Source of the DNA: Muribaculaceae bacterium Isolate-104 (HZI)
GTDB lineage: Bacteria; Bacteroidota; Bacteroidia; Bacteroidales; Muribaculaceae
Length of the DNA: 33,635 nucleotides
Assembly: GCA_003762715.1 (NCBI GenBank)
Contig: RIBJ01000047.1
Coordinates: 1 to 33,635 of the forward strand
Reading direction: 5' to 3'
Part shown: positions 1-33,635 of the stretch, in pieces
How positions within the stretch are numbered: position 1 is the first letter of the stretch
Layout: each line of letters begins with the position of its first letter
Made by a program: the position numbers and the translations under genes
Notes under the pieces: model-generated
What the model was told of the DNA's origin: nothing
Database searches by the model: none
What the model saw: only the letters and a program-made list of their open reading frames with translations

Positions 1-82
1 TTTTCGGCGGTTATCAAGAAACTACGAGGATTCTTTAGAAACAGCAAGGCAAATGGTCATTATTGCAGGCATTGCGATGCTG

Positions 83-739
83 CTAAATCGGCTCCCGAAT
101 ATTAACATTCATTATTAAACACCCTCTAAGTTTGGTGATGTTAGTATCATCCGCATTAATGACTTTATTGATGTCGCAGTATTTAGACGCGCCCTTTTGA
201 GGAATTGGGAAATGGAAATGGCTTAACGTACCTCTTTCATTGTTGACCGCAACAATGAAGATACGTTTGCGATGTTGAGGAAGCCCAAATTGATGAGGGG
301 AAAGAATGTCGGCTTTTACATCATAATTGAGTGCTGCCAACTTCTCCTGTATAACTTTCCAAGTATTGCCGTTATCATGATTTTTCAGGTTTTGAACATT
401 TTCGAGAAAAATATATTTGGGCTTATGTTCTGCAACAATCGCACAAATATAATCGAACAATGTACCTCTTTGTTTAGAGTCATTGAAGCCTTCTCGTTTG
501 CCCGCCTGACTAAAAGGTTGACATGGGAAACCTGCACAAATTATATCATGTGAAGGTATGTCTTTGGGATCGATTAGTGTAATATCTCCGTAAATTGGAG
601 TCTTAGGAAAGTTTTGCTTGTAGAGGGTCTGGAGGTCTTCTTTCAATTCTGATGCAAAAACGCATTCATGACCCAATGCTTCAAGGGCAAGGTGGAAGCC
701 ACCTAACCCTGCAAATAAGTCTATGAAACGATATGGCAT
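83..739 (-). pseudogene. C5 cytosine-specific DNA methyltransferase, truncated before the target recognition domain
   Basis: The 218 residues from the ATG at 739 (a GTG lies one codon upstream) carry the N-terminal catalytic motifs of a C5 methyltransferase: motif I DLFAGLGG near residue 8, motif IV GFPCQPFS with the catalytic Cys near residue 73, motif VI ENV near 113 and motif VIII QHRKRIF near 155. Family members normally continue for 100-200 residues with a target recognition domain and motifs IX-X. Here the frame stops with TAG at 83, shortly after motif VIII, and nothing resembling the missing half is visible in bases 1-82 on either strand. It is therefore probably inactive, cut at an island junction. 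The alternative is a split enzyme whose second subunit lies outside the window. No restriction partner sits beside it. Confidence 0.85.
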
Positions 740-758
740 CACAGTTTTTATATAGAAA

Positions 759-933
759 GAACTTCCAAGTAGGCTGACAGGCGACCAAGCCCTTTTGCGA
801 CTACAAGGAAGTTCCGTGATATGTTGAATATAAGTTATTACTTACATTGATTGGTCTTTGTCAGCGATGCTCGCGTATTAGAGTGCAAAGTTACTAAATT
901 TTTTCGTAACTTAGGCACTTGACCGCAAAGATA
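759..933 (-). promoter_or_regulatory. Upstream region of the methyltransferase: two -7 boxes and an inverted repeat in the leader
   Basis: On the minus strand two matches to TAnnTTTG are visible: TAACTTTG (886-893) and TATCTTTG (926-933). Neither has a clear TTTG -33 box at the right distance. Between the nearer box and the start codon lies an inverted repeat, GAACTTCC (759-766) with GGAAGTTC (807-814), separated by 40 nt, that could fold in the leader RNA. A methyltransferase autoregulation site is possible but unproven. Confidence 0.45.
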
Positions 934-979
934 ATACGGCAGGTGGGCGAAATTGAGGCACATCTATGTTAAATGTTCA

Positions 980-1498
980 TTAATAGGCTTCGATGGCTTC
1001 AATGAAAGGAAGGTCGGTGGATTCGCAACTGCGGAGCGGATAGCGTTCCACCGGGCCTCGCTCGTTTGTGCCGTAGCCTATGCCGGAGCAGAAAGCGAGA
1101 GCTTCTGCCTCGGTATCGAAGCACTCGGCTTCGGGGAAGATGATGGTGTCATCTTCGGTGAGGTATTCTTTGAAGCCGTCGATGTCGTCGTTCTCAAAAA
1201 ATTCTATTGATGCGGGGTCGTCTATGACGTAAACTTTGATTGACATATCGGTTGGGAGATTAGGGATATTTGAGGTGAAACGGGTTATTTCAGAGGCAAG
1301 AACTTTGAGAGACGTGCGGAGCTTCAACAGTTCTTCTGTAGAAAACGACACTGGCTTGCCGTTTACGATGTTGTTGTTGAGACGCTGAATAAACCATGCG
1401 CGAGAGCGGTTGAAAAAACGCTCGGAGATTGCGGCGCAGTTCATCGTGTCGAGGATCTGCGCTCCGTCAATCTTGCGTATGCGGATAATGTCGTTCAT
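980..1498 (-). CDS. DUF5053-like N-terminal domain fused to an acidic C-terminal domain, hypothetical
   Basis: The protein has 172 residues. The N-terminal 75 residues contain the pattern W-F-x-Q-R-L-N ending in VNGKP and an EELLKLR helix, which I associate with Bacteroidales DUF5053 proteins. From Met85 a second, strongly acidic segment begins (SIKVYVIDDP, then IEFFENDD and TEDDTIIFPE) and ends in an FIEAIE helix. In my recollection this second segment also occurs alone as a small hypothetical protein, so the gene looks like a fusion. It overlaps the upstream 88-codon gene by ATGA, so the two are translationally coupled. The function is unknown. A DNA-mimic or anti-restriction role would fit the charge, but this is speculation. 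Confidence 0.75.
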   Translation of the reverse strand: MNDIIRIRKIDGAQILDTMNCAAISERFFNRSRAWFIQRLNNNIVNGKPVSFSTEELLKLRTSLKVLASEITRFTSNIPNLPTDMSIKVYVIDDPASIEFFENDDIDGFKEYLTEDDTIIFPEAECFDTEAEALAFCSGIGYGTNERGPVERYPLRSCESTDLPFIEAIEAY

Positions 1499-1761
1499 AT
1501 CAGTGTCGGCAGAATGTTAGTTATCTCACTGTCGATGCCCTCAAGATAAGAACGGAGTTCTTCATCGGCTTCCGCATCGTCAAACATTTTGTTGAGCAAG
1601 TCGCTCACGGTGTTTATCATCGCGTAGGCTTGCTCCTTGGAAAACATCGGGCCACCTGTTTTCCACTGGATATAAGGACGGAACACCGCACCCAATTTGC
1701 CGTTCTTGTAGGCATCGACCATGTCGGCTACAAATTTATCTTGCTGATTGAAATAATCCAT
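1495..1761 (-). CDS. Small acidic hypothetical protein (88 aa)
   Basis: The protein has 88 residues, no signal peptide and no membrane segment. It is predicted helical, with an acidic stretch (DDAEADEELR) near residue 60. I do not recognise a family. The start at 1761 is the only reasonable ATG, and the stop overlaps the start of the next gene (ATGA, 1495-1498), so the two form a coupled pair. A weak -7-like box (TATCTTTA, 1782-1789) lies just upstream. It follows the 126-codon gene after 67 nt and may also be read from the abiE transcript. Confidence 0.65.
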   Translation of the reverse strand: MDYFNQQDKFVADMVDAYKNGKLGAVFRPYIQWKTGGPMFSKEQAYAMINTVSDLLNKMFDDAEADEELRSYLEGIDSEITNILPTLI

Positions 1762-1828
1762 TGTTTATTGCTTTGGCTCTGTAAAGATAATAAACAATCG
1801 TTAATTAAACAAATATTCAGCACTTAAA

Positions 1829-2209
1829 TTAATTCAAACATAAGTCCATTTCTAACATTTCTTTGTAGGATTCTGCGAGGTCGTGGATGGCTTCATCATT
1901 GAGAACCCAGATTTCATTGCCCCCGTAGGAGTCTTTGAGGTCGTACATGAGGTTGAGCAACGCCACGTCGCGGTTGGGTGTGGTGAGATTGCTTTCCTCG
2001 ATATACATGACCTGAACAAGCCAGTTGTTCGGGATGATGCGTAGATAGCAGTCGGCAACATCAGGGTCGGTGTCTATGCGTTCCTGCACAGCCTCGCGAA
2101 TAGCTTGCTCCAGAGCGTCAACCATTTCCGGCGACAGCCGTGTCTCTCTAAACATAGTATTATCGTTTCTGTTGACTAAACAATGGCAAACTTTGGTAAT
2201 ATTTGCCAT
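1829..2209 (-). CDS. Hypothetical protein (126 aa) downstream of abiEii, start codon inside an operator-like palindrome
   Basis: This soluble protein of 126 residues is acidic overall, with a helical segment near 25-50 (ALEQAIREAVQERI) and a C-terminal region rich in Asp, Glu and Leu. I recognise no domain. It lies 24 nt downstream of the AbiEii-like toxin gene on the same strand, so co-transcription is likely. The first codons overlap a 47-bp interrupted palindrome (2173-2219) that closely matches the operator in front of abiEi. This physically links the gene to the regulation of the toxin-antitoxin pair. Confidence 0.7.
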   Translation of the reverse strand: MANITKVCHCLVNRNDNTMFRETRLSPEMVDALEQAIREAVQERIDTDPDVADCYLRIIPNNWLVQVMYIEESNLTTPNRDVALLNLMYDLKDSYGGNEIWVLNDEAIHDLAESYKEMLEMDLCLN

Positions 2210-2219
2210 TATTTAGTAT
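2173..2219 (-). promoter_or_regulatory. Second abiE-type operator, overlapping the start of the 126-codon gene
   Basis: The left arm 2173-2191 and right arm 2201-2219 are separated by 9 nt, exactly as in the operator at 4048-4094. Against that operator the left arm matches at 14 of 19 positions and the right arm at 16 of 19. The shared half-site core reads ATTTGCCRTTATTTAGT. Because the start codon (2207-2209) lies inside the right arm, a bound regulator could repress this gene or block read-through from abiEii. AbiEi antitoxins are known to bind inverted repeats; binding here is inferred. Confidence 0.6.
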
Positions 2220-2233
2220 GTGTGTTGTTTGTT

Positions 2234-3295
2234 CTATAGAATCTGGTCAATGAGATACCAATAGAAGAAAGCCTCCGGGCGTGTCTTCTTCAACTTGTTG
2301 AGTCGGACAGGCAATACATGGTCTATGTTCATGTCGGAGGTCAGTTTTGAGATGTCAAATTTCTCTATCTGCGTTTGCTCTTTTTCTATGCAAGTGGCGA
2401 CATAGGCTGCCTTTGCCGAATCGACAATCGCATCCTCGATGAAGTATTTGTTCTTATAGATGAAGTTGCCGAGTCGCTTGATGCCGTCCTGCAACAACGG
2501 GAAGTCGCCTTTCCCCTCCAATCCTCGCGTAGCAAGGAGAAGAGCAGTCTGCCGTATGTCCTCATATATTACCGACGGGTCTGCGCCAAGACCACGGTAG
2601 CCAAGTTCCACCAGAGCAATGCGGCTGAACGATTTGGCTGTAAGCTCAAGATCTTCGACTGCATCGAACAGACGGCCTATGTCATAGACCTGCTTCATTA
2701 TTTCGGTGCCACGAGAGTTGCCATTCTTATAATAAGGTATGCCGGTGGTGTTGGGAGCGAATGCCGTCAGTTTGTCGCCGAGAATATCGCCTATGGATGG
2801 AACCATTACAATCGACGGCTCGGAATCAAGCTCGATAAACTGGTTGATGACCTCTATCTCATTCACCTGCTGATAATGTGTGTCCTCATACAAAACGTCA
2901 AGCAGGATATATGACTCCTGGTTTGAACGGTCGGTATAGGCTATCTGATAGAAGAACTTGGAGTGGCTCTTTGGAATATCCTTTCCAGCCTGACGGCGTT
3001 CCACCAGTTCTTTCCTTGTAAAACCGAACTCACTTATGCGGTCAAGATATTCCTCGACATTGGTGCCGGGAGGGCAGATTATGTCAATGTCGATTGAAAG
3101 TCGACGTGTCTTGTCACCAAGTATCAGACCTACACATGTGCCTCCCTTGAAAATATATGGGCAGCCTGAGCGGGCCAAAAGGTCGAGGAGAGCAAAGGCC
3201 CTGATGACTTTCTCGATAATGCCGAGGTCGTTGTAACGGTATTTTTTCGACATTGACTGAAACCAGTCCTTGCCGAAACAGTGTGGTTTAATCAT
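2234..3295 (-). CDS. abiEii: AbiEii-family nucleotidyltransferase toxin
   Basis: The protein has 353 residues with the nucleotidyltransferase signature of AbiEii toxins: a FKGGTCVGL loop near residues 49-57, then RLSIDIDI (65-72) with the paired acidic residues, and a later GDKLTAFAPN motif that binds nucleotide in the family. Known AbiEii proteins are nucleotidyltransferases that stop growth when not countered by AbiEi, giving abortive phage infection or plasmid maintenance. The gene starts 8 nt inside the end of the antitoxin gene, the usual coupled arrangement. Length and motif order are normal and nothing looks broken, so an active type IV-like toxin is likely. The target molecule cannot be read from the sequence. 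Confidence 0.88.
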   Translation of the reverse strand: MIKPHCFGKDWFQSMSKKYRYNDLGIIEKVIRAFALLDLLARSGCPYIFKGGTCVGLILGDKTRRLSIDIDIICPPGTNVEEYLDRISEFGFTRKELVERRQAGKDIPKSHSKFFYQIAYTDRSNQESYILLDVLYEDTHYQQVNEIEVINQFIELDSEPSIVMVPSIGDILGDKLTAFAPNTTGIPYYKNGNSRGTEIMKQVYDIGRLFDAVEDLELTAKSFSRIALVELGYRGLGADPSVIYEDIRQTALLLATRGLEGKGDFPLLQDGIKRLGNFIYKNKYFIEDAIVDSAKAAYVATCIEKEQTQIEKFDISKLTSDMNIDHVLPVRLNKLKKTRPEAFFYWYLIDQIL

Positions 3296-4019
3296 TGTGG
3301 GTTCCCAAGTTTTCTATGGCCTTTTCTATGGCCGGTTTGGCATTGCGCCGCGAGGCATATCGCAGCATTGCGGTTCGGTTGACGGAATACATCGAAAGGG
3401 CGTTGTCGAACATCCGGCTCCATTCGCTGCCGTGAAGATAGTCCAAGTCATCGTCGCAATAAATATCGACAAGGATTTTCTCCAGATGCGGGGTCCTCAC
3501 TCCCTTGAAATCCATAAGAGGAGATTCGGAAATCAAGGGTTTCACAATCACACCCTCCTTTGACAAGTCGATGTTGTCATATACAAAATCCTTCGACGGA
3601 TTAAGATACGCGGTATATCCCTCCTGTTTCAAAGAATGAAAGACTGATTCCATGGCATCGCGGTCCACTTCCACATATATTATATTGTTGGAGGAAATAT
3701 GATGCTGGAAATCAGCAAAGACCTGACCATCGAGTACGCAGACCGAGACAAATGGAAACTTACGGGCGATAATTTTGCCGACTTTCACAGCCTTGGTCCT
3801 CAGGCGTGGCGTGTATTCCGATGTCTGCACCTTGTGTGCCGTATATATGCCACGGCCAAGCTTGAAGATAATATTGTCGTTGATCATTTCCCTGAGATAC
3901 CAGGAGAGCGTGACCTTCGAAATCTCAAACAGTCCGTTGAGATACGACAACAGTTCGGCGAACCGGAAGCTATCCCGATTCTCGGCAAACGTGAGTATGG
4001 CAGTGCGTGTCTCTGTCAT
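3288..4019 (-). CDS. abiEi: AbiEi-like antitoxin and transcriptional regulator
   Basis: The protein has 243 residues. The first 60 look like a winged helix (helix SFRFAELLSYL, recognition segment SKVTLSWYLREM, wing GRGIYT), as in AbiEi/DUF6088 antitoxins. The rest is an alpha/beta domain. Immediate overlap with the nucleotidyltransferase toxin gene supports the assignment. Family antitoxins repress their own promoter by binding inverted repeats, and a perfect 19-bp palindrome lies directly upstream across the promoter. The ATG at 4019 sits about 22 nt from the -7 box, giving a short leader. Confidence 0.82.
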   Translation of the reverse strand: MTETRTAILTFAENRDSFRFAELLSYLNGLFEISKVTLSWYLREMINDNIIFKLGRGIYTAHKVQTSEYTPRLRTKAVKVGKIIARKFPFVSVCVLDGQVFADFQHHISSNNIIYVEVDRDAMESVFHSLKQEGYTAYLNPSKDFVYDNIDLSKEGVIVKPLISESPLMDFKGVRTPHLEKILVDIYCDDDLDYLHGSEWSRMFDNALSMYSVNRTAMLRYASRRNAKPAIEKAIENLGTHND

Positions 4020-4041
4020 TGGAGTCTTTGTATATCAAGTG

Positions 4042-4094
4042 CAAAGTTAACTAAATAACGGCAAATCTCCAAATGATTTGCCGTTATTTAGTTA
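4042..4094 (-). promoter_or_regulatory. abiE promoter with a perfect 19-bp inverted-repeat operator
   Basis: On the minus strand the -33 box TTTG (4070-4073) and the -7 box TAACTTTG (4042-4049) are 20 nt apart, the Bacteroidota optimum. Superimposed is an inverted repeat with identical 19-base arms at 4048-4066 and 4076-4094 and a 9-nt spacer. The -33 box falls in the spacer and one arm touches the -7 box, so occupancy would exclude RNA polymerase. This is the expected geometry for autorepression by AbiEi. Confidence 0.85.
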
Positions 4095-4109
4095 CAAGTA
4101 CAGCATTTT

Positions 4110-4406
4110 CTGATTGCATCGCTTTGCGCTTCCGGGTCGGAGAGGTTTTTCGGTGCGAAGATACTGCGGACGGGAGCAACGGCAAGAGCCGCTACGCTTT
4201 CCGGCGATGACTGCGCCCGTGAGCCTCCACATTTTTTCGTGCCTCAAAAATGGGTATCTCGGTCGCAGTCATTGCCTCCACTCTTGCCTTATGTTCCCTC
4301 GTGTCCGCAGTGTGTACTTGCACGAAAAACGGTTCTCCCGACCGAGAAGCTCAAAGGAGCTTCACAAAAAGGGAAAAAGAATTGAACTCATTAATAATAA
4401 GGAACT
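4110..4406 (+). other. Conserved leader region of small-gene cassette, copy 1
   Basis: There is no convincing gene in this 300-nt stretch, but it recurs in front of the second cassette (about 18900-19238). Blocks of identity include a TGAGCCTCCAC segment, CTTGCCTTATG, GCACGAAAAACGG and a hairpin GAAGCTC-AAAG-GAGCTTC (4346-4363) just upstream of the first gene. Several overlapping frames are open here, but their reading frames shift between copies, for example in the A-run after the hairpin (one base longer here). An RNA or DNA element is therefore favoured over a protein. No TAnnTTTG box is evident. Confidence 0.5.
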
Positions 4407-4601
4407 ATGAGAGTAAAGAAAATGACAATCGAGGAGGGACGCCGTGTCGGCATCAACCGCTTCCCGAACTTCCACAAGACAGGAAGTGTCCGAGGCATGA
4501 AGAAGCTCTATTATGGAGCTGACTGCCTTTTGGTGCGCTCAGGCGATTACATATATAATGTGTCTGCCGAGCCAGCCATCTATAATCAAGCAACCATATA
4601 A
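4407..4601 (+). CDS. Small hypothetical protein (64 aa), cassette gene 1
   Basis: The protein has 64 residues, is basic at the N-terminus (MRVKKMTIEEG) and has a C-terminal segment (SGDYIYNVS) suggesting a small beta fold. I recognise no named family. The coding status is supported by the homologous gene at 19239-19433, which keeps the same length, the same start and stop, and mostly conservative changes, although that copy has an in-frame TAG. The next cassette gene starts 11 nt downstream. Confidence 0.65.
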   Translation: MRVKKMTIEEGRRVGINRFPNFHKTGSVRGMKKLYYGADCLLVRSGDYIYNVSAEPAIYNQATI

Positions 4602-4612
4602 CCACTACCGAT

Positions 4613-4921
4613 ATGAATACAGACATCGACTTCATGAAGATAGCCGAGGGCGACAAGGAGTTTGTCCGCGACTTCGAGAACTTTGTCAACGGCAAAGTGA
4701 GCAGCACCGAGAAGACCGGCATGGCGATGACAACCATGCACCGCTATCTCCAGCAGCAGGCGTTTAAGGTAATGTTGGGCTACATGAAAGGACTCGCCCA
4801 CAACTACCGCAAAGGCCGTTACGATGACCGCAACGAGTGGGCCTCGCGTCTCGCAGCCGAGGCATACGCCCATCTAATCGAGGCTGACCTCATTTTTGAC
4901 CCCGACTATGACAATGCTTAA
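4613..4921 (+). CDS. Conserved small helical protein (102 aa), cassette gene 2
   Basis: The 102 residues are predicted mostly alpha-helical and soluble, containing SSTEKTGMAMTTMHRYLQQQ and a basic AHNYRKGRY segment followed by an acidic C-terminus. The paralogue at 19446-19763 is roughly three quarters identical, so it is a real gene under selection. I do not recognise a domain. The position in a string of tiny genes ending with DUF2958 resembles the accessory cassettes of Bacteroidales conjugative and mobilisable elements. The function is unknown. Confidence 0.75.
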   Translation: MNTDIDFMKIAEGDKEFVRDFENFVNGKVSSTEKTGMAMTTMHRYLQQQAFKVMLGYMKGLAHNYRKGRYDDRNEWASRLAAEAYAHLIEADLIFDPDYDNA

Positions 4922-4984
4922 TTCATAATGCCTAATGCTTAATTACTTGTCATACAGAAGTATTCAAAACAAACTTATACTTAT

Positions 4985-5152
4985 ATGAATAACACCGATT
5001 TTCCCGAATACGGACGGCAATGCGAACTCAACACTCCATGGCGTGGATACCACCGCGCCACGGTGGTGGAGCGCAACGGCTACCGCTTTATCATTGAGTT
5101 TAGCAGCGGAGCCACCATTGAAGTTTATCCCGACGAAATAACATTTGACTGA
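4985..5152 (+). CDS. Small hypothetical protein (55 aa), cassette gene 3
   Basis: The ATG at 4985 opens 55 codons ending 2 nt before the DUF2958 gene. The product has an FPEYGRQCEL motif, a PWRGYHRA motif and a C-terminal beta-hairpin-like part with SSGATIEVYPDE. Remnants of the first two motifs are recognisable in the decayed second cassette near 19782, which supports genuine coding. It is probably translated together with the next gene. The function is unknown. Confidence 0.65.
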   Translation: MNNTDFPEYGRQCELNTPWRGYHRATVVERNGYRFIIEFSSGATIEVYPDEITFD

Positions 5153-5154
5153 AT

Positions 5155-5517
5155 ATGTGCAGACTACAGACACCCCAGTTGGAGGAAGGCTTGAAGGACT
5201 ACCCCCTCTATTCCCAGGACGGCAAGGGAAAGGAAGCAATTTGCCGCGCAATCTTCGCACTCGGCTCCGCCCGATGGTTTATACTTGAAGGCGAACGAGA
5301 GGGAGGCGACACCATCATGTTCGCCATAGTGACCGGTCTAATCGAGGATGAGTATGGCTATGTGTCACTCAACGAGTTATCCGAAGTCGAACTCGACCTT
5401 AGCGCACAAGGTTACGGCAAACTTCAAGTGAGGCAGCAGACCAACTTCAAGCCGACCGCCTTGAAGAACCTACGCGATGACCGCTTGCAGAAGTTTCTCG
5501 CAAGATTCGAGGATTGA
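5155..5517 (+). CDS. DUF2958 family protein
   Basis: The protein has 120 residues matching my memory of DUF2958: a YPLYSQDGKGKEA segment (about 17-29), RWFILEGEREG (about 40-50), then EYGYVSLNELSEVEL (about 65-79), with length normal for the family. DUF2958 proteins are common on plasmids and integrative elements. No biochemical role is established that I can cite. It starts 2 nt after cassette gene 3 and is followed by a hairpin. The second cassette lacks this gene. Confidence 0.8.
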   Translation: MCRLQTPQLEEGLKDYPLYSQDGKGKEAICRAIFALGSARWFILEGEREGGDTIMFAIVTGLIEDEYGYVSLNELSEVELDLSAQGYGKLQVRQQTNFKPTALKNLRDDRLQKFLARFED

Positions 5518-5525
5518 ATTACCCC

Positions 5526-5556
5526 GTCAGCCGTGGCACTCTCCGCTACGGCTGAC
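5526..5556 (+). terminator. Intergenic hairpin after the DUF2958 gene
   Basis: The 9-base arms GTCAGCCGT (5526-5534) and ACGGCTGAC (5548-5556) pair perfectly around a 13-nt loop, 8 nt after the DUF2958 stop. There is no U-tract, so it may be a pause or processing site rather than a full intrinsic terminator. Confidence 0.5.
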
Positions 5557-5574
5557 ACAACACACCGTAACAAT

Positions 5575-5952
5575 ATGTATATAGACGATTTGACCGACGC
5601 TGTAGTTGAATGTGCCAAGTCGAAAGGCTGGAAGGTGGAAGCAGGAATAATCTACAAGAAGCAGACAGCGGAGTTTGAGTTTGGCAAGTTCACTCCGGCA
5701 GGACGCGACTTCTCATTCTCGGCTGAAATGAAGTGCGCCAACATCAACTCCCTCATAGAGAATATAGAGGAGTATTACGAGGATTTTGATGTTGACTACG
5801 AGACGTACATATGGCTCGACCAGTTCGGACACGGAAGAAACGGTGCGCCATACCGCATGAGAGCTGTGCTTGAAGACATGGAAGCCACCGAGAAGATGAT
5901 TGAAGAACTTTTGGAGGCAATAAAAGAAATGGAGGTGCCGGAGGAGTACTGA
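5575..5952 (+). CDS. Hypothetical protein, paralogue A of a two-gene pair
   Basis: From the ATG at 5575 the protein has 125 residues. A longer reading from upstream would run through the hairpin and is unlikely. It opens with a helix (LTDAVVECAKSKGWKVEAG), followed by beta strands with FEFGKFTPAG and FSFSAEMK, then an acidic helical C-terminus. The same layout occurs in the gene at 6056-6439 (GCGWQVSI, FDFQRITRNG, FSFTAAMT, SSLVDEI), so the two are diverged tandem duplicates. No known domain is recognised. Confidence 0.72.
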   Translation: MYIDDLTDAVVECAKSKGWKVEAGIIYKKQTAEFEFGKFTPAGRDFSFSAEMKCANINSLIENIEEYYEDFDVDYETYIWLDQFGHGRNGAPYRMRAVLEDMEATEKMIEELLEAIKEMEVPEEY

Positions 5953-5975
5953 AGCGCAGCCATATCTACCGAAAA

Positions 5976-6005
5976 CCCCGCCGGATCCTCTCGGACTCGG
6001 TGGGG
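5976..6005 (+). terminator. GC-rich hairpin between the paralogous genes
   Basis: CCCCGCCG (5976-5983) pairs with CGGTGGGG (5998-6005) with one G-U pair and a 14-nt loop. A short A/T-rich stretch follows after about 12 nt. It may separate expression of the two paralogues. Confidence 0.4.
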
Positions 6006-6055
6006 CTGCGGTGCGGAATAAATGAAAAAATGTACCTATTACAATTAGATTGAAG

Positions 6056-6439
6056 ATGATACATAGTGATATAATTAGAATTGCAGCAGGCTGTGGCTGG
6101 CAGGTTTCGATAACTGCTTGCGGCGACAATTCGTTTTACTTCGACTTCCAGCGGATCACCAGGAACGGTCTGCCGTTCAGTTTCACGGCAGCAATGACTG
6201 GCGGTCGGATTTCATCGCTCGTGGATGAGATCATCTCCTTTGTCGATGCACTCGACCCCGAACGTTATGCGTGTGAGTGGATGGAGAACAAAGGAGATGT
6301 CTCACCTGCGAGGTATCTCAAGACCATTGACGACATGGACGAGATGAGAACCCATGCATGGCTGCTTGCCGTTGAGCTTTCCACGGCAGCCGAGAAGGGA
6401 AAATCCCTTCTCGACTTGCCGTGGTTCAGTCTCAACTGA
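6056..6439 (+). CDS. Hypothetical protein, paralogue B of a two-gene pair
   Basis: The first ATG (6056) gives 127 residues; a TTG two codons upstream is the alternative. The order of a helix, a strand with FYFDFQRI, a strand with PFSFTAAM, a helix with ISSLVDEI and a helix with DDMDEMRTHAW mirrors the gene at 5575-5952. It is soluble and the function is unknown. It is the last plus-strand gene before a convergent excisionase-like gene 36 nt away. Confidence 0.7.
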   Translation: MIHSDIIRIAAGCGWQVSITACGDNSFYFDFQRITRNGLPFSFTAAMTGGRISSLVDEIISFVDALDPERYACEWMENKGDVSPARYLKTIDDMDEMRTHAWLLAVELSTAAEKGKSLLDLPWFSLN

Positions 6440-6475
6440 ATCCCAAACATAACCAACATGGCAATTTCCATTCAT

Positions 6476-6751
6476 TCAATCCCTGTCTGACCCGTTGGCG
6501 AATCCGCCACGCGGTGTGTTTTTCCGTTTTCGGCCCTTCTTCGGAAGGCCGTTCAACTTGTATTCGATAAGTGTCTGACCGAGAAAGATGATTCTGCCGT
6601 TTCTTTCAGATATGAGGTGAGGCAGCGGTTTCTCCCGATTGGCGACGTATGCGTAGACGGTGCATCGGTGGACACCGAAATATCTTGCAGCCTGCCCCAC
6701 GGAGTACAGAAACTCCGGCTCAATCTTCATAGTAAAATCACTCTTCCTCAT
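6476..6751 (-). CDS. Excisionase-like helix-turn-helix protein
   Basis: The protein has 91 residues with a MerR/Xis-type winged helix in the first 60: SVGQAARYFGVHRCTVYAYV, then a KPLPH wing and a RIIFLG strand, with a very basic tail (PKKGRKRKN). Proteins of this size and pattern in Bacteroidales integrative elements act as excisionases or small regulators that bend DNA at attachment sites. It has its own -7 box (6783-6790). It lies at the far end of the replication module from the integrase, a common place for a recombination directionality factor. Confidence 0.72.
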   Translation of the reverse strand: MRKSDFTMKIEPEFLYSVGQAARYFGVHRCTVYAYVANREKPLPHLISERNGRIIFLGQTLIEYKLNGLPKKGRKRKNTPRGGFANGSDRD

Positions 6752-6782
6752 AGCCCTGTATGTTTCTTTTGCGTTCCATACG

Positions 6783-6790
6783 CAAAGTTA
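6783..6790 (-). promoter_or_regulatory. -7 box of the excisionase-like gene
   Basis: TAACTTTG on the minus strand, 31 nt upstream of the start at 6751. A perfect TTTG -33 box is not seen; only a partial TTG lies at the expected distance. Confidence 0.6.
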
Positions 6791-6951
6791 GCAACATATA
6801 ATATTCTGAACAATAGGCGAATATTGGAATTTATAGGAATAGATTGGAATATATGGGAGTAGGGTGAACCAAATCCTACAATGGGTAGAAATCAGGGCAT
6901 CGGGAGAAGAATTACTGTTTTCTGAAACGAAAAGGTATATATGTTTCGACC

Positions 6952-7321
6952 TTGACAGCCTTGACACGTTGACACAGCCTTGCAACCCCCCTTTCCCATG
7001 CCTCGCAAGCCCTTATTTTATATCACTTTAGTTCTTTTTCAAAAAGAAAAGATATAAGATATAAAGCTGATGATTTGTCAAGTCGTGGCTTGGAAATTCT
7101 CTGGCAAATCTGATTTGTCAATGCTTGTCAAGGTTTGTCAAGGATGACAAGCGAATACAATACGTTGATATTTCTATCGTTAGGTTTTGTCAAGAATGTC
7201 ATGTCAAAAACGTGTGGGTTTTATTTTCGATGATTTTTAGGAAAGAATAAAAGGCTACCTTTCGATAGCCTTGATATGATGGGTGATAATGTAGTGGTCT
7301 ATTTGTCGGAATCTTTTGACA
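6952..7321 (+). repeat. TTGTCA/TTGACA iteron field, putative replication origin
   Basis: This gene-free stretch of about 530 nt (6791-7322) is full of one short motif. TTGTCAA occurs at 7075, 7115, 7125, 7135 and 7187, with an inverted TGACAA at 7145 and TGTCAA at 7202. TTGACA occurs at 6952, 6961, 6969 and 7316. The copies at 7115, 7125 and 7135 are spaced exactly 10 bp apart, on one DNA face, and flow directly into the inverted copy. An A/T-rich patch (7014-7070) lies beside the cluster. Iterons with an A/T-rich region next to a primase-helicase gene are the classic origin layout of phage satellites and plasmids. Protein binding is inferred. Confidence 0.6.
7240..7272 (-). terminator. Intrinsic terminator of the primase-helicase transcript
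   Basis: On the minus strand, AAGGCTA pairs with TAGCCTT (7251-7257 and 7266-7272) around an 8-nt loop and is followed by TTTTATTCTTT. It lies 50 nt after the primase stop and insulates the iteron field from read-through. Confidence 0.75.
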
Positions 7322-7322
7322 G

Positions 7323-10300
7323 TCAGTTGTTGAATAAATCAGGGGCAGGTCCCGTATCCTGTTCCATGCTATCTCCGGGATGATTCTCTGCTGCGGATTC
7401 GTAATCCTCGGCAAGTCTCTCGGCATCGGTCATGGCCTCTGTCTCGAGACTTACACCGAAGTCATCCTTGATTCTGAGATAGTCAAAGCACAAAGCCTGT
7501 GGGCGTGTCACATTCTGCTTTCTAACCTGTTGGCCGTTTACGGTCTCATAGTAGTAATCTGGCGAACCATTGGCAAGGAGCAAATCGAAACGTTGCTGCT
7601 TCAAGCCAAGATAGGATGTATGCGATTTAAGATACGAGAGAATCGTGGACCAGTAGGAGCGGTTTGCCGTCGCACCCATGCCGCTGCGCCCACCCAAAAG
7701 CGATGATACGGCGGCAGCATTCAGATACAGTATGGGACGTGGCTCCTTGTACTCCATATCATCCGATGAGCCGATAGCCCGGAACTTCGTGAGATACTTT
7801 ATGCGGAAATGCACACCGTTCACACATTTTCCGGCTGACTGCAGTCCTTGAAGCGTGTTCCAGAAATCGCCGACCTCGGAGCTTTCCTGAGCCAGCTCGT
7901 TTTGATGCATGACTCCCTTGACGGCGGTCTCGAACAGTTCGCTGTAACTGAATGGCAGGTCAAGAACCGTCTCCAGTGTCCGGAACGTGGCGAGAGCGAT
8001 GACCCAGTTGCCGAATATGCGCTCATGAATGGTTGTTTCACTGAGTCTGGAACCAAACTCACGCTTTACCATGGAGTATGCCTCCGGGAAATTCTTCTCG
8101 AAGAGCCGACGGTGTTTCAGCAGCTCCACCGTCAGATGTGTGAGACCCATGTTGCATAGGGTGACAAGCTCCTCATACCGTTTCCTCTCGGTGGCGTTGA
8201 ACGATGTCTTGGTGTATTCAAGGAATAGGACACGGGTATAGAGAGCCATGTCCTGAGTGGGCTTGTCCTGACCGCAAATTGCAATCCCGGTGCTTACAAT
8301 AGTCTGGGATGCCATGCCGTCCGTGTTGGTGTTTTTCTTCGTTTGACCGCCGCCTCCCCACAAGCCTTTGAGGAATCCGACCTTACGCACGTCAAGGTCG
8401 TTCTTGTACTCGTCGAACACAACAAGGGTGTTGACGGCCTGTGACACACGGTCGTTCATCGCCGGAATGGAGGTTACGCTAAGGTTTGGCGGATCCACGC
8501 CGTGAATGAAGAATGACTGGAGGCAAGTGGCGAGGGTCGTCTTGCCGGTTCCCTTCTCGCCGAAGAGATTGAGGATGGGGAAATGGCGCGTTTTCTGAAA
8601 AATGACATCTCGGAAGAGTGTTGCGAACAGATAGCAGAGGGCAATTCTCGCATTCTCACCGAAAACCTCGATCAGCTTCGTTGCGAATCCTTTCAGCGAC
8701 ACTCCTCCGAGGTCGCCATACACCATCAGTCGCTCGAACTGGTATATTTCCGGATTATTGCGATACATCTTAGCCAGTGCCGGAATATAGTATGCTTTAC
8801 CGTTGACTCCCTTGACAATACCGAGGTCATCGACATTAAGAAACTGACCGTCGGCGAGAATGCCGTTGCCAAACGCGAAGAAATCATCCTCGCTGTTCCA
8901 GCCGAGCTTCCTCACACGCTCCGCCGTGTCCGTCCTGGCGTAGAGGTAGCGTTTTATTCTGTTGAGTTTGTCTATCTTGGCAAGCCATATGAAATTGCCG
9001 AGGGTACCGGTCTTCTGCTGGAATGCGGCAAGCGAACACATTTCAGACTCTCTGATCTCCATCTCCCTTGTATCGCCATACTCATTTATAAGTTTGAAAA
9101 GGCGGGTGCCGTTGTTGTCATCGCTGATGTGGAACAGCGGCTCCATGACGAAATTGGAGATTATCACGGGGTCTTCCTCCTCGCTCCCTATTGTGTAGTA
9201 ACAGTTGTTTCGGATGAAGAGCCCGGCTTTACGGAGGTCTTCGATTTTCTGTTGCTTCTCATCGGTGGGAGCATCTGATTCCTTATTCCGTTGGGCAATG
9301 CCACGGGCCATTGTGACGGCATCGCGCCACATCTTCACTTTGCCGTATATCTTGGAGAGCTGCTCTATTATCTGGGATTGTGTGAGTGAATCCTTGACAT
9401 AGCGCAGCAGGTCGGCTATCTCCGACATCGCATTCCGTTCCTTCTGAATTGAGTCAGCTTCGTAGAAACGCTTCTCGGCCAGCCATACAATGAAATATTT
9501 TTCCGGCAATGAGGTGAAATCGACAGCGGTTTTCAGATAACTGTCGGCATCATTCTTGCCGGGCTTGATTCTCACGGCATCTCCCGGCACTCCATCGGGA
9601 TATAACTCCTTCAGCTCTTCATCTGTAAGTTCAACTTCCGCGAAGGGAATCTCCCTTACGGTCACATCGAATCCCTTGCGTATGGCCTCGGCTCCGTTCT
9701 TTATCACGGCGATAAAGCCTGGGCCGAACAACTCTCCCTCCTTTACATCGGAATCAGGTACAAAGGTGATTGCCTGATAGTATTTCTTCAGTTGCTCGAA
9801 CTGGTGGTCGGTCCATGATGTTCCCAGTGTCGCCACGGTGTTATCATATCCGAGTATATTAAAGCGCATGACATCCGGCGCGCCCTCGACGATAATGACA
9901 TTGGCGGCATCCCTCACTCTGGAAGCCCTGTCGATTCCAAAGATTGTATCTCCCTTGGTGTAAATCTCCGAGTTGTCGGAATTGATATATTTTGCGGCCT
10001 TGTCATTGGTGCCGATATATCGACCGGTGAAAGCGATGACTCGCCCCCAGCGGTTGCGTATAGGAATGATAACACGTTCACGGAATGCGGTATAAATCTT
10101 TTCCTTGTCCTCCTTGTCCCGTTTCAGCAGACCGAGTTCAATCAGTAAATCCGTATCTACCGCCTTTCTTTTGCAGTATTCCATGAATGCACGACCATCC
10201 TTCGGAGCATATCCCACTCCAAATGTAGAGCAAAACTCCTCTGGCCAGCGACCATAGGCGTATGCCTGGGCATTGCGGGCTTCATCCGAGAATGTTATTC

Positions 10301-10688
10301 GCAACGAATCGTAAAAGAATTTCTGCGCCACATCGAGAGCAGCCATAAGCGACTCTCTGTGTTTCGCATCCTCAATCTCTTTGTCAGACATTTGTCTATT
10401 TGTGAAATCCAGGGGAATGTTGTTGTCCCGTGCTATCCTCTCGACGGCTTCCTCGAAAGTACAGTTCTCCTTCTCCATGACAAATGCTATGCCGTCGCCT
10501 CCCCGGTGGCAACTGAAACAATAGCACAGATTCTTTCTCGGTGAAACTGAAAATGACGGAGACTTCTCGGAATGGAACGGGCAAAGTCCGACCAGAGAGG
10601 AGCCTCTGGCCGTCAGGTTGACGTATGGCTTGAGAACAACCGCAATATCAAGGTCGCGAACCGCCTGTATGGTCTTTTCGCTTATCAT
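7323..10688 (-). CDS. CHC2-zinc-finger/TOPRIM primase fused to a P-loop helicase-like ATPase
   Basis: The ATG at 10688, overlapping the previous stop by ATGA, gives 1121 residues; upstream extension lacks support. A CHC2 zinc finger comes first (C36, H39, C57, C60). A DnaG-type catalytic core follows, with the TOPRIM glutamate in IVEGAPDVM (about 266-274) and the PDSD acidic motif (311-314). A long linker leads to an ATPase with Walker A GEKGTGKTT (710-718) and Walker B LVVFDEY (755-761). The enzyme should prime and unwind DNA at an element origin, as do the replication proteins of P4, SaPIs and mobilisable elements. It is too large and atypical to be the chromosomal dnaG. The iteron field lies immediately downstream and small HTH genes immediately upstream. 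Confidence 0.88.
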   Translation of the reverse strand: MISEKTIQAVRDLDIAVVLKPYVNLTARGSSLVGLCPFHSEKSPSFSVSPRKNLCYCFSCHRGGDGIAFVMEKENCTFEEAVERIARDNNIPLDFTNRQMSDKEIEDAKHRESLMAALDVAQKFFYDSLRITFSDEARNAQAYAYGRWPEEFCSTFGVGYAPKDGRAFMEYCKRKAVDTDLLIELGLLKRDKEDKEKIYTAFRERVIIPIRNRWGRVIAFTGRYIGTNDKAAKYINSDNSEIYTKGDTIFGIDRASRVRDAANVIIVEGAPDVMRFNILGYDNTVATLGTSWTDHQFEQLKKYYQAITFVPDSDVKEGELFGPGFIAVIKNGAEAIRKGFDVTVREIPFAEVELTDEELKELYPDGVPGDAVRIKPGKNDADSYLKTAVDFTSLPEKYFIVWLAEKRFYEADSIQKERNAMSEIADLLRYVKDSLTQSQIIEQLSKIYGKVKMWRDAVTMARGIAQRNKESDAPTDEKQQKIEDLRKAGLFIRNNCYYTIGSEEEDPVIISNFVMEPLFHISDDNNGTRLFKLINEYGDTREMEIRESEMCSLAAFQQKTGTLGNFIWLAKIDKLNRIKRYLYARTDTAERVRKLGWNSEDDFFAFGNGILADGQFLNVDDLGIVKGVNGKAYYIPALAKMYRNNPEIYQFERLMVYGDLGGVSLKGFATKLIEVFGENARIALCYLFATLFRDVIFQKTRHFPILNLFGEKGTGKTTLATCLQSFFIHGVDPPNLSVTSIPAMNDRVSQAVNTLVVFDEYKNDLDVRKVGFLKGLWGGGGQTKKNTNTDGMASQTIVSTGIAICGQDKPTQDMALYTRVLFLEYTKTSFNATERKRYEELVTLCNMGLTHLTVELLKHRRLFEKNFPEAYSMVKREFGSRLSETTIHERIFGNWVIALATFRTLETVLDLPFSYSELFETAVKGVMHQNELAQESSEVGDFWNTLQGLQSAGKCVNGVHFRIKYLTKFRAIGSSDDMEYKEPRPILYLNAAAVSSLLGGRSGMGATANRSYWSTILSYLKSHTSYLGLKQQRFDLLLANGSPDYYYETVNGQQVRKQNVTRPQALCFDYLRIKDDFGVSLETEAMTDAERLAEDYESAAENHPGDSMEQDTGPAPDLFNN

Positions 10689-10888
10689 AGTGTAGTAAGT
10701 CGTTTCCAGCAGTCGATAATGGACCGCCCCGAGAATTTGGGACGGTACCGGTTCTGCGGATTGACAGGAGCAATCAGACCCATCTCGCGATAACGGCGAA
10801 AGGTCTTGAATGACACCCCCAGCTCCGCACACGCCCTCTTGACGCAATAAATCCCCTCCGGATTACACTTCGGCTGCAACTCTGTCAT
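10685..10888 (-). CDS. Small MerR/excisionase-type HTH protein (67 aa)
   Basis: From the ATG at 10888 the protein has 67 residues: CVKRACAELGVSFKTFRRY is a helix-turn-helix, followed by a GLIAPVNP wing typical of MerR-like DNA-binding domains. A longer frame to 11125 would run through the neighbouring gene in another frame and is rejected. The stop overlaps the primase start (ATGA), so its translation is coupled to the primase. It may regulate the operon or assist replication initiation. Confidence 0.7.
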   Translation of the reverse strand: MTELQPKCNPEGIYCVKRACAELGVSFKTFRRYREMGLIAPVNPQNRYRPKFSGRSIIDCWKRLTTL

Positions 10889-11141
10889 TGTCGTAGTCGG
10901 TTTGAAAATTGATTGTGGGGGAGAAGATGGTTCTCCCGGCGATATTCTCCATAATCTCCTTTGCCCACAAGGGTATGCGGCAACACATATACTTCCAGTT
11001 GAAGAAGGTGCGACGGTGAACTCCGGCGGCCCGGACAACCTCATCGACAAACTCAACGCTCTCCTGATAGGAAAGTGTTTCGAGATAACCACAGAGGAGC
11101 TTCGCATCCCTGTGTTTGATGTCATTTATAAATGTCTCCAT
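10863..11141 (-). CDS. Small HTH-like hypothetical protein (92 aa)
   Basis: The protein has 92 residues, with an N-terminal helical part (KHRDAKLLCGYLETL) and a likely helix-turn-helix around residues 33-50 (VVRAAGVHRRTFFNWKYM). The 3' end overlaps the next gene by 26 nt. It belongs to a run of four tiny genes leading into the primase. No named family is recognised. Confidence 0.65.
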   Translation of the reverse strand: METFINDIKHRDAKLLCGYLETLSYQESVEFVDEVVRAAGVHRRTFFNWKYMCCRIPLWAKEIMENIAGRTIFSPTINFQTDYDNDRVAAEV

Positions 11142-11147
11142 GCCGAT

Positions 11148-11420
11148 TCATTCACTGAAGTAGTCCTGTTGAATACTCTGAAGATAACGCAATTCGGATG
11201 TACGGTATTCAACCTTACCCGGTCTTTTGCTGGGTTGTATCTTGCCCTGACGTCGCCAACGTTCTACATTGGCTCTCCCGAACATGGCAAAAGCCTTTCG
11301 CTGGCTCACATATTCCGGGTCATCCCGCCCGGCCTTGATCATCTTGACGACTCTTGCTGCCACGTCATTGAGAAACGTGTCGTAAGGCACAAGATTGTCT
11401 GTAAACTGAAGGAACACCAT
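11148..11420 (-). CDS. Small excisionase-like HTH protein (90 aa)
   Basis: The protein has 90 residues. The C-terminal half reads as a winged helix: RKAFAMFGRANVERWRRQGK, then PSKRPGKVEYRTSEL, where the second part is the basic wing common to Bacteroidales excisionase-type proteins. It ends 6 nt before the start of the 92-codon gene. With the two neighbouring HTH genes it gives three different DNA-binding proteins ahead of the primase, so one may be the initiator or directionality factor. Confidence 0.68.
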   Translation of the reverse strand: MVFLQFTDNLVPYDTFLNDVAARVVKMIKAGRDDPEYVSQRKAFAMFGRANVERWRRQGKIQPSKRPGKVEYRTSELRYLQSIQQDYFSE

Positions 11421-11429
11421 AATGTTTGC

Positions 11430-11621
11430 CTATGCTACGCGAGTGATGGATATAGTACGTGCCTCACGGTTGGTCCGGGTCGTATAGCGTCGCTCGGTAA
11501 TAGCTCCGATTTCCGATGCCTGTGTACGGACGCTCTTTAATTTAGCTATCGGGAACTCAATGGTTTCACCAACAGCCATAGCCATGATTGCAGGGCGGAT
11601 TTTCACAAAGTTATCTGTCAT
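11430..11621 (-). CDS. Small hypothetical protein (63 aa), first gene of the primase operon
   Basis: The protein has 63 residues: an MAVGETIEFPI segment followed by a basic helix and a TTRTNREARTISITRV tail, suggesting a small beta-rich fold. It lies first in a co-directional run (gaps of 9 and 6 nt, then overlaps) that ends with the primase. It is divergent from the XRE regulator, so it is the likely target of repression from the shared control region. Confidence 0.6.
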   Translation of the reverse strand: MTDNFVKIRPAIMAMAVGETIEFPIAKLKSVRTQASEIGAITERRYTTRTNREARTISITRVA

Positions 11622-11635
11622 TTTTAACCTTAATA

Positions 11636-11810
11636 TTTGTTTGTTGATGGATTAATGATTAACTTTGCAACAGCAATAGTCTTGTCGCGCCAAGGTTAAC
11701 CAACTACAAAATCAACGCAAATGTACAGATTATTGTTTGAACGAACAGATTGTTGAACCACTGTTTTAGACATCTATAACAGTTTAATGGATTGATGATT
11801 AATGATTAAC
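11636..11810. promoter_or_regulatory. Divergent control region between the primase operon and the XRE regulator
   Basis: Plus strand: -33 TTTG (11636-11639), 20 nt, then -7 TAACTTTG (11660-11667), about 135 nt upstream of the XRE start. Minus strand: -7 TACATTTG (11718-11725) for the 63-codon gene. The 14-mer GATTAATGATTAAC occurs twice exactly, at 11650-11663 touching the plus -7 box and at 11797-11810 across the XRE start codon. Each contains the palindrome TTAATGATTAA. Related ACAGATT(A/G)TTG motifs repeat at about 11725 and 11745. The layout fits a lysogeny-type switch. Confidence 0.65.
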
Positions 11811-12239
11811 GTAGAGCTAAAGTCAGTTCATGTGGGTCGGGAGATTGCAAAACGTCTCGACGAGTTAAACATGACTAAAACAGAATTTGGTAAGTTGATT
11901 GGAGTGCAGCAGCAACACGTCAACCGGATTCTCGAGCGCGATACGATGGAAACCAAGAAGCTCTACAAGGTTTGCCAAGTCCTTGAAATGAACTTCTTTG
12001 CCCTGTTCTGCAAGTTTCCCACAAATGTCAACGCCTACCTTGCGGCTGTGGTGCTCGGAAACGGAGATGCCAATAATAATATTGGTGAAGCAGCGATACT
12101 CTCTGAGATCGAGAAACTGAAAAGCGATGTGAAACACTATGAGGAAAGCAATGCTCTTCTGCGCGAACAGATACAGACATTAAGGGACAACCTCGCCGAC
12201 AAGGACGAGCTGATCCAAGTATATAAACAATCAAAATAG
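11802..12239 (+). CDS. XRE-family HTH regulator with C-terminal coiled coil
   Basis: The protein has 145 residues. Residues 10-55 form a Cro/CI-type helix-turn-helix (MTKTEFGKLIGVQQQHVNRIL). Residues 95-140 are heptad-rich (EIEKLKSDVKHYEESNALLREQIQTL begins the run), which should drive oligomerisation. It is transcribed toward the integrase and divergently from the replication genes, the place of Stl/CI-type master repressors in phage satellites. An operator-like 14-mer spans its start codon, implying autoregulation. There is no peptidase domain for RecA-stimulated cleavage, so release of repression would need another trigger. Confidence 0.83.
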   Translation: MINVELKSVHVGREIAKRLDELNMTKTEFGKLIGVQQQHVNRILERDTMETKKLYKVCQVLEMNFFALFCKFPTNVNAYLAAVVLGNGDANNNIGEAAILSEIEKLKSDVKHYEESNALLREQIQTLRDNLADKDELIQVYKQSK

Positions 12240-12347
12240 AATAGCCCATGAAATAAGAAACTGTAGTTGAACTGCAAGGTTAACGATTCCAATGCGGTTC
12301 AGTTGCGAGAGATAAATCCTCCTTCCCGATAATAAGGCTTGAAGTCC

Positions 12348-12558
12348 GCTTAGACCCTGCTTAGATAGTGTTTCTAAACCTTCTGAAATGAAGTTCTAAA
12401 TTATAGCGGCGCAAGCAGCCATCGAGGACTAAGCTGCCTAAACACCAGCAAACCACCAATCAAACAAAAAAGTGCTTAGAGAGCGCTTAGATCGTTCATT
12501 CAAACACTTGATATTATGCGATTGTTGTTTGCGGCCCAGGCAGCCATCGAAGACTAAG
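12348..12558 (+). repeat. Tandemly duplicated module with GCTTAGA pairs and a 28-bp repeat
   Basis: GCTTAGA occurs at 12348 and 12359, and again at 12474 and 12485, each pair 11 bp apart. A 28-bp sequence at 12406-12433 recurs at 12531-12558 with three differences (shared core CAGCCATCGA). The two elements repeat with offsets of 126 and 125 bp, so the whole block was duplicated. No gene is visible in the 590-nt gap 12240-12829. The block probably belongs to the integrase regulatory or attachment region. Confidence 0.6.
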
Positions 12559-12582
12559 AGATATAGTCTGACAACTTTTAAG

Positions 12583-12623
12583 TTAGGTCGTAACGTTCTG
12601 TTAAATCAGAGGTTACGGCCTAA
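12583..12623 (+). repeat. 12-bp inverted repeat upstream of the integrase
   Basis: Arms 12583-12594 (TTAGGTCGTAAC) and 12612-12623 pair fully, allowing one G-U pair, around a 17-nt loop. The repeat lies between the duplicated module and the TTTAGA array. It could be a recombination core or a hairpin ending transcripts from the XRE gene; the absence of a U-tract disfavours a terminator. Confidence 0.45.
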
Positions 12624-12679
12624 TTTACTCTTAAACCACTTGCTCACTTTGAGTCAGAAATCGCGCAGAATGAACGCAA

Positions 12680-12744
12680 ATGTTTAGAAAATGTTTAGAG
12701 TTTTTTGACCCCATGTTTAGAGCATGTTTAGAGTAATGTTTAGA
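12680..12744 (+). repeat. Array of five ATGTTTAGA repeats with helical phasing
   Basis: ATGTTTAGA starts at 12680, 12691, 12713, 12724 and 12736, giving spacings of 11, 22, 11 and 12 bp, so all copies lie near one face of the helix. The array ends 86 nt before the integrase start. Its TTAGA core is shared with the GCTTAGA pairs upstream, which have the same 11-bp spacing. Arm-type sites for a tyrosine recombinase or operators for a regulator are the likely explanations. Confidence 0.65.
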
Positions 12745-12829
12745 GTAAATTTCAGGTTGTAAACTTCTGACTGATAATAAAAAAAAATTCCAAGTGAATT
12801 AAATATTAATCAATCATCAAACAAGAAGT

Positions 12830-14323
12830 ATGGCAACCTTCAGACCATGTGTTCAAAAGCAACGCGCAGACGGTTTCTACCCTGTCTATATCAGGGTGAC
12901 ACATGACAGGCGAACCGCCTTCATGAAGACCACCAAAGTAGTTGAAAAAAAATCCGTCACGAAAAACAACGAGATTCGTGATAACGTAGTCCTAAAATAT
13001 TGCACGGAGATGATTTCCTATTTCAATCAGCGCCTCAATATGCAGGATATTTCCAAGTGGAGTGTCAAAGAAGTTGTATCATTCCTTTCTACAGAGGAAT
13101 CAGATGCCAGTTTCAGTGACTATGCAAAACTTCATATTTCCAGAATGGTGAATGGTGGCCACGAGAGAAATGCAAAAAACTATAAGCTCGCCGTCGCTCA
13201 TCTTGAACGATTTATGGGGACTACACAAATCATGTTCTCGTATCTGACTACCGCAGTGGTTCAGCGGTGGATAAATTCTCTCATGCAAAAGCGAAGAGCA
13301 AAAGAGATGTATCCCGTCTGTATAAGACAGATATATAAGACTGCTCTCGTGGAACTAAACGATGATGAAAGAGGAATCTGTCGGATTAAATTTAACCCGT
13401 GGTTAAAGATACAGATACCCAAGAGTGACAAAACGGACCAGATTGCCATTAGTGCGGAGGACTGCAGGGAGTTTTTCAACCGACCTCTCCCCCAGACAAA
13501 GATGCTGTCGTCTCTTCCTGAATTGGGTAGAGATGTAGCCAAATTGGTACTTTGTCTCGGAGGTATGAACACTGTTGATCTTTTCTCTCTGAAAAAAACT
13601 GATTACCGAAATGGTATCATTTCATATAAACGCGCGAAGACACGTCATAGTAGAACAGATGAAGCATATATCGAAATGCGCGTAGAGCCATTCATCCTCC
13701 CTGTGTTTGAAAAGTATCTTGCAGAGGATGATGACGAGTTCCTGTTCAACTTCCACAATCGTTATTGCGATTCAGATAGTTTCAGTGCGAATGTCAACAA
13801 CGGCGTTAAGAAAATATGTAAGGACATGGGCATGGAAAAAGAGAATTACTACTGTGTCTATACATTTCGTCACACATGGGGTACGATAGCACAGAATGAC
13901 TGTGGAGCAACCCTTGCGGATGTAGCCTTTGGAATGAATCATAGCCATGGATTTAGAATTACACGAGGCTATGTTAAACTTGATTTCACTCCGGCTTGGA
14001 ATCTGAACGCCAAAGTAATCGAGTTCATATTTTTCAGCGATGAAAAAAGCAAACAAGGCATCGCCAGAGATCTTGAAGAGCCGAAAGATAAGTTATTTCG
14101 TATATCCCCAAAAATGATGATATACGGAATAGCATACTTCAAAGGCAAGGTTATCGGTGAAACAACCGATATAGGCTTCAACACTGTAGATGATGTAATA
14201 AAGAAACTTGTCGAGCAGTTTCCCACCGACATTCCGACAGGATGTGCTGTTCAGTTCCGGCTCACCAACTGCGACACTCAGCGCGAAATTGTCTATGAAA
14301 GGACAAAAGGAAAAGGCTTTTAG
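12830..14323 (+). CDS. Tyrosine recombinase/integrase with unusual C-terminal extension
   Basis: The protein has 497 residues. It has an N-terminal arm-binding segment (1-60), a SAM-like core-binding domain (about 92-180) and a catalytic domain. Visible catalytic elements are TFRHTW with Arg347, His371 in MNHSHG and the nucleophile Tyr381 in RGYVKLD. The position of the first catalytic Arg, which I expect within RGM in relatives, reads GGM (Gly244-Gly245-Met246). About 115 residues follow Tyr381, ending in a basic tail, whereas most family members stop soon after the Tyr. IntDOT of CTnDOT also lacks the first Arg, so activity is still plausible. No tRNA or direct-repeat attachment site was identified. 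Confidence 0.85.
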   Translation: MATFRPCVQKQRADGFYPVYIRVTHDRRTAFMKTTKVVEKKSVTKNNEIRDNVVLKYCTEMISYFNQRLNMQDISKWSVKEVVSFLSTEESDASFSDYAKLHISRMVNGGHERNAKNYKLAVAHLERFMGTTQIMFSYLTTAVVQRWINSLMQKRRAKEMYPVCIRQIYKTALVELNDDERGICRIKFNPWLKIQIPKSDKTDQIAISAEDCREFFNRPLPQTKMLSSLPELGRDVAKLVLCLGGMNTVDLFSLKKTDYRNGIISYKRAKTRHSRTDEAYIEMRVEPFILPVFEKYLAEDDDEFLFNFHNRYCDSDSFSANVNNGVKKICKDMGMEKENYYCVYTFRHTWGTIAQNDCGATLADVAFGMNHSHGFRITRGYVKLDFTPAWNLNAKVIEFIFFSDEKSKQGIARDLEEPKDKLFRISPKMMIYGIAYFKGKVIGETTDIGFNTVDDVIKKLVEQFPTDIPTGCAVQFRLTNCDTQREIVYERTKGKGF

Positions 14324-14391
14324 CCCTGTCTCCCCTCGAACACACCTAAAATAATTCTACATTAGGGAACGGACTCAACACCTAATCATTG

Positions 14392-14424
14392 AGCCGTGTC
14401 GGTCGAAAAGTCCGGCACGGCTTT
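14392..14424 (+). terminator. Intrinsic terminator after the integrase
   Basis: AGCCGTGTCGG (14392-14402) pairs with CCGGCACGGCT (14412-14422) with one G-U pair and a 9-nt loop, followed by TTTCTG. It lies 68 nt after the integrase stop. Confidence 0.7.
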
Positions 14425-14430
14425 CTGTCG

Positions 14431-14646
14431 TTATACCTGGCTGTTGATGATGCGCAGCTTCACGCTACGGTATAATCTTACGAGTGCCTTTATTACAAGG
14501 AATATCAAGGTGAGGGAGAGCCAAGTGACACCCTTCACCAGCCATTTGAGGATAAATCCAAAAATCATAATCAGGATGATGAATGGTGACAGTATGAGAA
14601 GTGTCACTCCATCAACGGGGAAATATATGCCGGTTCTAAACTTCAT
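14431..14646 (-). CDS. Small membrane protein (71 aa), hypothetical
   Basis: From the ATG at 14646 the protein has 71 residues, with hydrophobic segments at about 12-32 (LLILSPFIILIMIFGFIL) and about 36-55 (VTWLSLTLIFLVIKAL) and a basic C-terminus, so two membrane spans are likely. It lies 205 nt downstream of the HNH gene on the same strand and may be a last member of that operon or an independent unit. An 8-bp inverted repeat (TTTAAGGT with ACCTTAAA) and a -7-like TATCTTTA lie just upstream. There is no recognisable family. Confidence 0.45.
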   Translation of the reverse strand: MKFRTGIYFPVDGVTLLILSPFIILIMIFGFILKWLVKGVTWLSLTLIFLVIKALVRLYRSVKLRIINSQV

Positions 14647-14851
14647 TGCCAATCAATTTTAAGGTGAGTTCCATACCTTAAAGATAATAAAAATTTCTCA
14701 CATTCAGCACATTCTACGGTCAAAATCTTTGTTTGAACACCTCACTTTTAGGTTCTTAGGAGTAATCACCTTACGAATAGACTTGCCCAGGAATAAGATC
14801 TATGTAGTGGGTATCTTCATTACTACAATCAATAACACCGAAATACCGTAA

Positions 14852-15616
14852 TCAATCATCATTGTAAAAATCGTCGTGAGCGGGAGGATAAGGAGTATCT
14901 TCGGGAAAGTGCTTCTCGCAGTACTTAATCAAAGATCGATCCGTAATAGCCTTAAATGCCTGCGTTTTTGCATCATCAAGCGTTGAATATTTATTTTTAC
15001 CACTAAGTTTTTCAAATCTTTTAATAAGTGTACACAAATTCCATAGAGGAAATACTATTTGCAGTTTGAAATAACTATCGTTTTGCCATATCTTTATATG
15101 GCAACCATCAAGTTCTCTAAAATAACCATTTTTCTTATGTTCCCACTTTGGAGAATCCAGATAGCGTCTATATCGCTGGGCCAGCTTCTTTGCCTCTTCC
15201 TCTCTATCAGAAAGGCCACACGCAGAAGTGAGATTTTCAGCACATTGAGAACCAACGGACATGAATCCCCATTCCGGATGAGAAATAAGATGAGCATAAC
15301 GAATAGGGGTATGACAATTCTCACATTCTCCGATAAGTTCCTCTAAATCCTCCATCCCTTCATATTTCCAACCGAAGGTAGGTTTTACATGTCCGTGTTC
15401 CTCTGCATGACAATGTTTACATAAGGTAATGAGTTCAAAATCTTCATACTCCCATGCCTTTCTGCCATAGAAATAATGAAGATGATGAACTTGCAACTGG
15501 TCATCAGGTAATTGTGAGCCACATCTAACACAAGTATTGTTATCTCGTTTAATGATGGCGCGACGTTTATCATACCATTTTTTATCCCGGTATGAAATAG
15601 AAGAGATGGAGAACAT
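14852..15616 (-). CDS. HNH endonuclease with a second zinc-ribbon-like module
   Basis: The protein has 254 residues. The HNH fold is plain: CVRCG (C29, C32), VHHLHY (H44, H45) and LCKHCHAEEH (C66, C69, H70, H74). After this comes a second cysteine module, CENCHTPIRYAHL with C98 and C101 and a later VGSQCAENL with C125, followed by a basic, aromatic C-terminal domain. HNH nucleases nick or cut DNA with a single metal ion. It is the last gene of the tight five-gene operon, 9 nt after the PD-(D/E)XK gene. A methyltransferase partner is absent. Confidence 0.85.
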   Translation of the reverse strand: MFSISSISYRDKKWYDKRRAIIKRDNNTCVRCGSQLPDDQLQVHHLHYFYGRKAWEYEDFELITLCKHCHAEEHGHVKPTFGWKYEGMEDLEELIGECENCHTPIRYAHLISHPEWGFMSVGSQCAENLTSACGLSDREEEAKKLAQRYRRYLDSPKWEHKKNGYFRELDGCHIKIWQNDSYFKLQIVFPLWNLCTLIKRFEKLSGKNKYSTLDDAKTQAFKAITDRSLIKYCEKHFPEDTPYPPAHDDFYNDD

Positions 15617-15625
15617 AGAATTTTA

Positions 15626-16612
15626 TTATTTATGCGCCCAATATCTTATACCAAGATACTCATGCAGTTCTGGGTATTTGGTGATTGTTGGAGTCATCAG
15701 GGTCTTTGGGTCGATTATTACATACTTACTCTGGTCAACTATCATTTCGCGCCATGAGCTTTCCATTCCTTTCTGTGTTACCTTGTAATTCTTATGTAGA
15801 AGTTCATCGTTTTCAGAAGGAATGATGTGGACGTGGAGATAGTTATCGGCTTTCAGCCTCTCCGTCATTTTGTTTCTAACCATATTCTCTGCCCAAAGGG
15901 TCTGCCGCATGAGCTGGTAAAACGGCTCATAATAATACAGACTTCCGGCATACCCGTTAAGGGATTTCAATTGAGAGGATGCTGAAATAAGATCATTGTA
16001 TCGGCTCATACGCTCTTCTCCTTTTCCGTTAGAGCCTTCTGGCTCTCCGTCTCTATCCTCACTGGACTTATCTTGATTGGTATAGTGCTCTGTATACTTC
16101 CACTCTATCGGTATGAGCCATAGCTCACCAGATTTATGCCTTGCATATATCAAGGCATCTATCGATGTGCAGTTGCTTCCTCGATTCGGAGTGCCTTCGT
16201 TCAGGTGATCTTTGTCACTCACAATCTCGAAGGCGATGAAAGAAGGATTCTTGTCTGTCGTAATCGGAAGTACTTCAGTAAATTCATCACGGATATTGTT
16301 AAGTAAGGAGAGAACGGCATCCGCATCATTACGGAGTGAAAACAGATGGTTAAGGCAGGCAATTTGGGAAGAAAGGACATGACCGGAAGGCTTCGATCCT
16401 CCCCACCAACCGATTCCATTCTCTTTGAAGTATCCAATTGCGTCTTTTCTAATGGGAGAATACAGGTTAGATTCTCCATCAGTCAATACAAACAAACGAT
16501 GTGCTCCTTCCTTACCCATAAAGCGCCCTCCACCTGTTGTTCCATTGAAGATGTTACTGTTCACAATGAGTTGCTGTTGACGCTCACATTCCTTGTCTTT
16601 GTAGTGTTTCAT
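15626..16612 (-). CDS. PD-(D/E)XK nuclease, PGN_0703-like
   Basis: The protein has 328 residues. The nuclease core is readable: Asp152 in SIDALIYA, then Glu170 and Lys172 in LIPIEWKYTE, the (D/E)-x-K active site. Upstream, SNLYSPIRKDAIGYF and HVLSSQIACLNHL match my memory of the PGN_0703 putative restriction endonuclease family. A later SLYYYEPFYQLMRQTLWAE segment is the usual helical part. The gene follows the GIY-YIG gene by 5 nt. No helicase or modification subunit is adjacent. The exact substrate is unknown. Confidence 0.8.
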   Translation of the reverse strand: MKHYKDKECERQQQLIVNSNIFNGTTGGGRFMGKEGAHRLFVLTDGESNLYSPIRKDAIGYFKENGIGWWGGSKPSGHVLSSQIACLNHLFSLRNDADAVLSLLNNIRDEFTEVLPITTDKNPSFIAFEIVSDKDHLNEGTPNRGSNCTSIDALIYARHKSGELWLIPIEWKYTEHYTNQDKSSEDRDGEPEGSNGKGEERMSRYNDLISASSQLKSLNGYAGSLYYYEPFYQLMRQTLWAENMVRNKMTERLKADNYLHVHIIPSENDELLHKNYKVTQKGMESSWREMIVDQSKYVIIDPKTLMTPTITKYPELHEYLGIRYWAHK

Positions 16613-16617
16613 TATAT

Positions 16618-17403
16618 TTAGTCTTTTAGGTTTGCAAAAGGTCTCTTTCCGTGTACGGAAACAAAACTCCGTATCATTTGAGTTTCGATGGCTCTTGGGT
16701 CACATCCAGGTGTAATTTTCCAAGCCACTATGAGTCCAACGGAATCAGCCAGTTGCCACAAAAAACGCCCACCCCAATGACCGATTGCGGCCCCTGCGCC
16801 AAAACTGAGCAACTGTCCTACTCGTTTACGGAGGTTTGCAGCCTTACCAATGTAGACAGTCTTACTTTCAGTAACATAATTGTCAGTCAGCACCTCTATC
16901 GATACATTAGGATTCTTACCTTTGAAGAAACCACCTGTTCCTTTTTCAAGGAATTGTGGAGCAACATCAGATTTCCTTATGACTACATACACGCCGGCAT
17001 TTTCAGGGAGAATGGATGTTGCTTCCCTGAGTTTGGCAACCGGAATAAATCCTTCAAAGCCATCTTCTTTATACATATCGATATCTTTATCAGTAGAGAT
17101 ATTGATATGCCGGAGCGGAGTCACATCTTCCTTTTTAATCATTTTAACGGAAGGTAATACCTCTCCGCAGTGACTTTCTGAATCTGAAAGTTTCAAGGTT
17201 CCGTTGTTGAACAGATTTTGCAGGTTTGCTATAGTATAGGCCATCCCGGATGCCACCTCTGACCAATAAAGTCCTATCTTACGAAGCTTTGCCCGTATAC
17301 CTTTCTGCTTTGAACCATCTGCTGATTCAAGCTCTCTCACCAAGGCGATGATGTGTTTTAACTCTTCTCCTGTGAAAGTCGTTTTGGAATTTCTTTCTGC
17401 CAT
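16618..17403 (-). CDS. GIY-YIG nuclease domain protein
   Basis: The protein has 261 residues. The C-terminal 130 form a GIY-YIG domain: AGVYVV (136-141), KTVYIGKAANLRKRV (181-195) with the Arg expected for catalysis, Glu240 in AIETQMI and a closing PFANLKD (255-261) with the Asn often seen in the family. A long insertion (about 145-180) separates the GVY and YIG motifs. The N-terminal 130 residues are helical and charged and contain no domain I recognise; they could contact DNA or the membrane partner. The gene starts 2 nt after the membrane-protein gene. Confidence 0.82.
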   Translation of the reverse strand: MAERNSKTTFTGEELKHIIALVRELESADGSKQKGIRAKLRKIGLYWSEVASGMAYTIANLQNLFNNGTLKLSDSESHCGEVLPSVKMIKKEDVTPLRHINISTDKDIDMYKEDGFEGFIPVAKLREATSILPENAGVYVVIRKSDVAPQFLEKGTGGFFKGKNPNVSIEVLTDNYVTESKTVYIGKAANLRKRVGQLLSFGAGAAIGHWGGRFLWQLADSVGLIVAWKITPGCDPRAIETQMIRSFVSVHGKRPFANLKD

Positions 17404-17405
17404 GA

Positions 17406-17873
17406 CTATTTGATGTTATGAGTTTCTTCATATTGTTTATATGGATCCACATAATCTGGAGAACCCCAAGGTGCTAAAGTTTCGGTCTTGTTAACCGGCT
17501 CCCTCTCTCTGGAAAAGTCATTCTGTCCCCAGTCCGTAATCCATCCAAGAAGCATAAACATTATCCAGCCAATAAGAATGTTTCTATGATTTTTTAAAAT
17601 CTGCTTCTTCTCCTTCGGCCATCCTTTAGGATCTTCGACCATATTCTCGGCATCGTATCGACGGCAATACCAATTCGCAAATATGAAATAAATCGGTGCA
17701 AGCAATGGCAGGAGTATCAGGTAAAGCCACAATCCATATCCCCAAAGACGACCAATCAGGAGGTGCCAAGGAGTAACATTAGTGCTCGTACCTCTGAAGT
17801 TACCATTGGCATCGTGATAGACTCTTGTGCTGGTAAAAAGAGCATCGTGGAATAATGAACCGAGACTTCTCAT
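17406..17873 (-). CDS. Two-helix membrane protein of the nuclease operon
   Basis: The protein has 155 residues. Hydrophobic segments at about 45-67 (LWGYGLWLYLILLPLLAPIY) and about 98-113 (ILIGWIMFMLLGWI) predict two membrane helices, joined by a charged loop of about 30 residues. There is no cleavable signal sequence. The start overlaps the WYL stop by ATGA and the stop is 2 nt before the GIY-YIG gene, so it is embedded in the operon. Small membrane proteins in defence operons often serve as effectors that permeabilise membranes or as anchors; either is an inference. Confidence 0.75.
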   Translation of the reverse strand: MRSLGSLFHDALFTSTRVYHDANGNFRGTSTNVTPWHLLIGRLWGYGLWLYLILLPLLAPIYFIFANWYCRRYDAENMVEDPKGWPKEKKQILKNHRNILIGWIMFMLLGWITDWGQNDFSREREPVNKTETLAPWGSPDYVDPYKQYEETHNIK

Positions 17874-18784
17874 ATCTTATTTCTGATTATTGCTTGTTGG
17901 TATATCTCGTTAATTCTCTCGCGTAATGATGTAGGACTTATAACGGTCAATGAATTACTTCGTGCTAAAAGTGCCATAACGAAATCATTGGTAATCCGGA
18001 TTCTCAGACGAATACGAAACTCTTCTTCATTGTCAACGACTACTTCCTGAGATGAATGAAGTGGTGTTGCTTTAAGAAAATATCCGTCCAATGGAGAATA
18101 TGATAATTCGACATCCTCAATGGGATTGGTCTCATCATCCCATATTCCATAGCTGTTTTGGAATAAACCATTGGGATCAAGGTCTTCGTCCCTTTTAAAT
18201 TTGTCGGGAAGAATCTCCAGATTACTGATTCTATCAACTGCATAAACACGGAGCTGGCGCGTCTCATCAAATGCAACCATATACCATAGACCAAGAGATT
18301 CTTTAAGGAAATGAGGACTTACAGTCTTGGAAATAATCCTGTTATTATTGCGAACCAGCAAGTAATCAAACTTGATGAAATTTGTACATTTAATTGCATG
18401 GATAATAGCAGAAATGCTCTCAGTTCCTTTGGGTCGATGATGTTCAGGGATTATGAATCCGGATACTTCGGCCGAATGATTTATAGATGTCAGTAAATCA
18501 AAATTGAGGAGTAGGTCCTCATATCTTAAGTCGGAATTATCTGTATGTTCAGCTATGAAGTACCCTTCTCCTCGACGGTTCTTAATCTCTACCTCAAACA
18601 TGCTTTCAATCTCGGCGATGTCCCTTTGTAGAGTACGGACACTGAGACCTACCTCATATCCACGAAGCTCCATCTGGAGATTGAGATACGAAATCAGTTC
18701 CTCCGCAGGAATGAATTTTTTCTTTCCTGAGAGCTTCTGTATGATGAGTATATAGCGGATCAACCGCCCCATGTTCTGATTCAT
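17870..18784 (-). CDS. WYL-domain transcriptional regulator
   Basis: The protein has 304 residues. It has an N-terminal winged helix (residues 5-75, with LSVRTLQRDIAEIE as the recognition region), then a WYL domain: a FDYLLVRNNN strand (139-148), LWYMVAF (166-172) and LRVYAVDRI (178-186), followed by a C-terminal WCX-like part. WYL proteins such as CapW, BrxR and PafC sense ligands, often nucleic-acid products, and commonly repress defence operons. It is the first gene of the nuclease operon. A palindrome lies immediately upstream, and the -7 box is so close to the ATG that the mRNA is probably leaderless. Confidence 0.87.
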   Translation of the reverse strand: MNQNMGRLIRYILIIQKLSGKKKFIPAEELISYLNLQMELRGYEVGLSVRTLQRDIAEIESMFEVEIKNRRGEGYFIAEHTDNSDLRYEDLLLNFDLLTSINHSAEVSGFIIPEHHRPKGTESISAIIHAIKCTNFIKFDYLLVRNNNRIISKTVSPHFLKESLGLWYMVAFDETRQLRVYAVDRISNLEILPDKFKRDEDLDPNGLFQNSYGIWDDETNPIEDVELSYSPLDGYFLKATPLHSSQEVVVDNEEEFRIRLRIRITNDFVMALLARSNSLTVISPTSLRERINEIYQQAIIRNKI

Positions 18785-18788
18785 GTTG

Positions 18789-18827
18789 CAAAGTTAATAA
18801 ATGAAAACGTCAAAACATGTCGTTTTC
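18789..18827 (-). promoter_or_regulatory. Promoter and candidate WYL operator of the nuclease operon
   Basis: The -7 box TAACTTTG (18789-18796, minus) ends 4 nt before the WYL start codon, so initiation should fall at or next to the ATG. Directly upstream is an interrupted palindrome, GAAAACG (18803-18809) and CGTTTTC (18821-18827), with an 11-nt spacer. It would overlap the space between the -7 and -33 regions. No well-placed TTTG -33 box is visible, consistent with a weak or activator-dependent promoter. Confidence 0.6.
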
Positions 18828-18899
18828 AAAACAATATTCACCTTTACAACATTTGTGTTGAATTTTTATCATCGAATGAAGCCTTACTCCAATAAGCGA

Positions 18900-19238
18900 A
18901 TGCATTATTTTCTTTATGCGATTGAGTCTTGGCAGGGAGGCGTTTTTTCTGTACGAAGTTACTGCGTCCAGGAACAACGTCAAGTGCCGCTTTGCTTTCC
19001 GCCTGCGTCTGCGACCGTGAGCCTCCACAACCTTCAGCTCGAAACCGAGCATTCGGTTTCAAATTTTCTCATACCTCCAAAATTTGGGTATCACGGTCTT
19101 GCCGCCGACTCCACACTTGCCTTATGCACCCTCATGGCCGCAGCTGTAGGTTGCACGAAAAACGGCCAGCCCTGCCGAAGAAGCTCAAAAGAGCTTCACA
19201 AAAGGGAAAAAGAATTAAACCTCAGAAATTAAGGAACT
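18900..19238 (+). other. Conserved leader region of small-gene cassette, copy 2
   Basis: This is the counterpart of 4110-4406. Shared blocks (TGAGCCTCCAC, CTTGCCTTATG, GCACGAAAAACGG) and the hairpin GAAGCTC-AAAA-GAGCTTC (19180-19197) are kept, with the stem unchanged and one loop base altered. Frames that are open here are not the frames open in copy 1, which argues against a protein product. The region also contains the sequence upstream of the divergent WYL operon. Confidence 0.5.
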
Positions 19239-19433
19239 ATGAGAGTAAAACGAATGACAATCGAAGAGGGCTAGCGAGTAGGCATCAGCCGCCTTCCGAA
19301 CCTCCACAAGACAGGGAGCGTGCGAGGTATGAGGAAGCTCTATTACGGGCAGAACTGCCTTTTAGTGCGCTGTGGCGACTATATCTATAATGTGTCGCCG
19401 GAGCCCCAAATACACAATCAGGCAACGATCTAA
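19239..19433 (+). pseudogene. Cassette gene 1, copy 2, interrupted by an amber codon
   Basis: This is colinear with the 64-codon gene at 4407-4601 (same length, start and stop), but codon 12 is TAG (19272-19274) instead of CGC. Beyond it the frame continues with well-conserved residues such as KTGSVRGM and CGDYIYNVS. Internal initiation at the Met in RGMRK is conceivable. Because the downstream codons are still conserved, the nonsense change is recent, or the stop is bypassed. Confidence 0.7.
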
Positions 19434-19445
19434 ATCCCGCCCGAC

Positions 19446-19763
19446 ATGAATACAGACATCGACTTTATGAATATCGCCGAGGACGACAAGGCGTTTGTGG
19501 CATCGTTTGAAAACTTTGTCAATGGCAGAGTGAGCAGCACTGAAAAGACCGGCATGGCTATGACCACCATGCACCGCTATCTCCAACAGCAGGCTTTCAA
19601 GGTGTTAATGGGCTACATGAAGGCTCTTGCACACAACTACCGCAAGGGTCGTTATTATGACCGCAACGAGTGGGCTTCGCGTATCACTGACGAGGCTTAC
19701 GGACATCTTGTTGACTGTGACCTCATATATGACGCAGATTATACAAAACTCAAAAATAGATAA
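19446..19763 (+). CDS. Conserved small helical protein (105 aa), cassette gene 2, copy 2
   Basis: The protein has 105 residues, about three quarters identical to the product of 4613-4921, including the unchanged block SSTEKTGMAMTTMHRYLQQQ. Differences concentrate at the C-terminus, where it ends in a basic KLKNR instead of an acidic tail. It is intact, unlike both flanking genes of this copy, which suggests that this gene is the one retained by selection. The function is unknown. Confidence 0.75.
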   Translation: MNTDIDFMNIAEDDKAFVASFENFVNGRVSSTEKTGMAMTTMHRYLQQQAFKVLMGYMKALAHNYRKGRYYDRNEWASRITDEAYGHLVDCDLIYDADYTKLKNR

Positions 19764-19766
19764 TGA

Positions 19767-19994
19767 CATGGAGATACCTATTTCCCCGAATACGGACGGC
19801 AGTGTGAACTCAAAGAGCCGTGGCGAGGCTACCACAGAGGAATTGGCTACATTAAGAATATTGAACGCTATATCGGTTCAAACAAGCTCATGTTTAGTCA
19901 ACCAACATCAGCAGTATTAAAAAAACATAGAACCGCTCATTCGCTGACAGATAAATGTTGTATTTGCTTGATTTCATCTCACTTGGAGTTTTGA
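19767..19994 (+). pseudogene. Remnant of cassette gene 3
   Basis: From 19782 the plus strand encodes FPEYGRQCEL, then PWRGYHRG, matching the gene at 4985-5152. The matching frame has no start codon (TGA lies just upstream), because the preceding ATG is one base out of frame. Homology ends after GYHRG and the frame continues into unrelated sequence to a TGA at 19994. It is thus both frameshifted and truncated. The break near 19840 may mark an island junction. Confidence 0.65.
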
Positions 19995-20046
19995 ATTTCG
20001 TCAATACTATAATGGGATTTGTTTCATCATCCATATACCCAACCAT

Positions 20047-20291
20047 CTATGGATTAAAATCCGGCACAAATTTAGCATTCTTCTCGGTTGCACCGAAAAG
20101 ATACGACACAACGTAAGCATCATCACTGTCATTGTAGGACATAGCTCCCAACAAAGAGTTGTTTTCAATCTCAATGCCGTCTTCTATACATCCTCGAGCT
20201 CGGAATTTGCCATAGCCGAGAGTGAGATCCTTTTTAATGGTCTCATTGCTGTTATATTGAATTAGATGTTTTTCATCTTTCCGATAAACAT
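20047..20291 (-). pseudogene. Start-less reading frame, possible gene remnant
   Basis: About 80 codons are open on the minus strand, ending in TAG at 20047-20049, with protein-like composition (for example LLGAMSYNDSDDAYVVSYLF). No ATG, GTG or TTG start is available after the preceding in-frame TAA, and the 5' end overlaps the 3' end of the propeller gene in another frame. It may be the tail of a gene truncated when the island arrived. I recognise no family. The rest of the gap 19995-20261 holds nothing else visible. Confidence 0.35.
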
Positions 20292-21404
20292 GATGTTATT
20301 ATCATCGGGATTTAGTTCTGAAAACAGTTCTTTCAAATCCTCGCGTTGTTGGTCAGTCATTTCATTCTCCGGAAGCCAACGCTCCTCAATCCGATCCATC
20401 AGCCGACCAGGCTCCCATATATGCACATAATAACCGTCCCTAAAATTACTCACCGACTCCTTGGCGTTGCCGCAGAAATCATTGATTATAGTGGCTCGCG
20501 ATAACTCAGCCGAACTCTTGTCATACCACATTGTACGTGAATCCGAACCCATCACTTGATATATGATGGCTGTCGGAAACTCCAGTCCTACATACCACGT
20601 GTCGGAACTTTTGTCTGACAACTCTTTAAAGACGGCACGAGGGGCAATGACATTCTCCCGAGAGTTGTACGTATATAGGGTGTCATTGAAAGTTAGCATG
20701 AAGGCATTGTTGGGAGTATTCCTAAATGCCCATACCTCATTGTTGAATCCTACGCCGGCACCGGAGGCATCCCGGAAGCTGGTTACAAGGGGCTGATAAA
20801 TCAACCGGACAACGGAGTCGCTGGCGTTGCCGAAGGTTGCGGCAGTCAGGGGTACTCCGGCATCATCGAAAGCTATGTTTACCAGCGATATGCTCTCGTC
20901 GCCATTTGCAAACAGGGTGGGCTTGTTGAGAGATCCTATCTGATGTGTTCCCTGGTATTTTCCCTCTAAATCATATTCGAGAACCTGTCCATTGACCATT
21001 TGGGTGATATATATACGCCCATTGGCTTCATCAATTAGCGCGTCGTAGGCGGTCATATACTCGCCCGGACCTGATCCAACATTGCCAATGTTTCCGATAT
21101 AGTTTCCTTTTCGGTCAAACAGCACAACCGGATCCATGCCGCCTTGAATTACTGCGATATAATTCTCGGAGACTACAGGTTTTCTTACCTTGAACAGCGC
21201 TGAGTCAGAGTTTTCGAACTTTACAACTTCATAATCGTCAACCAGTTCACTGAGTTTGATAGTGCGTTCGCCCACCGAGTTGTTTTCGTCAAGAACAACA
21301 AAGTCGTAAAGACCTGCGCTCTTCTGATGAGAATCATTCCGGTCACAGGAAAAGCAGCCGACCATTAAAACGGCCAGAATAATGGAGTTTGTCCCTATTT
21401 TCAT
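20262..21404 (-). CDS. Six-bladed beta-propeller lipoprotein
   Basis: The ATG at 21404 gives 380 residues (another ATG at 21416 adds four). A lipoprotein signal, MKIGTNSIILAVLMVGC, predicts lipidation at Cys17 and export. The mature part carries repeated blade motifs such as VVLFDRKGNYIGNIGNVGSG with GPGEY, then VLEYDLEGKYQGTHQIG, typical of the Bacteroidales six-bladed propeller family. The family is abundant, and individual roles are mostly unknown. A second member lies at 31043-32143, so the two bracket the housekeeping block. The gene is transcribed from the -7 box at 21492-21499. Confidence 0.82.
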   Translation of the reverse strand: MKIGTNSIILAVLMVGCFSCDRNDSHQKSAGLYDFVVLDENNSVGERTIKLSELVDDYEVVKFENSDSALFKVRKPVVSENYIAVIQGGMDPVVLFDRKGNYIGNIGNVGSGPGEYMTAYDALIDEANGRIYITQMVNGQVLEYDLEGKYQGTHQIGSLNKPTLFANGDESISLVNIAFDDAGVPLTAATFGNASDSVVRLIYQPLVTSFRDASGAGVGFNNEVWAFRNTPNNAFMLTFNDTLYTYNSRENVIAPRAVFKELSDKSSDTWYVGLEFPTAIIYQVMGSDSRTMWYDKSSAELSRATIINDFCGNAKESVSNFRDGYYVHIWEPGRLMDRIEERWLPENEMTDQQREDLKELFSELNPDDNNIMFIGKMKNI

Positions 21405-21491
21405 ATTACAAAGCATGAGTTTCCAATGATTGATCTATGACTACTACGCTTCAGTGCATAGATATGCCTTTGTCGATAGTCTTAACGATTG

Positions 21492-21499
21492 CAAAGCTA
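21492..21499 (-). promoter_or_regulatory. -7 box of the propeller lipoprotein gene
   Basis: TAGCTTTG on the minus strand, about 85-90 nt upstream of the start codons at 21416 and 21404. No clear -33 box was seen. Confidence 0.55.
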
Positions 21500-21634
21500 A
21501 TGGTTATTTCCCTTATCTCCAAATATTTCTGTAAAAAAGTTAAAGGGTGTTTCTGAATCTCATGGTTTTCCAAACATACTCTAAGAAGCGGCTTGTCAAA
21601 GTAGCTGAACTCCTCGCAGCGCTCAGCACGCTCT

Positions 21635-21841
21635 TCAAGGTCGGCAAGGCAATGCCGGCAGGTTGCCGGGTATGGGCGTTTCGGGTTGGGCGGCTGCCTC
21701 TTCCTGAGGCAAATCGGCTACGGTGCCGTCGGTAAGATAGTCAATCACTGCGTCAAGCACTTCATGGCGCGCCTCGGAGGCGAGATGAGCCATTGCCGCA
21801 ATCCATTCAAGGCGGATGCTTACCTGTTTTTCCTTTCTCAT
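21635..21841 (-). CDS. Small hypothetical protein (68 aa), DUF6291-like start
   Basis: The protein has 68 residues. The opening MRKEKQVSIRLEWIAAM and the following HEVLDAVIDYLTDG helix resemble the first part of DUF6291-type proteins found on prophages and elements. The C-terminal 20 residues are low-complexity Pro and Ala. It is preceded by a good -7 box (21870-21877). It may be a truncated relic of a longer gene. The divergent bamD transcript starts about 190 nt away. Confidence 0.5.
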   Translation of the reverse strand: MRKEKQVSIRLEWIAAMAHLASEARHEVLDAVIDYLTDGTVADLPQEEAAAQPETPIPGNLPALPCRP

Positions 21842-21869
21842 ATGTTGTGTTTTAATGTTTATCCGACGG

Positions 21870-21877
21870 CAAAGTTA
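21870..21877 (-). promoter_or_regulatory. -7 box of the 68-codon gene
   Basis: TAACTTTG on the minus strand, 28 nt upstream of the start at 21841. It supports expression of this small gene. Confidence 0.55.
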
Positions 21878-22021
21878 CGGCGCCGCATAGGCGGATTCAT
21901 GCGAATTTGCACCTTTATAAAAAAATTTTTCTCTATCATCCCCTCCCCTCTCAAGAAACTTTCAGGCAACATTTTACACCAAATTGCCGGCGCCGCTCTT
22001 GAATTTACAAAAAATATGTTG

Positions 22022-22029
22022 TAACTTTG
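22022..22029 (+). promoter_or_regulatory. -7 box of the bamD transcript
   Basis: TAACTTTG with a partial -33 (CTTG) 20 nt upstream. The start codon lies 33 nt downstream. Confidence 0.65.
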
Positions 22030-22062
22030 CGCTCCAATAGTGTAATCAAAGACCGCACATTA

Positions 22063-22863
22063 ATGAAAAAATATATATTGCTCGCTCTTAGCGCGTTGAT
22101 ACTCACCAGTTGTGGCGAATACAACCGAGTGCTCAAAAGCACAGACCCGACGGTGAAGCTCAACTATGCTAAAAAAGCATTCGAGCAGAAAAAGTATGTT
22201 CAGGCAACCACTGTGCTCGGTGACATTGTAGACCTTTTTCGCGGCAAGGAAGAGGCTGAAGACGCGCTCTATCTCCTTGCGCTGAGCAACTACGAAAACA
22301 AAGACTACGCCTCAAGCGGTGTATACTTCAAAAACTACTACACCCGCTATCCGCGAGGAAAATACACCGAACTTGCCCGCTTTTACTGCGGCTACGGCTA
22401 CTACCTTGACTCACCGGACCCCCAGCTTGACCAGAGCGACACCATGAAAGGCATCGAAGAGCTGCAGGGTTTTCTCGACTATTTTCCGAGAAGCGACAAA
22501 GTCAATATAGCACAAAATGCCATTTTCGAGCTGCAAGACAAGCTCACCCTGAAAGAGCTCCAGAACGCACAGCTCTACTACAACCTCGGCAACTATCTCG
22601 GCAACAACTACGAAAGCGCTATAATCGTAGCACAAAACGCCATAAAGGCATACCCCTATTCCCGCTACAAAGAGGATCTTGAGCTAATAATCCTCAAAGC
22701 CCGCTTTCAGGAAGCAGAGCAGAGCGTAGACGAAAAAAAGACCGACCGTTACCGGGAAGTTATTGACGAATACTACTCCTTTGTAAATAACTACCCCGAC
22801 GGTCCCAACCGCCGCGAGGCTGACAACATCCTCAAAATAGCCCAGAGACACGTCAACGACTGA
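22063..22863 (+). CDS. bamD: Outer membrane protein assembly factor BamD (YfiO family lipoprotein)
   Basis: The ATG at 22063 gives 266 residues; an upstream frame to 22027 overlaps the promoter and is rejected. The signal MKKYILLALSALILTSC predicts lipidation at Cys17. The body is a string of TPR-type helical repeats (LNYAKKAFEQKKYVQATTVL, then ALYLLALSNYENKDYASSGV, and GIEELQGFLDYFPRS), as in BamD, the periplasmic lipoprotein that works with BamA to insert outer-membrane beta-barrels. Length and order are normal. The next gene starts 48 nt downstream in the same direction, so co-transcription is likely. Confidence 0.92.
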   Translation: MKKYILLALSALILTSCGEYNRVLKSTDPTVKLNYAKKAFEQKKYVQATTVLGDIVDLFRGKEEAEDALYLLALSNYENKDYASSGVYFKNYYTRYPRGKYTELARFYCGYGYYLDSPDPQLDQSDTMKGIEELQGFLDYFPRSDKVNIAQNAIFELQDKLTLKELQNAQLYYNLGNYLGNNYESAIIVAQNAIKAYPYSRYKEDLELIILKARFQEAEQSVDEKKTDRYREVIDEYYSFVNNYPDGPNRREADNILKIAQRHVND

Positions 22864-22911
22864 CCTCCGGATTAAAAAAACGCAAAAACAAACCTCACTA
22901 TCAAGATAAAG

Positions 22912-23247
22912 ATGGACTATAAGAAAACCAATGCTCCCCTCAACACTGTGACCCGCGACATGATTGAACTGTCACAGGACACCGGCAACGTTTACGAAAC
23001 CGTGTGCGTAATAGCAAAACGCGCCAACCAGATTGCCGGCGAGATGAAGCACGATCTTGAAAAGAAACTTCAGGAATTCGCAACACTCAGCGACAACCTT
23101 GAGGAAATTTCTGAAAACCGCGAGCAGATTGAAATATCACGCTATTACGAGAAACTTCCGAAACCCACTCTGATTGCGACACAGGAGTATGTGGAACACA
23201 AAATCCACTTCCGCAACCCGCTGAAAGAAAAATCCGGTCTCGACTGA
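22912..23247 (+). CDS. rpoZ: RNA polymerase omega/Rpb6-like subunit
   Basis: The protein has 111 residues. It has the Bacteroidota version of the omega fold: TVTRDMIELSQDTGNVYETV, then a CVIAKRANQIAGE helix, the part of Rpb6/omega that clamps the beta-prime subunit. It ends in a charged coiled part and a basic tail. The position directly after bamD is, as I recall, typical for this phylum. The assignment rests on this pattern and synteny, not on a search. Confidence 0.82.
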   Translation: MDYKKTNAPLNTVTRDMIELSQDTGNVYETVCVIAKRANQIAGEMKHDLEKKLQEFATLSDNLEEISENREQIEISRYYEKLPKPTLIATQEYVEHKIHFRNPLKEKSGLD

Positions 23248-23327
23248 ACTCAAACGCACAAACCACTGTAGCCAAAGCACTTGCCGTAATAGCTACACCT
23301 ATCGCCACACAATTTTGCGCGAAAGGC

Positions 23328-23358
23328 TTTGCAAAGTCGGCAAACTTTACTACCTTTG
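23328..23358 (+). promoter_or_regulatory. rpsO promoter
   Basis: The -33 TTTG (23328-23331) and -7 TACCTTTG (23351-23358) are separated by 19 nt, a near-ideal Bacteroidota promoter. The leader to the start codon is about 55-60 nt and A/T-rich. Confidence 0.8.
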
Positions 23359-23421
23359 TGCGCCCAAAGGCACAACCATTAATATTTCATATTTTTTATT
23401 AACCCCAAAAACTTCCAAAGA

Positions 23422-23697
23422 ATGCACTTGAATTCTGAAGAAAAAGCGGAAATCTTTGAGAAATACGGTAAGAGCAAGACTGATACTGGCTCTCCTGAAG
23501 CTCAGATAGCATTATTCTCAGTCCGTATCGCTCATTTGACTGAACACCTCAAGTCAAATCACAAAGATTATACCACAGCCCGCGCCCTCAAGGCATTGGT
23601 TGGCAAGCGTCGTCGCCTTCTTGACTACCTTATCAAGAAAGACATCAACCGCTACCGCGCAATCATCGCCCAGAAAGAGCTCGGCATCAGAAAGTAA
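23422..23697 (+). CDS. rpsO: 30S ribosomal protein S15
   Basis: The protein has 91 residues with the S15 signature throughout: TDTGSPEAQIALFSVRIAHL, then EHLKSNHKDY, the LVGKRRRLLDYL helix and a C-terminal ELGIRK. It binds 16S rRNA in the central domain and organises the small-subunit platform. Length is normal. It is monocistronic, with its own strong promoter and a strong terminator 30 nt downstream. Confidence 0.97.
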   Translation: MHLNSEEKAEIFEKYGKSKTDTGSPEAQIALFSVRIAHLTEHLKSNHKDYTTARALKALVGKRRRLLDYLIKKDINRYRAIIAQKELGIRK

Positions 23698-23726
23698 GCC
23701 CTACAGGCGCTTGCTTGAAGCAAACA

Positions 23727-23766
23727 AACGGGGCGGAGGTCTGTACTGATCTCTGCCCCGTTCTTT
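23727..23766 (+). terminator. rpsO intrinsic terminator
   Basis: AACGGGGC (23727-23734) pairs with GCCCCGTT (23755-23762), continued by GAG/CTC after a mismatch, and is followed by CTTTTCT. Confidence 0.85.
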
Positions 23767-23821
23767 TCTACCACACCCACTACTCATCCGGAAAAACAAC
23801 ATCTGCAAAAACAATACAATC

Positions 23822-24988
23822 ATGTTCAGCAACGAAGTCGAGTTCATACGCCACCTTTACAATGCACCCGTCGGCAAAACCGTAGCGCTTCACGCACCAA
23901 TGTTTGCCGGAAACGAGAAACGATATCTTGAAGAGTGCATCGACACCACCTATGTATCGAGTGTAGGACCATTTGTCGACCGCTTTGAAAAAGACATGGC
24001 GGCATACACTGGAGCCGCAGCCGCAGTTGTTACCGTAAACGGCACCGCTGCCCTCCACCTCGCGCTGCTGCTTGCAGGTGTGGGCTACGGCGACGAGGTC
24101 ATAACCCAGCCGCTTACATTCGTAGCCACTTGCAACGCACTCAACTGCATCGGAGCCACCCCTACATTCGTTGATGTTGACATGGACACCATGGGCATGT
24201 CGCCCGCGGCGCTGCTCGAATGGATTGAAAACAACACAACCACCTCACCCGCAGGCGAGCTCATTGACAAGCACACCCGCAAAACCATCAAGGCGGTTGT
24301 GCCGATGCACACCTTCGGACACCCTGTAAGAATCGATGAAATAGAAATGATATGCCGAAAATACGGGCTGGCGCTTGTCGAAGACGCCGCCGAAAGCATC
24401 GGCTCCACTTTCATGGGGCGCCACACAGGCACATTCGGGCTTGTGGGAGCAATGAGCTTCAACGGCAACAAAACCATTTCAACCGGTGGCGGAGGCATGC
24501 TGCTGTTCAACGACACCCGGCTCGCAGCCAAAGCCAAACACCTTTCCACGCAGGCAAAAGTGCCGCACCGCTGGGAATTTGTCCACGACAGCGCCGCCTT
24601 CAACTACAGGATGCCAAACATCAACGCGGCATTGGGTTGCGCGCAGCTTGAACAGATTGACAGATTTATTGCCGACAAACGCGCCACAGCGCAGGCCTAC
24701 AGCGATTTTTTCGCCGGCAACCGCTACGGAATCAGCTTCATGAAAGAGCCGCCCCACTCCCAATCCAACTACTGGCTATGCGCCGTAAAAATGCCCGACC
24801 GCAAAACCCGCGATGCCTTTCTTGAGTACACAAACGACAACGGCATAATGACCCGTCCCATCTGGGAACTGATGAACAGACTGCCCATGTGGAGCGACGC
24901 ACCCGCCGGTCCGCTTCCCAACTGCAAACTGCTTGCCGACACAATTGTAAACATACCATCCGGGGTCAGAAGTGCCGGGGCTGAGTGA
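23822..24988 (+). CDS. DegT/DnrJ/EryC1/StrS-family PLP aminotransferase, LegC-like
   Basis: The protein has 388 residues. It is a fold-type I sugar aminotransferase: NGTAALHLALLLAG in the cofactor-binding start, LVEDAAESIGSTF (the Asp that holds the pyridine nitrogen), and the Schiff-base Lys217 in SFNGNKTISTGGGG. The overall sequence resembles the LegC group, which aminates keto-sugar nucleotides for nonulosonic or other modified sugars. Neighbours (rpsO, dedA) are not sugar genes, so it appears to be an orphan. The starting substrate cannot be deduced. No TAnnTTTG box is evident between the rpsO terminator and the ATG. Confidence 0.85.
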   Translation: MFSNEVEFIRHLYNAPVGKTVALHAPMFAGNEKRYLEECIDTTYVSSVGPFVDRFEKDMAAYTGAAAAVVTVNGTAALHLALLLAGVGYGDEVITQPLTFVATCNALNCIGATPTFVDVDMDTMGMSPAALLEWIENNTTTSPAGELIDKHTRKTIKAVVPMHTFGHPVRIDEIEMICRKYGLALVEDAAESIGSTFMGRHTGTFGLVGAMSFNGNKTISTGGGGMLLFNDTRLAAKAKHLSTQAKVPHRWEFVHDSAAFNYRMPNINAALGCAQLEQIDRFIADKRATAQAYSDFFAGNRYGISFMKEPPHSQSNYWLCAVKMPDRKTRDAFLEYTNDNGIMTRPIWELMNRLPMWSDAPAGPLPNCKLLADTIVNIPSGVRSAGAE

Positions 24989-25060
24989 CATTTTTCAATT
25001 AAACATCACCGGTGCCGCACAGAATAGCCCTTTTCGCTTTTAGAGATGAAAATAAGGTAG

Positions 25061-25068
25061 TAACTTTG
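25061..25068 (+). promoter_or_regulatory. -7 box for the dedA-rpe-ftsK-lolA-trxB run
   Basis: TAACTTTG, 29 nt before the dedA start. The -33 region is only a weak T-run. Genes downstream are separated by 27-45 nt without terminators until 30892, so this may drive the whole run. Confidence 0.6.
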
Positions 25069-25097
25069 CAATTGTATTACTGAAACATCACGAAAAA

Positions 25098-25763
25098 ATG
25101 GTGACACTTGCCATATTCAACCCCGCCGAGATAATAAACTCGTTTTTCGACGCCGCCCCTATTGCCATATACCTCATGGTGTTCGGGCTTATGGTCGTTG
25201 AAAGCTCTTTCATACCCTTTCCTTCCGAAGTGATTGTGCCGCCTGCGGCATACCTCGCCGCCACAAGCCACGAAGTGAACATTGTCGCCGTAGTGGCAAT
25301 AGCCACCGCAGGGGCGCTCGGAGGCGCGCTGATCAACTACTACCTGTCGGTGTGGATAGGGCGTCCGATTGTCTACCGCTTCGCCGACTCGAAAATAGGG
25401 CACGCATGCCTTATAGACAGAGCCAAAGTTGAAAACGCCGAACGCTATTTTGACCGCCACGGAGCAGTGTCCACATTCATTGGAAGACTAATCCCCGCAG
25501 TGCGTCAGCTAATATCCATCCCCGCCGGACTCGCTCGCATGAACATCGGCAAATTCGCGATATTCACAAGCCTCGGCGCCCTGGTGTGGAACGCCGTGCT
25601 CGCAGCGCTCGGCTGGTGGCTCGGACACCTTGTGCCGCGCGAGCAGCTCTTTGCAAAGGTCGAGGAGTACAACACCTACCTCACCTATGCAGGACTGGCG
25701 CTCGGAGCCGTGTGCGTGATATTCATTCTGTGGAACGCCCTGCGACCCCGCAAAACCGCTTGA
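25098..25763 (+). CDS. DedA-family membrane protein
   Basis: The protein has 221 residues. The DedA (VTT-domain) marks are present: a first membrane segment with MVVESSFIPFPSEVIVPPAAY, then FIGRLIPAVRQLISIPAG with the conserved Arg residues, followed by AIFTSLGALVWNAVLAALGWWLG and a last helix. DedA proteins act in the inner membrane; some family members translocate undecaprenyl phosphate or phospholipids. Length is normal. Five to six hydrophobic segments are visible. It is the first gene of the co-directional run. Confidence 0.88.
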   Translation: MVTLAIFNPAEIINSFFDAAPIAIYLMVFGLMVVESSFIPFPSEVIVPPAAYLAATSHEVNIVAVVAIATAGALGGALINYYLSVWIGRPIVYRFADSKIGHACLIDRAKVENAERYFDRHGAVSTFIGRLIPAVRQLISIPAGLARMNIGKFAIFTSLGALVWNAVLAALGWWLGHLVPREQLFAKVEEYNTYLTYAGLALGAVCVIFILWNALRPRKTA

Positions 25764-25791
25764 CAACAAACCAACCGCAACCATATATACA

Positions 25792-26439
25792 ATGATACAG
25801 GTAGCCCCCTCCGTTCTGTCTGCCGACTTCGGCAACCTGAACCGCGACATAGAAATGCTGAACGCCTCCGAAGCCGACCTCATCCACATAGATGTCATGG
25901 ACGGCGTGTTTGTGCCAAACATATCTTTCGGCTTTCCGGTAATAAAATCCATAGCCAAAGTTGCCACAAAACCGCTTGACGTGCATCTCATGATTGTTGA
26001 CCCGCAACGCTATGTGAACGAGGTCAGAGACTGCGGCGCACACATAATGAACGTACACGTCGAGGCATGCACCCACCTGCACCGCGTGGTGCAGCAAATC
26101 AAGGCTGCCGGCATGAAAGCAGCCGTGACACTGAACCCCGCCACACCGGTGGTTATGCTCGAAGACATCATCGGCGACCTCGACATGGTGCTTCTCATGT
26201 CGGTCAATCCCGGCTTCGGCGGACAGTCATTCATTCCCGGCACGCTCAGGAAACTTGCCGGGGTAAGAGAACTGATAGCAGCCACAGGCAGCAAAGCCAC
26301 TGTACAGATTGACGGCGGAGTGAACCTTGACACCGGCGCTCAGCTTGCTGCCGCAGGAGCCGATATTCTTGTGGCAGGCAGCTTCGTGTTCTCGGCTCCA
26401 GACCCCGCCGCCACAATAGCGGCACTGCGCAGGCTCTGA
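25792..26439 (+). CDS. rpe: Ribulose-phosphate 3-epimerase
   Basis: The protein has 215 residues and interconverts ribulose 5-phosphate and xylulose 5-phosphate in the pentose phosphate pathway. The TIM-barrel signatures are complete: APSVLSADFGNL, LIHIDVMDGVFVPN (metal ligands), DVHLMIVDP, MSVNPGFGGQSFIP, QIDGGVNLD and LVAGSFVF. Length is normal. It starts 28 nt after dedA and ends 42 nt before ftsK. Confidence 0.96.
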   Translation: MIQVAPSVLSADFGNLNRDIEMLNASEADLIHIDVMDGVFVPNISFGFPVIKSIAKVATKPLDVHLMIVDPQRYVNEVRDCGAHIMNVHVEACTHLHRVVQQIKAAGMKAAVTLNPATPVVMLEDIIGDLDMVLLMSVNPGFGGQSFIPGTLRKLAGVRELIAATGSKATVQIDGGVNLDTGAQLAAAGADILVAGSFVFSAPDPAATIAALRRL

Positions 26440-26481
26440 TTCGCTACCTGATAATGAAAATCACAAACCTTTTCTCACGCA

Positions 26482-29241
26482 ATGGATTCATTTGAAATTT
26501 CATCCGACAGCTACGACCCGCGCACGCTCAGAAACAGCGGCAACGCAGAGCGGCAGGAAAACACAACTGCGCGGCAGCCGCAGCCACAGACAAAAAACAC
26601 ACAACGCCCACCACATGCTCCTTCAGCCGACTCATCTGCCGCCTCAAAAAGCACCCGGACACAAACCGCAGGCAGCGGAGCGGTGACTCAGGGACGATGG
26701 CGTCTATTTTTCGGCATATTGCTGATACTCACGGCAGTGTATCTGCTAATAGTGTCCATATCTTTCTTTTCAAACGGTGCCGACGACCAAAGCATAGTCC
26801 AGGGGGCATCCTACGGCAAAGTCGCCGAATCGGCGGCACAGGTAGGAAATGCCGGAGGCCCCGTCGGCGCAGTGCTGTCTGACCTGCTGATGTCACGCTG
26901 GCTCGGACTCGGCTCATTCATAATAATATTCTACATCGGAGCCGTAGGAGTATCACTTGTAAACCTCCACCACTTCCGTTTCTGGAATCTCACCTACAAA
27001 TGTCTGCTCTCAGCCATAGTGCTGTCGGTATTCACCGGATTTGTCACATACAGCCTCACATTCTGCAACTACTGGGGCGGCAACCACGGTCACATTATAA
27101 ACCGTATGCTCATAGAGCACACCGGAATTTGGGGTGCAATAGGAGTCAACATACTGCTTGTCAGTGCGGTTGTGCTCGTTTTCCTCAAAGAAATCCAGAC
27201 AGCCTACAACGCCTACCGCACCCGCATTGAAGCCCACCGCCTCAAGCTGGAGCGCGAACGCGCCGAAGCCGAAGCGCGTCGCCGCGAGGCAGAGAGCAAG
27301 CTATCGCCGGAACCCGGTCAGATTTTCGAAGAGGCACAGGCAGCTTCCCAACAGACAGCAGCCGCATTCACCTGCTCGACAACCGTTGTGGAAACCCCTG
27401 TCATATACCCTGTCGCCGACGAGCCTGAACCGATTGCCGACAACCACAGCTCCTACTCCACTGCCACAAACTCTTACGAACACGAACATGCGCCTGCCCC
27501 GCAACAGCCCGGCGAAAGCCCGCTGGATAGTCTGGGCACCGCAGACTCTACAACACAGCAAAGCGCTGAGCCTGACCGACAGCCTGCACCCCCCGCCCAA
27601 CAGCCCCCGGAGCAGACCGGTGAGGCGGAGGAAGAGCCGGCTTTACCCGACAACAACAGCGTGGAGGACATAACCATGACTGTAAACGTACCCGAAGCGG
27701 CAGCGGAGGCGAAACACATTCAGACGGACAAATACGACCCCACCGCCGAACTGTCGCGATTCCGGTTCCCCTCTATCGACCTGCTTGCAAAACGTGAACA
27801 GCGCACCGACCATGTTGACCTTGCCGAACAGGAGGAAAACAAAGACAGACTCACCAAGACCCTGAGCACCTACGGTGTCAAGATTTCTCACATCGAGGCT
27901 ACCGTGGGCCCCACAATCACCCGCTACGAGGTGATACCCGCCGAGGGCGAGCGCATACGCTCCATAAAAAATCTCGGCGACGACCTTGCCCTCAGCCTGT
28001 CGGCTCTCGGCATCCGTATCATAGCCCCCATACCGGGCAAAGGCACCATAGGCATCGAAGTGCCGAACAAAGACCCTCAGATAGTGAGCATGAGAGGCAT
28101 CCTCGCTTCAGAAAAATTCCAGAATTCGGAGTTTGAGCTGCCCATTGCCATGGGGCGCACAATCACTAACGACATCTACATAGCCGACCTTGCCAAGCTC
28201 CCTCATCTGCTCGTTGCAGGAGCCACCGGCATGGGTAAATCGGTGGGACTTAACGCCATAATAGCCTCACTCCTTTACAAAAAACATCCTGCAGAGCTGA
28301 AATTCGTGCTTATAGACCCCAAACGTGTGGAGCTTAGCCTGTACCGCAAGCTCGAACGCCACTACCTCGCGTCACTCCCCGGCGAAGACCCAATTATCAC
28401 TGACACATCCAAAGTTGTATCCGTACTGAACTCCCTGTGTGTCGAAATGGGCAACAGGCTGTCGCTGCTCGAGGATGCCGGAGTAAGAAACATCAAGGAA
28501 TACAACGAAAAATTCATCGCCCGGAGGCTCAACCCCGAAAAGCACCATTTCCTGCCGTATCTGGTGCTTATAATAGATGAGTTCGCCGACATTATCCTTA
28601 CCGCAGGCAAAGAGGTGGAAAGCCCTGTGAGCCGACTCGCCGCAGTTGCCCGTGCGGCAGGCATACACCTCATCCTCGCAACCCAGCGCCCCGCCGTCAA
28701 TGTCATCACCGGAGGCATCAAGACCAACATTCCCGGACGTATAGCCTTCCGCACAATCCAGTCTATAGACTCGCGCACCATTCTTGACCGCACCGGAGCC
28801 GAACAGCTTGTAGGCAAAGGCGACATGATTTTCTCGCGGGACGGGGTTCTCGAACGCGTGCAGTGCGCGTTCATAGACACCGATGAAGTCAAGGCAATCT
28901 GCGACTCGATTTCCGAACAGATAGGATATGACAGACCCTACGAACTGCCGGAGTTCGTACCAGCCGGAGCCGAAGGCGGAGCATCGTCCGGTTCACGCTC
29001 GCTGACCGACAGAGACGCACTCTTTGTCGAGAGCGCCCGCCTTGTGATAGAAACAAACATGGGTTCGGCGTCAAATCTCCAGCGCAAATTCAATATCGGC
29101 TATCCGAGAGCCGGCAAAATCATGGACCAGCTTGAAATAGCCGGTATTGTAGGTCCCCCCCAGGGAGGCAAACCGCGCCAGGTGCTCATGGACATGCTCG
29201 GCTTTGAGGAATACCTCGCGTCAACCGGAACCAACAAGTAG
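26482..29241 (+). CDS. ftsK: DNA translocase FtsK/SpoIIIE
   Basis: The protein has 919 residues. The N-terminal membrane region starts near residue 75 (LFFGILLILTAVYLLIVSI) with about four spans, followed by a charged helix and a Pro/Gln/Glu-rich linker (about 270-400). The motor has Walker A ATGMGKS (581-587) and Walker B LVLIIDE (694-700), and the C-terminal gamma winged helix ends the protein (SNLQRKFNIGYPRAGKIMDQ, about 860-880), the part that reads orienting sequences on the chromosome. It pumps DNA at the division septum and activates XerCD at dif. Length and domain order are normal. Confidence 0.95.
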   Translation: MDSFEISSDSYDPRTLRNSGNAERQENTTARQPQPQTKNTQRPPHAPSADSSAASKSTRTQTAGSGAVTQGRWRLFFGILLILTAVYLLIVSISFFSNGADDQSIVQGASYGKVAESAAQVGNAGGPVGAVLSDLLMSRWLGLGSFIIIFYIGAVGVSLVNLHHFRFWNLTYKCLLSAIVLSVFTGFVTYSLTFCNYWGGNHGHIINRMLIEHTGIWGAIGVNILLVSAVVLVFLKEIQTAYNAYRTRIEAHRLKLERERAEAEARRREAESKLSPEPGQIFEEAQAASQQTAAAFTCSTTVVETPVIYPVADEPEPIADNHSSYSTATNSYEHEHAPAPQQPGESPLDSLGTADSTTQQSAEPDRQPAPPAQQPPEQTGEAEEEPALPDNNSVEDITMTVNVPEAAAEAKHIQTDKYDPTAELSRFRFPSIDLLAKREQRTDHVDLAEQEENKDRLTKTLSTYGVKISHIEATVGPTITRYEVIPAEGERIRSIKNLGDDLALSLSALGIRIIAPIPGKGTIGIEVPNKDPQIVSMRGILASEKFQNSEFELPIAMGRTITNDIYIADLAKLPHLLVAGATGMGKSVGLNAIIASLLYKKHPAELKFVLIDPKRVELSLYRKLERHYLASLPGEDPIITDTSKVVSVLNSLCVEMGNRLSLLEDAGVRNIKEYNEKFIARRLNPEKHHFLPYLVLIIDEFADIILTAGKEVESPVSRLAAVARAAGIHLILATQRPAVNVITGGIKTNIPGRIAFRTIQSIDSRTILDRTGAEQLVGKGDMIFSRDGVLERVQCAFIDTDEVKAICDSISEQIGYDRPYELPEFVPAGAEGGASSGSRSLTDRDALFVESARLVIETNMGSASNLQRKFNIGYPRAGKIMDQLEIAGIVGPPQGGKPRQVLMDMLGFEEYLASTGTNK

Positions 29242-29268
29242 ACAACCTCATTTGTTATTCTATAGAAT

Positions 29269-29880
29269 ATGAAAAAAATATTACTCTGCATCGCTTTCAT
29301 TACAACCGCAGCGCTGAGCGCCCTTGCCGCTGACGACGCTGCCAAAGTAATTGCCGACGCTGCCGCAAAACTGCACGGCGCCAAATCCGTTACCGCCACA
29401 TGCAAAATAACATCGCCCGCCGGCACTGAAAACGCCACACTGGTGATGAGCGGCACAAAATTCTTTGTCAAGGCTCCCCAGACAGAAATCTGGTACGACG
29501 GCTCAACCCTGTGGTCATACTCAAGAAGCACCAACGAAATTACACTCTCCGAGCCCTCGCAGGAAGAGCTGAGTGAAATCAACCCACTGTCGGTAATGGA
29601 GTACTTCACCTCAACCTATACCGCATCGATGCTCGCACCCTCGGCAGGCAAGAAAAACATAAAGCTTACAGCCGACAAAAGCTCTCGCGGAATAGCTTCG
29701 GCGGAAGTGTCGCTTAACGCCACCACCCTCGCCCCTTCGGCAGTGACACTGCTGCTGTCCAACGGGCAGAAAATCAGCATAGCCATAAGCTCGCTGAAAT
29801 TCGGCGGCACCCTGCCTGAATCGACATTCACCTTCCGCATGACATGCCACCCCTCGGCAGTGCTTGTCGACCTCAGATAA
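29269..29880 (+). CDS. LolA-like outer-membrane lipoprotein carrier
   Basis: The protein has 203 residues with a cleavable signal peptide (MKKILLCIAFITTAALSALA). The mature part has the half-barrel LolA pattern: VTATCKITSPAGTENATLVM, then KFFVKAPQTEIWYDGSTLW and an INPLSVMEYF helix. Such proteins ferry lipoproteins across the periplasm. In Bacteroidota the position between ftsK and trxB is, as I recall, common. It starts 27 nt after ftsK. The divergence of the family makes the exact substrate uncertain. Confidence 0.82.
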   Translation: MKKILLCIAFITTAALSALAADDAAKVIADAAAKLHGAKSVTATCKITSPAGTENATLVMSGTKFFVKAPQTEIWYDGSTLWSYSRSTNEITLSEPSQEELSEINPLSVMEYFTSTYTASMLAPSAGKKNIKLTADKSSRGIASAEVSLNATTLAPSAVTLLLSNGQKISIAISSLKFGGTLPESTFTFRMTCHPSAVLVDLR

Positions 29881-29923
29881 ACCTATGCCGCAATACTATA
29901 ACAACAAAACAACACCTGAAATC

Positions 29924-30865
<942 letters not shown>

Positions 30866-30891
30866 CCTCCAGCATCCGACTCACCTTATCA

Positions 30892-30932
30892 GGCGGCAGA
30901 GACTCTTTTTGAGTCTCCGCCGCCCTTTTTTT
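30892..30932 (+). terminator. Strong intrinsic terminator after trxB
   Basis: GGCGGCAGAGACTC (30892-30905) pairs with GAGTCTCCGCCGCC (30911-30924), with one mismatch region, around a T-rich loop and is followed by CTTTTTTT. Confidence 0.92.
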
Positions 30933-30984
30933 CATGAACACTGAAGTTTGCGACACAAGTAATAAGTTATTACACTTTTTTGGC

Positions 30985-30992
30985 TACCTTTG
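30985..30992 (+). promoter_or_regulatory. -7 box of the second propeller gene
   Basis: TACCTTTG, 50 nt upstream of the start at 31043. No clear -33 box. Confidence 0.6.
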
Positions 30993-31042
30993 CAACATGT
31001 AGCTATAAATACAGACATATTAATTCATCTAACAACAGCCTC

Positions 31043-32143
31043 ATGAAAAACTTTCTGCTAACTTCTATTATTGTCGCTTCTTTATTATCAATCGCCTCTT
31101 GCAGTGGCTCCGGCTCGGCAGACACTCAAGGAATCGACACCGTATCACTGACCGGAGAACTCCTTATACCATACGACCATATAAAGAATCCCGGAAATAT
31201 TTACGCATCCGATGACAGGATATTCCTTGTGAACTTTCCCGATGTTGACACCCTCATAGATGAGTTTACTTTAGACGGGAAACCGGTCAGATCCTTTCTC
31301 CGCAAAGGGCAGGGACCGGATGAGGCTGCATTCATCTACTCCAGCCATATTGATGCCGGGAAAAAACGGCTTATGATGGTTACCACTCCGGGCGAACTAC
31401 GGTCGGTAAGCCTTGCCGCCGATGCTCAACCGCTTACTGAAAAGGTATTCGCGTATAATCAGGATAAAGATAAATTGAATTTTTCGCTCAATACATTCAT
31501 GATGGCAGACAACCGCGTACTTTCCGCCATAAATTCGGATAAAGGTATTTTTGCACTATTCAACCCGGACGCTACATTTGACCGTATTTTAGCTGGGCAT
31601 CTGCCTGAAAGTGATTTTGGCGAGGGTCTTCCGGAATATGCCAAGATAAACTTTCTTCAGCCGATTGGCGCGGTAAGCCCCGACGGCAAGCATTTTGTTT
31701 GTTACTTTGGAAGAGCTGACATGACCGGGTTCGCAAACATTGACGGTGATTCTCTCGACTTCCGGATAAATTATGTTGCGCCACCCAAAGGCATCAATGT
31801 AATTGTCGGAGACGGGTATATATCCTTTGACTACGGCGATGACTACACCTATTATTTCAGAGGTAATGTCACTGCATCCGACAGCCATGCCTATATGTCT
31901 TACTGCGGAATGCTTGCCCGCGAGGCTGAAAAAAGAAGCAAGGAAATGGCTTCCGGAGAGACTGAACCGTTCAGCCTCATACGGGTGTACGATTTTGAAG
32001 GCAATATTGTAAGAGTACTCCGTACAGATGCCTATGCCAAAGCCATTGCGGTGAGTCCTGACGACAAAACCCTTTATGCGCTTACCGAAAATGACGACAA
32101 CGGATACTACATTGTAAGATACACCCTCCCCAGTTACAACTAA
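31043..32143 (+). CDS. Six-bladed beta-propeller lipoprotein, second copy
   Basis: The ATG at 31043 gives 366 residues; a longer frame from 30980 overlaps the promoter. The signal MKNFLLTSIIVASLLSIASC predicts lipidation at Cys20. Blade-like repeats include DRIFLVNFPDVDTLIDEFTL followed by RKGQGPDEAAF, and YDFEGNIVRVLRTDAYAKAI near the end. It is related in type, but only distantly in sequence, to 20262-21404. It is monocistronic, with its own promoter and a small terminator overlapping the stop codon. Confidence 0.8.
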   Translation: MKNFLLTSIIVASLLSIASCSGSGSADTQGIDTVSLTGELLIPYDHIKNPGNIYASDDRIFLVNFPDVDTLIDEFTLDGKPVRSFLRKGQGPDEAAFIYSSHIDAGKKRLMMVTTPGELRSVSLAADAQPLTEKVFAYNQDKDKLNFSLNTFMMADNRVLSAINSDKGIFALFNPDATFDRILAGHLPESDFGEGLPEYAKINFLQPIGAVSPDGKHFVCYFGRADMTGFANIDGDSLDFRINYVAPPKGINVIVGDGYISFDYGDDYTYYFRGNVTASDSHAYMSYCGMLAREAEKRSKEMASGETEPFSLIRVYDFEGNIVRVLRTDAYAKAIAVSPDDKTLYALTENDDNGYYIVRYTLPSYN

Positions 32144-32161
32144 ACTCAATTTTAGTTTTTA
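32138..32161 (+). terminator. Terminator overlapping the propeller stop codon
   Basis: AACTAAA (32138-32144) pairs with TTTAGTT (32151-32157), followed by TTTAG. The TAA stop lies in the left arm. Confidence 0.6.
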
Positions 32162-32387
32162 GTATATATCTGCATTGTTTATTTTATATCAACATAACCA
32201 TCTGATATTTAACATTATATTCAATATAACTTGTACTAATAATGTACTAAATGAGGCATATAAGTACAATCAAAGGCAATCATTTAAGTTTAATATACAG
32301 GCGTTAGTTGTTTTTAGTTCTATTCTTTTGCCTCGTTTATCTTCTTTCGGTGGTCGGCATGGGGATATAGATTGAAGCTGGTGAAAA

Positions 32388-32481
32388 GAAAAACTGATAT
32401 GGGTATTTCTCTTTTGCTCAGCATATATTTATTGGTTTGGTTCAGTTTAGATGTATATATCTAAGACTTAACCAAACCAAT
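32388..32481 (+). repeat. 80-bp direct repeat, copy 1, extended into a long hairpin
   Basis: Bases 32388-32467 recur at 33430-33509 with two differences (GCT versus GTC after CTCTTTT). In this copy, ATTGGTTTGGTT (32431-32442) also meets a perfect complement at 32470-32481, with an inner TTAGAT/ATCTAA stem (32447-32452, 32459-32464). The second copy lacks the outer right arm. The remaining non-coding sequence from 32162 to 32387 is A/T-rich with no gene seen. Confidence 0.8.
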
Positions 32482-32517
32482 TTCAGTAAACATATTGACG
32501 CATACCGCTATTTTTTG

Positions 32518-32840
32518 TAATTTTGCATTCGGAAATAGAGCCGAAGAGTTGGCTCAATTATCTGAAAAGGTGTTATTTGAATTATCTTAGCTTAGTAAAT
32601 TCTCGCAAAATCTACTGAAAGTTAGAAAGATAATGGCAAATAGCACCTGCATTGGATGCTTTATAACTACCCTAATGGGTACTATATAGCAATCAGTGTG
32701 GGTGTGCTGTCATATCTCTAACTAAGGCGATGCGAGAAGCCTACTAAGCTGATATGGAAAGTATAATCCCACACTTTTTCTTTATCCAATCATTCACAGT
32801 TTCGTTGGGGTTACGAAACACAAAAAAATTGTTCTTTACA
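32518..32840 (+). promoter_or_regulatory. -7-like box and 310-nt leader of the small lipoprotein gene
   Basis: TAATTTTG at 32518-32525 fits the -7 consensus. If used, it creates a leader of about 310 nt. Small hairpins are visible, GAGCC/GGCTC near 32540-32560 and TACCC/GGGTA near 32670-32685. The long leader suggests post-transcriptional control, but no known riboswitch is recognised. A nearer promoter cannot be excluded. Confidence 0.35.
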
Positions 32841-33302
32841 ATGAGACACAAAATCTTACATCTACAGTCGCTGGTCGCTGTAGCTCTGTGTGTCATTATG
32901 TCTATGGCTTTTGTAAGCTGTAGTGATGATGACGATGAACCAGCAGGAAACGATTTAGCTAAAATCGTAGTGGGAACTTGGGCGCAGGATGGTGACAATG
33001 ACATTCTCACCATTAACGCCAACGGAACTGGAGTAGGTTATGAAGATTTGACCGACTACCAAAACAACCGTGAAGGGTATAAATTCAACTGGTCTTATAA
33101 AGATGGTTGGGTTTATGTTACAATTGATTTCTATGGTGAAACTCAGATTGAGAAGATGAGAGCTAAATCGGTTTCTCAAAACAAAATCGTATGGCAAAGA
33201 TACGCTATCCCCTCCGAAAATTACGATCCGTCAGAGGATGATTGGGATGGGCACGATGAGTTTGGCTACTATGACCTTTGGACTTGGGAGCGTTATAAAT
33301 AA
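32841..33302 (+). CDS. Small lipocalin-like lipoprotein
   Basis: The ATG at 32841 gives 153 residues. A lipoprotein signal ends in AFVSC (Cys27), followed by an acidic SDDDDEP stretch that is common in surface-exposed Bacteroidota lipoproteins. The mature part, with VVGTWAQDGDNDILTINANG, FNWSYKDGWVYVTI and a C-terminal YYDLWTWERY, fits a small lipocalin-like beta barrel. The role is unknown. It is bracketed by the two 80-bp repeats. Confidence 0.75.
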   Translation: MRHKILHLQSLVAVALCVIMSMAFVSCSDDDDEPAGNDLAKIVVGTWAQDGDNDILTINANGTGVGYEDLTDYQNNREGYKFNWSYKDGWVYVTIDFYGETQIEKMRAKSVSQNKIVWQRYAIPSENYDPSEDDWDGHDEFGYYDLWTWERYK

Positions 33303-33323
33303 TTCTTTCAAGAACCATTCACC

Positions 33324-33385
33324 AACAAGGACTATTCTCTTTTGGGAGGGTAGTCCTTGTTTGGGTTCCAAAGGTTGACCTTTGG
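33324..33385 (+). terminator. Terminator hairpin plus a second short palindrome
   Basis: AACAAGGACTA (33324-33334) pairs with TAGTCCTTGTT (33351-33361), ending in TTG; it lies 21 nt after the lipoprotein stop. A further palindrome CCAAAGGT-TG-ACCTTTGG spans 33368-33385. The gap to the window end holds the second 80-bp repeat and a weak hairpin (CCGCT/AGCGG, 33556-33574) but no gene. Confidence 0.75.
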
Positions 33386-33429
33386 CATATTGGGGATATT
33401 TTCAGCGTATCGGAACGATATGCGGCTCG

Positions 33430-33509
33430 GAAAAACTGATATGGGTATTTCTCTTTTGTCCAGCATATATTTATTGGTTTGGTTCAGTTTAGATGTATAT
33501 ATCTAAGAC
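33430..33509 (+). repeat. 80-bp direct repeat, copy 2
   Basis: This copy is 78/80 identical to 32388-32467, in the same orientation, with starts 1042 bp apart. Identity begins and ends sharply on both sides, and the flanks differ. The outer right arm of the copy-1 hairpin is absent here. Confidence 0.85.
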
Positions 33510-33635
33510 ACGGCTCTTTCATTTAAACTAAAATAAAGAGCACATCCTCCCTTAACCGCTTCAGTCCGGAGCGGGTAATTTTTCTATGTCTGTATGTCAA
33601 AAGGTTATCCTGTTATCAAAATCTTGTTTTTTTTC

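Follow-up and report, generated by a model that had tools for sequence, protein, structure and literature searches.

A mobile, WYL-headed operon with an exchangeable DNA-enzyme slot is a candidate defence locus of Muribaculaceae-type Bacteroidales

By sequence comparison, a minus-strand operon of five ORFs in the window (the whole 33,635-nucleotide stretch of DNA analysed) is a genuine, conserved locus that is both mobile and modular; it is a new combination of known parts, and we infer that it is most likely a defence locus. An earlier note on this DNA had proposed a five-gene system; the operon is real, yet the conserved unit is smaller, consisting of a putative operator, a WYL regulator gene, a small membrane protein gene and an exchangeable DNA enzyme, with the PD-(D/E)XK and HNH nuclease genes as a variable tail. 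There is about an even chance that the locus acts as a mobile, WYL-switched DNA-attack or defence cassette of Muribaculaceae-type Bacteroidales, with defence as its presumed role.

The ORF list of the window agrees with the five genes on one strand and the spacings of -4, +2, +5 and +9 nt given in the earlier note, and most of its assignments were upheld (Table 1). The leading product matched PF13280 (35.5 bits; cut-off 21.8) and the WCX family PF25583 (24.8 bits; cut-off 23.9), as expected of a WYL regulator, with HTH_11 slightly under cut-off (24.8 vs 25). The description of the second product as a two-helix membrane protein is fair: hydropathy marks residues ~37-71 and, more weakly, ~98-117, and the Pfam search assigned it to no family. 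Three nuclease folds follow, as had been claimed. PF22558 (167.6 bits against a curated cut-off of 27, with PDDEXK_13 also matched) and PF01844 exceeded their cut-offs in the fourth and fifth products, whereas the GIY-YIG fold of the third is supported by its AlphaFold model (adaptor core pLDDT ~95), the Pfam match to PF01541 being weak (E 0.091, under cut-off) and Foldseek by itself returning no PDB match for the GIY-YIG model at E<=0.001; the GIY/YIG motifs, the catalytic Arg and Glu and the fold are found in this protein. The active-site residues E240 (GIY-YIG), K172 (PD-(D/E)XK, in E170-W-K172) and H45 (HNH) are all located where they had been placed. The label 'PGN_0703-like' for the PD-(D/E)XK protein was not reproduced, as NCBIfam gave no match and the name was absent from the literature searched.

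Table 1. Features of the operon and its surroundings (positions in the window).
Feature	Position	Strand	Evidence or remark
C5 cytosine DNA methyltransferase, cut by contig start, same element as integrase	83-742		phrog_116 E 3.8e-60
AbiEii-type nucleotidyltransferase (PF08843) and DUF6577 gene	2234-4019		
Imperfect direct repeat flanking the integrase-primase element	4146-4914 and 18944-19746		76%
Tyrosine integrase belonging to the carrier element; orientation convergent to operon	12830..14323	+	PF13102; phrog_1 integrase E 5.6e-14
HNH nuclease with second Cys/His cluster, 254 aa	14852..15616	-	PF01844 over cut-off; phrog_119 HNH E 3.1e-14
PD-(D/E)XK nuclease, PF22558 REase-ARP, 328 aa	15626..16612	-	PF22558 E 5.8e-49; motif D152...E170-W-K172
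Third gene, adaptor and GIY-YIG nuclease	16618..17403	-	
GIY-YIG nuclease domain, residues 105-261 of third gene product	16618..17091	-	E240 at 16684-16686
N-terminal adaptor domain, residues 1-76 of third gene product	17176..17403	-	kept beside another C-terminal enzyme
Small membrane protein, 155 aa, 4-nt overlap with WYL gene	17406..17873	-	hydropathy
WYL-domain transcription regulator, 304 aa	17870..18784	-	PF13280 E 1e-8; PF25583 E 2.9e-5
TAACTTTG, resembles Bacteroidota -7 promoter box	18789..18796	-	TAnnTTTG in 12/13 relatives
Palindromic putative operator AAAACGWC-N7-GWCGTTTT, end 19 nt ahead of WYL start codon	18804..18826	-	exact match

A palindrome upstream of the regulator's own gene is a feature of the WYL class, and the putative operator was found in 13 of 13 close relatives (distinct loci with WYL identity of at least 54% and upstream sequence present) at the same position, 19 nt before the WYL start, whatever the effector; mismatches numbered none in six loci, one in four and two in three. 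Below 54% WYL identity the palindrome was matched in only 4 of 46 rows at up to three mismatches; inspection by eye nevertheless shows shorter cores, CGACA...TGTCG, at several of these loci. The box between operator and gene resembles TAnnTTTG, the Bacteroidota -7 promoter box. As it ends 4 nt ahead of the WYL start codon (18785-18796 region of the window), the operon message may be almost leaderless.

To locate related loci, an alignment scan with the GIY-YIG protein covered 84,980 species and returned 276 relatives, 80 of which were kept for locus comparison. Among these 80, all five genes were present in order in two loci (L058 and L059), with proteins 85-93% identical to those of the window; the recurrence bears out the co-occurrence envisaged earlier and argues against a chance arrangement. 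L058 is the locus of genome G504, from another genus than the window's, and L059 is labelled a Clostridia MAG, probably through a binning error; its neighbours resemble those of L058. Because the two share 5.9 kb at 95% identity before their sequences diverge, they are read as one lineage in two contexts, with the window as a second lineage. The operon DNA of the window and L058 is 89% identical while the proteins FtsK and TrxB of G504 are 47 and 67% identical to those of the window, and this disparity indicates that the operon was transferred horizontally between genera. Transfer is not required for G502, a genome of the window's own genus, where identities of 83% (WYL), 77% (membrane protein) and 68% (GIY-YIG) for the operon proteins compare with 73% for FtsK and 85% for TrxB.

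The third protein was matched in 18 of the 397 genomes of the window's family. Both tail genes lie downstream in two of the 18 (G000 and G504), the contig ends first in G502 and G422, and G408 carries the PD-(D/E)XK gene without the HNH gene, for which no other full-length relative was found among 198 family genomes. PF22558 proteins without the other operon genes are common: 40 of 295 genomes of the order carry PF22558, and around 29 other such loci (flanks of ~1.5 kb) membrane, GIY-YIG and HNH genes were found in none and a distant WYL gene in two. GIY-YIG relatives, too, often occur without the remaining operon genes.

The front of the operon behaves as a unit. Ten of the 397 family genomes have a homologue of the membrane protein, together with a WYL gene and in five effector arrangements, the enzyme being GIY-YIG (five), Vsr-fold (three), Mrr-type (one) or of the uracil-DNA-glycosylase (UDG) superfamily (one). 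An N-terminal adaptor of ~76 residues is common to the GIY-YIG and Vsr versions: that of the window is 74% identical over 76 aa to that of the Vsr-type protein of L180, and the C-termini beyond it give no significant match. At the DNA level, similarity to the window begins with the operator and extends over the WYL gene towards or through the membrane gene. It breaks off inside the adaptor for L192 and L193 and at the adaptor start for L194; for L221 and L222 it is already lost within the membrane gene. A truncated Mrr start of 38 codons immediately upstream of the GIY-YIG gene in L010 is likely the scar of such an enzyme exchange. Long runs in L206 and L201 hold Sel1-like and small membrane genes, the adaptor as a separate ORF, a GIY-YIG gene and a glycosylase-like ORF without Pfam match, with a WYL gene in L201.

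In L012 (10232-11611), a 459-aa protein without Pfam match combines a Vsr-type nuclease domain with three C-terminal membrane helices predicted from hydropathy. Of 21 WYL-led runs, 15 have a small hydropathy-helix gene among the three genes that come next, as do 44 of the 133 runs used as controls (p 0.001, Fisher test); the rule is crude and the 21 runs are non-independent, many of one membrane family. In 29 of the 80 loci the GIY-YIG gene has WYL-cluster genes no more than 4 kb away, 30 in all and 28 of them on its strand; this compares 30 near (566 kb) with 3 farther off (469 kb; p 8e-6), for a cluster that mixes several WYL subfamilies and loci selected by likeness to the window protein. 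At 28 of 29 other WYL loci of the order (30-41% identity), none of these neighbours was found within ~1.5 kb.

The copies in the window and L192 lie within integrase/primase elements. That of the window comprises the integrase beside the operon, as pointed out in the earlier note, a primase and an excisionase-like gene, and it ends near the imperfect repeat, each copy of which carries a paralogous ORF (102/105 aa). In L192 the repeat sits between WYL and primase, an order that would be a circular permutation of the window's. An 80-bp direct repeat of 97.5% identity is also seen at 32388-32467 and 33430-33509 of the window. The neighbourhoods include the AbiEii-type and DUF6577 genes of the window, likely a toxin-antitoxin pair; an OLD-like ATPase adjoining the operon in L058; and, in L192, a metallophosphoesterase matching the PADLOC candidate PDC-S10 (E 2e-69), together with a PD-(D/E)XK gene (75% identity). 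TraG-like and PcfJ/PcfK-like genes adjoin L058, L059 and L061 (by eye). No evident mobile genes were found in the few kb viewed around L194, L203, L221 and L222; L222 adjoins genes resembling recJ, recQ, uvrA and carAB, and L194 dnaN-like genes (both by eye), a housekeeping setting also compatible with repair.

No described system with this gene set was found, in agreement with the earlier note: PADLOC matched no system as a whole, its hits being generic WYL models and a weak ZorE match for the HNH protein; the GIY-YIG, membrane and PD-(D/E)XK proteins matched no PADLOC model; and no such set was found in the literature searched or named in family libraries. Zorya combines membrane proteins with an Mrr-like or HNH nuclease. 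The window HNH protein resembles ZorE (E 2.4e-6) and the Mrr protein of L221 resembles ZorD1 (E 1.1e-11), but the window locus has no helicase and no ZorA/ZorB match, its membrane protein having no PADLOC match at E<=1. CapW is reportedly a WYL regulator of a defence operon. So is BrxR (PMC9122601, in excerpt), and the likeness extends to a WYL plus WCX regulator heading an operon with a palindrome at the promoter; in the window, however, the regulator heads an undescribed gene set. SNIPE, as excerpts of its source present it, is a membrane-bound GIY-YIG nuclease whose location can spare the host (PMC13190303). Like the window locus it ties such a nuclease to a membrane part without a methyltransferase, self and non-self being told apart by location, but it is a single chain with DUF4041, whereas the window has a separate membrane gene, a leading WYL gene and swapped enzyme folds. 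DUF4041 had no Pfam match at E<=1 and, unlike SNIPE, window-type GIY-YIG proteins have no hydropathy helix in the same chain.

CMoRE/PD-T4-3 is a GIY-YIG type IV enzyme needing modified bases; in the extracts of its source one gene encodes it, the nuclease with a GIYxY motif standing at the N-terminus and the sensor at the C-terminus (PMC12923530), whereas the window nuclease is C-terminal behind the adaptor and has the motif GVYVV. The wH-GIY-YIG type IV enzymes also need modified bases, and wH fusions, in the passages concerned, similarly join a small N- or C-terminal domain to interchangeable nuclease folds (PMC11037411), but the window adaptor is not recognised as a winged helix, its enzyme is not known to depend on 6mA, and the locus also has WYL and membrane genes. 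A small domain fused to the UDG of L222 looks wHTH-like by eye. Restriction glycosylases, according to part of their description, use base excision as restriction, with a fold different from that of the UDG-superfamily enzyme of the slot (PMC10273834). As in type IV enzymes, no cognate methyltransferase is present among the five operon genes (Pfam); the earlier note's 'no methyltransferase' stands for the operon but not for its surroundings, as the same element has a cut C5 methyltransferase gene at a distance of 14 kb. The effector types suggest that cleavage may depend on modified bases.

A DNA-attack cassette is supported by (i) the defence-like company (integrase, C5 methyltransferase, AbiEii-type pair, OLD-like ATPase and PDC-S10 metallophosphoesterase); (ii) the fixed operator spacing, effector swaps, kept adaptor and intergenus transfer; (iii) the Vsr protein of L012 with its membrane helices and the membrane-gene enrichment in WYL-led runs; and (iv) the analogues SNIPE, CMoRE/PD-T4-3, wH-GIY-YIG and BrxR. 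Against it stand the silence of PADLOC, the housekeeping neighbours, the WYL relatives below ~42% identity that lack the neighbours, and the Foldseek null. In such a cassette, the WYL protein would bind the palindrome that overlies its promoter and keep operon expression low, and a ligand such as single-stranded DNA or infection nucleotides would lift this repression; the membrane protein would hold the enzymes at the inner membrane, where they might then break invading, perhaps modified, DNA. Since the operon has no methyltransferase and the slot takes enzymes for modified, mismatched and damaged bases, the most likely safeguards of self would be control at transcription, the location of the enzymes and their preference for DNA that is modified or unusual. 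More tentatively, and at clearly lower confidence, the locus might be a membrane-tethered immune locus in which a fixed switch (operator and WYL) and a fixed membrane anchor serve an interchangeable enzyme slot, including a base-excising glycosylase, that is swapped by recombination in the adaptor or membrane gene; a population could thereby change which invading DNA is destroyed and keep control and placement.

The main rival, a DNA-damage-response or repair locus, is somewhat unlikely. Each of the UDG, Vsr and GIY-YIG folds is also used by repair enzymes, the solved WYL chains closest by sequence are a WYL protein (7qfz, E 0.001) and PafBC (6sj9, E 0.0025), and L222 and L194 adjoin repair or replication genes. 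PafBC/DriD-type DNA-damage responses control several unlinked promoters. No regulon was seen here, with a search pattern taken from this promoter type alone and a draft genome of 80 contigs: the window's genome has a single exact operator, and versions with one or two mismatches occur at 6 further places vs 9 for a reversed control pattern. The patchy distribution, intergenus transfer, effector swaps and PD-(D/E)XK/HNH tail would also be unusual for repair. It is improbable that the locus serves the mobile element, instead of antiphage immunity, as a weapon against rival elements or against hosts, through addiction or through exclusion of plasmids or ICEs; the integrase/primase elements and the TraG-like and PcfJ/PcfK-like neighbours would suit it, yet four loci lack evident mobile genes in the few kb viewed and no antitoxin-like partner was recognised. 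A loose cargo cluster under one promoter without joint function, suggested by the often solitary PF22558 and GIY-YIG relatives and the isolated HNH gene, is very improbable given that operator, WYL and membrane gene recur ahead of an enzyme, with a 4-nt overlap and fixed operator spacing.

If the locus is defensive, as we favour, an enzyme swap inside a fixed, regulated membrane module would alter the target range and leave control untouched, WYL ligand sensing would be coupled with the breakdown of DNA at the membrane, and a UDG-superfamily enzyme would occupy an immune slot. Polymorphic toxins exchange their toxin tips in a comparable way. Operator, WYL and membrane gene together offer a search key for more effectors in gut Bacteroidales. 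Two other arrangements were seen among the compared loci. Adaptor-GIY-YIG genes lie amid type I restriction-modification-like genes (by eye) in L066, L067, L070, L078 and L109, which are loci of the Sphingobacterium and Chryseobacterium type. In Prevotella-type loci (L072, L074, L076, L083 and L108), a WYL gene, a gene whose product of ~340-520 aa falls into one cluster and a GIY-YIG gene stand in a row, and the sole cluster member scanned, that of L074, matched N6_Mtase (E 1.9e-6).
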